A stretch of 64,000 bases of DNA from positions 1 to 64,000 of the forward strand of contig JAIMAT010000004.1 in assembly GCA_023511835.1 (NCBI GenBank). The letters run 5' to 3'. The notes beneath the pieces are model-generated. The model ran no database searches. It saw only the letters and a program-made list of their open reading frames with translations, and was not told where the DNA came from. Source of the DNA: Bacillota bacterium. Lineage in GTDB: Bacteria > Bacillota > Sulfobacillia > JAIMAT01. The translations under genes and the position numbers were made by a program. Shown in pieces: positions 1 to 64,000 of the stretch (the first letter of the stretch is position 1; each line of letters starts with the position of its first letter).

Positions 1-142
1 CTCCGTTGACCGCCACCACCAGCAGGTCGCCCAGCGCGCGCGCCGCCTCCAGGTAGCGGACGTGGCCGGCGTGGAGCAGGTCGAAACAGCCGTTGGTGAA
101 GACCAGCCGCCCTCGGCGCCGCCCCGGCCCCGCCGCCTCCAC
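1..142 (-). CDS. rfaE2: D-glycero-beta-D-manno-heptose 1-phosphate adenylyltransferase (RfaE2/HldE C-terminal type), partial
   Basis: Only the N-terminal 47 or so residues are in the window; the gene runs off the left edge. The reading frame gives [20 protein letters not shown], the nucleotidyltransferase signature in which the HAGH histidines bind the nucleotide. In this family the enzyme makes ADP-heptose from heptose 1-phosphate and ATP. The fragment starts close to this motif, so it looks like the stand-alone adenylyltransferase rather than the kinase-adenylyltransferase fusion. The start is taken as GTG at 142; an in-frame stop lies a little upstream and there is no clear ribosome binding site. 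It follows the heptosyltransferase-like gene by 17 bases, which fits a heptose-containing surface glycan pathway. A cytidylyltransferase of the same fold, such as TagD, is the alternative, but the motif spacing fits RfaE2 better. Confidence 0.8.
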
Positions 143-159
143 GAGCCAACGCTCGTCGA

Positions 160-1308
160 CTACCCGCCCGATGGGGGCTCACCCCCCCGCGCCGGCGCCT
201 CCCTCCGGGAGGCGCCCTTCGCCCGGAGCGCGGCCGCCACCGCCCGGAAGACCCGCTCCTCGTCCAGGTCACCCAGGCACCGGTTCCGCCCCAGCGGGCA
301 CTCCACCGCCCAGCACGGCCAGCAGGAGGGCCGCGTGGCCAGGGCGATGCCCCCCTCGCCCAGCGGCGCCAGGCGCGCCGGATCCGTGGGCCCGTAGAGG
401 CCGACCACCGGCGTGCCCACGGCGCTGGCCAGGTAGAGGACGCCCGTGTCCGGGGCGACCACCAGGTCCGACTCGGCGGCCAGCGCCGCCGTCTCCAGGA
501 GCGACGTCCGCCCGGCCAGGGGGAGGAGGCGGCCCCGCCGATCGTCCTTTTCGGCCTCCCCCTCGGCCAGCCGCCGCAGCAGCTCCGCCTGCATCTCTTC
601 CTCGGCGGCCCCGCCGCTCAGGATCAGTCGGGCCCCCAGCCGCTCCAGGAGGAGGCGCGCCAGCCCCTCCCAGCGCTCGACGGGCCAGCGCTTGGAAGGC
701 CAGTTGGCCCCCAGTTGCAGGAGGACCAGCGGGCCGCGCCCCCGGAGCCCGCCCGCGAGGCGGCGACGCGCCGCCTCGCGCTCCCCGGGCTCCAGCCGCA
801 GGCTCAGCCGCCGCTCGCCGGGGGCGTACTCCGGCTCGGGGGGGAGCTCCTGCCAGCCCGGGGCGCGGCCGACCGTCAGCACCTCGGCCGCCACCTGCGC
901 CGTCCCCGCCAGCAGGTCGACGATGGAGATCTCCTCCCGGTAGGGGACGCGGTGCGTGAGCAGTTCCCCTCCCCGTCCGGTGGAGAAGCCGACGCGCACC
1001 GGCGCCCCCGAGGCCCTGGCCAGGAAGTGCGCTTTCAGGTTGCCGTGGAGGTCGACCACCGCCCCGTACCCCTCGGCGCGCAGCTCGCGGACCAGGCGGA
1101 GGAGGCCGGCCGCGCCGCGGTGCCTGCCGCGCGGCTCGTAGGTGAGGACCCGGTCGACCCCGGGCAGCCGCCCGGCGACCGGCGCCGTCCAGCTCTGCAC
1201 CAGGATGTCGAGGCGCGCCCCGGGCAGCCGGCGGCGCAGGAGGCTGAGCGCCGGTCCGGTGAAGAGGACGTCGCCGATGTAGTAGAGGCGGAGGACGAGG
1301 AGCCTCAC
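160..1308 (-). CDS. Glycosyltransferase family 9 (ADP-heptose heptosyltransferase-like)
   Basis: Protein of 382 residues, normal for GT9/WaaF-type enzymes. The N-terminus has the family pattern [20 protein letters not shown], in which an acceptor-side loop follows the first strand. The C-terminal half has the donor-binding segment [20 protein letters not shown] followed by GLYGPTDP. Members move a heptose (or related sugar) from an ADP-sugar to a lipid-linked or surface glycan on the cytoplasmic face of the membrane. A cysteine-rich stretch ([16 protein letters not shown]) lies near residue 345. The gene starts at GTG and overlaps the stop of the upstream polymerase gene in a GTGA, and is followed by the rfaE2 fragment, so the three form one glycan operon. 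In a spore-former the product more likely serves S-layer or secreted glycans than lipopolysaccharide. The exact sugar cannot be read from sequence. Confidence 0.88.
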
Positions 1309-2849
1309 GAGCCTCCCCGCCCCGGGGCGGCCGCCCTCGCGACCGGGGGCGCCACCGGCCGGCCCGGCCTCGCGCCCGGCGCCGGCTCGCCACCCGCCCC
1401 TTCCGCCGCCTCCGCCGCGCCCTCACCCGCCGCGGCGCGCAGCGCGCCGGCGGCGCCGGCGACGAGCCAGAAGAGCATGACCACGCGCGGGCTGTACCAG
1501 CTGGTGTCGACGAAGCCATGCACCATGTTGCCCAGCACCGCGCCCAGCACGCCCGCCGCCGCGCCGGCGCGCCAGGCGTCGCGGCCGCTCCAGGCCCGGA
1601 AGGCGTTCCACGCCACCTGCAGGGTGCGCAGCCCCAGCGCCAGGTAGGCCGCCAGGCCCACCACGCCCAGCTCGGCCAGCATCTCCAGGTACTGGTTGTG
1701 GCTGGAGAGGGCGACGACGCCGGTGATCATCCAGTGCGGGTAGACGTACTGGAAGGTGCGCAGCCCCAGCCCGGCGCCGAAGAGCCAGTAGGCGCGGATC
1801 ATGGCCAGGACGCCCGTCCAGATGTAGAGCCGGAAGGAGTTGGAGGTGTCGGCCAGGGTGAAGGCGGAGAAGAAGCGGTCCCGGAGCGGCGTCACCGCCA
1901 GCAGGGCGAGGACGCCCGCGGCCAGGCCGTAGAGGAGCCAGCGCGGCTCCAGCAGGAGGAGCAGCGCGCCGGCCGCCGCGGCGAAGGAGAGCCATCCGCC
2001 GCGCGAAAAGCTGAGCACCAGCCCGGCCAGCATGAGGAGCGTCGCGCCGGCCAGGCGCCACCGGGGCGCGCCCCGCCAGACGGCGCCGAGCGGGCGCCAG
2101 ATCAGGAGCGCCAGCGCCGGCAGGAGGAGGAGGACCAGGTACTGGGCGTAGACGTTGGGGTTCTCCAGCGCCCCGTAGACGCGGGCGCGGATGCCGGGCG
2201 AGGTCTCCACGTCGATCCAGGCCTTGGGCGTCCCGTGCAGGGTGAAGTACTGGTAGATCCCGTCCAGCCCGGCCAGCGCCCCGGAGGCGATGGCCGCCAG
2301 CCAGAAGGCGCGCACCGCCCGCTCCTCGCCCAGGAGCCGCGAGGCCAGCAGGTAGGCCGCGAAGTAGACCGCATACTGACCCAGCGTATAGAGGCTGCCG
2401 CTCCGGTCCACCGAGGTGAGCGCACCCACCGCGGCCACCCAGGCGAAGAGCAGCACCACCGTGTCCAGCGGCGTGCTCCGCAGGCGCAGGCGGCCCCGGG
2501 CGGCCTCCATGGCCAGGAGCAACAGGTCGAGGAGGAGGAGGCCCGCGTCCAGGAACTGGGGCGCCCAGGGCAGGAGCGCCACGGTGACCGCCAGGAGGCC
2601 GGCCGGGGCATTGCCGCCCGCGCGCGCCAGGAGGGCGAGAAGCCCGCCCCCGATGCGGCTCTCCTCCACCGCCCGGTCCAGCGCCGCCAGGGGGCCGCCC
2701 AGGCGCCGCCCCAGGCCGTGGCCGAGCGCCTCCAGGAGCCGCCCGCTGCGGCTCTCGCGCAGGGCGGGACGGCCATCGGCGTCCGTCGCCAGCAGGCGCA
2801 GGAGCAGGCTTCCCTGCCACCACGCGGAAGAGGAAGCCCTGCCGCTCAT
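1305..2849 (-). CDS. O-antigen ligase / Wzy-like polysaccharide polymerase
   Basis: Multi-pass membrane protein of about 514 residues. It has at least ten hydrophobic segments and, in its second half, the long extracytoplasmic loop typical of the O-antigen ligase family (SFRLYIWTGVLAMIRAYWLF, then SSHNQYLEMLAELGVVGLAA). The GAGLG and SHNQYLE motifs are the usual hallmarks of the family. Members join or polymerise undecaprenyl-linked glycans on the outer side of the membrane. Start taken at ATG 2849, preceded by a G-rich segment; a GTG at 2873 in the same frame is the alternative. The C-terminal 35 residues are a low-complexity Ala/Gly/Pro tail. It is the first gene of the short glycan operon that continues into the GT9 and rfaE2 genes. 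Ligase and polymerase activities cannot be told apart here. Confidence 0.85.
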   Translation of the reverse strand: MSGRASSSAWWQGSLLLRLLATDADGRPALRESRSGRLLEALGHGLGRRLGGPLAALDRAVEESRIGGGLLALLARAGGNAPAGLLAVTVALLPWAPQFLDAGLLLLDLLLLAMEAARGRLRLRSTPLDTVVLLFAWVAAVGALTSVDRSGSLYTLGQYAVYFAAYLLASRLLGEERAVRAFWLAAIASGALAGLDGIYQYFTLHGTPKAWIDVETSPGIRARVYGALENPNVYAQYLVLLLLPALALLIWRPLGAVWRGAPRWRLAGATLLMLAGLVLSFSRGGWLSFAAAAGALLLLLEPRWLLYGLAAGVLALLAVTPLRDRFFSAFTLADTSNSFRLYIWTGVLAMIRAYWLFGAGLGLRTFQYVYPHWMITGVVALSSHNQYLEMLAELGVVGLAAYLALGLRTLQVAWNAFRAWSGRDAWRAGAAAGVLGAVLGNMVHGFVDTSWYSPRVVMLFWLVAGAAGALRAAAGEGAAEAAEGAGGEPAPGARPGRPVAPPVARAAAPGRGGS

Positions 2850-2907
2850 GCCCGCCCGCTTCCCCCAAGCCACCGCACCCGCCCTGCCTCCCCCGGGCCC
2901 CGGGCGC

Positions 2908-3342
2908 TCATCGCACCACCCGCACCGCCACCACGTAGCCGGTGCTCGCCCAATCCCGCGTCTCCATGCTCAGGCTCGAGCCGATGCGGACCTCCTGCCC
3001 CGCCAGCAGCATGCGTTGCGGGCTGACCGTACCCGGCCCGCGGATGACCAGGGTGACGTCGCTATAGAGCGGCGAGGGGGCGACCACCAGGCGCCCGTCG
3101 GGCAGCGCCACCTGCTGCGGTGTCGGCTGCACGCTCTTCTTCACCACCGTGCCCAGCGCCTGCACGCCCTGGGCGTCGTAGACCACCTGCCCGGTCTTCA
3201 TGGCCTCCACCGAGGGCGGGCGCAGGTTGCTGACCAGCACCGTCACCTCCAGCGTCCGCGAGGCCACCGGGCGAGCCTGTCCCACGCCCTTCTGCCAGAA
3301 GAGGGCGACCAGGCCCGCGACCAGGACCACCACCACCAGCAC
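2908..3342 (-). CDS. DUF4330 family membrane-anchored protein
   Basis: Small protein (144 residues from the GTG at 3342) with one N-terminal transmembrane segment (LVVVVLVAGLVALF) and an extracytoplasmic beta-rich domain ending ASTGYVVAVRVVR. It matches my memory of the DUF4330 family, whose members usually begin with a short charged stretch and a conserved N-x-F/W-D motif before the membrane segment. Here the codons directly upstream do read RRAFNWFD in frame, but no ATG, GTG or TTG lies between the upstream in-frame TGA and the GTG at 3342. Either translation starts at GTG 3342 and drops the conserved motif, or a non-standard start or a sequence disruption is involved. It lies between the bshB1-like gene and the polymerase gene. 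Function is unknown; DUF4330 genes are often found near glycan or envelope genes. Confidence 0.7.
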   Translation of the reverse strand: MLVVVVLVAGLVALFWQKGVGQARPVASRTLEVTVLVSNLRPPSVEAMKTGQVVYDAQGVQALGTVVKKSVQPTPQQVALPDGRLVVAPSPLYSDVTLVIRGPGTVSPQRMLLAGQEVRIGSSLSMETRDWASTGYVVAVRVVR

Positions 3343-3447
3343 GTCGAACCAGTTGAACGCGCGTCGCCTCTCCGTCGCCGCTCACTCCCCCCGCCCGAGG
3401 CCGTTCCAGGATGGGCCGGCGCCCTCCGGCGCCTTCCCCGGGGCGCC

Positions 3448-4185
3448 TTACTCCGCGAAGAAGGCCAGCGGGTCCTGCAGGCGGAGCGGGTCCCGCATCG
3501 CATACGCCTCGGCGTAGCGGGCGCCGATCATGCGCCCGTACTGCCTCGCCCGCGCCTCCATCGCCTCCAGGAAGCCGCCGTGCCCGAAGAAGCGGCGGTC
3601 GATCTCCAGCCCCGCCTCGCCCACCTGCGAGGCGTGCGCCTCGAGCGCCGCCACCTTCTCCTCCCAGACCTCGCCCACGTCGACGCAGAAGCTGGGCCGC
3701 TCCATCGCCTCGTTGATGGGGTAGAAGAGCAGCGCCCGCACCACGTGGTAGGGCGCCCCCAGCTCCAGGCGGCGCAGGCCCGCGTAGAGGACGGCCCGCT
3801 CCGCCAGCGCGCCGGCCGCGGCGTGGTCGGGATGGCGGTCGGACCGCCACGGCGCCAGCACCACCACGGGCCGCGCCTGCCGGATCCAGAGCGCCAGGCG
3901 GCGCGCCGCCTCCGGCTCGTCGCGGACGGCCGTGTCCGGGAGGCCGAGGTTGAGGCGGAAGCGGGCGCCCAGCCGGCGCGCCGCCTCCTCCGCCTCCCGC
4001 GCGCGGATCTCCGCGTCCCCCCGGCTCCCCATCTCGCCGCGGCTCAGGTCGACCAGCCCGATGCGATGCCCGCGCCGGCGCTCCAGCGCCAGAAGCCCGG
4101 CGCAGCCCAGCTCGATGTCGTCCGGGTGGGGACCGATGGCCAGGATCTCCACCGGTTCCGCCGCGGCCGCCGCACCGCCCGCCAT
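3448..4185 (-). CDS. bshB1: PIG-L family deacetylase, probable bacillithiol biosynthesis deacetylase BshB1
   Basis: Protein of 245 residues from ATG 4185 (a longer version from 4233 only adds a low-complexity head). It has the zinc-binding motif PHPDDIELGCAG near the N-terminus and the second metal motif HPDHAAAGALAE around residue 130, both features of PIG-L N-acetylglucosaminyl deacetylases. The C-terminal ARQYGRMIGARYAEAYA segment and the overall length fit the BshB1 subgroup, which deacetylates GlcNAc-malate to GlcN-malate in bacillithiol synthesis. Neither bshA nor bshC is next to it, so the assignment rests on sequence alone. A deacetylase of another sugar conjugate or an LmbE-type enzyme is the alternative. 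It sits between the YhaN-like gene and the DUF4330 gene, with about 90 bases before the latter's coding start. Confidence 0.75.
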   Translation of the reverse strand: MAGGAAAAAEPVEILAIGPHPDDIELGCAGLLALERRRGHRIGLVDLSRGEMGSRGDAEIRAREAEEAARRLGARFRLNLGLPDTAVRDEPEAARRLALWIRQARPVVVLAPWRSDRHPDHAAAGALAERAVLYAGLRRLELGAPYHVVRALLFYPINEAMERPSFCVDVGEVWEEKVAALEAHASQVGEAGLEIDRRFFGHGGFLEAMEARARQYGRMIGARYAEAYAMRDPLRLQDPLAFFAE

Positions 4186-4273
4186 CGTCGCCCTCGCCCC
4201 CCGCCGGCTTCCTCGCTCGCCGTCGCCCAGCATAGCGCAGGAAGCGCGCCTGGACCGAGCCCCGGCGCCCTCC

Positions 4274-7099
4274 TCACCCCAGCTCCAGCACGCGCGCCCC
4301 CGGCACCTCCCGCCGGGCGGCCTCGACCACGTGCGGATGGCAGGTGAAGAGGAGCACCTGCTGCCCCTCCGCGAACTCGCCCAGCGCCCGCAGAGCGGCG
4401 CCCAGCCGCGCCGGATCGAAGTCGACGAGGGCGTCGTCGATCACTACCGGAAGGCTGCCCCCGCTCCGCCGCACTTCCTCGATGTAGGCCAGGCGCATGG
4501 CCAGGTAGAGCTGCTCCTGGGTCGCGCGGCTCAGCTGCCAGGGCTCGAGCGGGGCCGCCCCGGGGGCGGCAGGGTGGAGGCGCGGCAGGCGCTCGCCGAG
4601 GCTGAGGCTCACCCCCTGGTAGCGGCCGCCCGTGAAGCGTTCGAAGAGGCGGGAGGCGCTGCGGATGACGCCAGGCTGGCGCTCGCGCTCGAAGCGCTCG
4701 CGACCGGCGGCCAGGAGTTCGGCGGCCAGGGTGAGGCGGCGCCAGGCCGCCGCCCGCTCCTCGACGTGCGCGCGCAGGCGGGCCTCCTCGTCCTCCAGCT
4801 CGGCCACGCGCCGGCTCCTCTCCAGCTGCTCGGCGCGCAGGCCCAGTTCGCCCAGCCGCCGCTGGGCCTGGGCGAGCCGGAGGCGGAGCGCCTCGGCGCG
4901 TCCGGCAGCGGCGGCCTGCCGGCTTTCCAGCTCGTCCCCGCCGGCGGCCAGCCGCTCGCCCAGCTCGGCCAGCGGGTCGCCGGCCGCCGGCCAGAGCTCC
5001 AGCGCGCCGGCGCGCAGCTCGCCCTCCAGCGTGGCCAGGCGGGCGGCCTCCTCCCGCCAGCGGGCCGCCCGCGCGGCCACCGCCGGCAGCTCCGCCTCGT
5101 CCGATACGCCGCCCCGCTCGAGCAGTGCCCGGACACCCGCCTCCACCTCGGCGGCCTCCGCCTCCAGCTGGCGTCGCTCCGCCTCCAGCCGCCGGAGCTC
5201 CGCCGCGGCCCGCTCGCGCCGCTGGAGCTGGCCGCGTGCCGCCTCCAGCCGCTGGCGCAGGGCCGCCGGCTCGGCCGCCGCGCCGACCCGCCCGGCCAGC
5301 GCGGCCAGTCGCCGCCGGAAGGCCTCAGCCTCCGCGCGCAACGCCTCCAGCCTCTCGCGCTGCCGCCGCCGGCGCGCCATCTCGTCGCGCGCCTCGCGCG
5401 CCTCCATCAGCCAGGCTTCCAGCTCTTCGGCAGGAAGCCCCCGCGGGATCCCGACGCGCCCGCACCACGCGGCGAGGCGCGCACGCGCCTGCTCCTCCTC
5501 CCGCACGGCCGCGGCCAGCGCCTCCGCCAGCCGCTCCCGCCGGCTCCGCCAGCGCAACCGCTCCGTCTCCAGCGAGCGGCGGAGCTCCGCCTCGCGCCAG
5601 CCGGCGGGCGCCAGGGCCACGGCCAGCGCCGCCGCGAGGGCCAGGAGGCCGAGCCAGCCCGCCCAGGCGGGTCCGCCCAGGAGCCTGGCCGCCAGGGCGA
5701 CGAGCCCCGCCAGGCCGAGCCCGCCCGCGGCCGCGCGGGCCAGGAGGGCTCCCGTTCCGGCGCCCGCCGGCAGCGCCGCCGCCGCCTCGGCGCCGGCCAG
5801 CTCCAGCTGCTGCATCTGCCCGCGCAGCGCCTCCGCGCGCTCGCGCGCCTTGAGCGCCTCGCGCGCGTGGCGGCGACCCTCTTCCTCGTCCGCCTCCGGC
5901 CGGCGCTCGACCACTCCTTCCAGCGCCGCCGGATCGAGCCCGAGCCGCGCCGCGCGCTGCTCGAGCCGCCGCTCCGTCTCCGCCAGCTCCGCCTCCAGCT
6001 GCGCGGCGCCGGCGAGGCGCCGCTCCTGCTCGGGCCACTCGCCGAGGAGCGCCTCCACCTCGCCCGCCGCCTCCAGGACGGCGGCCGGAAGGGGCTCGGC
6101 CAGCACCGCCTCCTCCGCCGCCACCGCCTCCGCCAGCCGCCGGCGCCGTTCTTCCAGCCGCTCGCGCCGCCTGCGCAGCTCCTCGAGCCGCTCCACCGCA
6201 TCGGCCGGGAGCGCGGCCAGCCCCCGCTCGCGCTCCACCTCCTGGGCTAGCCGCCGCCACTCGCGCCAGCGCGGGCGGAGATCGAGGAGCCGTGCCAGCT
6301 GCCGCGCCTCCGCCTCGGCTTCGGCCAGCTCCGGCTCCAGCCGGCGGAGCTCGGCCTCCGTCTCCGCCCGCTCCCGCCGGAGCGGCTCCAGCTGCTCCAG
6401 CTCGCCCCGCGCCGCCGCCAGCCGCCGCTCGATGTCGGCCAGCTCCAGGAGGAGGCGGTTCAGCTCCCGCCCCGTGCGGCCCTGCGGGCGCCAGATGGCG
6501 TTCCGCTCCTGCTCGAGGCGCTGCTCCACGGCGGGTATCTCGGCGGCGCCGAAGCCGGCGCTGTAGATCCGCCGCCCCACCTCGCCGGCGGCGAGCTGGC
6601 GCAAGTCGGCCAGCTCGGCCAACGAGAAGGCGAAGACGGCGGTGTAGTCGCTCCGCTCCATCCGGCCCAGCAGCCTGGCCAGCTCCGCCTCGGCCTCCGC
6701 GGCCTCCAGCGTGACGCCGTCGCGCTCCAGCCAGAGGCGCCCGCGCCCCCTCTTCTCGTGGAAGCGGCGGCCGAGGAGGAGCGGCCCCAGCGGGCTCTCC
6801 AGCTCCACCTCGCCGCCCCACCCGTCCGCCGGCTCGGGCCGGTAGAGGTTGACCGGCTCGCCCCCCCGGGAGAGCGGCGGCAGGTCGTAGAGCATCCCCA
6901 CCCAGAAGGCGAGGAGCGTGCTCTTTCCCGCCTCGTTGGGACCCGCGAGGATCGTCAGCCCCGGCCCGAGGGGGCCGAGGCGGAGGTCGCGCAGGGCGCC
7001 GAAACGCGCCACGGAGAGCGCGCGCAGGCGGAGGCCCCAGGCGCCCCAGGCGCCCCGGTCCGCCGGGCCGGACCTCCCCTCCCCCGCCTCCGCCCTCAC
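4274..7099 (-). CDS. yhaN: YhaN-like SMC/SbcC-type AAA ATPase
   Basis: Protein of 941 residues. A P-loop GPNEAGKST lies at residues 53-61. It is followed by two very long Glu/Arg/Leu coiled-coil arms, and the ABC-type signature (LSRATQEQLYLAMRLAYIEE) and Walker B (VVIDDALVDFD) come near residues 856 and 883. Between the arms, around residues 445-495, is a pair of strongly hydrophobic segments (LGLAGLVALAARLLG and WLGLLALAAALAVALAP) that could anchor the protein in the membrane; a membrane hairpin of this kind is, as I recall, typical of YhaN. The start is GTG 7099, which overlaps the stop of the upstream nuclease gene in GTGA, so the pair should be translationally coupled. By family knowledge the partner of the YhaO nuclease acts in DNA end processing or repair, like SbcC with SbcD. 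Its in vivo substrate is unknown. Confidence 0.88.
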   Translation of the reverse strand: MRAEAGEGRSGPADRGAWGAWGLRLRALSVARFGALRDLRLGPLGPGLTILAGPNEAGKSTLLAFWVGMLYDLPPLSRGGEPVNLYRPEPADGWGGEVELESPLGPLLLGRRFHEKRGRGRLWLERDGVTLEAAEAEAELARLLGRMERSDYTAVFAFSLAELADLRQLAAGEVGRRIYSAGFGAAEIPAVEQRLEQERNAIWRPQGRTGRELNRLLLELADIERRLAAARGELEQLEPLRRERAETEAELRRLEPELAEAEAEARQLARLLDLRPRWREWRRLAQEVERERGLAALPADAVERLEELRRRRERLEERRRRLAEAVAAEEAVLAEPLPAAVLEAAGEVEALLGEWPEQERRLAGAAQLEAELAETERRLEQRAARLGLDPAALEGVVERRPEADEEEGRRHAREALKARERAEALRGQMQQLELAGAEAAAALPAGAGTGALLARAAAGGLGLAGLVALAARLLGGPAWAGWLGLLALAAALAVALAPAGWREAELRRSLETERLRWRSRRERLAEALAAAVREEEQARARLAAWCGRVGIPRGLPAEELEAWLMEAREARDEMARRRRQRERLEALRAEAEAFRRRLAALAGRVGAAAEPAALRQRLEAARGQLQRRERAAAELRRLEAERRQLEAEAAEVEAGVRALLERGGVSDEAELPAVAARAARWREEAARLATLEGELRAGALELWPAAGDPLAELGERLAAGGDELESRQAAAAGRAEALRLRLAQAQRRLGELGLRAEQLERSRRVAELEDEEARLRAHVEERAAAWRRLTLAAELLAAGRERFERERQPGVIRSASRLFERFTGGRYQGVSLSLGERLPRLHPAAPGAAPLEPWQLSRATQEQLYLAMRLAYIEEVRRSGGSLPVVIDDALVDFDPARLGAALRALGEFAEGQQVLLFTCHPHVVEAARREVPGARVLELG

Positions 7100-8388
7100 C
7101 TGGCCCCACCCCCGGCGCGCCGCGCCCGCTCCTCCTCCAGGAGGTCGAGGAGGAGGGCCAAGGCCTCCTGGAGCTCCTCGCCCGCGAGTCGCTCGTCCGG
7201 CGGCGCCAGGTGGCGGGCCAGCCCGCCGCGGGCGTAGAGCGGCTCCAGCGCGCGGCGGAAGCGTTCCGCGACCCCGCCCCCGGCCAGCGCCTCGCGCGTG
7301 ATCCGCGCCAGCTCGCCCTCGAAGGAAGGCTCCTCGGCCAGCTGCTCCAGCGGCCGCGGCGGGCGCGTCTCCCGCTCCAGGCGACCGATCCAGACCGGCG
7401 GCCGGCGCCCGCCCGTCCTGCGCCGCAGCTCCTCCAGCAGCTCCCCGGCCAGGCCGGGCCGGCGCAGGCTGGCGTCCAGCGGGCCGCGGCCGGTCAGGCG
7501 CAGGAGGGCGATGAGGCCGCGCCCCTCGCCCGCCAGCTCCGCGGCCGCCTCCTCCACCGCCCAGAGGAGCGCCCGCTGGAGCGCTTCCTCGTCCTCCAGG
7601 CCGTCGATGGCCACCTCCAGCCGGCGCCACTCCACGCCGTGGGTGGGCACGAAACGCAGGCGGCTCTCGCGCCCCTCCACCTCCACCAGGTAGCAGCCGC
7701 GGGGGCCCAGCTCGCGGGGGTTGCGGCCCTGAGTGTTGCCGGGGTAGACGATCGCCGGCGCCGCCACCCTCAGCTCCAGGCGGTTGTGGACGTGGCCCAG
7801 CGCCCAGTAGTCGAAGCCGCCCGCCAGCAGGTCCTCCAGGCCGGCCGGCGCGTAGGCGTCGTGGCCCGGCTGGCCGCCCACGTTGGCGTGGAGCACGGCC
7901 ACCGCGTAGGGCGTCTCGCGGTCGCGGCGGAGGAGGCGCGCGTAATTCTCGCGCACCTCGCGGCGCGGATAGCCGATGCCCCAGACGCGTGCCAGCTCGC
8001 GCCCCTCGCGCAGCACCGGGTAGGAGGCGGGGCTCCCCGGCGGGAAGAAGCGGACCGTCTCCGGCCACTCCAGGCGCGGCCGCCAGCCGCCCTCGTGGTC
8101 GTGGTTGCCCGAGGCGACGAAGGCGGGGATGCCGCGGCGGGCCAGCTCCGCCAGGGCGTCGCGCAGGCGGTTGGCCGCCACGAGGCTCCGGTCCGCCTCG
8201 TCCCAGACGTCGCCCGCCAGAACCAGGAAGCTCGCCTCCTCCTCGACGCAGAGGCGGACGATGCGCTCCAGCGCGCCCAGCGTCGCCTCGCGCACCGCCC
8301 GAGCCATCTCCGGCGCCGCTTCCTCCAGGCCGGTCAGGCCGCTGTCCAGGTGCAGGTCGGCGGCGTGCACGAACTTGAAACGGGACAT
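7096..8388 (-). CDS. yhaO: YhaO-like DNA repair exonuclease (metallophosphoesterase, SbcD-like)
   Basis: Protein of 430 residues starting at ATG 8388 (MSRFKFVHAADLHLDSG) with an AGCAGG sequence upstream. The calcineurin-like phosphoesterase motifs appear in order: ADLHLDS, LVLAGDVWDEAD, VASGNHDHEGGW and ALGHVHNRLEL. These supply the two-metal active site of the SbcD/Mre11 group. The last 150 residues hold a capping domain rich in Arg and Glu that probably binds the ATPase partner. The next gene starts inside this gene's stop codon, so nuclease and ATPase are made together. The gene is divergent from the iclR regulator, and the 170-base gap carries a palindrome that overlaps the iclR promoter. 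The role in double-strand break or stalled fork processing is inferred from the family. Confidence 0.9.
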   Translation of the reverse strand: MSRFKFVHAADLHLDSGLTGLEEAAPEMARAVREATLGALERIVRLCVEEEASFLVLAGDVWDEADRSLVAANRLRDALAELARRGIPAFVASGNHDHEGGWRPRLEWPETVRFFPPGSPASYPVLREGRELARVWGIGYPRREVRENYARLLRRDRETPYAVAVLHANVGGQPGHDAYAPAGLEDLLAGGFDYWALGHVHNRLELRVAAPAIVYPGNTQGRNPRELGPRGCYLVEVEGRESRLRFVPTHGVEWRRLEVAIDGLEDEEALQRALLWAVEEAAAELAGEGRGLIALLRLTGRGPLDASLRRPGLAGELLEELRRRTGGRRPPVWIGRLERETRPPRPLEQLAEEPSFEGELARITREALAGGGVAERFRRALEPLYARGGLARHLAPPDERLAGEELQEALALLLDLLEEERARRAGGGAR

Positions 8389-8464
8389 GCACCTGCTCTT
8401 CGCCCCATCGGTCCTCTTCCCTCCGTCCCATGGGAAGCGACGCCCGGACACGCGCGGGGTGGAA

Positions 8465-8493
8465 TTGCACAGATTTTCACTTTGTGCAACAAT
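8465..8493 (+). promoter_or_regulatory. Predicted iclR promoter overlapped by an inverted repeat (candidate autoregulatory operator)
   Basis: The A/T-rich patch between yhaO and iclR holds TTGCAC (8465-8470) and AACAAT (8488-8493) separated by 17 bases, a good vegetative promoter pointing into iclR. The same bases contain a perfect inverted repeat, TTGCACA at 8465-8471 and TGTGCAA at 8483-8489, with an 11-base spacer. One arm covers the -35 box and the other touches the -10 box. A repressor bound here would shut off iclR and could also reach the divergent yhaO gene. IclR proteins commonly bind palindromes in their own promoters, so autoregulation is the simplest reading. Confidence 0.6.
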
Positions 8494-8559
8494 CGGGGAG
8501 GCCGGATCGCACGGGGTGAAAGGACGCCCCGCGACTCTCCGTGGAAGAGGGGATCCCCC

Positions 8560-9366
8560 ATGCCCAGATCGCGCACGCGCCGCCCGGGCTCCAGCCACCG
8601 CGAGAGCCCGCACGTCCAGGTGCTGGACCGGGCGCTCACCCTTCTCGAGACGCTGGCCCGCGAGGAGAACGGGCTCGGGCTTGTGGAGGCGGCCAACCGG
8701 GCCCAGCTCCACCCCAGCACCACCTACCGCCTGCTGAGCACGCTGGTCAGCCACGGCTTCGTCACCCACGACGACGAGACGGGGCGCTACCGCATCGGCC
8801 TCAAGGCCTTCGAGGTGGGAAGCTCCTTCCGCCCGCCCAGCGAGCTCAGGAAGCTGGCACCGGGCGTCCTCCGCGCCCTCATGTCGCTGACCGGCGAGAC
8901 GGCCAATCTGGCCATCCTGGAGCGGGGCGAGGCCACCTACATCGACCAGGTGGAGTCGCCCAGCCTCCTGGGCATGCACGCGCGCATCGGCCGGCGCGTC
9001 CCCGTCCACTGCACCGGGGCGGGCAAGGCCATCCTCAGCCACCTGAGCGAGGAGGAGGTGGACGCCATCCTCGCCGAGCACGGCCTCCCCGCCTTCACGC
9101 CCAACACCATCACCGACCGCGACCGGCTGATGGAGGAGCTGCGGAGGACGCGCGAGCGCGGTTACGCCCTGGACAACGAGGAGATCGAGCTGGGCGTCCG
9201 CTGTGTGGCCGCGCCCGTCCTGGACCAGAAGGGCCGTCCGGTGGCGGCGCTGAGCGTCACCGGCCCGGTGACGCGCTTCCACGACGACCGCCTGCCCATG
9301 CTGGTCAACGCCATCCGCGCCGCCGCGGCCGACCTCTCCTCCAAGCTCGGCTACCGTCCCTCCTGA
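8560..9366 (+). CDS. IclR family transcriptional regulator
   Basis: Protein of 268 residues from ATG 8560 with GAGGGG eight bases upstream. Residues 20-80 form the winged helix-turn-helix of the family (LDRALTLLETLAREENGLGL, then HPSTTYRLLSTLVSHGFV). The rest is the IclR effector-binding domain, including GKAILSHLSEEEVD, RERGYALDNEEIELGVRCVA and the AALSVTGP strand. The class controls catabolism of small carboxylates or aromatic compounds, with a ligand usually acting as inducer. No such catabolic gene is adjacent. The next gene in the same direction is a thioredoxin-reductase-like flavoenzyme, but a terminator-like hairpin and a separate operator lie between them, so co-regulation is doubtful. 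Ligand and targets are unknown. Confidence 0.92.
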   Translation: MPRSRTRRPGSSHRESPHVQVLDRALTLLETLAREENGLGLVEAANRAQLHPSTTYRLLSTLVSHGFVTHDDETGRYRIGLKAFEVGSSFRPPSELRKLAPGVLRALMSLTGETANLAILERGEATYIDQVESPSLLGMHARIGRRVPVHCTGAGKAILSHLSEEEVDAILAEHGLPAFTPNTITDRDRLMEELRRTRERGYALDNEEIELGVRCVAAPVLDQKGRPVAALSVTGPVTRFHDDRLPMLVNAIRAAAADLSSKLGYRPS

Positions 9367-9404
9367 GGCGAGAGCCGCCCGCACCCCGGGGGAGCGCGCA
9401 TCCG

Positions 9405-9429
9405 GCCCCCGGCCGCGCCGGCCGGGGGC
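9405..9429 (+). terminator. GC-rich hairpin after iclR
   Basis: A perfect 10-base stem, GCCCCCGGCC (9405-9414) and GGCCGGGGGC (9420-9429), with a 5-base loop, begins 38 bases after the iclR stop. It is followed by CTTGACG rather than a run of T, so termination is plausible but unproven. The TTGACG directly behind it (9430-9435) might serve the next gene. Confidence 0.45.
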
Positions 9430-9446
9430 TTGACGCACCTGCTACG

Positions 9447-9462
9447 ATACCCACCGGGGTAT
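9447..9462 (+). promoter_or_regulatory. CsoR/CstR-type operator motif ATACCC-N4-GGGTAT
   Basis: A perfect 6-base inverted repeat with a 4-base spacer (ATACCC ACCG GGGTAT) lies 25 bases before the start codon of the flavoenzyme gene. Its right arm runs into a TATATT box (9460-9465) that is the best -10 candidate. The motif matches the well-known operator of the CsoR/RcnR/CstR repressor family, in which two short C- and G-tracts flank four bases. No member of that repressor family is encoded in the window, so the regulator would act in trans. Known inducers in the family are copper, nickel and sulfane sulfur; persulfide would fit a disulfide reductase best, but that is inference. Confidence 0.6.
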
Positions 9463-9487
9463 ATTTCCCGGGGGAGGTGGGCTCTTC

Positions 9488-10444
9488 ATGCTGGGACCCC
9501 TGTTCCGCCAGGCCGACCTGGTGGTGGTGGGCGGCGGCCCGGCCGGGGCCACGGCGGCGCTCTATGCGGCGCGGGCCGACCTGGACGTCGTCGTCGTGGA
9601 CAAGGGGCTGACCAGCGGCGCCCTGGGCATGACGGGCCGCGTGGAGAACTATCCCGGCCTGCCCGGAGCCACGGGGGCGGAGATCGTCGAGTCGATCCGC
9701 AGGCAGGCGGCCGCCTTCGGGGCCGACTTCGTCCAGGCCCAGGCCATCGGCGTCGACTTCGCCGGCGAGATGAAGACCGTCTACACCTCGCAGGGCGACT
9801 ACCGCGCGCGGGCGGTCATCCTGGCCACCGGCGCCATGGCGCGGGCGCGCCGGGTGCCCGGCGAAGAGGAGCACGTGGGGCGCGGCGTCTCCTACTGCGC
9901 CACCTGCGACGCCGCCTTCTTCCGCGACCGGCGCGTGGCGGTGGTGGGGGGGAGCGACGAGGCGGTGGAGGAGGCGCTCTTCGCCGCCACCTTCGCCTCG
10001 GAGCTGCTCCTCCTCGTCCCCGAACGCGAGCCCAAGGCCCGGCCGGAGCTCCTGGGCCGGCTGGAGCAGCTGCCCCACGTCCGGCTGCTTCCGGGCCACC
10101 GCCTGCTGGCGGTGGTGGGGGACGGGCGGCAGATGGAAGGGATCCGCGTCCGCACTCCGAGCGGCGAGGAGAAAATGCTGGAGGTGGCGGCCGTCTTCGT
10201 CTACCTGCAGGGCAACCGCCCGGAGACCGGCTTCCTGGGCGAGGCGGTCCGGTTGACGCCGGCCGGCTGCGTCGAGGTGGACGAGAACCTGGAGACCAGC
10301 GTGGCGGGCGTCTACGCCGCCGGCGACCTGCTCTGCGGCGGCGTCAAGCAGGCGGTGCTGGCCGCCGCCCAGGGCGCCCGCGCCGCCATCGAGGCGGAGC
10401 GGCGGCTGCGCGGCCGCGCGCTCGCCCGCGTCGACTGGAAGTAG
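9488..10444 (+). CDS. trxB: Thioredoxin-reductase-like FAD/NAD(P)-dependent disulfide oxidoreductase
   Basis: Protein of 318 residues with a strong ribosome binding site (GGGGGAGGTGGG) before ATG 9488. The FAD-binding glycine motif VVVGGGPAGATAALYAARA is at residues 12-30, and the redox-active pair is in SYCATCDAAFF, at about residues 137-140. The NAD(P)H-binding fold follows (VAVVGGSDEAVEEALF), and the protein ends with the second FAD motif GVYAAGDLLCGG. Length and motif order are those of low-molecular-weight thioredoxin reductase. The NAD(P) motif has GSDEA where NADPH-specific enzymes usually have GG.SA followed by an HRR helix; here LLVPERE stands in place of that basic motif, so the electron donor may not be NADPH. 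The gene stands alone between two copies of a CsoR-type palindrome, the second forming its terminator. The true partner may be thioredoxin or another dithiol protein. Confidence 0.85.
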   Translation: MLGPLFRQADLVVVGGGPAGATAALYAARADLDVVVVDKGLTSGALGMTGRVENYPGLPGATGAEIVESIRRQAAAFGADFVQAQAIGVDFAGEMKTVYTSQGDYRARAVILATGAMARARRVPGEEEHVGRGVSYCATCDAAFFRDRRVAVVGGSDEAVEEALFAATFASELLLLVPEREPKARPELLGRLEQLPHVRLLPGHRLLAVVGDGRQMEGIRVRTPSGEEKMLEVAAVFVYLQGNRPETGFLGEAVRLTPAGCVEVDENLETSVAGVYAAGDLLCGGVKQAVLAAAQGARAAIEAERRLRGRALARVDWK

Positions 10445-10480
10445 GAAGCCCCGCCGGCGCTCCGGAGCGGCTGCCCGACG

Positions 10481-10520
10481 GGCGGGGGGCATACCCTTCC
10501 GGGTATGCCCCCCGCCTTTT
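10481..10520 (+). terminator. Intrinsic terminator of the flavoenzyme gene, stem contains ATACCC-N4-GGGTAT
   Basis: A perfect 16-base stem (GGCGGGGGGCATACCC at 10481-10496, GGGTATGCCCCCCGCC at 10501-10516) with loop TTCC is followed by TTTT. It is a textbook terminator reading in the plus direction. The loop-proximal part repeats the palindrome found in the promoter of the same gene (ATACCC, four bases, GGGTAT). On the minus strand no T-run follows, so it is unlikely to end transcripts coming from korB. Confidence 0.88.
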
Positions 10521-10581
10521 CCCCGTCTCCGTGACGCGTGCGGGACGGCGAGGCTCTCGCCGTCCCCCGCCGCCTCCCCGC

Positions 10582-11478
10582 TCAGCGTCCCGTCAGGCTG
10601 AAGCCCTCCAGGACCGCCCGCCGCTCCTCCTCCGAGAGCGGCCGGGGCGCGCCGGCGACCACCTCTGGCTTGTACTGCGGCAGCAGCTGGTCATAGGGGA
10701 CGCGCTCGGGATCCTCGAAGAGGATGCCCTCCACCAGACCGCCGGTCTCGGCGAGCTTGCGCAGGGCGGCCATGCGGTCCAGGCGGGAGTACGCGGCATC
10801 GGCGTCGATGTCCACCAGGCGCTGGCGCAGGTAGTCGTAGCCGTACTCCTCGTTGAACGTGACGCAGGGGCTGAAGACGTTGACCAGCGAGAAGCCGCGG
10901 TGCTGGATGGCCGCGCGCAGGATGGTTGCCAGGTGGTCGATGTGGCCCGAGAAGCCCTGGGCCACGAAGCTGGCGCCCAGCCCCAGCGCCAGACCCAGCG
11001 GCGAGAGCGGGTTGTCCGAGCTCCCGTAGGGAGCGGAGCGCGTCACCCGGCCCAGCGGCGTCGTGGGCGCCGTCTGGCCGACGGTCAGGCCGTAGACGTC
11101 GTTGTTCATGACCACGTAGGTGATGTCCACGTTCCTGCGGATGGCGTGGACCAGATGGCCGACGCCGATGCCGTAGCCGTCGCCGTCGCCGCCCACGGCC
11201 AGGACGGTCAGTTCCGGGTTGGCCAGTTTGGCCGCCTGGGCGACGGGCAGCGTCCGGCCGTGCAGGCCGTGGAAGCCGTAGGTGCCGATGTAGCTGGAGA
11301 GCTTGCCCGAGCAGCCGATGCCGCTGACCACCAGTACCCGGTGGGGCTCGATCTGGAGGTCCACCAGCGCCCGCTGCAGTCCGCGCAGGACGCCGAAGTC
11401 GCCGCAGCCGGGGCACCAGGTGGGCGTCTCCGCGCGGTAGTCGTTGAGGGTCACCTTGCGCGTCTCGATCACGCTCAT
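10582..11478 (-). CDS. korB: 2-oxoacid:ferredoxin oxidoreductase, beta (thiamine diphosphate) subunit
   Basis: Protein of 298 residues. The N-terminus has PTWCPGCGDFGVL and GIGCSGKLSSYIGTYGFHGL, and a later cysteine sits in SPCVTFNEEYGY. These four cysteines are the set that holds a 4Fe-4S cluster in this family. The thiamine diphosphate motif is GGDGDGYGIGVGHLVHAIRRN followed by VMNNDVYGLTVGQTAPTTP. With the alpha subunit it decarboxylates a 2-oxoacid to an acyl-CoA while reducing ferredoxin. The subgroup resembles two-subunit KorAB/Pfor-type enzymes that use 2-oxoglutarate or several 2-oxoacids; the substrate cannot be settled by eye. Its ATG overlaps the korA stop (ATGA), so the two are coupled. 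About 60 bases past its stop lies the terminator of the convergent flavoenzyme gene. Confidence 0.93.
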   Translation of the reverse strand: MSVIETRKVTLNDYRAETPTWCPGCGDFGVLRGLQRALVDLQIEPHRVLVVSGIGCSGKLSSYIGTYGFHGLHGRTLPVAQAAKLANPELTVLAVGGDGDGYGIGVGHLVHAIRRNVDITYVVMNNDVYGLTVGQTAPTTPLGRVTRSAPYGSSDNPLSPLGLALGLGASFVAQGFSGHIDHLATILRAAIQHRGFSLVNVFSPCVTFNEEYGYDYLRQRLVDIDADAAYSRLDRMAALRKLAETGGLVEGILFEDPERVPYDQLLPQYKPEVVAGAPRPLSEEERRAVLEGFSLTGR

Positions 11479-13214
11479 CGTCCGAGCACCTCCCGGGCCG
11501 AGGCGAGCACCTCGGCGGTGGTGAAGGGGTTGCCGTCGAACTTCAGGCAGGAGCGGAAGTCGCCGCCTCCCAGCTGGCGCCGAAGCTCGCCGGCCAGCTG
11601 GCCGCCGGCGTTCTGCTCCACCACCAGCACCCGCTTCCCCCGCAGCTCGGCGGCCAGCGCCTCGGCGGGGAAGGGGCGCAGGACGCGCAGGTGCACGTGG
11701 CGGGCGCGCACCCCTTCCTCCTCCAGCGCACGGCGCGCCTCCTCGATGGGCCCGTAGGTGCCGGCGAAACCGACCAGCACCAGCTCCGCCTCCTCCGGCC
11801 CGCTGGTCCAGAGCGCCTCGCCCATCAGCTCGGGGTCGGCCGCCGCGGCCTCCATCTTGCGCAGGCGCTTGGTCATCTGCGCCACGCGCGGTTCGGCGTC
11901 TTCGGTGATGTGGCCCTCCACGGTGTGCTCGTCGCCCACCACGGTGGTCGTCTTGCCCGGTACCCCGGGCAGCACCCGCGGCGAGACGCCGCTCTCGGTC
12001 AGCTGGAAACGCGGGTAGGTGTGGGGCGCGTAGGCGCCCGGCTCGAGGTCGAGCAGGCCGCGCTCGATGGGGAGGCGCCGGAGCTCCTCCAGGTCGACGT
12101 TGCGCACGTCCAGGGCCAGGTTCAGGTCGGAGGCGACGATCACGGGGCACTGGTACTTCTCGGCCGCGTTGAAGGCCGCCTGGATGGCCCAGAAGGCGTC
12201 GGCGGTGGTGGCCGGGCTGAGGACGATGCGCGGCTGGTCACCATGCGAGCCGTAGAGGATCTCGTTCAGGTCGCTCTGCTCGGGGCGCGTGGGCAGCCCG
12301 GTGGCCGGCCCGCCGCGCTGGGCGTCGACGATGACCAGCGGCGTCTCGGTCATGGCGGCGATGCTGATGCCCTCCTGCATCAGCGAGAGGCCGGGACCGG
12401 AGGTGGCCGTCCAGGCCCGCTGACCCGCCAGGCTGGCGCCGACGGCGTAGTTGACCGCGGCCACCTCGTCCTCCGCCTGGACGACCGCGCCGCCCACCTG
12501 CGGCAGCCACTTGGCCAGCCACTGCAGGATCTCGCTGGCCGGCGTGATGGGATAGGCGAAGAAGAGCCGGCTACCCGCCTCCAGCGCGCCCCAGCCCATG
12601 GCCTCGTCGCCCTGGAGCAGGACGCGCCGACCCGGTGCCGGCTTCTCGGGCATGGCGAGCGGTTCCACGCCCAGCCGGTGGACGGCCTCCCAGCCGAGCC
12701 GGTAGGCCTGCCGGTTCTGCTCGACCACTTCCTCGCCCTTGCGGCCGAAGCGCGAGGCGAAGTATTCGTCCAGCGCCTCCTCGCCCCAGCCCAGGAGCGC
12801 TCCCGTGGCACCCAGCGCCACCGTGTTGGCCATGATGGCGCCGCCCGCCTGCTTGGCCAGCGCCAGGAAGTCGACCGGAACCAGGCGCGCCGGGCTGCCC
12901 TCCGGCAGCTCGGGCTTCTTGGCGGCGTTGGCCAGGACGAGCGAGCCCGCGTGCAGTCTCCCCGCGTCGTGGTCGATGGAGGCCTGGTCGAAGGCGACCA
13001 GGATGTCCACCTGGTCGCCGGGCGTCAGGAGCGGTTCCGACCCGACGCGAACCTGGTAGTGGGTGTGCCCGCCCTTGATCAGGCTCATGAAGTGCCGGTG
13101 CGAGGCCACGTAGTAGCCCTCTTCGTGCATGATCTGCAGGAAGAGCGCCCCGGCGGACTCGATGCCCTCGCCTTGGGCGCCGCCCACCTGCCAGACCAGA
13201 TCGCGGCGCTTCAC
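11475..13214 (-). CDS. korA: 2-oxoacid:ferredoxin oxidoreductase, fused gamma-alpha subunit
   Basis: Protein of 579 residues. The first 190 residues are the gamma domain (WQVGGAQGEGIESAGALFLQ, then GGHTHYQVRVGS), fused to the pyruvate-binding alpha domain (GDEAMGWGALEAGSRLFFAY, PITPASEILQWLAKWLP, and QAEDEVAAVNYAVGASLAGQ). The C-terminal third holds the transketolase-like domain II. This fusion is typical of the KorA type. Start chosen at GTG 13214 because GGGGGGATGGGAC precedes it; an earlier ATG at 13280 would place 22 unconserved residues in front. The gene follows a long A/T-rich leader with a good promoter and an inverted repeat. The pair supplies reduced ferredoxin and acyl-CoA, which suggests anaerobic or facultative metabolism. 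Confidence 0.92.
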   Translation of the reverse strand: MKRRDLVWQVGGAQGEGIESAGALFLQIMHEEGYYVASHRHFMSLIKGGHTHYQVRVGSEPLLTPGDQVDILVAFDQASIDHDAGRLHAGSLVLANAAKKPELPEGSPARLVPVDFLALAKQAGGAIMANTVALGATGALLGWGEEALDEYFASRFGRKGEEVVEQNRQAYRLGWEAVHRLGVEPLAMPEKPAPGRRVLLQGDEAMGWGALEAGSRLFFAYPITPASEILQWLAKWLPQVGGAVVQAEDEVAAVNYAVGASLAGQRAWTATSGPGLSLMQEGISIAAMTETPLVIVDAQRGGPATGLPTRPEQSDLNEILYGSHGDQPRIVLSPATTADAFWAIQAAFNAAEKYQCPVIVASDLNLALDVRNVDLEELRRLPIERGLLDLEPGAYAPHTYPRFQLTESGVSPRVLPGVPGKTTTVVGDEHTVEGHITEDAEPRVAQMTKRLRKMEAAAADPELMGEALWTSGPEEAELVLVGFAGTYGPIEEARRALEEEGVRARHVHLRVLRPFPAEALAAELRGKRVLVVEQNAGGQLAGELRRQLGGGDFRSCLKFDGNPFTTAEVLASAREVLGR

Positions 13215-13290
13215 GTCCCATCCCCCCCGCCGGGTCCGCACGCCTCCCGACGGGTGGGACCCGGTTCGCGAAAATTTCACTGCTCACAAT

Positions 13291-13316
13291 CGCGTTTTGC
13301 GTACCAGCAAAACACG
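13291..13316 (-). promoter_or_regulatory. Inverted repeat in the korA leader (candidate operator)
   Basis: Arms CGCGTTTTGC (13291-13300) and GCAAAACACG (13307-13316) match in 9 of 10 pairs around a 6-base spacer. The repeat lies 15-40 bases downstream of the predicted korA -10 box and about 75 bases before the start codon, a position suited to a repressor. The sequence is much richer in A/T than its surroundings. I do not recognise the regulator. Confidence 0.5.
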
Positions 13317-13330
13317 ATCATTTCGAAATC

Positions 13331-13360
13331 ATTGTAGCAAGGCGCCCTGAGCAATGTAAA
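13331..13360 (-). promoter_or_regulatory. Predicted korAB promoter
   Basis: On the minus strand TTTACA (13360-13355) and TACAAT (13336-13331) are separated by 18 bases. The stretch is a marked A/T-rich island in a 70% GC region. Transcription would begin near 13324, giving a leader of about 110 bases that contains the inverted repeat. Confidence 0.7.
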
Positions 13361-13399
13361 TCCGAATCTGGCAAAAGGCGCTTGCGGGTCGTGGAATTT

Positions 13400-14011
13400 T
13401 CACGTGGCGGGCAAGCTGCGTACCCAGTTGGCCAGCAGCTTCATCCCCTCCGGGGTCAGTACCGACTCCGGGTGGAACTGCACCCCCTCGCAGGGAAACT
13501 TCCTGTGGCGGACGCCCATCACCAGGTGACCGCCCCCGGGCGCCTCCGTCACCGCCGTCACCTCCAGCTCCGGCGCGGGCCGGCCGCCCGCGCCCTCCTC
13601 CACCACCAGCGAGTGGTAGCGCGTCGCCTCGAAGGGGACGGGGAGCCCCTCGTAGAGGGGCGAACCGGTGCCGGGCAGCGGCCGGACAGGCGACGTCTTG
13701 CCGTGGACCGGCTCGGGGGCGCGGACCACGCGCGCCCCGAAGGCGACGGCGACGGCCTGGTGCCCCAGGCAGACGCCCAGGATGGGCAGGCGCGGCGCCA
13801 GCGCGCGCACCAGCTCCACCGAGATGCCGGCCTCCTCGGGTCGCCCCGGGCCGGGCGAGAGCAGGAGCCCGCGCGGCCGCATCCGCTCCACCTGCTCGAC
13901 GCTGGTGGTGTCGTTGCGGACCACCTCCACCGCCTCGCCGGCGGCCGCCACCTCCAGCGCCTGGACCAGGTTGTAGGTGAAGGAGTCGTAGTTGTCGACG
14001 ACCAGGATCAC
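13400..14011 (-). CDS. trpG: Anthranilate synthase component II (glutamine amidotransferase)
   Basis: Protein of 203 residues from GTG 14011 (VILVVDNYDSFTYNLVQALE). The triad residues of the class I amidotransferase are visible: the nucleophile in LGVCLGHQAVAVAFGA and the His/Glu pair in CEGVQFHPESVLTPEG. It releases ammonia from glutamine for TrpE, making anthranilate from chorismate. The start codon overlaps the trpE stop (GTGA). The protein could also serve 4-amino-4-deoxychorismate synthase, as amphibolic TrpG/PabA does in Bacillus. The Trp T-box upstream of the operon supports the tryptophan role. No other trp gene follows; the next gene belongs to the korAB unit and has its own promoter. 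Confidence 0.93.
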   Translation of the reverse strand: MILVVDNYDSFTYNLVQALEVAAAGEAVEVVRNDTTSVEQVERMRPRGLLLSPGPGRPEEAGISVELVRALAPRLPILGVCLGHQAVAVAFGARVVRAPEPVHGKTSPVRPLPGTGSPLYEGLPVPFEATRYHSLVVEEGAGGRPAPELEVTAVTEAPGGGHLVMGVRHRKFPCEGVQFHPESVLTPEGMKLLANWVRSLPAT

Positions 14012-15564
14012 GCCCGCTCCACCTCCCTGCGGGCCGGGGCGGGGAGGAGGGGCCCGCCGCCCGCCTCCTCGAGGGCGCGGATGAGGGCGGCGGCCTTGTT
14101 CCGGCTCTCCTCCCACTCGCGCTCGGCCACCGAGTCGTAGACGATGCCGGCGCCGGCCTGCACCTCCGCCCGGCCCGGCTCGCAGAGAATGGTGCGGATG
14201 GCGATGCAGGTGTCCATGTCTCCGTCGAAGCCGAACCAGCCCACCGCGCCCGCGTAGGGTCCGCGCCGCTCTCCCTCCTCCGCCGCCAGCAGCTCGATGG
14301 CGCGCACCTTGGGGGCGCCCGAGACCGTGCCCGCGGGGAAGCAGGAGGCGAGCGCGTCGATCGCGTCCAGCCCGGGCCGCAGGCGGCCGCGCACGGAGCT
14401 GACCAGGTGCATGACGTGCGAGTAGCGCTCCACCCCCATCAGCTCCTCCACGCGGACGCTGCCCCGCTCGGCCACGCGGCCCACGTCGTTGCGCGCCAGG
14501 TCGACCAGCATGACGTGCTCGGCGCGCTCCTTGGGATCGGCCAGCAGCTCGACGGCCAGGCGCTCGTCCTCCTCGCGCGTCGCCCCCCGCGGCCGCGTCC
14601 CGGCGATGGGCCGGGTGCTCACCTCGCCCGCCTCGACGCGGACCAGGAGCTCGGGCGAGGAGCCCACCAGCTGGCGCTCGCCGAAGTCGATCAGGAAGAG
14701 ATAGGGCGAGGGGTTGATGGCGCGCAGGGCGCGGTAGATCTCCAGCGCGCCCGGGGCGCCTTCCAGTACCCAGCGCTGGGAGAGCACCGCCTGGAAGATC
14801 TCGCCGGCTGCGATGGCCGCGCGCAACCGTTCCACCCGCTCCAGGAACTCCTCCCGCGAGCTCCCCTGGCGCACCTGCAGCTCCCCCGGCGCGGCGGCCG
14901 GGAAGGCCGCCGCCGGAAGCGGCCCGTGGATGGCGGCCAGCACCTCCTCCACCGCCGCCAGCGCGGCGTGGTAGGCGGCCAGCGGCGCCGGGCCGGCCGG
15001 CGCCAGGTGGAGGACGCCGATACGGTGGAGCAGGTGGTCGAGAAAGACCACCGTCTCGGCGAACTGGAACTCCGCCTCCGGCCAGCCGGCGGCGGGACTA
15101 TCCGGCTCGCGCAGGCGGCCCGGCCCCAGCGCCGCCTCCAGGCGGGGCTCCAGGTGGCGGACCGCCTCGTAGGCCAGGTAGCCCACCGCGCCACCGCGGA
15201 AGCGGACCTCCGCCGCGACCGGCGCCACCCGCTCGCGGCGGAGCTCGCTGCGCAGCGCCTCCCAGGGGGTGCCCGGCAGCCAGGAGCGCTCCCGGCGCCC
15301 GCCCAGCCGCCGCTCCACCTCCGTCCCGCCCGGACGCGAGCGGAGGCGCACGTAGGGGCGCAGGCCGATGAAGGAGTAGCGCCCCACGGCCTGGCCGCCC
15401 TCCACGCTCTCGAGCAGGAAGGTGGCGCCCAGGGGGCGCAGCTTTAGAAAGAGACTGATGGGCGTCTCCAGGTCGTTGGCCTCCAGCCTGAGGAGCGGCA
15501 CGCGGTCGAAACGGGCCGCCTTCTCCAGGAAGTCCGCCTGCTCGCGGTCCAGCAACCGCCTCAC
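14008..15564 (-). CDS. trpE: Anthranilate synthase component I
   Basis: Protein of 518 residues from GTG 15564. The N-terminal half has FLLESVEGGQAVGRYSFIG, the site where TrpE binds tryptophan for feedback inhibition. The chorismate-binding half has VGSSPELLVRV, RPIAGTRPRG, ELLADPKERAEHVMLVDLAR, NDVGRVAERGSV, FPAGTVSGAPKVRA and QAGAGIVYDSV. It combines chorismate with ammonia from TrpG to give anthranilate and pyruvate, the first step of tryptophan synthesis. Expression should respond to uncharged tRNA-Trp through the T-box leader, and the enzyme to tryptophan itself. A pabB function is unlikely because of the LLES motif and the UGG specifier. Confidence 0.94.
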   Translation of the reverse strand: MRRLLDREQADFLEKAARFDRVPLLRLEANDLETPISLFLKLRPLGATFLLESVEGGQAVGRYSFIGLRPYVRLRSRPGGTEVERRLGGRRERSWLPGTPWEALRSELRRERVAPVAAEVRFRGGAVGYLAYEAVRHLEPRLEAALGPGRLREPDSPAAGWPEAEFQFAETVVFLDHLLHRIGVLHLAPAGPAPLAAYHAALAAVEEVLAAIHGPLPAAAFPAAAPGELQVRQGSSREEFLERVERLRAAIAAGEIFQAVLSQRWVLEGAPGALEIYRALRAINPSPYLFLIDFGERQLVGSSPELLVRVEAGEVSTRPIAGTRPRGATREEDERLAVELLADPKERAEHVMLVDLARNDVGRVAERGSVRVEELMGVERYSHVMHLVSSVRGRLRPGLDAIDALASCFPAGTVSGAPKVRAIELLAAEEGERRGPYAGAVGWFGFDGDMDTCIAIRTILCEPGRAEVQAGAGIVYDSVAEREWEESRNKAAALIRALEEAGGGPLLPAPARREVERA

Positions 15565-15629
15565 CTCCGTCCCACCCGCACCGGCGGCTCCCCGCGAGGC
15601 CGGGGGCGCCCGCGCGGGGCGGCCCGGAA

Positions 15630-15985
15630 ACGGACGAGGCCTTCCGCCCCGCATGGGGCGGAAGGCCTCGTCTCCGCTGTGCCACCCATCTTCGGAAGCG
15701 GCCGGCCCGCCGGCCGCTTCCCTCTGCCCGGTACGCGGAGCCTCCCGGCCGCGCCGGGCGCTCTTGAATACCGGCCCCCTTCTAACGGTGGGGTTCCGGG
15801 TCCGCCTACCCGACCGCCGGCTCGCGGCGCGCTCGAGGCACCGCCGGCGGCCGCTCGGGGACCGGCTCGGGGCTCCATTCGCCGGGCGCCCGGCCGCCGG
15901 CTCGCACCTTCCGCCGGCTCTCTGCCTGGGCTGGCCGCCCGGGTACTCTTCCCCTCCTCGCCGTTCGCTGCCGATCCGGATGTTG
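15630..15985 (-). ncRNA. T-box leader with UGG (Trp) specifier, regulates trpEG
   Basis: All main T-box parts can be read on the minus strand. Stem I is present, with AGAGAGCCGGCGGAAGGTG. The specifier loop reads GAA-TGG-A (15880-15874), that is, a UGG tryptophan codon after the usual purine-rich GAA. A stem III candidate is a perfect 11-base hairpin (15695-15720). The T-box core GGGTGGCAC is at 15687-15679. Its TGGC pairs with GCCA, the tRNA end with discriminator G found in tRNA-Trp. Next comes a perfect 18-base hairpin (arms 15672-15655 and 15650-15633), the terminator, whose arm includes CCTCGTC as in many T-boxes. The U-run after it is poor (CGTTTCC). Uncharged tRNA-Trp should favour the antiterminator and switch on trpE. 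Confidence 0.9.
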
Positions 15986-15990
15986 CTCGC

Positions 15991-16020
15991 ATTCTAGGAG
16001 CCGCCGCGCGGCGCCGTCAA
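15991..16020 (-). promoter_or_regulatory. Predicted trpE promoter
   Basis: TTGACG (16020-16015) and TAGAAT (15996-15991) on the minus strand with an 18-base spacer. Transcription would start near 15984, at the 5' end of the T-box. The same -35 box and spacer length recur before the SAM-I and metK leaders. Confidence 0.8.
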
Positions 16021-16032
16021 GGCGGCCGGGTC

Positions 16033-16122
16033 TGAATACTTATGCAAACCGGTTCTACGCCGCGAGCATTGCCACCGCTTGGCGAACCCGGCGATACGCC
16101 GCGGCGGCTTGCTATGTATAAT
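16033..16122 (+). promoter_or_regulatory. Candidate promoter region of the amino acid ABC transporter
   Basis: A TATAAT box at 16117-16122 in an A/T-rich patch (CTATGTATAATTACAC) is the best -10 candidate. The -35 region 17 bases upstream is poor. It would give a leader of about 135 bases before the transporter gene. TGAATACTTATGCA at 16033-16046 resembles one ArgR half-pair (ARG box), but with no second clear box this is weak. No riboswitch fold is obvious in the leader. Confidence 0.45.
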
Positions 16123-16263
16123 TACACGGTCGTCCGGCGGCCTCGCGCTCCGGCGGACTTCGGCCTTGCCGACCGGCAGGGCGAGGCCGGGTTCCCGTCG
16201 AACTGCGGAGCCGTCAGACGGACGGTTGAACGTCTTACCTTGACAGCAAGGAGCGATGCGCAC

Positions 16264-17097
16264 ATGATTCGTAGAACCCGTCGCCTCCGCTCGCTCTCGT
16301 TCGCCCTTCTGGCGGGCCTGCTGCTCGCCGCGGCGGGCTGCGGCGGCCAGGCGCCCGCCTCGGGGGGCGCTGCCTCCTCGGGGACGGCTTCCTCCTCCTC
16401 GTCCTCCTCCGGCGCCACCGGCAAGAGCTATCTCCAGGTGGGCACCGAGGCCGCCTACGCTCCCTTCGAGTCGGTGGACCCTGCCACCGGGAAGTACGTC
16501 GGCTTCGACATGGAGCTGATCGACGCCGTCGCCAAGGCCGCCGGCTTCGCCGGCGCCCAGATCCACAACATCAAGTGGGACGGCCTCATCCCGGCGCTCA
16601 ATGACCACGAGGTGGACGCGGTCATCTCGGCCATGACCATCACCGACGACCGCGCCAAGAGCGTCACCTTCTCCGACCCGTACTTCACCGCCGGCCAGGT
16701 GATCGGCGTCAAGCAGGGCAGCTCCATCAAGACGCCCGACGACCTGGCGGGCAAGAAGGTGGGCGTACAGGCCAACACCACCGGCGACTACGCGGCCCAG
16801 AAGGTGAAGGGAGCCATCGTAGTCCGCTACCCGCAGACGCCCGACGCCATCAACGCGCTGCTCAACGGCGACGTAGAGGCGGTGGTGATCGATGCGCCGG
16901 TCCTCTACAACTTCATCAAGGAGAACCCCGACCGCGGCGTCGTCGCCGCCGGCGAGCCCTTCACGGTGGAGTACTACGGCATCGCCATGCGCAAGGGAGA
17001 CACCGAGCTGGCGGCCAAGATCAACCAGGCGCTGGCCAAGGTGAAGGCGGACGGCACCTACCAGAAGCTCTACGACAAGTACTTCGCGGCGAAGTGA
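16264..17097 (+). CDS. Polar amino acid ABC transporter substrate-binding lipoprotein
   Basis: Protein of 277 residues from ATG 16264, with AAGGAG ten bases upstream. A basic, hydrophobic signal peptide ends in the lipobox LLAAAGC, then a Ser/Ala/Gly linker, then a family 3 solute-binding domain. Recognisable blocks are GTEAAYAPFESVD, GFDMELIDAVAKAAGF, WDGLIPALNDHEVDAVISAM, TITDDRAKSVTFSDPYF and LAGKKVGVQANTTGDYAA. Such proteins bind glutamine, arginine, histidine or similar amino acids outside the membrane. The DGLIPALNDHEVDAVISAM pattern is common in glutamine and arginine binders; the ligand is unsettled. It is the first gene of a three-gene transporter operon. Confidence 0.93.
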   Translation: MIRRTRRLRSLSFALLAGLLLAAAGCGGQAPASGGAASSGTASSSSSSSGATGKSYLQVGTEAAYAPFESVDPATGKYVGFDMELIDAVAKAAGFAGAQIHNIKWDGLIPALNDHEVDAVISAMTITDDRAKSVTFSDPYFTAGQVIGVKQGSSIKTPDDLAGKKVGVQANTTGDYAAQKVKGAIVVRYPQTPDAINALLNGDVEAVVIDAPVLYNFIKENPDRGVVAAGEPFTVEYYGIAMRKGDTELAAKINQALAKVKADGTYQKLYDKYFAAK

Positions 17098-17109
17098 GCT
17101 CGCGCGGCG

Positions 17110-17764
17110 ATGGACATCCGCTGGGACGTCGTCGCCCGTTTCCTGCCCTTTCTGCTCGAGGGCGTGCCGACCACCCTGCTGCTCTCGGTGGCCGGGATCG
17201 GCATCGCCCTCGTCTGGGGCCTGCTCCTGGCGCTGGGCCGGCTCTCGCCCAACGCCTGGTTCCAGCGGCCGGCGGCCGCCTACATCACGTTCTTCCGCGG
17301 GACGCCGCTGCTGGTGCAGATCATGCTGATCCACTACGCGGCGCCGCAGCTCTTCGGCTACCACCCGCTGCCGCCGCTGACCGACGGCATCCTTGCCCTG
17401 GGCCTCAACTCCTCGGCCTACGTGGCGGAGATCTATCGCGCCGGCATCCTCTCGGTGCCGCGGGGGCAGATGGAGGCGGCGCGCTCGCTGGGCATGAGCT
17501 ACCGGCTGGCCATGCGCCTGGTCATCCTGCCGCAGGCCTTCCGCGTGGCCGTGCCGCCGCTCTTCAACGAGTTCATCGCCCTGACCAAAGACTCGTCGCT
17601 GGTCTTCGTCCTGGGCGTCCTGGAGCTGATGAGCCGCGGCAGCGTGGCCGCGGGCACCGTCTACCGCTATCTGGAGATCTGGGTGCCGGTGGCGCTCCTC
17701 TACCTCGCCCTGACGTCCGTCTTCTCCCTGCTGGCGGGCGCGGTGGAGAGGAGGCTGGGCCTGC

Positions 17765-17790
<26 letters not shown>
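17110..17790 (+). CDS. Polar amino acid ABC transporter permease
   Basis: Protein of 226 residues with about five membrane segments. The His/Glu/Gln-type permease start is present ([20 protein letters not shown]), followed by [15 protein letters not shown] and [20 protein letters not shown]. The cytoplasmic EAA loop, [20 protein letters not shown], docks on the ATPase. The start is ATG 17110, twelve bases after the binding-protein stop. The end overlaps the ATPase gene by 26 bases, so the subunits should be made together. A single permease gene is present, which suggests a homodimeric channel. Confidence 0.93.
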
Positions 17791-18490
<700 letters not shown>

Positions 18491-18521
18491 GCGGCCGGGG
18501 GGCGGCCGGCCCAGGCCCGGC

Positions 18522-19658
18522 CTAGGCGGCGGCCGCCTCCCGCTCCAGGAAGCCCGCCACCATGGGCCCCAGCTCCTCCAGGTCGATCAGGAAGGCGTCG
18601 TGTCCGTCGTCCGCCCGCATCTCGCGGTAGCTGGCGCGCACCCCCGCGCGCCGGGCCGCCTGGTAGAGCGCGCGCACCTCCTCCGGCGGGTAGAGCCGGT
18701 CGCTGGCGATGCCGACCAGCAGCAGCTCGCCGCGAATCCGCCCCAGCGCCGCCTCCAGCCCGCCCCAGGCTCCGCCCAGGTCGTAGAGGTCCATGGCGCG
18801 GGTCAGGTAGAGGTAGGAGTTGGCGTCGAAGCGGTCGACCAGCTTCTCCCCCTGGTAGGCGAGATAGCTCTCCACGGCCAGCTGGTCGCTCCATCCGCCC
18901 TGCGGCGGGAGCTGCCAGCGGCGGCCGAACTTCCGCTCCATGGAGCCCCACGAGTGGTAGGTGATCATGGCCACCTGGCGGGCCACGGAGAGGCCGCGGA
19001 CCGGCCCCGGCGTGCCGTAGTAGTCGCCCCCGCGCCAGGCGGGATCGGCCAGGATGGCCGCCCGCTGCGCCGCTCCCCAGGCGATGGCCGTGGCCGAGTG
19101 GGCGGCCGGCGCCCCGATGGCCACCACCCGCCCCACCCGCTCGGGCGCCTCCACGGCCCAGGTGAGGGCGCGCATGCCGCCCAGCGAGCCGCCCACCACG
19201 CAGTGGAGGCGGTCGATGCCCAGCCGGTCCAGCAGGCGGATCTCCGCCCGCACCATGTCCCGCACCGTGATCAGCGGGAAGCGCAGCCCCCAGGGACGGC
19301 CGTCGGGCGCCGGAGAGGAGGGGCCGGTGGAGCCCTGGCAACCGCCCAGCACGTTCGCCGCCAGGATGAACCAGCGCTCCGTGTCGATGGGAGCGCCCGG
19401 GCCCACCATCCCCTCCCACCAGCCCGGCAGGTCGTTCTCGTCATGCGAGGCGACGTGCGCGTCGCCCGTCAGGGCGTGCTCCACCAGCACTACGTTGCCC
19501 CCGTCCGGATCGAGGCGGCCCCAACTCTCGAAGCGGAGACGGAAGGGGCCCAGCCGGCCGCCCAGCTCCAGCTCCAGGGGCGGGTCGCCCGGCTCGCCCG
19601 TTCCCAGGACGGCGAAGCCCTTCGTCGCCACGGCCACGGTGCCCGCCATGCCGCTCAC
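18522..19658 (-). CDS. metX: Homoserine O-acetyltransferase
   Basis: Protein of 378 residues of the alpha/beta-hydrolase fold. The acyl-enzyme serine is in VVGGSLGGMRALTW, and the Asp/His partners are in the C-terminal ASDRLYPPEE and DDGHDAFLIDLEELGP segments. NVVLVEHALTGDAHVA and CQGSTGPSSPAPDGRPWG are typical of MetX. It acetylates homoserine with acetyl-CoA, giving the substrate for the adjacent MetY. Several MetX-type enzymes actually use succinyl-CoA, which cannot be excluded by eye. It follows metY by seven bases, so both genes are under the SAM-I riboswitch. Confidence 0.93.
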   Translation of the reverse strand: MSGMAGTVAVATKGFAVLGTGEPGDPPLELELGGRLGPFRLRFESWGRLDPDGGNVVLVEHALTGDAHVASHDENDLPGWWEGMVGPGAPIDTERWFILAANVLGGCQGSTGPSSPAPDGRPWGLRFPLITVRDMVRAEIRLLDRLGIDRLHCVVGGSLGGMRALTWAVEAPERVGRVVAIGAPAAHSATAIAWGAAQRAAILADPAWRGGDYYGTPGPVRGLSVARQVAMITYHSWGSMERKFGRRWQLPPQGGWSDQLAVESYLAYQGEKLVDRFDANSYLYLTRAMDLYDLGGAWGGLEAALGRIRGELLLVGIASDRLYPPEEVRALYQAARRAGVRASYREMRADDGHDAFLIDLEELGPMVAGFLEREAAAA

Positions 19659-19665
19659 CGTCTTC

Positions 19666-20979
<1,314 letters not shown>

Positions 20980-21016
20980 TCACCTCGCCTCGGCCGCCGC
21001 ACTCTCGAGGGGCATG

Positions 21017-21046
21017 AAAAAGCCCCTTCTCAGGCTGAGAAGAGGC
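21017..21046 (-). terminator. SAM-I riboswitch expression-platform terminator
   Basis: On the minus strand an 11-base stem (GCCTCTTCTCA with TGAGAAGGGGC, one U-G pair, 3-base loop, 21046-21022) is followed by five T (21021-21017). It lies just after the riboswitch aptamer and about 45 bases before metY, the normal place for a SAM-controlled terminator. Confidence 0.9.
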
Positions 21047-21061
21047 GCGTGACGGGCGCTC

Positions 21062-21206
21062 TCCTCTCATCTCTCAGGCCATGCCTGCAGGAGTTGGCAC
21101 CCTGCCGGGTCGCCCCCGCGGCCGCCGTGACGACGGCCGCCGGGAGGCCACCCCGGGTTGCCGGGCTTCATCGGGCCAGTCCCTCCGCCACTCTGGATAA
21201 GAGGCT
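21062..21206 (-). ncRNA. SAM-I (S-box) riboswitch upstream of metY-metX
   Basis: The minus strand reads the S-box consensus blocks in order: CTCTTATCCAGAGTGGCGGA, GGGACTGGCCCGATGAAGCC, CGGCAACCCGG, GGTGCCAACTCCTGCAG and, closing P1, GAGAGATGAGAG. The GATGA kink-turn and the P3/P4 elements are intact; P3 is a long GC-rich hairpin. SAM binding should stabilise the aptamer and allow the terminator at 21046-21017 to form, turning off sulfhydrylase and acetyltransferase synthesis. Confidence 0.97.
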
Positions 21207-21230
21207 GCGGCACGTATTCGGTTGGGCGAC

Positions 21231-21260
21231 ACTTTAGCATCGCGGTCGCGCAGCCGTCAA
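21231..21260 (-). promoter_or_regulatory. Predicted metYX promoter
   Basis: TTGACG (21260-21255) and TAAAGT (21236-21231) with an 18-base spacer on the minus strand. Transcription would begin about 20 bases before the SAM-I aptamer. Same -35 box and spacing as the trpE and metK promoters. Confidence 0.78.
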
Positions 21261-21264
21261 CCCG

Positions 21265-21270
21265 TATAAT
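21265..21270 (+). promoter_or_regulatory. -10 box candidate for pspA
   Basis: TATAAT 70 bases before the pspA start codon, directly beside the divergent metY -35 box. The matching -35 region is poor, so another sigma factor or an activator may be involved. Confidence 0.45.
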
Positions 21271-21339
21271 TCGGCTGGACGGGGCGGCACGCGGCGGCGG
21301 AGGCGCCCGCTGCCGGCCCCGCACGGAGGTGGAGACGGC

Positions 21340-22038
21340 ATGGGTGTACTGTCCCGGTTCTCGACCGTGGTCAAGGCCAAGATCAACAAGCTGCTGGACG
21401 CCGCCGAGGACCCGCGGGAGACGCTCGACTACTCCTACGAGAAGCAGCTGGAGCAGTTGCGCCAAGTGAAACGGGGGCTGGCCGAGGTCGTCACCTCGAA
21501 GAAGCGCATCGAGCTGGAGGCGGCCCAGCTTCGCCAGGCCGCGCAGAAGCTGGAGGACCAGGCCCGCCAGGCGCTGGCCGCCGGCCGCGAGGACCTGGCG
21601 CGGACGGCGCTGGAGCGGAAGGCGGCCATCACGGGCCAGCTGGAGGGGCTCGACCAGCAGATCGCCTCGCTGGAGGCCGAGCAGCAGAAGCTGACCGACC
21701 TGGAGGTGAAGCTCCGCACCAAGGTCGAGTCCTTCCGCTCCCAGAAGGAAGTGATCAAGGCCCAGTACTCGGCCGCCGAGGCGCAGGTGCGCATCGGCGA
21801 GGCGCTCAGCGGTCTCTCCGAGGAGATGAGCGACGTCGGCCTGGCCGTGGAGCGGGCGCGCGAGAAGACGGAGAAGATGAGGGCGCGCGCCTCCGCCATC
21901 GACGAGCTCTCCCAGAGCGGCGTGCTGGAGGATCCCACCGCCTCGGACGACATCGATCGCGAACTGCGCAAGATCGCCGCCGGCAGCCAGGTGGAGAGCG
22001 ACCTGGAGCGGCTCAAGAAGGAGGTGGGCCGCCCGTGA
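21340..22038 (+). CDS. pspA: PspA/IM30 (Vipp1) family membrane-stress protein
   Basis: Protein of 232 residues with GGAGGTGG ten bases before ATG 21340. It starts with the amphipathic helix GVLSRFSTVVKAKINKLLDA and DPRETLDYSYEKQLEQL, typical of PspA, and continues as a long alpha-helical coiled coil (for example AAITGQLEGLDQQIASLEAE). PspA polymers bind the inner membrane face and repair or seal it under stress. The end overlaps pspAA by four bases. pspAB and htpX stand opposite, so the locus as a whole looks like an envelope-stress module. The regulator is not in the window. Confidence 0.94.
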   Translation: MGVLSRFSTVVKAKINKLLDAAEDPRETLDYSYEKQLEQLRQVKRGLAEVVTSKKRIELEAAQLRQAAQKLEDQARQALAAGREDLARTALERKAAITGQLEGLDQQIASLEAEQQKLTDLEVKLRTKVESFRSQKEVIKAQYSAAEAQVRIGEALSGLSEEMSDVGLAVERAREKTEKMRARASAIDELSQSGVLEDPTASDDIDRELRKIAAGSQVESDLERLKKEVGRP

Positions 22039-22319
22039 TCGTCCGCATTCAGACCGAGCACCAGTACCGCCTGGAGGGCGAGGCGCTGCGGCGCCTCGAC
22101 GAGGAGGACAACCGGCTCCTGGAGGCGGTGCGGAGCGGCGACGAGGCGGCCTTCCGCGAGGCTTTCAGCCGCGTCCTGACGCTGGTCCGGACGGAGGGAG
22201 AGCCGCTGCCGGCCACCTTCCTGGGGCCCTCCGACGTGATCCTGCCGCCGCCGGAGACGAGCCTGGAGGAGGCGCGCCAGATCCTGGCCAACTACCCGGA
22301 CGACCTGCCCGAGCGGTAG
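22035..22319 (+). CDS. pspAA: PspA-associated protein PspAA
   Basis: Protein of 94 residues starting at GTG 22035, inside the pspA stop codon. The blocks IVRIQTEHQYRLEGEALRRL, DEEDNRLLEAVRSGDEAAF and GEPLPATFLGPSDVILPPP are those of the PspAA domain found next to pspA in actinobacteria and Bacillota. It is soluble and acidic. Its function is unknown; by gene linkage it acts with PspA. Confidence 0.88.
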   Translation: MIVRIQTEHQYRLEGEALRRLDEEDNRLLEAVRSGDEAAFREAFSRVLTLVRTEGEPLPATFLGPSDVILPPPETSLEEARQILANYPDDLPER

Positions 22320-22334
22320 CCGGGCCGAAGCGAA

Positions 22335-22362
22335 GCGGGGGCCGGCCCCGGCCGGCCCCCGC
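22335..22362 (+). terminator. GC-rich hairpin between pspAA and pspAB
   Basis: A perfect 12-base stem (GCGGGGGCCGGC at 22335-22346, GCCGGCCCCCGC at 22351-22362) with loop CCCG lies 15 bases after the pspAA stop and 27 bases before the pspAB stop. There is no real T-run on either strand (CCCTTCCC on the plus side). A shared bidirectional terminator is plausible. Confidence 0.5.
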
Positions 22363-22389
22363 CCCTTCCCGGCCGCTTGCGCCGGACCG

Positions 22390-22962
22390 TCAGACGGGGC
22401 AGTCCCAGAGGGCGTACCAGCGCGTCGGATCCTCCTCCCAGGGCAGCTCCCTCTGCAGCACCGCACCCGCGCGCAGCTCCAACGCGTTGTTCCGCTTCTT
22501 GGTGCCCTCGGCGGGGACGAAGGGGTAGAAGTTGCCCCGCTTGTAGTTATAGACGAGATAGGCGCCCCGCCCCTCCTCGGTCAGGAAGCGCCAGGCGGCG
22601 GAGAGGAGCTGGCTTCCGTAACCCTTCTCCCGGAGCGTCTCCGCCGTCATGTGCACCATGGTCACCAGGTCGTCGAAGTCGGGGTCGGCCAGGATGGCCC
22701 AGCGGTAGCCGTACTCGTCGGTGCGGAAGTCCACCTGGGTGCCGCTCTCGCGCGCGCTGAAGCGGAGCAGCTCCTCCAGCTCCCCCTCCGCCCCGGCGAA
22801 ATCGCCCGACTCCACCGGCTTGTAGCAGACGCCGGCCCGGCCCGCGCTCTTCCAGCGCAGCTCCGTCTCCAGCGTCACCTGGGCCGTGGAGAGGGCGAAG
22901 AAGGCGTCGGTCTTGGGCCGTACCGGCCGGTCCCGGCCGAAGAGCGCGTCCAGGAACCCCAT
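22390..22962 (-). CDS. pspAB: PspA-associated protein PspAB
   Basis: Protein of 190 residues from ATG 22962 with GAGGAGGGGGGAG upstream. It begins MGFLDALFGRDRPVRPKTDA and has FDDLVTMVHMTAETLREKGY, AYLVYNYKRGNFYPFVPAEG and a C-terminal tryptophan-rich end (EDPTRWYALWDCPV). This matches the PspAB family as I recall it; members are found beside htpX or pspA. It is downstream of htpX in the same direction, and its end faces the pspA-pspAA pair. There are no membrane segments. Biochemical role unknown. Confidence 0.82.
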   Translation of the reverse strand: MGFLDALFGRDRPVRPKTDAFFALSTAQVTLETELRWKSAGRAGVCYKPVESGDFAGAEGELEELLRFSARESGTQVDFRTDEYGYRWAILADPDFDDLVTMVHMTAETLREKGYGSQLLSAAWRFLTEEGRGAYLVYNYKRGNFYPFVPAEGTKKRNNALELRAGAVLQRELPWEEDPTRWYALWDCPV

Positions 22963-23003
22963 GCTCCCCCCTCCTCGGACGGCCAGGCGGTCCGGCCCGC
23001 CCC

Positions 23004-23912
23004 TCAGCGCGGCCGCCCCTCCAGCTCGCGCTGCAGCCGCTCCAGCTGCTCCAGACGCCTCCGCAGCGAGGGATGCGTGGAGAAGAGCTCCATCAGGCTC
23101 TCCCCGCTCAGGGCGGGGACGATGAAGAAGGCGTTGAGCGCCTCCGCCTGGCGCAGGTCGCGCGTCGGGATGGCCTGCATGCGGCCGCTGATCTTCTGCA
23201 GCGCGCTGGCGAGGTGGGAGGGCGCCCCCGTCAGGATGGCCGATCCGCGGTCGGCGGCCAGCTCGCGATAGCGGGAGAGCGCCCGGATCAGGAAGAAGCT
23301 GATCACCCAGACCACCAGCGACGCCAGATAGATGACGATCCAGGCGACGCCCGAGTTGTTGTTCCGCTCGTTCCGGCCGCCCGCCATCCAGCCGATCAGG
23401 TAGAAGCGCTGCACGATGAAGGATGCGATGGTGGCGAAGAAGCTGGCCCAGGTGATGACCGCCACGTCGCGGTTGCGCACGTGGGTCAGCTCGTGGCCCA
23501 GGACCGCCTCCACCTCCTCCGGCTCCAGCCGGTTGAGCAGCCCGGTGGTGACGGTGACCACGGCGTTCCGCGGGTTGCGCCCGGTGGCGAAGGCGTTGGG
23601 CAGATCGGTCCGCGCCACGGCCACCCGCGGCTTGGGCAGGTCGGCCGCGGCCGCCAGCCGCTCCACCATGGCGTGGAGCTCCGGCGCCTCGGCCTCCGAG
23701 ACCTCGCGCGCCCCCATGGACCAGAGCACCAGCCGGTCCGAGAAGTAGTACTGCAGCGCCAGCATGCCGCCCACGATCACGACCAGCGAGAAGAGGTCGA
23801 CGCCCGAGTTCCAGAGCAGCAGGGCGAACGCCAGGTAGAGCGCCGCCAGGAGAAAGAGCGTCAGGAACATGCGGGCGGAGAGTCCCCAATCGTGACTGAG
23901 CCGGCGTTCCAT
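23004..23912 (-). CDS. htpX: Membrane zinc metalloprotease HtpX
   Basis: Protein of 302 residues with four hydrophobic segments (two near the N-terminus, two after the active site). The zinc site is LGHELTHVRNRDV, around residue 150, and the third ligand is the Glu in RYRELAADRGSAILTG. NAFATGRNPRNAVVTVTTGL is the usual segment before the active site. HtpX degrades damaged or misfolded membrane proteins. Placed upstream of pspAB and facing pspA-pspAA, it completes an envelope quality-control cluster. The C-terminal FSTHPSLRRRLEQLERL is typical of the family. Confidence 0.95.
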   Translation of the reverse strand: MERRLSHDWGLSARMFLTLFLLAALYLAFALLLWNSGVDLFSLVVIVGGMLALQYYFSDRLVLWSMGAREVSEAEAPELHAMVERLAAAADLPKPRVAVARTDLPNAFATGRNPRNAVVTVTTGLLNRLEPEEVEAVLGHELTHVRNRDVAVITWASFFATIASFIVQRFYLIGWMAGGRNERNNNSGVAWIVIYLASLVVWVISFFLIRALSRYRELAADRGSAILTGAPSHLASALQKISGRMQAIPTRDLRQAEALNAFFIVPALSGESLMELFSTHPSLRRRLEQLERLQRELEGRPR

Positions 23913-23970
23913 CGCGAATCCCTCCGCAGGCGGAAGACCGCCAGCACCACCATACCATAGCGCCGCGGGC

Positions 23971-24783
23971 TCACCGAGGCGCGCCGTCCTCCTCCCGCGC
24001 CCGCTCCAGGCCGCGGCGCTGGCGCTCCACCGCCACCACGAAGCGGGGCAGCGCCAGCTGCCGGCGCCAGCGGGAGGGCTCCCGTGCCAGGCGGTAGAGC
24101 CACTCCAGCCGGGCGCGGATCATCCACGCCGGCGCCCGCGGCTTCAGGCCGGCCAGCACGTCCAGCGCCCCGCCCACCCCCAGGCCGACCGCGGCACCGG
24201 TCTCCTCGCGGTGAGCCACCAGCCAGCGGGGATCCCGCCCCATGCCCATGCCGGTGACGAGAAGGTGCGGCCGGAGCGCGCGCACATGGTCCAGCACGTA
24301 ACTTTCCTCGTCCGGCGCGAAGTAGCCGTGGTAGGTACCCGCCACGCGCAGGCCCGGATGGCGTCGCTCGATGGCGCGCTGCGCCAGCTCCGCCACCTGC
24401 GGCGCGCCTCCCAGGAGGAAGAGCCGCAGCCCCCGGGAGGCCGCCTCCGCCAGGAGGCGTTCCAGCAGGTCGATGCCCGCCACCCGCTCCGGAAGGAGGT
24501 ACCCCAGGCGCCTCGCCGCCCAGAGGACGCCCACGCCGTCCGGCGTCAGCAGGTCCGCCCGCTCGAGCCAGGTGCGCAGGTGGGCGTCCGCCTGCGCCGC
24601 CATGATCATTTCCGGATTGGGCGTCAGCACCACGCGCATGCGCGGGCCGGGCCGCTCGCACCAGGCGACGATCCGCTCGACCGCCTCCTCCAGGCCGACC
24701 GCGTCCACGGGCACGCCCAGGATCCGGATGCGTTCCCCGGTTTCCGCCTGCCCCTGCAACGTCTTCCCGACCGCCCTCTCCAT
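23971..24783 (-). CDS. tagA: WecG/TagA/CpsF family glycosyltransferase
   Basis: Protein of about 270 residues from ATG 24783. An earlier ATG at 24870 would add a low-complexity Ala/Arg head that overlaps the promoter of the divergent gene. Family blocks are RIRILGVPVDAVGLEEAVER, VVLTPNPEMIMAA, LLTPDGVGVLWAAR, LFLLGGAPQVAELAQRA and LVTGMGMGRDPRWLVAHRE. Members transfer N-acetylmannosamine (or a related sugar) to GlcNAc-diphospho-undecaprenol, starting the linkage unit of wall teichoic acid or an enterobacterial-type antigen. With the UDP-GlcNAc 2-epimerase at the far right of the window, both the donor-making and transfer steps are present. The C-terminus is rich in Arg, as in membrane-associated TagA. 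Confidence 0.88.
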   Translation of the reverse strand: MERAVGKTLQGQAETGERIRILGVPVDAVGLEEAVERIVAWCERPGPRMRVVLTPNPEMIMAAQADAHLRTWLERADLLTPDGVGVLWAARRLGYLLPERVAGIDLLERLLAEAASRGLRLFLLGGAPQVAELAQRAIERRHPGLRVAGTYHGYFAPDEESYVLDHVRALRPHLLVTGMGMGRDPRWLVAHREETGAAVGLGVGGALDVLAGLKPRAPAWMIRARLEWLYRLAREPSRWRRQLALPRFVVAVERQRRGLERAREEDGAPR

Positions 24784-24853
24784 CCGCAACTTCACCGCGC
24801 TTGGCGCCGCTCGCGGAGCGGCGCGAGCCGCCGGCCGGCCGACCCTCCGCGGC

Positions 24854-24862
24854 TGGTATAAT
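24854..24862 (+). promoter_or_regulatory. Extended -10 promoter candidate for the ytxH-like gene
   Basis: TGGTATAAT fits an extended -10 (TGn TATAAT) about 90 bases before the ytxH-like start. The -35 region is GC-rich and poor. It lies inside the longest possible reading frame of the divergent tagA gene, which argues for the shorter tagA start. Confidence 0.5.
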
Positions 24863-24950
24863 TCAGCCATAGCGGGACAAGGCTGACCAGCGCCCGGTCC
24901 CGGGCCGGAGGAGGTGTCGCCGGCCTCGATCGGGCCAAGGAGGGTGGGAG

Positions 24951-25304
24951 ATGGCCCGTGAAAGCACGCTCACCACGGTGGCGGCGCTCCTGCTGGGAGC
25001 GGCGGCTGGCTTCGTGGCCGGCGTCCTGCTGGCTCCGGCGCCGGGGGCGGCAACCCGCGAGACGCTCCGTCAGCGCGCCTCCGAAAGTCTGGCCCGCGCG
25101 GGCAGCACCATCGCCGACTCCTCGCAGGGGCTCACCTCGGCCGCCGGTCACTGGGTGGAGCGCGCCCAGGGCGGTCTCGGCTCCGCCTGGGAGAGCGCCC
25201 GTAACCGGCTCGGGCTGGCGCGCGAGGCCGGCGCCGAAGAGGCCGGCGGCAGCGAGCTGCCCGGTGCGCCCGACCCGGACCCGGAGGCCGGAGGCTCGTA
25301 CTAG
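24951..25304 (+). CDS. YtxH domain protein
   Basis: Protein of 117 residues from ATG 24951, with GGAGGGTGGGAG upstream. The N-terminal segment VAALLLGAAAGFVAGVLLAP is the YtxH pattern: a glycine-rich membrane segment, then APGAATRETLRQRA. The rest is a hydrophilic, helical tail. In Bacillus related proteins are general-stress genes of unknown function. The following gene begins directly after its stop codon, so the two are co-transcribed. Confidence 0.8.
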   Translation: MARESTLTTVAALLLGAAAGFVAGVLLAPAPGAATRETLRQRASESLARAGSTIADSSQGLTSAAGHWVERAQGGLGSAWESARNRLGLAREAGAEEAGGSELPGAPDPDPEAGGSY

Positions 25305-25730
25305 ATGGCCGCGTTGACCGTCATCGCCGTCGCCACCTCCGTGATGGCGCTTGTTCTGTTCCTGGCGCTGGTGGCGATGGCGATCCTGCTGGTCCGGCTG
25401 GCGTCGGCGGTCCGCGCACTCCAGGGCGAGCTGCTCCAGCTCCGCCAGGACCTCCTGGCCACGGTCCACGACGTACGGCAGATGACCGACGACGCGGCCG
25501 CCGTGGTGCACGGCGGCCGCCGGCTGGCCGAAAAGGCGGGGAGCGCCCTCACCCTCCTCGCCCTCGGGCGCGCCTTCGGCGGCGGCGGAGGCAGCGGCCT
25601 CTGGGCCGTGCTCGGGCAGGCGGCCGCCGGCGCCCTGGCTCCGCTGGTCGGCCGTCTCGTCAGCCGACGCCTGGGCGGCGACGAGGCCGGCTCGCCCGCC
25701 CCGGGCCGGCCGGGCGAGCCCCGGCCCTGA
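25305..25730 (+). CDS. DUF948-like small membrane protein
   Basis: Protein of 141 residues whose ATG abuts the stop of the ytxH-like gene. One N-terminal membrane segment (VMALVLFLALVAMAILLVRL) is followed by a helical stretch with LLQLRQDLLATVHDVRQMTD and a glycine-rich, hydrophobic patch (ALGRAFGGGGGSGLWAVLGQ). YtxH and DUF948 proteins are often neighbours in Bacillota. This supports the assignment, which otherwise rests on the short N-terminal pattern. Function unknown. It converges with prfB; only about 30 bases separate the stops. Confidence 0.65.
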   Translation: MAALTVIAVATSVMALVLFLALVAMAILLVRLASAVRALQGELLQLRQDLLATVHDVRQMTDDAAAVVHGGRRLAEKAGSALTLLALGRAFGGGGGSGLWAVLGQAAAGALAPLVGRLVSRRLGGDEAGSPAPGRPGEPRP

Positions 25731-25759
25731 GGCGCGCGGGGCGGGCGCGGCGACCGGCG

Positions 25760-26897
25760 TCAGCGGGAGCCGCGCACGTTGCGCTGCGCCTCCCGTTCGA
25801 GAAAGGCCTCGATGAACGGGTCGATCTCCCCGTCCATCACCGCCTGCACATTGCCCACCTCGGTCCCCGTGCGGTGATCCTTGACCAGCGTGTAGGGCTG
25901 GAAGACATAGGAGCGGATCTGGTTCCCCCAGGCGATCTCGCCCTGCTCGCCCCGGGCGGCCGCCTTCTCGCGCTCCTTCTCCTCCAGCCGCATCTCCAGG
26001 AGCCGCGCGCGCAAGATGCGCATCGCGTTCTCCCGGTTGGCGTGCTGCGAGCGCTCCGTCTGGCAGGTGACCACGATGCCCGTGGGGATGTGGACGATGC
26101 GGACCGCCGTCTCCACCTTGTTGACGTTCTGCCCGCCGTGGCCGCCGGAGCGGTAGGTGTCGATGCGCAGCTCCTCGGGCCGGATCTCGATCTCCCCCTC
26201 CTCCTCCACCTGCGGCGCCACGTCCACCGAGGCGAACGAGGTGTGCCGGCGCGCCGCGGCGTCGAAGGGCGAGATGCGGACCAGGCGGTGGACGCCGCGC
26301 TCGCCGCGCAGGTAGCCGTAGGCGTAGGGGCCGCGGACGGAGAGGGTGGCGCTCTTGATGCCCGCCTCCTCGCCTTCCTGGTAGTCCAGGAGCTCCGCCT
26401 GGAAGCCGTGGGCCTCGGCCCAGCGCATGTACATGCGCAGCAGCATCTCGGCCCAGTCCTGCGCCTCCGTCCCGCCCGCCCCCGGGTGGAGCGAGAGCAG
26501 GGCGTCGCGGGCGTCGTACTCGCCGGCGAAGAGCATCTGCATGCGCAACCCCGCGAGACGGCCCTCCGCGTCGCGCAGGCGCTCCTCGGCCTCGCGCTCG
26601 GAGTCGGCCGCCAGCTCCGGCGCCTCGCGTTCCGCCTCCCCGGCCATCTCCAGGAAGCCCTCCGCCTCGCCCAGCGCCTCCTCCACCGCGCGCATCGCCT
26701 CCACCGGCTGGCGGAGGCGGCTCAGCTGCTTCATCACCTGCTGCCCGCGGGCGGGGTCGCTCCAGACCTCCGGCTTGGCGCTCTCGGCCTCCAGGCGTTC
26801 GATCTCCTCGCCGATGCCGGCGAGGTCAAAGAGACCTCCCGATGCGCTCCGCCTCGCGGCGGGCGTTTTCCAGGCGTTCCCGCAACTCCTCGATCAA
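25760..26897 (-). CDS. prfB: Peptide chain release factor 2, made by programmed +1 frameshift
   Basis: The gene is read in two frames. A 23-codon zero-frame piece starts at TTG 26897 (GGAGG nine bases upstream), encodes LIEELRERLENARREAERIG and ends at CTT TGA (26831-26826). The main frame continues from GAC at 26827 to the stop at 25760, giving about 378 residues in total. The slip site CTTTGAC is preceded by GGGAGG, the internal Shine-Dalgarno needed for RF2 frameshifting. RF2 marks in the main frame are the SPF stop-recognition motif (VRISPFDAAARRHTSFASVD) and the GGQ motif (SGGHGGQNVNKVETAVR). RF2 ends translation at UGA and UAA; the frameshift lets the factor control its own level. It follows secA, as in Bacillus. 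Confidence 0.95.
26825..26841 (-). other. RF2 programmed frameshift site
   Basis: The minus strand reads CGGGAGGTCTCTTTGAC. The GGGAGG acts as the internal Shine-Dalgarno, three bases ahead of the CTT P-site codon; TGA C is the slow stop. When RF2 is scarce the ribosome slips by +1 from CTT to TTT and continues into the main frame. Confidence 0.95.
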
Positions 26898-26970
26898 CGC
26901 TTGCGACCTCCCTCTCCTCGCTCCCCCGGCCCCGGTGCGGCGGCCGGAGCTCTCCCCCGCCGCGCCGGGC

Positions 26971-29805
<2,835 letters not shown>

Positions 29806-29922
29806 CCCCTCCGGTACCGCGCGGCATGGGTCGCACGCCTCGGTGCGACATCAAAGCCGGGTGCCGGCCGCTCCCCCTGGACCAGCCGGACCCGGTGCAT
29901 GCCGCGGGCATCCACTCCCCGT

Positions 29923-29928
29923 ATTATA
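29923..29928 (-). promoter_or_regulatory. -10 box candidate for secA
   Basis: TATAAT on the minus strand, about 118 bases before the secA start, in a short A/T patch. The expected -35 region is GC-rich and unconvincing. The rest of the 264-base gap between secA and the divergent flavin reductase gene shows nothing recognisable. Confidence 0.45.
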
Positions 29929-30069
29929 CCGGCCGCCGTCGCCGGACCGGGAAAGCCGCCGCCATCCGCACGGTCCCCCGTGCGCCCGGCGCCGCCGGTC
30001 GGGCCGCGGGCCGGCCAGGCTCCCCGCGCGGGGCCGGACGTTAGAATGGGTGGGCGAGGAGGCCGAGCG

Positions 30070-30573
30070 ATGCCCGTCTCACCGCAGCTGCAACGGCGCG
30101 CCATGGGGCAGTTCGTCACCGGCGTCGCCGTCCTGACCCTGCCTTCGAGCGTGGAGGCGCCGCGCGGGATCACCGTCAACTCGCTCACGTCGCTCTCGCT
30201 GGAGCCGCCGCTCGTCCTCGTCGCCATCGACCTGCGCAGCCCCGTCAACGCCGCGCTGGCCGCCAGCGAGCGCTTCGCCCTCAGCATCTTGCGCGCCGAC
30301 CAGGAAGCGATCTCGCGCCACTTCGCCTCCCAGCCCGGCGGCCTCCTGCGGCCCGGCGACCTGGAGCCGGGCCCCCACGGCCTGCCGCTGGTCAGCGGCG
30401 CCCTGGCCACCCTGGTCTGCCGGCGGGAGGAGAGCTTCCCCGGCGGCGACCACACCATCTTCGTCGGCCGGCTGGAGGAGGCCCGCCTGGCGTCCGAGGA
30501 GGCCGACCCCCTCCTCTACTTCCGCGGCCGCTACCTGGTCCTTCCGGCCTCGGCACCCTGCCCGGGCGCCTGA
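30070..30573 (+). CDS. Flavin reductase family protein (FMN-binding split barrel)
   Basis: Protein of 167 residues from ATG 30070 with GAGGAGG upstream. It has the flavin reductase-like pattern RRAMGQFVTGVAVLTLPSS, GITVNSLTSLSLEPPLVLVA, and FALSILRADQEAISRHFASQ, ending with a short HTIFVGRLEEARLAS strand. Such proteins reduce FMN or FAD with NAD(P)H, often for a two-component monooxygenase, or simply bind flavin. No monooxygenase is adjacent. The gene is divergent from secA and converges with the SDR gene. Confidence 0.88.
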   Translation: MPVSPQLQRRAMGQFVTGVAVLTLPSSVEAPRGITVNSLTSLSLEPPLVLVAIDLRSPVNAALAASERFALSILRADQEAISRHFASQPGGLLRPGDLEPGPHGLPLVSGALATLVCRREESFPGGDHTIFVGRLEEARLASEEADPLLYFRGRYLVLPASAPCPGA

Positions 30574-30593
30574 GCCTCCGGGCTCGCGCCCTC

Positions 30594-31352
30594 TCAGGCC
30601 AGCAGGAGCTGCCCGTGAACGGCGGCCGCCTCGGGCAGCGCGAGCCAGCCGATGAGCGCGGCCAGCTCCTCGGGCGAGCGCCAGCCGCGCCGCGAGGCCT
30701 CCGGCATCGCCTCGCGGTTGGCGGGCGTGTCGAGGACGGAGGGCGCGACCACGTTGACCCGCACCCCGCTCCCTTCCAGCTCCTCGGCCAGCGCCTCGCC
30801 CAGCCGGATCAGCGCCGACTTGGCCGCCGCGTAGGCGCCCATCTCGCGCCCCGCGCGCGCCGCGGCGCGGGCCGCCACCAGCACCAGCGATCCGCCCCCG
30901 GCCTCGCGCATGGGCGGCACGGCCGCCTGCGCCAGTTCGAAGGCGGTGCGCACGTTGTTCTCCATCATGGCCTCCCAGGTCGACCAGGAGCCGCCTACCA
31001 CGGGTTCCAGACCGAAGAGGCCCGCCGTCTGGACGGCCGCGTCAATCCGCCCCTGCCAGCGCAGGCAGGCGGCCACCGCTCGCCCGGCCCCCGCCGCCCG
31101 CGCCAGGTCGGCCTTCAGCCAGCGCAGCCGCCGACCCGCGAGGCCGCCGGTACGCGCATCGAGGAGCGCCGCCGCTTGCTGGCGCCGCGCCTCGTTCCGG
31201 TAGGTGCCCACCACCGCCCAGCCGCGCTCCACGAACCAGGCGGCGACGGCCCGCCCCAGGGCGCCGTCGCCGCCCACCACCAGCACCGTCGAAAGGCGGG
31301 GCTGCCGGGAGCCTGCCGGCTCCCCAGCCCCGCCTCGCTCGCGCGTCGCCAT
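30594..31352 (-). CDS. Short-chain dehydrogenase/reductase family protein lacking the catalytic serine
   Basis: Protein of 252 residues with the Rossmann glycine motif as VLVVGGDGALGRAVAAWF, VQTAGLFG in place of the NNAG motif, and the YxxxK pair in MGAYAAAKSALIRLGEALAE. The position that holds the catalytic serine in classical SDRs is occupied by alanine (SLVLVAARAAARAG). The GGDGALG start and absent serine recall the dihydropteridine reductase branch of the SDRs, where serine is also missing. Start ATG 31352; a later start is possible because the first 20 residues are low complexity. Substrate unknown. It has about 60 bases between its start and the stop of the gltD-like gene upstream. Confidence 0.8.
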   Translation of the reverse strand: MATRERGGAGEPAGSRQPRLSTVLVVGGDGALGRAVAAWFVERGWAVVGTYRNEARRQQAAALLDARTGGLAGRRLRWLKADLARAAGAGRAVAACLRWQGRIDAAVQTAGLFGLEPVVGGSWSTWEAMMENNVRTAFELAQAAVPPMREAGGGSLVLVAARAAARAGREMGAYAAAKSALIRLGEALAEELEGSGVRVNVVAPSVLDTPANREAMPEASRRGWRSPEELAALIGWLALPEAAAVHGQLLLA

Positions 31353-31411
31353 GAGCCCTCACCCCGTTCCCGCGCCGCCCCGCCGGCCCGGGGGCCGCGC
31401 CGGCGCGCGGT

Positions 31412-32857
31412 CTACGTGCGGAGGGCTTTCCTCAGGGAGTGCTCGGGATCCTTCAGCCACTCCGCGATGGCCCTGGCGGCCAGGCGGCCGTCGCGCACCG
31501 CCTCGACCACGGTGGCCGGTCCCAGGACGGCGTCGCCGCCCGCGAAGATGCCCTCCACGGGGGTCCGCCCGGAGGCGTCCAGCACCGCGATGCGCCCGTT
31601 CTTTCCCACCAGCCGCGGCTCGCCCAGAAGCGCGGCGTCCACCTCGTAGCCGACCGCCAGAACCACCGTCTCGCACTCCAGCTCGAACTCGCTGCCCGGC
31701 ACCGGCTCCGGCCGCGGCCGCCCGCTCCGGTCCGGCTGGCCGAGCCGCATGCGCACCAGGCGCGCCGCCCGCACACGGGCGTCCTCGTCTCCCAGGAAGG
31801 CGACCGGGTTGACCAGGTAGTCGAATTCGACGCCCTCCTCCTGGGCATGCTGGATCTCCACCGGCCGCGACGGGCTCTCGGCCTGGGTGCGCCGGTAGAC
31901 CACGCGCACCTCCTCGGCGCCCAGCCTGAGCGCCGTCCGCGCCGCGTCCATGGCCGTGTTGCCCGCGCCCACCACGAGGACGCGGCGGCCCACGCGCGGC
32001 GCCTCGACCCCGCTCCCCGGCTGGAGCGCCAGCTTGGCCCGGTGCAGGAACTCCTGCGCGCTCCAGACGCCGGCCAGATCCTCGCCCGGCACGCCCAGCC
32101 CCCGCGCCTGCTGCGCCCCGACGCCGAGGAAGACGGCGTCGTACTCGCCGGCCAGCTCCTCCAGGCTGACGTCGCGCCCCACGCGGACGCCGAAGCGGAA
32201 TTCGACGCCCTCCTCGCGCAGCCGCGCGACCTCTTCCTCCACCGTACCCATGGGCAGGACGAACTGCGGGATGCCGTCGGCCAGAAGCCCTCCGGCCTGG
32301 GCCTGCGCCTCGAAGACGGTCACCTCCACGCCCTCGCGGACAAGGAAGTGCGCCGCCGAAAGGCCGGCGGGCCCGGCGCCGACCACGGCCACCCGGCGCC
32401 GGCCCGACGCCGCTTCCGCCTCCTCCGCCTGCCGCCTCTGGCGCTCGGCCCGCAGCGCCTCGAACTCCTCGCGGTGCCGGAGCGCATAGTCGGCGATGAA
32501 CCGTTCGATGGCGCCGATGCGCACGCCCTCCCCGCGGGCGTTGAGCACGCACCAGCCTTCGCACTGGGTTTCCCAGGCGCAGACGCGCCCGGTGCAGGAG
32601 GGGAGGGCGTTGTTCGTGTAGTCGACCAGGGCAGCTTCGAGGAAGCGACCTTCCTGGACCAGAGCGATGAAGTCCGGAATGGGGTTGTGATTAGGACATC
32701 CGTCGATGCAGAGTGGATTCAGGCACTGAATGCAGCGGTAGGACTCGTCGAGGACTTCTTTTTCGTCATATCCCAGGGCGACTTCGTCGAAGGAACGGCG
32801 GCTCTCCTGCGGTGGCAAGGTGCGCATCGGGGTTCGGATCCAACGATTCTCGCCCAA
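31412..32857 (-). CDS. gltD: NADPH-dependent glutamate synthase small-subunit-like flavoprotein
   Basis: Protein of 481 residues. The cysteine-rich N-terminus (YRCIQCLNPLCIDGCPNHNP, then CTGRVCAWETQCEGWCV) binds two 4Fe-4S clusters. The FAD motif VAVVGAGPAGLSAAHFL is at about residue 153 and the NADPH motif VLVVGAGNTAMDAARTALRL near 288. The C-terminus has the second FAD block EGIFAGGDAVLGPATVVEAV. Length and order match GltD and related homotetrameric enzymes, which pass electrons from NADPH for glutamate formation or to ferredoxin partners. No gltB large subunit is nearby. The first 70 codons are noticeably poorer in GC (about 55%) than the rest of the gene. Confidence 0.88.
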   Translation of the reverse strand: MGENRWIRTPMRTLPPQESRRSFDEVALGYDEKEVLDESYRCIQCLNPLCIDGCPNHNPIPDFIALVQEGRFLEAALVDYTNNALPSCTGRVCAWETQCEGWCVLNARGEGVRIGAIERFIADYALRHREEFEALRAERQRRQAEEAEAASGRRRVAVVGAGPAGLSAAHFLVREGVEVTVFEAQAQAGGLLADGIPQFVLPMGTVEEEVARLREEGVEFRFGVRVGRDVSLEELAGEYDAVFLGVGAQQARGLGVPGEDLAGVWSAQEFLHRAKLALQPGSGVEAPRVGRRVLVVGAGNTAMDAARTALRLGAEEVRVVYRRTQAESPSRPVEIQHAQEEGVEFDYLVNPVAFLGDEDARVRAARLVRMRLGQPDRSGRPRPEPVPGSEFELECETVVLAVGYEVDAALLGEPRLVGKNGRIAVLDASGRTPVEGIFAGGDAVLGPATVVEAVRDGRLAARAIAEWLKDPEHSLRKALRT

Positions 32858-32926
32858 GATTCGCCCTCCCTCCCCGCCGCCCGGAATCTAGCATCGGGCC
32901 CGGAGAGGGTCGATCACCCGATCGGG

Positions 32927-33502
32927 CTACGCTGCCTGCCCGCCTGGCGCGGCAGCCCGCCGCCCGACGTTCCGCATGCCGCCCTCCAGAAGAAGGAAGG
33001 CTCCCACCGCGATGAGGAGGTCCCCCGGGCTGAAGACCGGCGAGGGGATGCCCGGGATGAGCAGGTAGTCCGCCAGCCAGGGCAGGCGCGTCGAGGCGCC
33101 CGCCAGCACGTGGAGCGGGTCGTGGCCCGCCCGCAGGCTGGCCAGCAACTCCGGGCGGAAGTGCACCCAGGCCCACATCACCACCGGCATCTTGCCGCCG
33201 TTGAGCGCGATGACCAGGAGGTTGAGCCCGGCCCCCGCCAGGATCCAGGGGAGACCGGGAAGGCGGCGGTTGAACCAGGCGAAGGCCACGTAAAGCGCAA
33301 AGCTCAGCACGTTGCCGAGGCCGACCCAGACCGCGCCCGGCTCGCGTCCGCCCGCCGTCGTCGTGGCCAGCTGGACCGCGAAGCCGGCCACGAGAAGCCA
33401 GAGCCACTGGAAGCGGACGGCTTCCAGGTTCCGCAGCCGGCCTCCGCGGAGCCGGCCCGCCAGCATGCCCAGGAGCGCACCCGTCAGGCCGAGCAGCCCC
33501 AT
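32927..33502 (-). CDS. DUF5317 family membrane protein
   Basis: Protein of 191 residues with about five hydrophobic segments. The blocks GLNLLVIALNGGKMPVVMWA, STRLPWLADYLLIPGI and FSPGDLLIAVGAFLLLEG agree with the DUF5317 family as I remember it. Function unknown. The start overlaps the stop of the HD-GYP gene by one base, so the two are probably co-transcribed. Confidence 0.75.
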   Translation of the reverse strand: MGLLGLTGALLGMLAGRLRGGRLRNLEAVRFQWLWLLVAGFAVQLATTTAGGREPGAVWVGLGNVLSFALYVAFAWFNRRLPGLPWILAGAGLNLLVIALNGGKMPVVMWAWVHFRPELLASLRAGHDPLHVLAGASTRLPWLADYLLIPGIPSPVFSPGDLLIAVGAFLLLEGGMRNVGRRAAAPGGQAA

Positions 33503-34896
33503 CAGGCCCGCTCTCCGCCCGGCGCGTCGTCAGGCGTCCGCCCGCCCGCCTCGAGCTGCGCCTGGACCTTGCCGGCGGCCTCGACCATGGCCATCACCTG
33601 CTCCGGTCCGGGCATCTTGAAGTAGGGCAGCTCCCGCTCCACCCACTCCTTGAAGCCCGGCTTCTCCAGGACGCGCAGAAAGGCGTCCAGTACCTTCGGA
33701 TCAAACTGGCTGCCCCTGTGCTCCAGGAGCTCGTTGAGGATCTCTTCGAAGGGGATCGAGGGCTTGTAGACGCGCCGCGACGCCATGGCGTCGAAGGCGT
33801 CCGCCACGGCCAGGATGCGCGCGCCCAGGGGGATCTCCTCGCCCCGCAGGCCGTCCGGGTAGCCGGAGCCGTCGTAGCGCTCGTGATGGTGCTTGGCCCA
33901 GTCGTTGACGAGCTCGAACCCCTTGACGCCCTCCAGGATGGAGCCGGTAAGGCTGGCGTGGACCTGGATCTCCTCGTACTCCCTGGGGGTGAAGCGGGCC
34001 GGCTTCTTCAGGAGCCGGTCCTCCACGCCGATCTTGCCCACGTCGTGCAGCAGGCCCGCGTAACGAACCGTCTGGATCTCCGTCTGGCCCATGCCCATCT
34101 CCTCGCCGATCCGGACGGCGATCTCGGAGACCCGCCGGGAGTGCCCGGCCGTGTAGGCGTCGCGGGCCTCCAGGGCGACGGAGAGCGCCGCGATGGTGTC
34201 CGCGTAGGCTTGCTTCATCTCCGTGTACATCACGATGGCGTGGCGGGCGACGAGGAGAGGGACGAAGAGCAGGATAATGCCGAGGATGCCAGCCTCGAAG
34301 TAAATTGCAGCCATCAAGATGGCCAAGGTCGTCATGGCCGCATAGTCCGATGCGATGCCCTTAATTTGATAATCGAAGGTGTCTCGGATTCGCTTTCCAG
34401 AAGAAACAGAGATAATCATGGCGACCAACGACATGTTGACCAGCCAGGCGACCAATCCGCCCAACCCCATTGCCGCGACATCCTGCGGGGACAGTGTGTC
34501 GGGTCTGGACCTCACAGCCATGTAAACCAATGCGCCAACGATGGTAGACAGCGCAAATTGCGCATGGTTGAAAACATAAGCCCGGGCATTCCACGCCTTG
34601 CTAACCTGGCTGAGAGCTTGCGGTGAAGTGAGGGCAATCACTCCACCCCAGAACGGCCCCAACACAATCGCGCCAGCGTAGAGGATAGGAAACGTAAGAG
34701 TCGCCGATATGTCCTTGGTCAGGTGAACTGATAAGCGCTGGGCGAGGGCGCTGAGCACCGCAAACGAGAGGATAGCGGTCCACTGCGGTGGGCTTCCCAA
34801 TTTATAGCATGCGGCCAAAGTCCCCACAGCGGCCGCAACCGTTGTCGCGATCACCAAATCACGTTTTGTGGTCTGTCGCACAGGGCCCACTCCCAC
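33502..34896 (-). CDS. HD-GYP domain c-di-GMP phosphodiesterase with membrane sensor
   Basis: Protein of 464 residues from GTG 34896. Residues 15-215 form a six- or seven-segment membrane domain resembling MASE-type sensors. The HD-GYP domain follows: ALEARDAYTAGHSRRVSEIA, the metal site YAGLLHDVGKIGVEDRLL (near residue 284), and HHERYDGSGYPDGLRGEEIP (near 339), which carries the GYP motif. It should hydrolyse c-di-GMP to pGpG or GMP. Base composition changes sharply inside the gene: the membrane half, from about 34260 to the start, is near 50% GC, the HD-GYP half near 65-70%. This suggests that the sensor was acquired by recombination. It is upstream of DUF5317. Confidence 0.9.
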   Translation of the reverse strand: MGVGPVRQTTKRDLVIATTVAAAVGTLAACYKLGSPPQWTAILSFAVLSALAQRLSVHLTKDISATLTFPILYAGAIVLGPFWGGVIALTSPQALSQVSKAWNARAYVFNHAQFALSTIVGALVYMAVRSRPDTLSPQDVAAMGLGGLVAWLVNMSLVAMIISVSSGKRIRDTFDYQIKGIASDYAAMTTLAILMAAIYFEAGILGIILLFVPLLVARHAIVMYTEMKQAYADTIAALSVALEARDAYTAGHSRRVSEIAVRIGEEMGMGQTEIQTVRYAGLLHDVGKIGVEDRLLKKPARFTPREYEEIQVHASLTGSILEGVKGFELVNDWAKHHHERYDGSGYPDGLRGEEIPLGARILAVADAFDAMASRRVYKPSIPFEEILNELLEHRGSQFDPKVLDAFLRVLEKPGFKEWVERELPYFKMPGPEQVMAMVEAAGKVQAQLEAGGRTPDDAPGGERA

Positions 34897-35020
34897 AAAT
34901 TAGCCGGGCAGCCGGCCTTTTACCCGTTCCACGCCAGGTAGGCCTGGGCCGTAACAGCCAACAGCGCAAGGCCTGTCAACAGCTGGATGAGCCGGTTGAG
35001 GTTCATGTCTGACATCCCTT
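34260..35020. other. Low-GC segment covering the HD-GYP sensor domain and the small gene behind it
   Basis: Several successive 60-base lines between about 34260 and 34880 contain only 45-55% G+C, against about 70% in the rest of the window. The change at the left side falls at codon 210 or so of the HD-GYP gene, exactly between the membrane domain and the catalytic domain. The right side fades out around 35020. No terminal repeats or integrase are seen. Confidence 0.75.
34920..35015 (-). CDS. Small single-span membrane peptide (31 residues)
   Basis: A short frame from ATG 35015 to TAA 34920 encodes MSDMNLNRLIQLLTGLALLA followed by VTAQAYLAWNG. GAGGAG lies nine bases before the ATG, so it is well placed for translation. 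The peptide is one hydrophobic helix with a polar, slightly charged N-terminus and a Trp-Asn-Gly end. It ends 24 bases before the HD-GYP gene and shares its low GC content. I do not recognise a family. It may be a partner or leader peptide of the HD-GYP sensor, or a chance frame. Confidence 0.5.
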   Translation of the reverse strand: MSDMNLNRLIQLLTGLALLAVTAQAYLAWNG

Positions 35021-35142
35021 CATACTCCTCGCCGGCCGCTCCGCTATCCGGCCGCAAGGAACCGCTCGGGAGTGTTCAGCGTCCGGCTGCCCGGCAAACC
35101 TGAAGACCTGAAGCACGTCAAAGACTCGCCAAGGAACGGCTT

Positions 35143-35778
35143 CTACCGGAAGATCCTGTTCGCCGCGTCCAGCGTGGCGCGCGCCGCGGCCTCCGCCGGG
35201 TCGCCCGCCTCCGAGGAGACGCCGTAGAGCATCAGGATCTCCCGCTCCTGCCCCCTCCGGATCCGCGCCCGCAGCGCCGCCAGCGTCACCGTGGCGTCGG
35301 CCAGCGGCGCGGTCCCGATCGCCTCGAGGTCGAAGGTATGACCCATGTACTCGTTGATCAGGTCGACGACGATCTCGCCGGCCGCCCGCAGCAGCCCCGC
35401 CTCCACGGGACGGGCCACCCGCTCCGTCGCCACCTGCTGGTTCAGGAAGGGCATGGTGAGGCGCAGCCGGATCCGCTGCTCGCCCCGCTCGGAGCGCAGT
35501 TCGAGGCCGTCGAGACGAAAGCGGCTACGCTCCGGCGTAGCCGCCACGGGCAGGAGCAGGATCCGTTCTTCGGGCAGGTCCCTGGCGAAGCGAACCGAGA
35601 AGAGCGTCCGGACCGCGTCGACCAGCCGCTGGCCGCCCCCCTCTTCCTCCGCCAGCAGGCGGACCACCTGCGGCACCGGGGAGCCCTCCGGCCAGAGGCA
35701 ACGCGCCGCGATCACGCCGGGGAGCAGTCTCAGCTCGGCCTCGGCGGTCTCGGCCCTGGAGAGCGCACTTACCGCCAT
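35143..35778 (-). CDS. Conserved hypothetical protein
   Basis: Protein of 211 residues from ATG 35778, with GGTGGGAG just upstream; a TTG at 35868 in the same frame would add an unconserved 30-residue head. It seems to have two alpha/beta repeats. The first is RLLPGVIAARCLWPEG to DAVRTLFSVRFARDLPEERI. The second is a longer strand-rich half ending SSEAGDPAEAAARATLDAAN. Proteins of this layout occur as uncharacterised genes in several Bacillota and actinobacteria, as far as I recall. No catalytic motif or membrane segment is visible. It sits between hpf and the low-GC segment. Confidence 0.65.
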   Translation of the reverse strand: MAVSALSRAETAEAELRLLPGVIAARCLWPEGSPVPQVVRLLAEEEGGGQRLVDAVRTLFSVRFARDLPEERILLLPVAATPERSRFRLDGLELRSERGEQRIRLRLTMPFLNQQVATERVARPVEAGLLRAAGEIVVDLINEYMGHTFDLEAIGTAPLADATVTLAALRARIRRGQEREILMLYGVSSEAGDPAEAAARATLDAANRIFR

Positions 35779-35997
35779 CCGCTCCCACCCGCCCGTCGCG
35801 CGACGGAGGCCGGAAGCCCCCGCCGGACTGCCTCGAGTCGCCTTCCAAAGTTCCACATCTTCCTCCAACGTCCTTCCAGCAACCGGGAAAAAGCGACGAA
35901 GTCGCTGGCCCCCGGATGCGCGAGACCCCCTTCCGATCCCGTCGAGCGGCGCGGGCGGAACGGAAGGGGGCGTGCCTCGACCTGCTGCGACCGCGGC

Positions 35998-36603
35998 TTA
36001 GGACTCCGGCTCGATCAGTCCGTAGCTCCCGTCCTGGCGCCGGTAGACCACGTTGATCTCCTCGCTCTCGGCGTTCCGGAAGACGAAGAAGTCGTGGCCC
36101 AGCAGGTTCATCTGCAGGATCGCCTCGTCCACGGGGAGCGGCTTGACCGCGAACCGCTTCCTGCGGACCACGGGAAACTCCTCGCCGCCGCGGATCCCCT
36201 CGTGCCCGGAAGGCTCCGCGGCGGGAGCCTCCGGGGCGCCCTCCGCCCCCTCGGGCGAAGCCGCCAGGCTGGCCGCGGCACCGGCCGTGGCCAGCAGCGT
36301 GCTGTCCTTGCGCAGCTTCCGGTTGAGGCGGGTCTTGAACTTGTGAATCTGCCGCTCCAGCTTGTCCACCACGAGGTCGATGGAGGCGTACATGTCCGCG
36401 CTGGCCACCTCGCCGCGCAGCAGCATGCCGCCCAGGGGAATCGTCACCTCGACCACGTGCCGCTTGCGTTCCACGCTCATGCGCACCTCGGCGTCCACCG
36501 GCCGCTCGCCGAAGTACTTGTCGAGCTTGCTCAGACGCTTGGCCGCGTACTGCCGCAGGGGCCGGGTCACTTCGACATTCCGTCCCGTGAACGTGATCTC
36601 CAA
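35998..36603 (-). CDS. hpf: Ribosome hibernation promoting factor, long form
   Basis: Protein of 201 residues from TTG 36603, chosen because GGAGG lies eight bases upstream and the product then starts LEITFTGRNVEVTRPLRQYA, as HPF proteins do. Residues 1-110 are the ribosome-binding S30AE domain (AAKRLSKLDKYFGERPVDAE, ASADMYASIDLVVDKLERQI). A variable linker follows. The C-terminal dimerisation domain (RRKRFAVKPLPVDEAILQMN, LLGHDFFVFRNAESEEINVV) marks the long form, which joins two 70S ribosomes into 100S dimers in resting cells. In Bacillus hpf is next to secA; here about 6 kb separates them. Its upstream region carries the DnaA-box-like cluster. Confidence 0.93.
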   Translation of the reverse strand: MEITFTGRNVEVTRPLRQYAAKRLSKLDKYFGERPVDAEVRMSVERKRHVVEVTIPLGGMLLRGEVASADMYASIDLVVDKLERQIHKFKTRLNRKLRKDSTLLATAGAAASLAASPEGAEGAPEAPAAEPSGHEGIRGGEEFPVVRRKRFAVKPLPVDEAILQMNLLGHDFFVFRNAESEEINVVYRRQDGSYGLIEPES

Positions 36604-36673
36604 CCGCTGCACCTCCAACGTCCGCCCGCTGGCGGGACGGCGGACCGCCTCGGCGGACGTCACCGCGGCCCGC

Positions 36674-36699
36674 CCGGGGCCGAGCCGGCTCGGCCCCGG
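36674..36699. repeat. 26-base perfect palindrome between hpf and fliS
   Basis: CCGGGGCCGAGCC followed by its exact reverse complement, without a loop. On the minus strand it lies downstream of fliS and 70 bases upstream of hpf. With no T-run it is a weak terminator candidate; a cruciform or a binding site is also possible. Confidence 0.5.
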
Positions 36700-36774
36700 A
36701 CTCCCTATTCCCGGGCGGCCGGAGGATATCCTTCGTCGGCGGGCAGGAGCACCTGGGCGGACGGCGGCAGGAAG

Positions 36775-36871
36775 TGTGGAAAACGGGATCCGACAGCCTG
36801 TGGATACTGTGGGTATCCCTGTGAATAAGCGTGCGCAACAGGCCCGCGGCTGTGGACAGGCCTGTGGGCAA
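36775..36871 (+). repeat. Cluster of six DnaA-box-like 9-mers
   Basis: Six copies of TGTGGATAA-like sequences, all in the same orientation, lie in 97 bases: TGTGGAAAA (36775), TGTGGATAC (36799), TGTGGGTAT (36808), TGTGAATAA (36820), TGTGGACAG (36851) and TGTGGGCAA (36863). TGTGAATAA is a perfect match to the DnaA box consensus TTATNCACA on the other strand; the others differ at one or two places. Neighbours at 36808/36820 and 36851/36863 are 12 bases apart. The patch is A/T-rich for this genome and has no gene. It lies upstream of hpf and downstream of fliS. Confidence 0.65.
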
Positions 36872-36901
36872 CCGTCGGGGTCGACAGGGGTCGACGAATT
36901 C

Positions 36902-37366
36902 CTACGAACTGCGCGCCGCCGCTGCGCTGGGATGGGCGGAGGCGCCGCCCCGGGCCTGGCCGGTGCCGGCCGCCAGCCGCTCCCATGCCTCGCGCAGGGG
37001 TGCGATGACGTCCAGGAGGCCGTCCAGCGCGTCCGATGCCGGCCGCAGTTCGGCGCGCACCAGCCGTTCGTAGAGGAAGGCGTAGAGGGCCTCGAGCCGC
37101 GCCGCCACCTCGCCCCCCCGGCGGAAGTCGAGGCTCTGGCGGAGAAGCTGTAGCGCCTCCTTGGCCTTGCCCGTATGCTGCCGCATCTCCTCCGCCTCTT
37201 GGCGCTCCCGGCAGAGGCGCGCGGCCGTCACCTCGCGTTCCAGGATGCGGAAGACGATGGCCACCAGCTGGACGGGCGAGGCGGTCAGCACCTCCGCCCG
37301 CTCGTAGGCGCGGCTCCGCCCGGCGCCCGCCTGCCCGTAACCGGCGGGCGAGAGGCCCCCGTTCAT
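36902..37366 (-). CDS. fliS: Flagellin export chaperone FliS
   Basis: Protein of 154 residues from ATG 37366 with GGAGCG upstream. It is all-helical, with the FliS blocks AYERAEVLTASPVQLVAIVF, RILEREVTAARLC, KAKEALQLLRQSLDFRRGGE and LYAFLYERLVRAELRPASDA. FliS holds flagellin unfolded before export. Neither flagellin nor the cap gene fliD is adjacent, although in Bacillus both lie in this stretch. The C-terminal 25 residues are Ala/Gly rich. Confidence 0.9.
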   Translation of the reverse strand: MNGGLSPAGYGQAGAGRSRAYERAEVLTASPVQLVAIVFRILEREVTAARLCRERQEAEEMRQHTGKAKEALQLLRQSLDFRRGGEVAARLEALYAFLYERLVRAELRPASDALDGLLDVIAPLREAWERLAAGTGQARGGASAHPSAAAARSS

Positions 37367-37421
37367 GCGACCACGCTCCTTCCGGTGGATCGGGCTGCCC
37401 CCGGGAAGACCGGGCGGGCTC

Positions 37422-37805
37422 TCACCAGAACGCGTCCAGGAGGAGGCCGACCACCTGGTCCATCAGGCGCGCCGCCTCCACCACCCGCTCGGGAGGAAGC
37501 TCGCCCAGCAGGCGGCCCTGCGCGTCTCGAACCTGGACGCGACCGCTCCCGGGATCGAGGGCGATGGAGAGCCGGGCGGCGTCCGCCAGCTTTTGCCGGA
37601 TGCGCAGCACGGCCTCGTCGACCAGCGACTGGGCGGTGGCCAGGTCGTGCTGGCCGCGCCCGCGGCCTTCCTGGCCGCCCCCGCGCGCGTCGCTGGAGGC
37701 CTCGACCGCCTCGCCCGGCCGGACGGCGCCCGCGGGGGCCTGAAGTTCCACCGGCGGAGCGGGAAGGCTCGCCGGCGTGGCGTTCAAGCGCACCTCGCCC
37801 GGCAC
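37422..37805 (-). CDS. flaG: FlaG family flagellar protein
   Basis: Protein of 127 residues from GTG 37805, picked because AAGGAGG lies seven bases upstream; the same frame is open to 37838. The C-terminal half has the FlaG pattern: LSIALDPGSGRVQVRDAQGR, LLGELPPERVVEAARLMDQV, VGLLLDAFW. The N-terminal half is a Pro/Ala/Gly-rich linker. FlaG proteins affect filament length, and the gene usually stands beside fliD and fliS. Here fliS follows but fliD is missing. Confidence 0.85.
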   Translation of the reverse strand: MPGEVRLNATPASLPAPPVELQAPAGAVRPGEAVEASSDARGGGQEGRGRGQHDLATAQSLVDEAVLRIRQKLADAARLSIALDPGSGRVQVRDAQGRLLGELPPERVVEAARLMDQVVGLLLDAFW

Positions 37806-37910
37806 GGCCGCCCCTCCTTCCCTGCCTTTCTCGCCCACGGGTATCGGTCCCGGGCGCCCGGGCTTGAGGCGGGGGGCCGCCGTCCGCCCCGGTCCCCGGG
37901 AGGCGCAGGC

Positions 37911-38750
37911 TCAGGAAGTCGGCCGGCGCAGCGAGAGCTCGCCGGCGAAGAAGCGCCGGAGACGGCCGTCCTCCAGGCGGAGGAGAAGCGCGGCCTCCTC
38001 GTCGACGCCCGCGAAGGTGCCCGCCACCTCCGTCTGCGCCGCCTCCACCGCCTCCGGGGGCGCTCCCCGCAGCCGCACCGCCTCGCCCAGCCAGACGGCC
38101 CGCTCGAGCCAGGCGGTGCGCAGAGGCGCGAATCCGCCCACCTGCCAGACCGTCCAGATGCGTTCGGTCGCCTCGAGGAGCCGCCGCCGCAGCTCGGTCA
38201 GCGGCACCGGACCACCCCCGAGCCGGCGCAGGCTGGTGGCCTGCCCGCGGAGCTCCGCGGGCAGGCGCTCCACCTCGAAATCCGCGTTGATGCCGAAGCC
38301 GGCGATGACGGCGGCGCCCGGCCGCCCCCCCTCGCCGGCCGGGATCGCCTCGCAGAGGACGCCCGCGAGCTTCCTCCAGCCGCCCATGGCTTCGGCCCCG
38401 CGGCCGCTCGCCTCTCCGCCTGCTTCCTCCAGGGCCACCACGTCGTTGGGCCACTTCAAGCCCAGGCGGTGGCCACCCGCCCAGGGCCCGACCGCCTCCA
38501 GCACGGCCAGGCCCAGCGCCGGCGCCAGCGAGCCGAGCCGCTCCGGGGGCGGCGGCGCCGGCGGCCGCAGCAGCAGAGAGAGCCAGAGACCCCCGCGCGG
38601 AGAGCTCCAACGGCGACCGAGGCGGCCGCGCCCGGCCTCCTGCTCGGCCGCCACCACCACCGTCCCCTCGGGCGCGCCGCGGGCCGCCATGGCGCGCAGG
38701 AGCTCGTTGGTGGAGTCCACCCGCTCCAGCTCGAAGAGGCGGAACCGCAC
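37911..38750 (-). CDS. birA: Biotin-[acetyl-CoA-carboxylase] ligase, without DNA-binding domain
   Basis: Protein of 279 residues. It starts directly with the catalytic domain (RLFELERVDSTNELLRAMAA) and has the biotin/AMP loop AGRGRLGRRWSSPRGGLWLS and the LGLKWPNDVVAL motif. The C-terminal SH3-like cap begins near residue 230. There is no N-terminal winged helix, so this is a group I enzyme that attaches biotin to carboxylases but does not act as a repressor. It is placed between ftcD and flaG in a flagellar block; no biotin gene is near. Confidence 0.92.
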   Translation of the reverse strand: MRFRLFELERVDSTNELLRAMAARGAPEGTVVVAAEQEAGRGRLGRRWSSPRGGLWLSLLLRPPAPPPPERLGSLAPALGLAVLEAVGPWAGGHRLGLKWPNDVVALEEAGGEASGRGAEAMGGWRKLAGVLCEAIPAGEGGRPGAAVIAGFGINADFEVERLPAELRGQATSLRRLGGGPVPLTELRRRLLEATERIWTVWQVGGFAPLRTAWLERAVWLGEAVRLRGAPPEAVEAAQTEVAGTFAGVDEEAALLLRLEDGRLRRFFAGELSLRRPTS

Positions 38751-38774
38751 CTCTCTGCCTCCCGGGCTCCGCCG

Positions 38775-40370
38775 TCAACGGCGGTGGCGGAAGGCGATGC
38801 GCGCCGCCTGCCAGAGCTCGTCGCTCCGCTTGCGCAGCGCCTCCACCTCGGCCCGCAGCTCCACCAGCTCCGGGCCGTCGCGCAGCCCGGCCAGGTTGAT
38901 CTCCACGTTGAGCAGCGCCGCCTGACAGGCGGCCCAGAGGAGGGCGCCGGCCGAGGCCCCGTCGGAGATGGCCTGGACGTTGCCGGTCTCGGTCACCTCG
39001 CGCGCCAGCTCCATCACCTCGACCGCCCGCCGCGCCACCTCCAGAGGTACCTGGCAGGCCTCGCGCAGCGCCTCCTGGATGGCCTCCTCGCGCGCCTCCC
39101 GCTCCGCCTCGCTCTCCCGGGGAAGGCGCCGCGCGGCGATGACGGCGTCGAAGGCGTGTGCGTCCCGGTCGGCCAGCGACAGGAACGCCTGCCGGGCAGC
39201 CTCCGCCTCCCGCTCGACGGCGGCCATGCGCGGCTCGAGCTCGGCGTACCTCCGGCGGCCGCGGGTAAGGGCCGCCACCATGCCCACCAGCGCCGCTCCC
39301 AGCGCCCCGCTCAGACCGGCGGCCGCACCGCCGCCGGGCGCCGGCGCGTCGGAGGCCAGCGCCTCGAGGAAGTCCCCCACACGGCGGGCTGCGACGGCGC
39401 CGCGACGCTCCGCTTCCTCGTGCTCGCGCGCCCGCCGCTGCGCCTCCTCCTCGTCCGCCCGGGCGACGGCGCGCTCCAGCACCTGGCGCCCGGGGTCGAA
39501 CCCCTCGAGCCGGAGGTAGTAGGAGGCGCTCTCCTCCAGCACCGAGGCGGGCACCAGGCCCACGATCTCGCTGGAGGCGATGTCCAGACCGTAGCGCCGA
39601 GCCTCAAGGCCGAGCAGCTCGAACGCCCGGTAGAGCGGGGTGGCCTCGGGATCGGTCAGGTCCATGGAGACCTCCACCAGACCGCCTTCGGGCAGGGCGA
39701 AGCCGATGGCGCGCACGTTCTGCAGCCCGCCCGAGGAGGCCCGGATGCGGCGCGCCAGCCTCCGCGCCAGGCGCTCGTCGCCCCCGCGCAGGAAGGCGTT
39801 GAAGGCGACGATGGGTCCGCGCGCGCCCACCGCCGTCGCGCCCGCCCGGCCGATCTCGTGCGGGCCGAAGTCCGGCAGGCGGCGCCCCTCGGCCACCTCC
39901 TGGCGCAGGCCCTCGTACTGGCCCCGGCGCACCTCGGAGAGCTCCCGGTACTCGGGGCGGATCGCCGCCCGGTCGTACAGGTAGACCGGCAGGCCCATCT
40001 CGCCCAGGGCGCGCCCCACGTCGCGCGCCAGGCGGACGCACTCCTCCAGCGGGAGGCCGCGGACCGGGACGAAGGGCGCCACGTCCAGCGCCCCGATGCG
40101 GGGATGGCTGCCGCGGTGGCTCTCCATGTCGATGAGGCGCATGGCGGCGCGCGCGCCCTCCAGGGCGCTCCGCCGCACCGCCTCGGGCTCGCCCACCAGG
40201 GTCAGCACGAGGCGGTTGTGGTCGGCGTCGGCGTGGCGGTCGAGGAGCTGCACGCCCGGCACCAGGCAGGCGGCGACCAGCTCCTCCATGACTTCCTCGC
40301 GACGACCTTCGCTGAAGTTGGGCACGAAGGCGACCAGCGGCCGCCTGTACGCGTCGCCCGGCGCCGGCAT
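38775..40370 (-). CDS. ftcD: Bifunctional glutamate formimidoyltransferase / formimidoyltetrahydrofolate cyclodeaminase
   Basis: Protein of 531 residues from ATG 40370. The formiminotransferase domain covers residues 10-325 (VAFVPNFSEGRREEVMEELV, HRGSHPRIGALDVAPFVPV, and VGARGPIVAFNAFL). The cyclodeaminase domain covers about 340-531 (DFLEALASDAPAPGGGAAAG, LSGALGAALVGMVAALTRGR, QAISDGASAGALLWAACQAA). The first transfers the formimino group of formiminoglutamate to tetrahydrofolate; the second releases ammonia to give methenyl-THF. This ends one route of histidine breakdown. No hut gene is nearby. It lies 14 bases after csrA, in the position where flagellin is found in Bacillus. Fused forms are known from animals and scattered bacteria. 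Confidence 0.93.
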   Translation of the reverse strand: MPAPGDAYRRPLVAFVPNFSEGRREEVMEELVAACLVPGVQLLDRHADADHNRLVLTLVGEPEAVRRSALEGARAAMRLIDMESHRGSHPRIGALDVAPFVPVRGLPLEECVRLARDVGRALGEMGLPVYLYDRAAIRPEYRELSEVRRGQYEGLRQEVAEGRRLPDFGPHEIGRAGATAVGARGPIVAFNAFLRGGDERLARRLARRIRASSGGLQNVRAIGFALPEGGLVEVSMDLTDPEATPLYRAFELLGLEARRYGLDIASSEIVGLVPASVLEESASYYLRLEGFDPGRQVLERAVARADEEEAQRRAREHEEAERRGAVAARRVGDFLEALASDAPAPGGGAAAGLSGALGAALVGMVAALTRGRRRYAELEPRMAAVEREAEAARQAFLSLADRDAHAFDAVIAARRLPRESEAEREAREEAIQEALREACQVPLEVARRAVEVMELAREVTETGNVQAISDGASAGALLWAACQAALLNVEINLAGLRDGPELVELRAEVEALRKRSDELWQAARIAFRHRR

Positions 40371-40384
40371 CCGTCCAGCCCCCC

Positions 40385-40639
40385 TTACTGGGGCGCCGCC
40401 CCTCCTGGCAGGCCGCGGTCGAGCAGGCGCAGCACCGCCTCGGAGGAAGCGCGCTTCGCTTCCTGGTTCGTCTCCGCCACCTGGCGGGCGACCTCCTCGC
40501 GCCAGACCGCCACCTCGCGCGGCGCCTCGACGCCCAGCGCCACCGCCGAGCCCGCCTCGCTGACCACGATCCGGATCTGGCGGCCCTGGCCGATGTCGAT
40601 GAGGATCGCCTCGCCCTGCCGGCGGCGGATGATCAGCAT
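40385..40639 (-). CDS. csrA: Carbon storage regulator CsrA
   Basis: Protein of 84 residues. The RNA-binding fold is MLIIRRRQGEAILIDIGQGR, QIRIVVSEAGSAVALGVEAP and REVAVWREEV, with the usual GVEAPREVAVWREE RNA-contact edge. The C-terminus is about 20 residues longer than in short CsrA proteins, with Ala/Glu-rich helices. In Bacillus CsrA represses flagellin translation and is sequestered by FliW. Here fliW overlaps its start by seven bases, keeping the pair together. Confidence 0.95.
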   Translation of the reverse strand: MLIIRRRQGEAILIDIGQGRQIRIVVSEAGSAVALGVEAPREVAVWREEVARQVAETNQEAKRASSEAVLRLLDRGLPGGAAPQ

Positions 40640-41145
40640 CTTGCCTCGCCCAACCCGGCGGCACCCGCCGCCAGCGGCGCGAAGAGCGGCTGGCGGAGCG
40701 GCCAGCGCTCGTCCTCCAGGATCACCTGCCGGCCGACGCGCCGGACCGGGTCGATGAGGAGCGGTGCCCGCAGGTTGACCGTCGTCTCCAGCGGCCGCTC
40801 CGGCGGCACCACCGCCACGCAGAGGAGGAGCGGCCGGCCGGCCGGCACCTCCTCGCCCGGGGCCGGCGCCTCCTTCGGGGCGGGCGCCTCGTCCAGAACC
40901 CGCGCATAGGCCGGCCAGAAGGCCAGCGGGTCGACCACCACGAGCGCCACGTCGCCGTGGTCGAGGCTCTGCAGCCAGCGGAGAGGTGCGCTACCGGCCC
41001 CCGTCCCCTGTCGCGGCCCATGCGGGGCGGCCTCCAGGAGCGTCCAGCGCCGCTCCTCGGGCATGCCCACCAGGCCGGAGGCGAAGCGGATCACCCGCTC
41101 CTCGTCGACCTCCACCGTGCCGAAGCGACTCGTCTCGACGCGCAT
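40633..41145 (-). CDS. fliW: Flagellar assembly factor FliW
   Basis: Protein of 170 residues with VETSRFGTVEVDEERVIRFA, SGLVGMPEERRWTLLE, LRWLQSLDHGDVALVVVDPL and FWPAYARVLDE, and the C-terminal NLRAPLLIDPVRRVGRQVIL, all family hallmarks. An insert of about 25 residues, rich in Pro and Glu (APAPKEAPAPGEEVPAG), lies in the middle. FliW binds either flagellin or CsrA, so free flagellin releases FliW from CsrA control. The gene runs directly into csrA with a seven-base overlap. Confidence 0.94.
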   Translation of the reverse strand: MRVETSRFGTVEVDEERVIRFASGLVGMPEERRWTLLEAAPHGPRQGTGAGSAPLRWLQSLDHGDVALVVVDPLAFWPAYARVLDEAPAPKEAPAPGEEVPAGRPLLLCVAVVPPERPLETTVNLRAPLLIDPVRRVGRQVILEDERWPLRQPLFAPLAAGAAGLGEARC

Positions 41146-41197
41146 CGCCGGCGCGTACCCCCCGCCCGCCGGATCCTCCGCCCCGCCTGCCGGCGGG

Positions 41198-42610
41198 CTA
41201 GGTGCCCAGCGCCACCTTCCGGCCCGCCTCCAGGACGGCCTCGAGCCTCTCCGGATCGTCCAGCTCGGCGTAGACGCGGACGATGGGCTCGGTGCCCGAG
41301 GGGCGGATCAGGATCCAGCCGTGCTCGCCCAGCTCGTACTTGTACCCGTCCAGCGGGTCCACGCCCGTGACCGCCAGCCCGGCGAACTCCCGCGGCGGCC
41401 TCCCCGCCAGCTCCTCCATCAGCGCCTCCCGCCGGCCGGGTGGCAGGTGGAGGTCGACGCGGTCGTAGACGTGGTAGCCGACGGCGCTCATCAGCTCCTC
41501 CACGATGCGGCCGAGCGGCTTCCCGCGCTGCGCCACCATCTCGGCCAGCATCAACCCGGAGAGGAGGCCGTCCCGCTCGGGGATGTGGACCGCCGGGAAG
41601 CCGACGCCGCCGCTCTCCTCGCCGCCGATGAGGACCGGCTCCTCCAGCGCCAGCTCGCAGACGTACTTGAAGCCCACCGGCCGCTTGTGAAAGCGGAGGC
41701 CGTACCTCTCTGCCAGGCGGTCGACCATGCGCGTGACGGCAAAGGTCTTGACCACCGAGCCCTGCCAGCCCTTCTCCTCCACCGCGTGCTGCAGCAGGAG
41801 GGCGAAGCAGCGCTGGGCGTCGACCATCTCGCCCTTCTCGTCCACCGCGCCCACCCGGTCGGCGTCGCCGTCGGTGGCCACGCCCAGATCCCAGCCGCCG
41901 GCGGGCACCGCCGCCATCAGCTCGCCCAGGTTGCGCCGGATCGGTTCGGGCGCGATCCCGCCGAAACCGGGGTTGAGCTCCCCGTGGAGCTCCAGCACCT
42001 CCAGCCCCAGCTCCTCGAGGAGCCCGCGCAGGATGCCCCGCCCCGCCCCGTGCATGGGGTCGACGGCAAGGCGCAGCCCGGCCCGGCGGATTGCCTCCAG
42101 GTCGACCAGGCGCCGGAGCTGGCCCGCGTAGGGCGCCAGGAGGTCGACCCGCTCCAGGCGCCCCGCGCCGCCGGCGGCGGCCGGCTCGCGCCCGCGGGCC
42201 TCGTTCTCGGCGAGGCGCCGCTCCACCTGCGCCGTCAGTTCGGGCAGCGCCGAGCCGGCATAGTCGGCCTTGATCTTGAAGCCGTTGTACTCGGGCGGGT
42301 TGTGGCTGGCGGTGATCATGACCGCGCCCGCGGTGCCCATGGCCCGTACCGCCCAGGAGACGGCGGGCGTGGGCACGGGCGCCTCCGCCAGGAGGACGCG
42401 CAGGCCGTTGGCGGCCAGCACCTCGGCCGCGGCCAGGGCGAAGCGCCCGGAGAGGAAGCGCGTATCGTAGCCGACCACGACGCCCCTCCCCGCCTCGCCC
42501 CTTTCCTGCAGGACGTCCGCGTAGGCCTGCGCCACCCGGCGCACGTTGGTGAAGGTGTACTCGTCGGCGATGACGGCGCGCCAGCCGTCCGTACCGAAGC
42601 GGATCGCCAA
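41198..42610 (-). CDS. Phosphoglucomutase / phosphomannomutase family protein
   Basis: Protein of 470 residues. It has the phosphoserine loop GAVMITASHNPPEYNGFKIK (about residue 100), the metal loop GVATDGDADRVGAVDEKGE, the sugar loop LIGGEESGGVGFPAVHIPER and the C-terminal phosphate loop WILIRPSGTEPIVRVYAE. These four sites are complete, so the enzyme should be active in moving phosphate between C1 and C6 of glucose, mannose or amino sugars. Which sugar is preferred cannot be told. It sits between flgL and fliW in place of yviE of Bacillus, and may feed glycan synthesis, perhaps flagellin glycosylation. Confidence 0.9.
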   Translation of the reverse strand: MAIRFGTDGWRAVIADEYTFTNVRRVAQAYADVLQERGEAGRGVVVGYDTRFLSGRFALAAAEVLAANGLRVLLAEAPVPTPAVSWAVRAMGTAGAVMITASHNPPEYNGFKIKADYAGSALPELTAQVERRLAENEARGREPAAAGGAGRLERVDLLAPYAGQLRRLVDLEAIRRAGLRLAVDPMHGAGRGILRGLLEELGLEVLELHGELNPGFGGIAPEPIRRNLGELMAAVPAGGWDLGVATDGDADRVGAVDEKGEMVDAQRCFALLLQHAVEEKGWQGSVVKTFAVTRMVDRLAERYGLRFHKRPVGFKYVCELALEEPVLIGGEESGGVGFPAVHIPERDGLLSGLMLAEMVAQRGKPLGRIVEELMSAVGYHVYDRVDLHLPPGRREALMEELAGRPPREFAGLAVTGVDPLDGYKYELGEHGWILIRPSGTEPIVRVYAELDDPERLEAVLEAGRKVALGT

Positions 42611-42722
42611 CTGCGACTCCTCCCGTCTCGCAAAGGTCGCCGGCTCGACCGAACCGGCGATGAGAGACAGGAAGAGGGTTCCCTCCCGCGCGGCCCCTCT
42701 CCTTCCCCGGCGCCCGCCGCGC

Positions 42723-43646
42723 TCAGCGCAGGTAGTCGACCAGCGAGGGCTGGACGACGCGCGCGCCCACGGCCAGCGCCGCCTGGTAGGCGTACTGGGC
42801 CACGTTGAACTCGACCGCCGCCTGCGTCATGTCCACGTCGGTCGCCTTGGCCTTCTCCTGCTGGAGCAGCAGCTGGTCGCTGCCCAGCCGGCTCTGCACG
42901 TCCTGGATCCGGTTGAGGCGCGAGCCGACCGTGGCGCGCAGCTCCAGCACGTTGTTGACGGCCCCGTCGAGGGCGGGGATGAGCCCGGCCACGGCGGCGG
43001 CGCCGGCACCCTGCAGCTGGCTCTCCAGCTGCTGGAGCACGGCGACCGCCGAGGTGTACGTGAGATCGCCGGTCCGCATCAGCTGGTCCCCGGTGACGCT
43101 GAGCGTGAAGGCGGCCGCCGGCACGGCGCCGCTCGGGTCGAGGCCGGAGCCGGTCAGGTCGACGGCGATGGCTGTGGTGGAACCCCGGTAGGTGCCACTG
43201 GCGGTGAAGGGCGCCACGTTCCCGCTGGCCTGGACGCCGCCGAAGAGGTAGCGGCCGGCGAACTGGCTGTTGCCCACCTGGATCAGCTGCTGGCGCAGCT
43301 GGTCGACTTCCTTGGCCAGCGCCTGCCGGCTCTCGGGGGGAAGCGAGTCGCTGGCGCCCTCGAGCGCCAGCTCGCGCGCGCGCAGGAGGATGTCGCCGAC
43401 GGAGGCGAGCGCCGTGTCCGTGGCCTGGAGCCAGCCGCCGGCGGCCTGGGCCGTGCGCGCGACGCGTTGGTCCCGCGCCAGCTCGGCCCCGAGCCGCATC
43501 CCCTCCGCGGCCGCCACCGGGTCGTCCTCGGGAAGCGAGACCCGCTTCCCCGAGGCGATCTGGTTCTGCGATCGGATCAGGCGTTGCTCCGCCTGCTGCA
43601 AGTCGAGGAGCAGCTGGCTGCCCCGGAGCGACTCGGTGACGCGCAT
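42723..43646 (-). CDS. flgL: Flagellar hook-associated protein 3 (FlgL)
   Basis: Protein of 307 residues from ATG 43646. The N-terminal helix RVTESLRGSQLLLDLQQAEQ and SQNQIASGKRVSLPEDDPVA are the flagellin-like D0/D1 start, and the C-terminal VDMTQAAVEFNVAQYAYQAA closes the domain. The middle (RYLFGGVQASGNVAPFTASG) is FlgL-like. It forms the hook-filament junction with FlgK. A secreted protease gene stands between it and flgK, unlike in other Bacillota, where they adjoin. Confidence 0.93.
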   Translation of the reverse strand: MRVTESLRGSQLLLDLQQAEQRLIRSQNQIASGKRVSLPEDDPVAAAEGMRLGAELARDQRVARTAQAAGGWLQATDTALASVGDILLRARELALEGASDSLPPESRQALAKEVDQLRQQLIQVGNSQFAGRYLFGGVQASGNVAPFTASGTYRGSTTAIAVDLTGSGLDPSGAVPAAAFTLSVTGDQLMRTGDLTYTSAVAVLQQLESQLQGAGAAAVAGLIPALDGAVNNVLELRATVGSRLNRIQDVQSRLGSDQLLLQQEKAKATDVDMTQAAVEFNVAQYAYQAALAVGARVVQPSLVDYLR

Positions 43647-43778
43647 GCTGGAGAATCCCCCGCTTCCCGGCATGGCTTGCTGCTTCCGGGGATGCCATCG
43701 GACCGGCGCCGGCCGACTTTACGGGGGCGGCACGGGCGCCGCCCCCCTCCGTCCCCGGCCGTACGGGAGCCGCCGCCC

Positions 43779-44990
43779 CTACGCGCCCGGGCCGGCCGTC
43801 CCGGAGCCGGCGGCGGCCTCCGCCCGGGCGGCGAACCTCGCCACCTCCGGCGCCCAGGTGTAGACGGAGGTGGCAGAGGCCCGGAAGCCACGGCCGCGGT
43901 AGAGGCTGCCGCCCGCCAGGATGCCGGCCAGCCGCCCCGACGCGTCCAAGAGCGGACCGCCGCTCTCGCCGGGCTGGACCGCCAGATCGGTCACCGTCAC
44001 GTCGGGTACCTCCGACCCGCTGACGGGCACCTGCGCCGCGTGGGCGAGGAGGACCTGACCGACCCGTACCTGCGGCCTCGCGCGGCCGCCTGGGTAGCCG
44101 ACATCGTAGACGGTCTCGCCCGCGGCGGGCGCATCCGAGCGGAGCGTCACCGGCGCGACGGGCGGCTCGGCGTCGAGGACCAGCGCCGCCAGGTCATGGG
44201 GCGCGTCGGTGAAGAGCAGGTGCGCCGGCAGGGGCCCCTCCCCCGCCACCGGGAAGGCGACCTGGTAGGCGGCCTCGCCGGGCGCGCTCAGCCAGTCGAC
44301 GCAGTGGCCGGCGGTCAGCACCACGGCGGGCGAGGAAGAGACCAGCACGCCCGAGCAGGCCGCCTCCGACCCGTCGCCGCGGATGTCCAGCCGGACCGTC
44401 GCCGCCACCGCCGCCTGGAGCGCGCCCGCGTCGACGTAGGTGAAGCGGTTGCCCGGAGCGGGCGCGCTCCCGCCCGCCGGGCTGCTCACCACCACGTCGA
44501 CGGTGCCGCTTCCCCGGGGCACGCGGGCCAGGATCCAGCGGTCGGAGAGCACCCGGAAGGCGGCCGGCGCGCCGCCGAACTGGACGCCGGTGGCGCCGAG
44601 GAAGCCGCTCCCGCGGACCAGCACCGTCTGGCCGGCCGAGCCGCTGGCCGGGCTGACCGCCACCACCGCCGGCACGCCCGCCGGCGCCTGCGTCGCCGGA
44701 GCGGTGGCCGCCGGCAGGGCCGCGCCCGGCACGCCGCTGCCGCCCAGGTACCAGCCGGCCAGCGCTTCCTCGCGCTCCAGGAGGACGACGAGCTGGCGAA
44801 TCAGCGCCTGGAGCTCCGCCGCGCCCCCCGGCGTCGCCACCGGGGGAGGGAGACCGAGATCCCGGAACCACGCCGCGGCCGTCCCGGCCGGAAGCCGTAC
44901 CCGGGCCAGAGCCGGACCGCCGTCCGCGCCGAGGACCACGAGCGCGCCGGCCAGCACGGCGACGAGAGCCGAGAGCACGCGCCTGCGCAT
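43779..44990 (-). CDS. Secreted trypsin-like serine protease with IPT/TIG domain
   Basis: Protein of 403 residues from ATG 44990 (GAGGTG six bases upstream). A signal peptide (RRRVLSALVAVLAGALVVLG ending at ALA) is followed by a short helical region and an IPT/TIG beta-sandwich at about residues 95-190 (PAVVAVSPASGSAGQTVLVR, GSGFLGATGVQFGG). The S1-type catalytic domain has His in VLTAGHCVDW (229), Asp in APHDLAALVL (264) and Ser in VQPGESGGPLLDASGR (343). The triad is complete, so it should cut proteins outside the cell. The gene lies between flgK and flgL, in the same direction. It may process flagellar or surface proteins or merely be a passenger; the target is unknown. Confidence 0.88.
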   Translation of the reverse strand: MRRRVLSALVAVLAGALVVLGADGGPALARVRLPAGTAAAWFRDLGLPPPVATPGGAAELQALIRQLVVLLEREEALAGWYLGGSGVPGAALPAATAPATQAPAGVPAVVAVSPASGSAGQTVLVRGSGFLGATGVQFGGAPAAFRVLSDRWILARVPRGSGTVDVVVSSPAGGSAPAPGNRFTYVDAGALQAAVAATVRLDIRGDGSEAACSGVLVSSSPAVVLTAGHCVDWLSAPGEAAYQVAFPVAGEGPLPAHLLFTDAPHDLAALVLDAEPPVAPVTLRSDAPAAGETVYDVGYPGGRARPQVRVGQVLLAHAAQVPVSGSEVPDVTVTDLAVQPGESGGPLLDASGRLAGILAGGSLYRGRGFRASATSVYTWAPEVARFAARAEAAAGSGTAGPGA

Positions 44991-45134
44991 GTCGACCACC
45001 TCGCAGTAGGCGACGGAAGGTAGGGGGCGGAAGAGCCGGGGCCGGGCGGGCCCGGGCTCCCCGCCCGACAGCGGCGGGATCTCCCACCGCCTTCCAGGGT
45101 ACGACCGGCGGAGAGGGAGACCAAAACGGGGGGA

Positions 45135-46595
45135 TCAGTGGCCGGCCGAGCCCACCTCGTTGATCAGCACGCCCAACATGGCGTCGATGCTGGAGACCAT
45201 CTTGGCGGCGGCGGCGTAGGCGCTCTGGTACTGGACCATGCGTACCATCTCCTCGTCCAGCGAGACGCCGGAGACCGACTGTCGCTGGCTGTCCAGCTGC
45301 TGGACCAGCGCCTGCGCGCCCTGCAGCTCCTGCTGCGCCGCCTGCGCCTGGTTCCCCAGCGTCGCCACCGTCGCCCCCAGGAAGCCGTCCGGCGTTACGT
45401 CCAGCGTACCCCCGCCCGGGAGGGAGAAGCCCATCTGGGTGCTGGCCAGCGCGGCGATGCTGGCCGCGTTGCCGCCGTCGTCCACGGCCGTTGGGCTTCC
45501 CGACCAACTGCTGGAGGAGGCGGCGATCGCGTTGGGGTCGGTGATGTTCACCGACAGGCTGGAGAGATCGAAGGTCGTTCCCGTACCGGCGCCCAGGGTG
45601 AAAAAGGCGACGCCGGGGTTGCCGCTGGCGTCGAAGCCCTGCTGGTGCTGGTTGTTGACCGCCGTGGCCAGCTGGTAGGCGAAGGAAGCCAGGCGTCCCT
45701 GGAGAGCCGGCAGGCCCTGGCTCGTGTCGGTCAGCATGGCCAGGTAGCCGGCGATCTCGCCCGAATCCGGGTTGAGGGTCTGGGTGCCGGAGGCGTCCGT
45801 GGCGGTCAACTGCGCCGCCTGCGTCGCCGGGTCGACCTGGAAGGCGAGAACGGCGGGCTGGGGAGTGGCCTGGCCCGCGGTCGCCAGCACGGCGACGCCG
45901 CCGATCTCGACGGTCAGGTCGCCGTTGCTCTGGACGGAGGCCGTCGCCCCGGTCAGCTGGCTGAGCCGGTCCAAGAGCCGGTCCCGCTGATCGAGCAGGT
46001 CGTTGGGCGAGAGGCCGCGCGCCTGGAGCAGCCGGATCTGCGGGACCAGCTGCGCCAGCTGGCCGAGCAGCCCGTTGGCCTCCTCCACCCGGCTCTGGAT
46101 GGCGGAGACCATGCCGCTACCCACGTCCGCGAGGCGGGACGCGGTCTGCTGGAGCGACTGGACCAAGTTGTTGGCGGCGTCGAGGACCGCCTGGCGCGTC
46201 GCGCCGTCCGAGGGGTGGTTGGCCAGGTCGTTCCAGGCGCTCCAGAAGGCGTCCAGCGGAGCCGAGAGCCCCTGGCCCCCCGGCTCGTTGAGCGCCACCT
46301 CCATCTCCTGGTAGACCTGCTGGCGCACCTGCCAGTCGGCCTGGCTGGCGTTGCTCTGGCGCCACTGCTCGTCCAGGTAGAAGTCCCGCTGGCGGGTGAT
46401 CTCGGCCACGTCGACGCCGCCCCCCACCACCCCGGGGCGGACCGGCACGCCCGCTACGTCGACCAGGTCGGCACGCTGCACGCTGTAACCGGGGGTGGTG
46501 GCGTTGGCGACATTGTGCCCCGTCAGCTCCAGGGCCAGGCGTTCGGCCGCCAGCGCCCTTTTCATGATCTCCAGCCCGTAGAAGCTCGAGGACAC
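45135..46595 (-). CDS. flgK: Flagellar hook-associated protein 1 (FlgK)
   Basis: Protein of 486 residues from GTG 46595. It starts with SSSFYGLEIMKRALAAERLA and the rod-hook signature LTGHNVANATTPGYSVQRAD, and has the FlgK-specific LSAPLDAFWSAWNDLANHPS, RDRLLDRLSQLTGATASV and, at the end, SVSGVSLDEEMVRMVQYQSA. It joins hook and filament. It follows flgN with a 72-base gap, and the next gene downstream is the protease. Confidence 0.95.
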   Translation of the reverse strand: MSSSFYGLEIMKRALAAERLALELTGHNVANATTPGYSVQRADLVDVAGVPVRPGVVGGGVDVAEITRQRDFYLDEQWRQSNASQADWQVRQQVYQEMEVALNEPGGQGLSAPLDAFWSAWNDLANHPSDGATRQAVLDAANNLVQSLQQTASRLADVGSGMVSAIQSRVEEANGLLGQLAQLVPQIRLLQARGLSPNDLLDQRDRLLDRLSQLTGATASVQSNGDLTVEIGGVAVLATAGQATPQPAVLAFQVDPATQAAQLTATDASGTQTLNPDSGEIAGYLAMLTDTSQGLPALQGRLASFAYQLATAVNNQHQQGFDASGNPGVAFFTLGAGTGTTFDLSSLSVNITDPNAIAASSSSWSGSPTAVDDGGNAASIAALASTQMGFSLPGGGTLDVTPDGFLGATVATLGNQAQAAQQELQGAQALVQQLDSQRQSVSGVSLDEEMVRMVQYQSAYAAAAKMVSSIDAMLGVLINEVGSAGH

Positions 46596-46667
46596 GTCCT
46601 GCCTCCTCCTTCTCTCCGCCCCACCCGGGGATCGCTCCCGCTCCGGCCTGCCCGCCGCCTGGGGCGC

Positions 46668-47186
46668 TCAGCGGTAGCGGGAGAGCGTCCTTGCCTGGGA
46701 AGAGCCCGGCGAACGCGCAGGCCGGCCGTCGGCGGTATAGACTCCCGCCCGCTCGTGACGCTGGACCAGGTCGCGCAGGAAGTCCACGTACCGCCCGAAG
46801 GCCTCCACCAGGCGCATGGTCTCCTGGTTGACCCGGCTGACCTGACGGACCTCCTCCTCCAGCGCCCGCCGCAGGTCGGCAAGACGGGCGCCCTCTTCGG
46901 GCGGCATCCGCTCCAGAAGCTTCCCGAGCGGGCTCGTGGCCTCCAGGCCCAGCTCGCCGGCGACGAGCTCCTGGGCCTCGCGCCGCCGGCGCCGGGCCCG
47001 CTCCAGCCGTCGCAGGGCGGCGTCCTGTTCGGCCAGCGCCGCCCGGACGCCGGCGGTCCTTCCCGCGGCCAGCGCAGCCTGGACTTTTCGCCCGCCCTCG
47101 CGCAGCCGGCGGCAGGCGTCGCGCTCCTCCTCCAGCGCCCTGGCCAGCTCCGCCGCGGCCGCGCGGCGGGCCGCCCCGGCCCTCAT
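46668..47186 (-). CDS. flgN: Flagellar export chaperone FlgN
   Basis: Protein of 172 residues, nearly all helical and rich in Arg and Glu. The C-terminal segment with RQVSRVNQETMRLVEAFGRY, VDFLRDLVQ and AGVYTADGR is that of FlgN, which guards FlgK and FlgL before export. Its ATG overlaps the flgM stop (ATGA), matching the flgM-flgN-flgK order of Bacillus. Confidence 0.88.
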   Translation of the reverse strand: MRAGAARRAAAAELARALEEERDACRRLREGGRKVQAALAAGRTAGVRAALAEQDAALRRLERARRRRREAQELVAGELGLEATSPLGKLLERMPPEEGARLADLRRALEEEVRQVSRVNQETMRLVEAFGRYVDFLRDLVQRHERAGVYTADGRPARSPGSSQARTLSRYR

Positions 47187-47611
47187 GGCCGGGGAGCGGC
47201 ATCGCCCCCGCCGGAACCGGACGAGCCGCTCTGCGCGGAGGAAGTCTCCAGGCGCTGCGCCACCTGGTCGGCGACCAGCCTGCGCAGCCAGGCCCGGGCG
47301 ACTTCCTCTCCGGATACCCGGTAGGTGCCCGCCTGAAGCCGGCGGCGGATGGCCTCGATCTGGGCGGCCCGCTGCGGGTCGACGCCGGCCTCGCGGCTGC
47401 GCAAGAGCTGTTGTGCGGCCGGCGAGAAGTCGACGGTGTCCCGCCCTCCCCCGGCCGCGGCGCCCCCCGCCGACCCCGTACGGGCGCCCTGGCCCGGCTC
47501 GACCGCACCCGCTCCCCCGGCCGCAGCCTGGCCGCCCGCCTTCGCCTGTTGGCTCCGGTACTCGCGCAGAAGCCGCTCGAGCTGCTGGCTGGAGATGCGC
47601 ACCTCAACCAC
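47183..47611 (-). CDS. flgM: Anti-sigma-28 factor FlgM
   Basis: Protein of 142 residues from GTG 47611, where GGAAGG lies five bases upstream; GTG 47602 is an alternative and the frame is open to 47653. It starts VEVRISSQQLERLLREYRSQ and has the FlgM pattern DTVDFSPAAQQLLRSREAGV, followed by RAAQIEAIRRRLQAGTYRVS and GEEVARAWL. An Ala/Gly-rich insert of about 40 residues separates the first helix from the conserved core. FlgM holds the flagellar sigma factor inactive until the hook is complete. The stop overlaps flgN. Confidence 0.87.
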   Translation of the reverse strand: MVEVRISSQQLERLLREYRSQQAKAGGQAAAGGAGAVEPGQGARTGSAGGAAAGGGRDTVDFSPAAQQLLRSREAGVDPQRAAQIEAIRRRLQAGTYRVSGEEVARAWLRRLVADQVAQRLETSSAQSGSSGSGGGDAAPRP

Positions 47612-47701
47612 CTCGCCCTTCCTCGCCGGGCGCCGCCCCGACGGTGCGGGCACGCTCCCGCCGGCACGTCGGGGCGGCCGCCGGCCCTCTCCCTGGCGTC
47701 G

Positions 47702-48118
47702 CTAGCCCTCCGGTCCCCGGCGCGTGTGGAACCGGAGACGTTCCGCCCGCCGCTCGGCCTTGCCCGGACCGGAGGCGGGAGGAGCGGCGCGGCGGCCTGC
47801 GCCCTCCACCGCGCGTTCCAAATCCTCCGCACAGCGGGTGCAGAGGTGCCCGCTGGTGATCAACGTACCGCAGCGCTCGCAGCGCAGTTCGCCGCTGCCC
47901 AGGCGGAGGCGTCCCTCGCGGATGAAGCCGGTCACCTCGGCCAGCGGCACGCCGGTCGCCTCGGCGGCCTGGGCGGCCGACCCTTGTGGATGGCGGTCCA
48001 GCCAGTCGCGAACCCGCTCGAATTCCGCCTCGCGCTCCTCGATGCACTCGGGGCAGAGGCCGGCGCCGGCCGAAGCGAAAAGGCGGTGACAGCGCCTGCA
48101 GTTGACGAGTTGCGTCAT
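47702..48118 (-). CDS. yvyF: Flagellar operon protein YvyF
   Basis: Protein of 138 residues. The start NCRRCHRLFASAGAGLCPEC carries one zinc-binding cysteine set, then VRDWLDRHPQGSAAQAAEAT, GVPLAEVTGFIREGRLRL and the second set CERCGTLITSGHLCTRCAED. This arrangement (zinc ribbon, helix-turn-helix-like middle, zinc ribbon) is the YvyF type found between comF and flgM. A regulatory role is often assumed, but the function is unproven. Confidence 0.88.
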   Translation of the reverse strand: MTQLVNCRRCHRLFASAGAGLCPECIEEREAEFERVRDWLDRHPQGSAAQAAEATGVPLAEVTGFIREGRLRLGSGELRCERCGTLITSGHLCTRCAEDLERAVEGAGRRAAPPASGPGKAERRAERLRFHTRRGPEG

Positions 48119-48145
48119 CCCGCCCGCCCCCTACCGCCCTATCGC

Positions 48146-48937
48146 TCAGCGGCTGCCCGTGTAAAGGGGTGCGGCCGCCACCAGGGCCTCCACCCGCGCC
48201 GCCCCGGCCGCGTAGAGCGCCTCGGCGGCCGCGTCCAGGGTGGCGCGGGTGGCGTAGAGGTCGTCAATGAGAAGGAGGCGCGCGCCGGCCACTTCGACGT
48301 CGACCGCGAAACGCCCCGCCCGGGCGAAGCGCCGCATCTCCCGGGCGCGACCCTCCTGCCCGGAGGGGTCGACACCCCGGAGCAGGGGCTGTACGGGCAG
48401 ACGCCAGGGCGCCGCCGCCTCGCGGGCCAGGAGCGCCGCTTGGTTGTAGCCTCGCCGGCGCAGGCCGTTGCGGCTGGGCGGCATGGGGACCAGCAGGTCG
48501 GGCGCGGCGAGCCCCTCGCGCAGGCGGAGCGCCATGAGGCGGCCCAGGACGCGGGCCAGGTCCGTGCGCCCGCCGTGCTTCAAGGCCAGGACCGCCTCGC
48601 GGAGCGCCCCCTGGTAGACGCCGACACAGCGGAGCCGGGCGGCCACGGGCGGATGGGCCACACATTCCGGGCAGGCCTGGACGGGCCCCGCCGGCGATCC
48701 GGGGGCCGGGGGCGCCGGGCGACCGCAGCGAGGGCAGACGCCGGACTCCTCGGCTACCGAGGCCAGGCAGTCGCGGCAGAGGCTCGGCGGATCCGGCAGG
48801 AAGCGGGCGAGTCGTCTCGCCGCTTCCGCTCCCGGCTCGCGCCCCGCCAGTGGCTGCCCGCAGAGCTGGCAGAGGCCCTGCTCGGGGTAGAGCAGGGCGA
48901 GAAGCGCGCCGGCCGCCGCCCGCCACTCCCCCGTCAT
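48146..48937 (-). CDS. comFC: ComF family protein (ComFC-like phosphoribosyltransferase domain)
   Basis: Protein of 263 residues. The N-terminus has cysteine pairs (CQLCGQPL, LCRDCLASVAEESGVCPRCG) for zinc, and the C-terminus the PRPP motif ARLLLIDDLYATRATLDAAA. It has the usual ComF blocks ALKHGGRTDLARVLGRLMAL, MPPSRNGLRRRGYNQAALLA. ComFC is needed for DNA uptake in transformation. comFA and comFB are not seen upstream; instead the GGDEF gene overlaps by four bases (ATGA). Confidence 0.92.
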   Translation of the reverse strand: MTGEWRAAAGALLALLYPEQGLCQLCGQPLAGREPGAEAARRLARFLPDPPSLCRDCLASVAEESGVCPRCGRPAPPAPGSPAGPVQACPECVAHPPVAARLRCVGVYQGALREAVLALKHGGRTDLARVLGRLMALRLREGLAAPDLLVPMPPSRNGLRRRGYNQAALLAREAAAPWRLPVQPLLRGVDPSGQEGRAREMRRFARAGRFAVDVEVAGARLLLIDDLYATRATLDAAAEALYAAGAARVEALVAAAPLYTGSR

Positions 48938-50634
48938 GACGGGAGCGCGTCGCCGGCCTGGGGGCCCTTCTCGCGATACATCTTGCTGTCCGCGGCACGC
49001 AGGAGCTCGTCCACCGAGCGCCCGTCCTGCGGGCTGACCGCCACGCCGATGCTGGCGGAGACGCGGACCAGGGTGCGCCCCCCGACCGGGAAGGCGAAGT
49101 TCGCCAGGGCGCGCTGGATGCGTTCCGCCGCCTCCCTGGCGGCCCGCTCATCCGCGCCGGGAAGGATGACGGCGAACTCGTCCCCGGCGTAGCGGGCGGG
49201 CACGTCGCTCTCGCGGACCGAGGAACGGATGAGGCGGGCCACGGCCCGGAGCAGGTCGTCGCCCACCAGGTGGCCGAAGTTGTCGTTGTACGTCTTGAAG
49301 CGGTCCATGTCGATGAAGAGGAGCGCCAGCGGCTGGCCGGAGCGGCTCGACCGTTCCAGCTCCTCGCGCAGGCGCTCGGCGAAGTGGCGGTAATTGTAAA
49401 GGCCGGTCATGGCGTCCGTCTGGGCCGCTTCCAGTAACTGGTGATAGAGGATGGCGTTCTGGACGGCTCCCGCCGCCTGGCTGGCCAGCACTTCCAGCTG
49501 GTGACTCTGGTGCGGGTGGAAGCGAGCCGGCGAGCCCTCCGGGACGCCGCCCAGCATGACGAAGCCGAAGACGGTGTCGCCCGCCGTCAGCGGGGCGACC
49601 AGCGCCCCGGGGACGGCTGCGCCCTCGTCGGCGACCGGCAGGATGGCCCGCAGCTCTTCGCGCTGGAGGGGCAGTGCACGCCGGGTGGCCAGCAACCGCT
49701 GGACCCAGGGCAGCCCGGAGTCCAGGGTGCGGCCCTCCAGCCGGCTGCCGGTCGCCACCGCACAGATGAAGCGGCCCTGGCGCGCATCGTCCAACAGCCA
49801 GAGGGCCAGCCAGTCGGCCGGGATGAGGCGCCGGACGGAGGCCGCCAGGTGCCGGAAGACGGCGCCCATGTCCAGCGCCCGGGAGAGCTCCAGGGCCGTC
49901 TGGTGGTACAGGTCCAGCTCGTCGTGCGCCTGGCGGAGCACCATGTAGAAGCGCGCCAGCCCCAGGAGCGGGAAGAGGGTGGTGAGAGAGGCCAGCAGGA
50001 GACCTCCCAGGCCTCCGTCGACGTACATCTGGATGAGGAGAAGGCCGAAGATGGCGTTGACCAGCGTGAGGGCGGTGTCGAAGAGGATCTGCCGCCGGTC
50101 GGCGAGCAGGTCCTCGCCACGTTCCAGCCAGAGGATCGTCCCCACCAGCGCGTAGTTGGCCAGGAGGTAGCCCAGGGCGAAGGCGGCCAGGTAGCCGGCC
50201 ACGCGCGGATTGGCCCAGAAGTGCCCCCCATCGACGCCACGAGGCAGCCAGGCGGCGGCCACCAGCGCGCCCACGGCGACGTCGATCGTCGCCTGCCCGG
50301 CGTTGAAGGCGACCGCGTACCAGGGCCGCCTGCGCGTCCGCCACGTGTCGAAGGCGCTCCAGAGCGCCATGCTGGTCCCGTCGATCAGCATGGCGGGACC
50401 CACGCCCAGGAGGAGGAGCGAGGTGACCGAGATGGCGAAGCCGAGCCAGAGCGTCCCGGTGTCGGGCAGTGGCACCGAGAAGGCGTCGCTCACCAGGGCC
50501 AGGCCGAAGAGCCCTGCCCCCAACGCCATGGCGCCCGGCCCCGGGCGCCAGCCATGAACAGCCAGGAGGGTCGCCCCTGCGCCGGCGGCGCAGACGGCCC
50601 CCGCCAAGACGCGAGCCCACGTCGGTCGGCTCAT
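48934..50634 (-). CDS. Membrane GAF-GGDEF protein (probable diguanylate cyclase, AGDEF variant)
   Basis: Protein of 566 residues from ATG 50634 (MSRPTWARVLAGAVCAAGAG). Residues 8-270 hold about seven membrane segments of a MASE-like kind. A GAF-type domain covers about 275-395 (RLIPADWLALWLLDDARQGR). The GGDEF domain starts DAMTGLYNYRHFAERLREEL and has FIDMDRFKTYNDNFGHLVGD, with the active site as YAGDEFAVIL, near residue 483. The first glycine is alanine (AGDEF), a variant that is active in several known enzymes. The inhibitory site RESD lies five residues before it, so product inhibition is likely. Its stop overlaps comFC, which ties c-di-GMP synthesis to the flagellar-competence block. Confidence 0.9.
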   Translation of the reverse strand: MSRPTWARVLAGAVCAAGAGATLLAVHGWRPGPGAMALGAGLFGLALVSDAFSVPLPDTGTLWLGFAISVTSLLLLGVGPAMLIDGTSMALWSAFDTWRTRRRPWYAVAFNAGQATIDVAVGALVAAAWLPRGVDGGHFWANPRVAGYLAAFALGYLLANYALVGTILWLERGEDLLADRRQILFDTALTLVNAIFGLLLIQMYVDGGLGGLLLASLTTLFPLLGLARFYMVLRQAHDELDLYHQTALELSRALDMGAVFRHLAASVRRLIPADWLALWLLDDARQGRFICAVATGSRLEGRTLDSGLPWVQRLLATRRALPLQREELRAILPVADEGAAVPGALVAPLTAGDTVFGFVMLGGVPEGSPARFHPHQSHQLEVLASQAAGAVQNAILYHQLLEAAQTDAMTGLYNYRHFAERLREELERSSRSGQPLALLFIDMDRFKTYNDNFGHLVGDDLLRAVARLIRSSVRESDVPARYAGDEFAVILPGADERAAREAAERIQRALANFAFPVGGRTLVRVSASIGVAVSPQDGRSVDELLRAADSKMYREKGPQAGDALPS

Positions 50635-50890
50635 GCGGCTGCTCCCCCCGGCCTCCGGTCTGGACGTGCCGTCACGACGGCCTTGCTCGCCCGTCCAGCC
50701 CCCTTCCGCCGGGTTACGCCTCGGTCTCCGCTCGCGCTCCCCGGGTGGCTTCCGTTTTCGACGTCCGCCATCGGTTTCCTTCCAGGACTCCCCAGATCCT
50801 GGCAGCATCCGGGTCGAGCCGTGTCGACGTCCGTCTAGCGGGAGCCGTTCCGGGCGGACCGGCGCGAGGCGGGCCGGGCTGCGCCGAGGC

Positions 50891-52075
50891 TCAGCGGACG
50901 GCGGCGCGCACCTCCGCCACCCGGTCCGCCCGCTCCCAGGGCAGGTCGAGGTCCTTCCTCCCGAAGGCACCGTAGGCGGCGGTGGGCCGGTAGATGGGCC
51001 GCCGCAGGTCGAGGTCGCGAATGATGGCGGCCGGCCGCAGGTCGAAGACGCGGCGCACCACCTCGCTCAGCTCGGCGTCCGGGAGAAGGCCCGTGCCGAA
51101 GGTGTCCACGCGGATGGAGACGGGACGGGCGACGCCGATGGCGTAGGCCACCTGGATCTCGCAACGCCGGGCCACGCCGGCCGCCACCAGGTTGCGGGCC
51201 ACCCAGCGCGCGGCGTACGAGGCGGAGCGGTCGACCTTGCTGGGGTCCTTGCCCGAGAAGGAGCCGCCTCCGTGGTGGGCGGCGCCGCCGTAGGTGTCGA
51301 CGATGATCTTCCTGCCCGAGAGGCCGGAGTCGGCCTGCGGCCCGCCCACCACGAAACGGCCCGTCGGATTGACGAGGAGGCGGCTCTCGCCGTCGAGGAG
51401 CTCGGCGGGGACCACGGGCGCCACCACGTGCCGGCGCAAGTCCTCCTCCAGCGTGCGCAGGTCCACGTCGGGGTGGTGCTGGGCGGAGATCAGCAGGGTG
51501 TGGACGCGCACCGGGCGGTCTTCCTCGTACTCGATCGTCACCTGGGTCTTGCCGTCGGGGCGCAGGTAGGGCAAGAGGCCGCTCTTGCGCACCTGGGCCA
51601 GGCGTCGCGCCAGCCCGTGGGCCAGCTGGATGGGGAGCGGCATGGCCTCGGGCGTCTCGTCCGTAGCGTAGCCGAAAACCATGCCCTGGTCGCCGGCGCC
51701 CTCGGCGTCCAACGGGTCCTGGCCGACGCCCAGGCGCACTTCCAGCGACTGGTTGACGCCCGCGGCGATGTCGGGAGACTGTTCGTGGATGGAGGTGACC
51801 ACGGCGCAGGTGTCGCCGTCGAAGCCGTACTTGGCGCGCGTGTAGCCGATCTCGCGCACCGTGCGGCGGACCAGCGAGGGGATGTCGACGTAGCAGTCGG
51901 TGCTGATTTCGCCGGTGACGAAGACCAGCCCGGTGGTGACCAGGGTCTCGGCCGCGACGCGCGCTTCCGGGTCCTGTTCCAGGATGGCGTCCAGGATGGC
52001 GTCGGAGATCTGGTCCGCCACCTTGTCGGGGTGTCCCTCGGTGACCGACTCGGACGTGAAGAGGCGCCCGGACAT
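50891..52075 (-). CDS. metK: S-adenosylmethionine synthetase
   Basis: Protein of 394 residues from ATG 52075 (nine bases after GGAGG; another ATG at 52081 has too little room). Family blocks are [35 protein letters not shown], and [20 protein letters not shown], the latter binding phosphate. It makes SAM from methionine and ATP. The 5' region carries a promoter and an intrinsic terminator, so transcription attenuation is likely, but it does not look like the S-box in front of metY. Its neighbours are flagellar and sporulation genes. Confidence 0.96.
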
Positions 52076-52185
52076 GGGCATCCACCTCCCAAGCGGGAGT
52101 TGCGGCGCTCGGGCTCGCGCCGGCAGGTCCCGGGCCGGCCGCTCCGCCTGCGGCGCCGCGCCTGGGCCTGTCCGCGAGGCGGCGC

Positions 52186-52275
52186 AAAAAAATCCCCCCT
52201 CCTTCGAGAGGGGTTCCCCGTCGCCCGCGGGCTGGTCCAGGCCATGACCGGTTCGAGCGCCGGCCGCCAAAGATC
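52186..52275 (-). ncRNA. metK leader with intrinsic terminator (candidate attenuator or riboswitch)
   Basis: From the predicted start near 52275 the minus strand reads a GC-rich leader of about 60 bases. It is followed by a terminator: CCCCTC (52196-52201) pairs with GAGGGG (52208-52213) around a 6-base loop, followed by GGA and seven T (52192-52186). metK starts 110 bases further on, with no second promoter visible in between. The leader contains GAGCGC paired with GCGCTC around a 15-base loop, then GGTCATGGCCTGGACCAG, and GACGGGGAA just before the terminator; its GGGG could pair with the CCCC of the terminator arm. It does not fit the SAM-I layout; I could not place it in a known class. Confidence 0.5.
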
Positions 52276-52281
52276 GCGCTC

Positions 52282-52311
52282 ATGCTACCATCCCGGCCCG
52301 CCGGCCGTCAA
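52282..52311 (-). promoter_or_regulatory. Predicted metK promoter
   Basis: TTGACG (52311-52306) and TAGCAT (52287-52282) with an 18-base spacer. It lies upstream of the terminator hairpin, so the hairpin would act on metK's own transcript. Confidence 0.72.
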
Positions 52312-52351
52312 ACCCGGTCTGCGTGGCGGGAGTCTCCCCGCGGTCGGCCGC

Positions 52352-53122
52352 TCAGGCCGATCCCGGCAGCTGGAAAAGCCGCCCGAGCAGCTGATCCTCG
52401 GTCCTCAGGGTAGAGGCGCTCAGCTGGTAGGCGCGCTGCGCGCGGATCAGGTCCACCATCGAAGCGGCCAGATCGACGTTGGACCCCTCCAGGAGCCCGC
52501 TCTCCACCAGCCCGGGCGGTACCGCCCCGCCGGTCCCGGCCCCGGCGACGGGCTGTCCGTCGTAGGTCCCGTCCGCCGCCGGCGTGATCGGGCCGTTCAG
52601 TTGGACCAGCGCCAACTGGCCGACGGTGCGGCCCGCCGCCTGCACGCGGCCCTCGCCGTCCACGCCCACCTGGCCGGCCGTCGTACCGGCGGGCAGTTGC
52701 ACCGGCTTCCCGTCGCTCCCCAGGACGGGGAGTCCGTCGGGCGTCACCAGCCGACCGTCGGCGTCGACCTCCAGCGCCAGGGTGCGTACGTAGCCCGTGC
52801 TGCCGTCGCGCCGTTCCACGGCGAACCACCAGCCGGGCTGGCCGAGCGCCAAGTCGAGGGAGCGGCCGGTCGCCACGGCCGGGCCCTGGCGGTCCACCGC
52901 ACCCTCCGTCAGGAAGGCGGTGCCGTACGAGACGTTTCCCAGGTAGGCGGCCACCAGCCCGTCCTGGCTCCGCGTCAGCGGGGGCTCCAGGTAGCTGGCG
53001 AACGAGTCGGCGATCCTCCGGTAGCCCGGCGTGTTCAGGTTGGCCAGGTCGCCCGCCAGGGCGTCCAGCCACTCCTGCTGGGCCACCATGCCTGAACCGG
53101 CCATGTAGACGCCTCGCAGCAC
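52352..53122 (-). CDS. flgG: Flagellar hook-basal body protein of the FlgG family (FlhO/FlhP type)
   Basis: Protein of 256 residues from GTG 53122 with GGAGG eight bases upstream. The rod signature is MVAQQEWLDALAGDLANLNT with PGYRR, and the C-terminus has GLLEGSNVDLAASMVDLIRA, QRAYQLSASTLRTEDQLLGR. In Bacillus two such genes (flhO, flhP) follow spoIIID and mbl; only one is here and mbl is absent. It is a distal rod protein exported by the flagellar machine. The segment just after the rod signature is divergent from typical FlgG, closer to FlhO/FlhP. Confidence 0.87.
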   Translation of the reverse strand: MLRGVYMAGSGMVAQQEWLDALAGDLANLNTPGYRRIADSFASYLEPPLTRSQDGLVAAYLGNVSYGTAFLTEGAVDRQGPAVATGRSLDLALGQPGWWFAVERRDGSTGYVRTLALEVDADGRLVTPDGLPVLGSDGKPVQLPAGTTAGQVGVDGEGRVQAAGRTVGQLALVQLNGPITPAADGTYDGQPVAGAGTGGAVPPGLVESGLLEGSNVDLAASMVDLIRAQRAYQLSASTLRTEDQLLGRLFQLPGSA

Positions 53123-53245
53123 CGCACTCGCCTCCGCCGGGCCCCGCCGCCGGCCGGGGCCCGTCCCACGCTGCCACGTGGTTCGCCGGGGAGGGCTCGT
53201 TTCCTGCCGAATCCTGCCGTCGGCCGCCTCCGTCCGGGCGGTCGC

Positions 53246-53536
53246 TCATGTGCCGCGCTCGCGGGCGGCAGGGGCGGCCGTGTTGCGGTGGCGCTCCGCG
53301 TACTTCCTGCGGGTGGCTTCGCCGCCGCGCAGGTGGCGTTCGGCCTTGTTGAATTCAAGCACCTGTTTCACCTGCTCGGAAAGTTTCTCGTTGATACGAG
53401 GAAGTCTGTCCGTCACATCTTTATGAATAGTGCTCTTGCTCACGCCGAAGACGCGGGCGGCGTCCCGGACGGTGGCCTTGGTCTCGGCGATATACAGGCC
53501 CACCTCGAGGACGCGCTTCCAGATGTGGTCCTTCAT
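53246..53536 (-). CDS. spoIIID: Sporulation transcription factor SpoIIID
   Basis: Protein of 96 residues from ATG 53536. It has KDHIWKRVLEVGLYIAETKA, TVRDAARVFGVSKSTIHKDV, the helix-turn-helix, and TDRLPRINEKLSEQVKQVLE with the basic tail RHLRGGEATRRKYAERH. SpoIIID is a mother-cell regulator that tunes the sigma-E regulon. A later start is chosen over ATG 53572 because that ATG falls inside a sigma-E-like -10 element. The spoIIID core has visibly lower GC than the flanking genes, as expected for a strongly conserved sequence. Confidence 0.96.
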   Translation of the reverse strand: MKDHIWKRVLEVGLYIAETKATVRDAARVFGVSKSTIHKDVTDRLPRINEKLSEQVKQVLEFNKAERHLRGGEATRRKYAERHRNTAAPAARERGT

Positions 53537-53571
53537 GAAATAGACCCCCCCGACCCGGCGGACTCGAGCCA

Positions 53572-53601
53572 TCTATATGTGCCGGGCGAGGGGGAACATG
53601 A
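53572..53601 (-). promoter_or_regulatory. Sigma-E-like promoter candidate for spoIIID
   Basis: TCATGTT (53601-53595) and CATATAGA (53579-53572) with a 15-base spacer. The -35 fits the sigma-E pattern (KMATATT) at six of seven places; the -10 fits CATACANT only in its first half. The position, about 35 bases before the chosen start codon, is right. Confidence 0.4.
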
Positions 53602-53729
53602 CGCGCGGGCGCGCCCCAGGGGGACCGCCCGCCGCCGTGTTTCCTGTTCGTCTTTTCGATGTCGCCGGCAGGGTCGCGCGCCGTCGGGCGCGCCTCTCAC
53701 CTCCGCCTCCCGCCGTCGCCCCGTTCGTT

Positions 53730-54632
53730 TCAGGGCAGCGGCGGCAGGAAGTTGATCGGATCGGTCGCCTGTCCCGACGCCAGGATGGCGAAGTGCAGAT
53801 GCGGCGCCTCGGCGGCCTCGTCCAGCGGGCCGCCGCCCAGCGCTCCCAGCACCTGGCCTTTCTCGACCGTCTGACCCACCTTGACCAGCGGGCGCTCCAG
53901 GCCGCTGTAGACCGTCTGCACGTTGGCCACGTGCGCGATGCGGACGGTCCAGCCGTCCTGGTCGTCGCCGCTGACGGAGGTCACGCGGCCGGCCGCGGCG
54001 GCCCGCACCGGCGTGCCCACCTTGGCGGCCACGTCGATGCCGTCATGCCACCGCCAGTCGTGCATGGTGACCGAATACCCCCAGCCGAAGCCGGCGATGA
54101 CGGGACCGCTGACCGGCCAGAGCAGCTTCCGCTCCGCCGGGTTGGCGGCCGCACCCGGCTGGGCCGTTGCCGCCGCTTCCTGCGCCGCCGGAGCTGCCGC
54201 GGCGGTTCCCTGGCCGGCGGAGGCCGGCGCACCGGCGCCCGGGGTGGCACCGCCCGCGGCCGCCGCGCGCGAGGAAGCGCCGCCCGTGGCCGTCCCCCGC
54301 TCCGGCAGCCCCTTCGCGCCCTTTTCCGCGGCCGTCGTCCGTCCGTTCACCCGCCCGCTCTGCGCCTGCGGACGCAGGTGCCGCAGCGCCGCGCCGCCGG
54401 CCTGCTCCACCCGCCGAAGCTCGCTGCCCAGGCTGGTGCGCAGCCCGGGATGGGCGAGGACCGCATAGTAGGCTCCGAAGGCGACGACGAAGACGAGAAA
54501 GGCCACTCCGATCAGGCGCCGCGCGGGCGCGGACGAAAGCGTCTCCAGGAGCCGGCCCCAGCGAGGCGGCCAGGCGCCCGCGCCTCCGGCCCGGTCCGGC
54601 CCGCCCGGGGTGGGACTCTGCTGCTCGTCCAT
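53730..54632 (-). CDS. spoIIQ: SpoIIQ-type M23 (LytM) peptidase
   Basis: Protein of 300 residues. One membrane segment lies at about 40-58 (LIGVAFLVFVVAFGAYYAVL). A long Ala/Gly-rich linker (80-165) leads to a LytM domain (PVSGPVIAGFGWGYSVTMHD). The zinc motifs HDGIDVAAKVGTPV and APHLHFAIL are both complete, so the enzyme should be active. In Bacillus SpoIIQ is the forespore half of the channel with SpoIIIAH and lacks a zinc ligand; clostridial forms keep it. Position between spoIID and spoIIID, exactly as in Bacillus, supports the name. Other M23 proteins are possible but less likely. Confidence 0.86.
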   Translation of the reverse strand: MDEQQSPTPGGPDRAGGAGAWPPRWGRLLETLSSAPARRLIGVAFLVFVVAFGAYYAVLAHPGLRTSLGSELRRVEQAGGAALRHLRPQAQSGRVNGRTTAAEKGAKGLPERGTATGGASSRAAAAGGATPGAGAPASAGQGTAAAAPAAQEAAATAQPGAAANPAERKLLWPVSGPVIAGFGWGYSVTMHDWRWHDGIDVAAKVGTPVRAAAAGRVTSVSGDDQDGWTVRIAHVANVQTVYSGLERPLVKVGQTVEKGQVLGALGGGPLDEAAEAPHLHFAILASGQATDPINFLPPLP

Positions 54633-54680
54633 GCCGAGAGGTTCACCTCCCGGCGGTAGGCTTTGCTATCGGTGGCGGTT

Positions 54681-55814
54681 CTATACAGGAGCCGGGGGAA
54701 GGTGGGCAAGTCGGGTCCCCGGGTAATAGTAGGCCAGGATGGCCTGGGCCGAGTCGCCCTGCTGGGCCATGGCGGCCGCCCCATACTGGCTGAGCCCCAC
54801 CCCGTGGCCGTAACCCCGCGTCTCGACCACCAGCTCGCCTCCCCGGACGGCCAGCGATTCGATGAGCGTGGACGGGAGCCCCAGACGCTGCCGGAAGTCC
54901 GTGCCGCTGAAGGAGCGGTCGCCCACCCGCACCTCGGCGGCGCGCCCCGAGGGGGTGCGCGCCACCACCGTCGCCATCGGCGTCCCCGCCTGGCCGCCCG
55001 CCGGCTGCAGCTGGCCCGGGTCGATCCCCAGCGCGCGGGCCGCCTTCGCGATGGGAAGCCGGGTCGTGCGTGCGGGCGTCGGCCGGTCCGCGTCGGGTGA
55101 GGGCCGGCTGGGCAGGTAGGGAAGGTCGAGGCCGAAGACTTCCCGGGCGCTGGCCGTCCTCCCGCCCGCGGAGGCGCTGTAGAAGGCTTCGATGGGCTCG
55201 CCCCGCCAGAGGAGGACCTCCCCGGCGGTGGCCTGGACGGCCTGCTCGATCTTGGCCTCGTAGACCGGGGCCAGCACCCCCCAGAAGCGCCGGCGCTCGG
55301 CGGGTGAGGCCCACGCCTGACCGTGGCGGCCATCGGAGCAGAAGTCCGCCTCGGGCCGGAGGGGACAGCGCGCGGTGCCGGCGACCAGCTGGGCGACGGC
55401 GAAGGTGCGCGCCGCCACCGCCTGCGCCTCCAGGGCGGGGAGGGCGAAGCCGGCAGGCATCTCCGCCGCCACTACGCCGGCGACGTACGTCTCCAGCGGC
55501 ATGCGAAGGAGCTGCCCCGCCTGCTCGTCGTAGACGCTGACGAGGCTCTCGGCGGAGGGCAGGGCTGCCGCCGGCCCCGCCCCGGGAGATGGGCCTTCTC
55601 CCGGCGCCGCGGCGGCGCCGGCTCGGCCGCCCGGCTGGCCGGGGACCGGCGGCGTCTCGACGCCCGGCCAGCCGCCCGGCGGCGATCCCGGTGTGGGGGG
55701 CAGCTCCAGCGCGGGCGAGGAGAGCCTCTCGCCCGCCAGAAGCGCCACCGTCGAGGGGACAAGCAGCACCGCCACGAGGGCGAAGAGGAAGACCAGCAGA
55801 GCGCTCCGCGCCAT
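54681..55814 (-). CDS. spoIID: Stage II sporulation protein D (lytic transglycosylase)
   Basis: Protein of 377 residues. An N-terminal membrane segment (RSALLVFLFALVAVLLVPST) is followed by a Pro/Gly/Ala-rich stretch of 60 residues, longer than usual. The SpoIID domain follows: LETYVAGVVAAEMPAGFALP (with the catalytic glutamate), ALEAQAVAARTFAVAQL, FYSASAGGRTASAREVFG and RGYGHGVGLSQYGAAAMAQQ. The Cys pair in ARCPLRPEADFCSD may hold zinc. With SpoIIM and SpoIIP it degrades septal peptidoglycan during engulfment. It follows atpC and precedes spoIIQ. A sigma-E-like promoter is upstream. Confidence 0.95.
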   Translation of the reverse strand: MARSALLVFLFALVAVLLVPSTVALLAGERLSSPALELPPTPGSPPGGWPGVETPPVPGQPGGRAGAAAAPGEGPSPGAGPAAALPSAESLVSVYDEQAGQLLRMPLETYVAGVVAAEMPAGFALPALEAQAVAARTFAVAQLVAGTARCPLRPEADFCSDGRHGQAWASPAERRRFWGVLAPVYEAKIEQAVQATAGEVLLWRGEPIEAFYSASAGGRTASAREVFGLDLPYLPSRPSPDADRPTPARTTRLPIAKAARALGIDPGQLQPAGGQAGTPMATVVARTPSGRAAEVRVGDRSFSGTDFRQRLGLPSTLIESLAVRGGELVVETRGYGHGVGLSQYGAAAMAQQGDSAQAILAYYYPGTRLAHLPPAPV

Positions 55815-55834
55815 GGAACCCCCCCGTGGAGGGA

Positions 55835-55863
55835 TGCCTATGGGCGGTGGCGGGTGGATATGC
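55835..55863 (-). promoter_or_regulatory. Sigma-E-like promoter candidate for spoIID
   Basis: GCATATC (55863-55857) and CATAGGCA (55842-55835) with a 14-base spacer. The -35 matches KMATATT at six of seven positions and the -10 starts with the expected CATA. The site ends 20 bases before the spoIID start codon, between atpC and spoIID. Confidence 0.5.
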
Positions 55864-55883
55864 CCGCGCCCCCTCCCTCCCGC

Positions 55884-56315
55884 TCAGAGAGGGGACGAGC
55901 GGCGCCCCTCGGGGGCCTCCTTGTCCAGCTCCAGGAGGGCCAGCACCCGCTGCAGCTGCTGCCGGGCCTGGGCGATCTCCTCGGGCGAGCCGCCCGTCTC
56001 GATCCGCGCGGCCAGCGCGGCATGCTGCTCCCGGAGCGCGGCCACGTCCAGCTGCCCGGGCAGGTAGGCCCCCTCGGCCAGGACGGTGGCCCGGTCCTGG
56101 AGGATCTCGCAGAGGCCCGAGCCCACGGCGATGCCGTGCCGGCCGGCCATGCCGTAGTGGACGACCCCGGGACGGAGGGCGACCACCATGGGAGCGTGGC
56201 CGGGCAGCACGCCGTAGATGCCTTCCACGCTGGGCAGCGTCAGGTACTCCACCAGGCCCTCGAAGAGGGTGCCCCGGGGCGTCACCACCGACATGCGGAT
56301 GCGTCGTTCCGACAT
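55884..56315 (-). CDS. atpC: ATP synthase epsilon subunit
   Basis: Protein of 143 residues with IRMSVVTPRGTLFEGLVEYL, PSVEGIYGVLPGHAPMVVAL, and RATVLAEGAYLPGQLDVAAL, then the two helices of the C-terminal domain (AALREQHAALAARIETGGSP). Epsilon is the regulatory subunit on the rotor stalk; in Bacillus-type enzymes it senses ATP. It is the last gene of the atp operon, directly after atpD with no gap. Confidence 0.95.
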   Translation of the reverse strand: MSERRIRMSVVTPRGTLFEGLVEYLTLPSVEGIYGVLPGHAPMVVALRPGVVHYGMAGRHGIAVGSGLCEILQDRATVLAEGAYLPGQLDVAALREQHAALAARIETGGSPEEIAQARQQLQRVLALLELDKEAPEGRRSSPL

Positions 56316-57755
<1,440 letters not shown>

Positions 57756-58619
57756 CTACCCGCGCAGCGCCTCCGCGCCGCTGACCACCTCGACGATCTC
57801 GGTGGTGATGGAGGTCTGCCGCTCGCGGTTGTATTCCAGGTGCAGCTCCTCCAGCAGCTCCGAGGCGTTGTCCGTGGCCGAGCGCATGGCGGTCATGCGG
57901 GCCGCGTGCTCGGAGGCCTTGGAGTCCAGGAGCGCCTGATAGACCGTGGTCCGCACCATGGAGGGCAGGAGGTGGACCAGGAGCCCCTCCGCGGAGGGGA
58001 CGAAGATGTAGTCCACCGTGGCCTGGCGCCGGCCGCCCTCCTGCGCTTCCGGCGTCACCACCGGCAGCAGCTGCAGCCGCCGGGGAACGAGGCGCAGGGT
58101 GGAGACGAATTCGGTGTAGATCAGCTCCACCCGTCCCACCTGGCCCTGGATGTACCATTCCATGGCCAGGTCGGCCACCTCCCGGGCCAGCTCCACCCGC
58201 GCCTCCTCGCCGATGCCCAGCCAGCTGTGGCGCACGGGCCAGCCGCGGTGGCGGAAGGCCCCGTCCCCGCGCCGTCCGAGCACGGCGATCTGGGCCGGCT
58301 CCCCCTCGCGCATGGCCAGGGCGGTCTCCCGGATGATGTTGGCGTTGAAAGGGCCTGCCAGCCCGCGATCGGCGGTGAAGACCACCAGGAGGCGGTCGCT
58401 CCCGCGCGGCGGTGCCAGAAGCGGGTGCTCCACCTGCACGCCGCTCGCCGCCAGGCGGCGGAGGACCTCCTGGAGCCTGGCGGCGTAGGCCCGGCCGGCC
58501 TGGGCCTGCTCCTGCGCCCGGCGCAGCTTGGCCGCCGCCACCATCTCCATCGCCCGGGTCATCTTCCGAGTGCTCTCGATGGCGCGCATGCGCCTGCGGA
58601 TGATCTGCAGGTCAGGCAT
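57756..58619 (-). CDS. atpG: ATP synthase gamma subunit
   Basis: Protein of 287 residues with the terminal helices MPDLQIIRRRMRAIESTRKM, TRAMEMVAAAKLRRAQEQ at the start and ATDNASELLEELHLEYNRER, QTSITTEIVEVVSGAEAL at the end, which make the central shaft. The fold between carries FTADRGLAGPFNANIIRETA. It turns inside the alpha-beta ring. Confidence 0.97.
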   Translation of the reverse strand: MPDLQIIRRRMRAIESTRKMTRAMEMVAAAKLRRAQEQAQAGRAYAARLQEVLRRLAASGVQVEHPLLAPPRGSDRLLVVFTADRGLAGPFNANIIRETALAMREGEPAQIAVLGRRGDGAFRHRGWPVRHSWLGIGEEARVELAREVADLAMEWYIQGQVGRVELIYTEFVSTLRLVPRRLQLLPVVTPEAQEGGRRQATVDYIFVPSAEGLLVHLLPSMVRTTVYQALLDSKASEHAARMTAMRSATDNASELLEELHLEYNRERQTSITTEIVEVVSGAEALRG

Positions 58620-58646
58620 GACCCCGCCCCCCGCGCAGGCCTCTCC

Positions 58647-60196
<1,550 letters not shown>

Positions 60197-60200
<4 letters not shown>

Positions 60201-60805
60201 CGGCCGCTCACTCCCCTTTCGTCCGCCCCACCGCTCGCCGCGCCCGAAACCGCGCCCGAGACCGCCTCCGCGCCAGCCAGGTGCCGGCGCATCGCCTCGA
60301 GTCGCGTCCGCACCGAGCCGTCCATGCGGCGGTCGCCGACGCGCACGATCAGCCCGCCCAGGATGGCCGGGTCGACGCGCTCGCGGAGCCGTACCCGCTC
60401 GCCGGCCCAGCTCTCCAGGCGGCGGAGCAGCACCTCGCGGCTCGCCTCGTCCAGCGCCATGGCCGTGGTCACCTCGGCCTCGCGGATGCCCTCCGCCTCG
60501 TCCGCCATCCGGCCATACTCCCGCGCCATGGCCGGCAGGAGGCTGCCGCGACCCTTGCGGACGACCACGTGCAGGAAGCGCCGCACCAGCGGCGACGCCT
60601 CCTCCCCCAGGAGCTGGTCCAGCGCGCTCTCGCGCGCCGACCCGGGCAGGACGGGGCTTTCCAGCACCCAGCGCCAGCGCGGATCCCCGCCCGCCCGGGC
60701 CGCCAGCCGCTCCAGCTCCTCCCGCACGCCGCCCACCTGGTTCCGCTCCCGTGCCAACACGAAGAGCGCCTCGGCGTAACGGCGCGCGACCGCCTCAAGC
60801 GCCAT
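60197..60805 (-). CDS. atpH: ATP synthase delta subunit
   Basis: Protein of 202 residues from ATG 60805 ([20 protein letters not shown]). The block [19 protein letters not shown] and the C-terminal [35 protein letters not shown] are standard for delta (OSCP). It links F1 to the peripheral stalk. The start lies inside the end of atpF (11 shared bases). Confidence 0.95.
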
Positions 60806-61304
60806 GGCCCGTTGCCCCGATCTCGTCGACGAACTCGCGGGCGAGGCGGCGCTGGTCCTCCTCACTGAACTCGCGCCGGATCACGCGCCGCGCCACCTCT
60901 ACAGCCAGGTCCGCCACCTCCCGCCGGAGCTGGGCGAGCGCCTCGTCCCGCTCGCGGGCGATGGCCTGCTCCGCGCGGGCCAGGATGGCCGCGGCCTCTT
61001 CCTGCGTCTTGCGCAGCTGCTCTTCGCGCAGCTGCGCAGCCGTCGCCTGGGCCTGGCTGAGCATCTCCTCCACCTTGGCCTGCGCCTCGCGCAGTCGCTG
61101 CTCGTATTCGTGGCGGGCGCGGGCTGCCGCCTCGCGCTCGTTCTCGGCGTGGGCGAGGTCGCCGGCGATCTTCTTCTCACGCTCCTCGAGCATCCGCAGG
61201 AGCGGCTTCCAGCCGAAGTAGGCCAGGAGACCGAAGAAGATGAAGAAGTTGATGATGCTCCAGATCACGAGATTCCAGTCGATGGAGACGATCCCGCCGG
61301 GCAC
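60795..61304 (-). CDS. atpF: ATP synthase b subunit
   Basis: Protein of 169 residues from GTG 61304, preceded by GGGGGGAG; an earlier frame start at 61364 is not needed. A single N-terminal membrane segment (WNLVIWSIINFFIFFGLLAY) with FGWKPLLRMLEEREKKIAGD is followed by a long charged helix and ends [12 protein letters not shown]. It is the peripheral stalk. Only one b gene is present, so the stalk is a homodimer. Confidence 0.95.
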   Translation of the reverse strand: MPGGIVSIDWNLVIWSIINFFIFFGLLAYFGWKPLLRMLEEREKKIAGDLAHAENEREAAARARHEYEQRLREAQAKVEEMLSQAQATAAQLREEQLRKTQEEAAAILARAEQAIARERDEALAQLRREVADLAVEVARRVIRREFSEEDQRRLAREFVDEIGATGHGA

Positions 61305-61464
61305 CCGGCTCCCCCCCTTTCCTCGCGTGCTGGCGGCGGGCGGCCCTCTCCGGCGCCCGCCCAAAACGGTCCGTCCGCGGACCCAAAAGCTCCCACCGGG
61401 TACCGGCGGAGGCGCCGTCGCGAACCCTTGAGGGGCCGTCCCGGCGCCCCGCCGGCTTCCTCAC

Positions 61465-61680
61465 CTACACCTTGCCGTATAGCAAGAAGGCGATCAACAA
61501 ACCATAAATGGCAAGCGCCTCGGTGAACGCGAGGCCCAAGATCATGACCCCCCGGGCGTCCCCCAAAGCCTCCGGCTGGCGCCAAGCCGCGTCGATGGTT
61601 GCGGAGACGATCTGCCCCTGCGCCAGCGCGGCTCCGAAGGCCGGCAGCGCGATGGCGATGGCTACAGCGAGTGCGGTCAC
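61465..61680 (-). CDS. atpE: ATP synthase c subunit, with substituted glycine motif
   Basis: Protein of 71 residues from GTG 61680 with AAAGGAGGG upstream. Two membrane helices are joined by the loop WRQPEALGDAR, and the ion-binding glutamate is in LAFTEALAIYGLL. In the first helix the usual glycine-repeat motif is largely replaced: AIALPAFGAALAQGQIV stands where Bacillus has AIGLGALGAGIGNGLIV. Alanine or proline at these places is known in alkaliphile c-rings and changes ring size. The residue after the glutamate is Ala, not Ser or Thr, which favours protons over sodium. Confidence 0.95.
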   Translation of the reverse strand: MTALAVAIAIALPAFGAALAQGQIVSATIDAAWRQPEALGDARGVMILGLAFTEALAIYGLLIAFLLYGKV

Positions 61681-61784
61681 CTGGTTCCCTCCTTTCGCCT
61701 GCCCCCGTTGGCGGAGCGCGTGATCCCTCCCGGTGGGAGGAAAGCCTTTCGTTACCCCAGGCCGTCCGGCGGCCGTTCCCGCCG

Positions 61785-62501
61785 CTACTCGGCCTCCCCC
61801 GTCGCCCCGGCGATGTAGACGCCGGTCAACATGGTGAAGATGAAGGCCTGCAGCAGGCCGAAGAGCGTGAACAGGACCATGAACGGGATCGGTACGATCC
61901 ACGGTAAAAAGGAAAGCATGACCAGGAGGACCGAATCCTCCCCGAAGATGTTGCCGAAAAGTCGGAGCGCCAGCGAGAGCGGCCGGATCAGCTCCTCGAC
62001 GATGTTGAGCGGCAGCATGAAGAAGGATGGACGGACGAAGTGCTTCAAGTAGGACGGCCCGTGGCTGATGAAACCGGAGACGTGCGTGGCGACGAAGGCG
62101 ATGAGCGCCAGCGCCGCCGTCACGCTCAGGGTGCTGGTCGGCGTCTTGAAGCCGGGGAGCAGGTTGGCGCCCGGCAGGAGCTCGGAGTAGTTGGAGGCCA
62201 GGATGAAGACGAAGAGACTGGCGAGGAAGGGGAAGTAGCGGCGGGCTTTCTCCCTGCTGCCCAGGGCCGGGACCAGGATGCCGTTCATGATCATCTCCAC
62301 GCCCAGCTCGAGCGCGTTCTGGCCCCCCCGCGGGACCATCTCGAGCCTGCGCGTGGCCAGCACCACCGCGGCCAGGACGACCAGCATCAGGCCCCATTCG
62401 GTCAGGATCTGCGACGTGACGGCCAGCCCGAAGAGGCGGAAGAAGACCTGGGTACTCTCCTGCCCGATCTCGGGCGCCGCCGCCAGCACGATTCCGCTCA
62501 T
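61785..62501 (-). CDS. atpB: ATP synthase a subunit
   Basis: Protein of 238 residues with six or so membrane segments. The essential arginine lies in EELIRPLSLALRLFGNIFGE, and FKTPTSTLSVTAALALIAFV and LFGLLQAFIFTMLTGVYIAG are typical. It forms the two half-channels beside the c-ring. It starts at ATG 62501, overlapping the atpI stop. Confidence 0.96.
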   Translation of the reverse strand: MSGIVLAAAPEIGQESTQVFFRLFGLAVTSQILTEWGLMLVVLAAVVLATRRLEMVPRGGQNALELGVEMIMNGILVPALGSREKARRYFPFLASLFVFILASNYSELLPGANLLPGFKTPTSTLSVTAALALIAFVATHVSGFISHGPSYLKHFVRPSFFMLPLNIVEELIRPLSLALRLFGNIFGEDSVLLVMLSFLPWIVPIPFMVLFTLFGLLQAFIFTMLTGVYIAGATGEAE

Positions 62502-62803
62502 CGAGCGAGCATCGCCTCCCGTCCCGCCGTGCGCCGGGCCATTCGCCAGATTCCCAGGGCGCTGCCGGCCAGGAGGCCGGCGGCCACGGCGACCAGCGAC
62601 CAAGCGTCTCCCCGGGTCCAGAGCCAGGTGCCCAGCAGGAAGAGGGCGTCCACGGCGAACCGGGCGCCGAACCCTCCGAAGATCCAGCGGAGGTCCCGCC
62701 GCTCCTCCGCCGCCGCTCTCCGCAGAGCGACGCGGAGCAGCCAGCTGTTCGACCAACCGCCGGCGACGCCTGCCAGGGCCGCCAGGAGTTGCGAGGGAAT
62801 CAA
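62498..62803 (-). CDS. atpI: ATP synthase subunit I (AtpI-like)
   Basis: Protein of 101 residues from TTG 62803, with GAGGAGG four bases upstream. It has three or four hydrophobic segments (LLAALAGVAGGWSNSWLL, ARFAVDALFLLGTWLW, VAVAAGLLAGSALGIW). It fits the short AtpI type found before atpB, which helps c-ring assembly. Divergent in sequence, so the name rests largely on position. Start and stop both overlap the neighbouring genes by four bases. Confidence 0.75.
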   Translation of the reverse strand: MIPSQLLAALAGVAGGWSNSWLLRVALRRAAAEERRDLRWIFGGFGARFAVDALFLLGTWLWTRGDAWSLVAVAAGLLAGSALGIWRMARRTAGREAMLAR

Positions 62804-63111
62804 CGGTCCTCCTCGTCCTTCCCGGGCTCCTCCGGGGATGCCCCCGGAGCGCCCCCCGGATTCCGTCCCGTGCGGCGGCCTGCACCCCGCGCGCTACCAC
62901 CCGTCTCGCGAAGCATGTCCTTGACAACCATCTGCAAGGAGCCGCCTACCGCCAACAGGACCAGGACGGCGAGGAAGACGGGAGACGTGTGGAACCTGGC
63001 GTCCAGCCAGGTTCCGCCGGCATAGGCAGCCCACACCGCAACGCCCACGGTGATGGCGTCCGAGAGCGCCGTCGCCAGGAGGCGGTTGGGTGCGTTCCTG
63101 CGATTCGCCAC
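62800..63111 (-). CDS. atpZ: AtpZ/AtpI family protein
   Basis: Protein of 103 residues from GTG 63111, six bases after GGAG; an ATG at 63117 would sit right on the Shine-Dalgarno sequence. Two membrane helices, DAITVGVAVWAAYAGGTWLD and PVFLAVLVLLAVGGSLQMVV, with the G-x-x-LD and F.TSPVF pattern of AtpZ. A Gly/Pro-rich charged tail follows. AtpZ and AtpI together form a small channel for magnesium or calcium in Bacillus and assist the ATP synthase. It is the first gene of the atp operon. Confidence 0.8.
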   Translation of the reverse strand: MANRRNAPNRLLATALSDAITVGVAVWAAYAGGTWLDARFHTSPVFLAVLVLLAVGGSLQMVVKDMLRETGGSARGAGRRTGRNPGGAPGASPEEPGKDEEDR

Positions 63112-63550
63112 CGGCATCTCCTTCAGGCTTGTCAGGACGGGCTTCCCGTGCGCCGACTCGCGGTCCGGCCCGGGGCTCGTGAAATGGGTATCAAGCCGGG
63201 CACGGGCGGTCGCTCGGGCGGCCGCTCACGGCGAAGAGTATACCTGATCGGGTCCGAGCCTGGCCAGAGAAGGGCCGCGGGAGAACTCTTCCCAGTGGGC
63301 CGGCAGGCCGCGGTGGGGATGGCGGCACGCTGCCGGTGCGAGGCCACCCCCCGCGCAGGATGGGACCAACGCTCCACCACCGGAAGCTCCTCCCAGGGGT
63401 CTGGGATCAGGGGTCTGGGATGCGGCCGGTTCCTCCGAAGGAGCCGACGTCCGTGACGATCCACAGGAGCGCCGTAGCGCCAGGGCGGCGACGGGCGCGT
63501 CCGGTGGGCGCTGACGGTAGCTCAGGTGATCACCCCGGAGGACGGCCGCT
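63112..63550. other. Intergenic region upstream of the atp operon
   Basis: This gap of about 440 bases has no supported gene. A TATACT box on the minus strand (63242-63237), with a weak -35, is the best candidate for the atp promoter and would leave a leader of about 120 bases. A 14-base sequence CAGGGGTCTGGGAT occurs twice in direct tandem (63394-63421), and GGTGATCACC (63525-63534) is a perfect palindrome close to the epimerase stop. No terminator with a T-run was found after the epimerase gene. Confidence 0.5.
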
Positions 63551-64000
63551 TCATAGCCGGATTCCGTCGCCCGCAGCGGGGCTCCGCGGGGCCGGCCGGA
63601 ACTCCTCGGGCCTCGGCGCCCGGCCGGTCAGTCGCCATTCCACGGCCTGGGCGATGCGCTCCGCAGCCCGTCCGTCGCCGAAGGGGTTGGGCGCCTCCGC
63701 CGAGCGACGCCAGGCCTCGGGATCCGAGAGCAGCCGGTCGACAAGGTGGCGCACGCCCTCGTAGCCGGTTCCGGCCAGGTGGACCGTGCCGGCCTCGACC
63801 CCCTCCGGGCGCTCGCTCACCTCCCGTGCCAGCACCACGGGAGTGTGGAGCGAAGGCGCCTCTTCCTGGATGCCGCCCGAGTCGGTGACGACGAGGTGGG
63901 CGCGCCGCATCAGCTGCGCCCAGATCCCGTACGGCTGGGGCTCGACGAGGCGGACGCGCGCACGGCCCGCGGTCGCCCTCCGCACCGCCTGCCGGACGAG
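63551..64000 (-). CDS. wecB: UDP-N-acetylglucosamine 2-epimerase, C-terminal part
   Basis: Only the last 149 codons are in the window; the gene continues past the right edge. The signature segment is HLVVTDSGGIQEEAPSLHTP with VVLAREVSERPEGVEAGTVH, which holds the UDP-binding residues of non-hydrolysing epimerases. LAGTGYEGVRHLVDRLLSDP and NPFGDGRAAERIAQAV close the domain. It converts UDP-GlcNAc to UDP-ManNAc, the donor used by TagA/WecG enzymes such as the one at 24 kb. The final 20 residues are extended and proline-rich. Confidence 0.92.
   Translation of the reverse strand, partial: LVRQAVRRATAGRARVRLVEPQPYGIWAQLMRRAHLVVTDSGGIQEEAPSLHTPVVLAREVSERPEGVEAGTVHLAGTGYEGVRHLVDRLLSDPEAWRRSAEAPNPFGDGRAAERIAQAVEWRLTGRAPRPEEFRPAPRSPAAGDGIRL

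Follow-up and report, generated by a model that had tools for sequence, protein, structure and literature searches.

Clusters of DnaA boxes located outside oriC are known in bacteria. In Bacillus subtilis, such extra-oriC DnaA-box clusters comprise several DnaA boxes in a short non-coding stretch, and B. subtilis DnaA binds strongly downstream of gcp (tsaD) and ydiF in vitro (PMC4447404). Deletion of the six B. subtilis clusters advances replication initiation (Okumura 2012, as summarised in PMC5295017 and PMC13220808). At the sda promoter of B. subtilis, which is activated by DnaA, DnaA boxes lie upstream of the promoter of a gene tied to cell state. In Escherichia coli, the datA, DARS1 and DARS2 loci are also extra-oriC DnaA-box groups, but the DARS loci contain an inverted box, and conversion of the DnaA nucleotide state by such sites is not known in Bacillota. 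The hpf gene of B. subtilis, encoding the ribosome hibernation promoting factor, requires SigH (PMC12421865) and is reported to be under SigH, SigB and CodY sites, with no DnaA site mentioned in the accounts consulted; no hpf region is in the published top-20 list of in vitro DnaA-binding regions of B. subtilis (PMC4447404). Here we describe an array of DnaA-box-like sequences upstream of hpf in a Bacillota genome. The array shares its core geometry with arrays found at the 3' end of tsaD in many Bacillota, but differs from them in its location and in the predicted promoter that follows it, and it is unusually widely conserved. Our literature searches identified no paper linking DnaA boxes to hpf or to a hibernation factor.

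A DnaA-box array between fliS and hpf

The analyzed window is a 64-kb stretch (positions 1-64000 of contig C4; JAIMAT010000004.1) of a 2.36-Mb, 156-contig Bacillota assembly (GCA_023511835.1). The 238-bp gap between fliS (36902-37366, minus strand; PF02561, E 1.5e-24) and hpf (35998-36663, minus strand; long form, PF02482 and PF16321) contains six DnaA-box-like 9-mers in the same orientation. On the plus strand, these start at 36775, 36799, 36808, 36820, 36851 and 36863, with 1, 1, 2, 1, 2 and 2 mismatches to TGTGGATAA, respectively; none matches TGTGGATAA exactly. Read on the minus strand, toward hpf, they are TTGCCCACA (36863-36871), CTGTCCACA (36851-36859), TTATTCACA (36820-36828), ATACCCACA (36808-36816), GTATCCACA (36799-36807, abutting the preceding box) and TTTTCCACA (36775-36783), at offsets -43, -31, 0, +12, +21 and +45 relative to the first box of the core. 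Only the third of these is a perfect TTATNCACA box, and it is one of only three perfect TTATNCACA sites in the whole assembly. The sequence-only reading, which reported six same-strand copies, one of them a perfect DnaA box, and two pairs 12 bp apart, in a non-coding patch far from any dnaA gene, was thus confirmed; the pairs are 36808/36820 and 36851/36863. In 12 simulated 64-kb windows, the largest same-strand cluster was 2, against 6 here.

The dnaA gene of this genome, encoding DnaA with the box-binding domain, is on a different contig (C25), with boxes on both sides of the gene, and the GC skew shows no sign change at the array. Another small group, TTGTACACA-gac-TTCTCCACA followed by TGTGTACAA, with a 12-bp step, was detected at positions 23820-23851 of contig C9, upstream of a small helix-turn-helix-like ORF, and is possibly another DnaA or palindromic regulator site.

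Conservation of the array across the phylum

Upstream regions of hpf in relatives show the same series of boxes. The core consists of TTATnnACA, 3 nt, and TTATnCACA directly followed by nTATnCACA, that is, offsets 0, +12 and +21. A pattern search allowing up to 3 mismatches produced hits in 108 of 151 genomes of the class, mostly one per genome, whereas the reversed pattern produced none; with up to 2 mismatches, 154 of 300 genomes of the phylum were hit, against a single hit for the reversed control. Among the first 61 class genomes, 31 of the 40 with a triple have it within about 1.5 kb of hpf (counted by hand from coordinates), and in the phylum, 32 of the 46 genomes in which both were mapped have it within 4.5 kb of hpf, where 0.3 are expected by chance. 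Because these genomes were chosen for having hits and share ancestry, binomial p-values for this association are too small and should not be taken literally. Overall, the array sits beside hpf, or a csp-hpf operon, in dozens of families. A variant with an 11-bp first step is found in one family (three loci). Within the genus of the window, 43 of 54 box columns are invariant, against 67 of 145 in the rest of the gap; core box 1 is identical in the two congeners, and a TGTCCACA box lies in both at the place of the box at 36775-36783.

The genes upstream of the array vary between lineages (fliS, fliT, comFC, polysaccharide deacetylase and tatC), whereas downstream there is hpf, or csp followed by hpf, with about 110-330 bp from the first box to the first start codon in most loci. 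In one family, csp is divergent from hpf, and the array reads toward csp. There are, however, exceptions. Four Paenibacillus loci have the array reversed relative to csp-hpf; two loci (L070 and L076) have it between hpf and secA instead of upstream of hpf; and in one genome (G011), no csp or hpf lies downstream in its direction. In families f38 and f44, two loci (L184 and L187) show the array with hpf, whereas two genomes (G072 and G106) have it between tatC and uvrA. In several lineages, 2.6-9 kb of transporter or other genes separate the array from csp/hpf, yet it persists. In one locus (L046), a raiA RNA (RF03072, positions 3019-3225 of the locus) lies upstream of the array and hpf.

Many clostridial genomes carry another triple, at the 3' end of tsaD (28 of 32 genomes mapped), apparently the counterpart of the B. 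subtilis gcp-ydiF cluster. This match, inferred by locus and by relatives rather than from the B. subtilis sequence itself, is the main reason to interpret the geometry as a true DnaA-binding array. In the genome of the window, tsaD is on contig C57, and no cluster was found there by a one-mismatch scan. Of 90 triples tabulated, 26 fell at neither hpf, tsaD nor oriC; a third conserved triple (TTATCTACA...TTATCCACTTTATCCACT), in genome G380 (C1:1307047) and genus g100, is likewise at none of these places.

Predicted promoters and Spo0A-box-like sites downstream of the array

Across 43 hpf loci, same-strand boxes peak at -43, -31/-32, 0, +12 and +21, and the opposite strand has no peak. The three core offsets are 100% by construction, because the loci were aligned on them, but the peaks at -43 and -31 are not. 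The tsaD copies share the boxes at -31, 0, +12 and +21, and add one at +35.

Unlike the tsaD copies, the hpf arrays are typically followed by a promoter pattern pointing at csp/hpf: 25 of 34 loci (7 SigH-type and 18 SigA-type, each at p <= 0.05 against shuffles), compared with 2 of 34 in the reverse direction and 1 of 17 at tsaD. In the window, the predicted promoter of hpf is SigH-type, GAAGGATAT-N12-CGGGAATAG at 36705-36734 on the minus strand (-35 at 36734-36726, -10 at 36713-36705), with 2 mismatches to RNAGGAWWW-N11-12-RNNGAATWW; 0 of 60 shuffles were as good, the motif is conserved in the congeners, and the exact motif is found in other families, although all these promoter assignments are consensus matches only. 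No SigA promoter or terminator was found in the gap. A GC-rich inverted repeat (GGGGCCGAGCCGGCTCGGCCCC, 36674-36701) lies between the predicted SigH promoter and hpf. The hpf start codon is uncertain: the true start may lie downstream of the GTG at 36663, possibly a TTG near 36606, judged by eye from a possible ribosome-binding site.

In 25 of 42 hpf loci, a Spo0A-box-like TTCGNCA or its complement (the 0A core is TGTCGAA; PMC3485338) lies within the scanned stretch, against 5.3 expected and 3 of 17 at tsaD. These sites often lie at about +56/67/78/89/100, that is, about one helical turn apart, and occur in many clostridia. The genus of the window has no such match, although its genome encodes Spo0A.

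An RNA element at this site is not supported. No Rfam family was detected there, the only Rfam match in the window being a SAM riboswitch (RF00162, 75.1 bits) at 21064-21203 on the minus strand. The gap folds with z = -2.49, but a strong hairpin lies next to hpf, outside the boxes, and the predicted promoter lies downstream of the array.

Possible functions of the array

Taken together, these observations indicate that the patch is almost certainly an extra-oriC DnaA-box cluster, although DnaA binding here is inferred. We consider it most likely, with moderate confidence, that the array is a DnaA-responsive upstream element of the hpf promoter (csp-hpf in other lineages), on which DnaA would assemble about 40-135 bp upstream of the predicted promoter. 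This promoter is predicted to be SigH-type in the present genome, whereas in many clostridia a SigA-type promoter pattern and helically phased Spo0A-box-like sites lie between the array and the gene. Through such an element, the amount or nucleotide state of free DnaA would adjust hibernation factor synthesis, and by binding several DnaA molecules, the array would also hold DnaA away from oriC, as the B. subtilis clusters do. This interpretation, including the titration, is inferred from sequence, and whether DnaA would activate or repress hpf cannot be inferred in this way. The proposal of the sequence-only reading that such a cluster could titrate DnaA or control nearby genes, with a conceivable link between replication and hibernation, is thus supported: the cluster is conserved in close and distant relatives, such arrays do not occur at random intergenic sites, judging by the reversed-pattern control, and the promoter and Spo0A-site patterns favor control of csp/hpf as well as titration.

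The main alternative, less likely but possible, is that the array is purely a DnaA reservoir that damps replication initiation, its place beside csp/hpf being inherited synteny. The occurrence of the same array at the 3' end of tsaD, mostly without a promoter pattern, the effect of deleting the B. subtilis clusters, the reversed cases, and the location of all 12 mapped hpf arrays in the oriC-proximal half of the chromosome favor this view, and the persistence of the array when inserted operons separate it from hpf is easier to explain by a reservoir than by a promoter element. As a point against a promoter element, B. subtilis, the best-studied relative, regulates hpf without a listed DnaA cluster. 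Conversely, the direction toward csp/hpf is kept in nearly all lineages and follows csp where csp and hpf are divergent, the promoter and Spo0A-like patterns are specific to the hpf copies, and csp/hpf stays next to the array although the upstream neighbors change. Both functions may hold.

Other explanations appear unlikely. Conversion of the DnaA nucleotide state, as by datA or DARS, would fit the fixed multi-box geometry, the frequent presence of one or two copies per genome, the oriC-proximal location and the 12-bp step, which also separates two boxes in DARS1 and DARS2. However, the DARS loci show an inverted box next to the 12-bp pair, whereas the hpf arrays have no opposite-strand box peak, and no IHF homolog and no DARS or datA are known in B. 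subtilis (PMC13220808). A cryptic or former replication origin, suggested by the presence of the same triple beside dnaA in some genomes (L174-L176, G199 and G316), is even less likely, given the absence at this locus of dnaA/dnaN, a GC-skew switch, an AT-rich unwinding segment (the least GC-rich 50-mer in the gap is still 54% GC) and a trio-like repeat. Chance, or sites of another factor resembling DnaA boxes, could be invoked because only one of the six boxes is a perfect TTATNCACA, but is similarly improbable: simulated windows never exceed two boxes, the exact spacing recurs across families with perfect boxes, and the same geometry is found at a locus where DnaA binding is proven in B. subtilis.

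More tentatively, DnaA could be an ancestral direct regulator of ribosome hibernation in Bacillota, assembling on a phylum-wide array upstream of csp-hpf, in many lineages in helical register with Spo0A, so that the replication initiation state and entry into dormancy would set hibernation factor synthesis together. Extra-oriC DnaA-box clusters have been studied mainly in B. subtilis, where the hpf cluster is not on the published list of strong sites. The array provides a sequence signature for finding DnaA regulatory sites in genomes that cannot be grown. Its fixed geometry and its retention with hpf across many families imply long-standing selection and point to a direct, testable link between replication control and ribosome dormancy.
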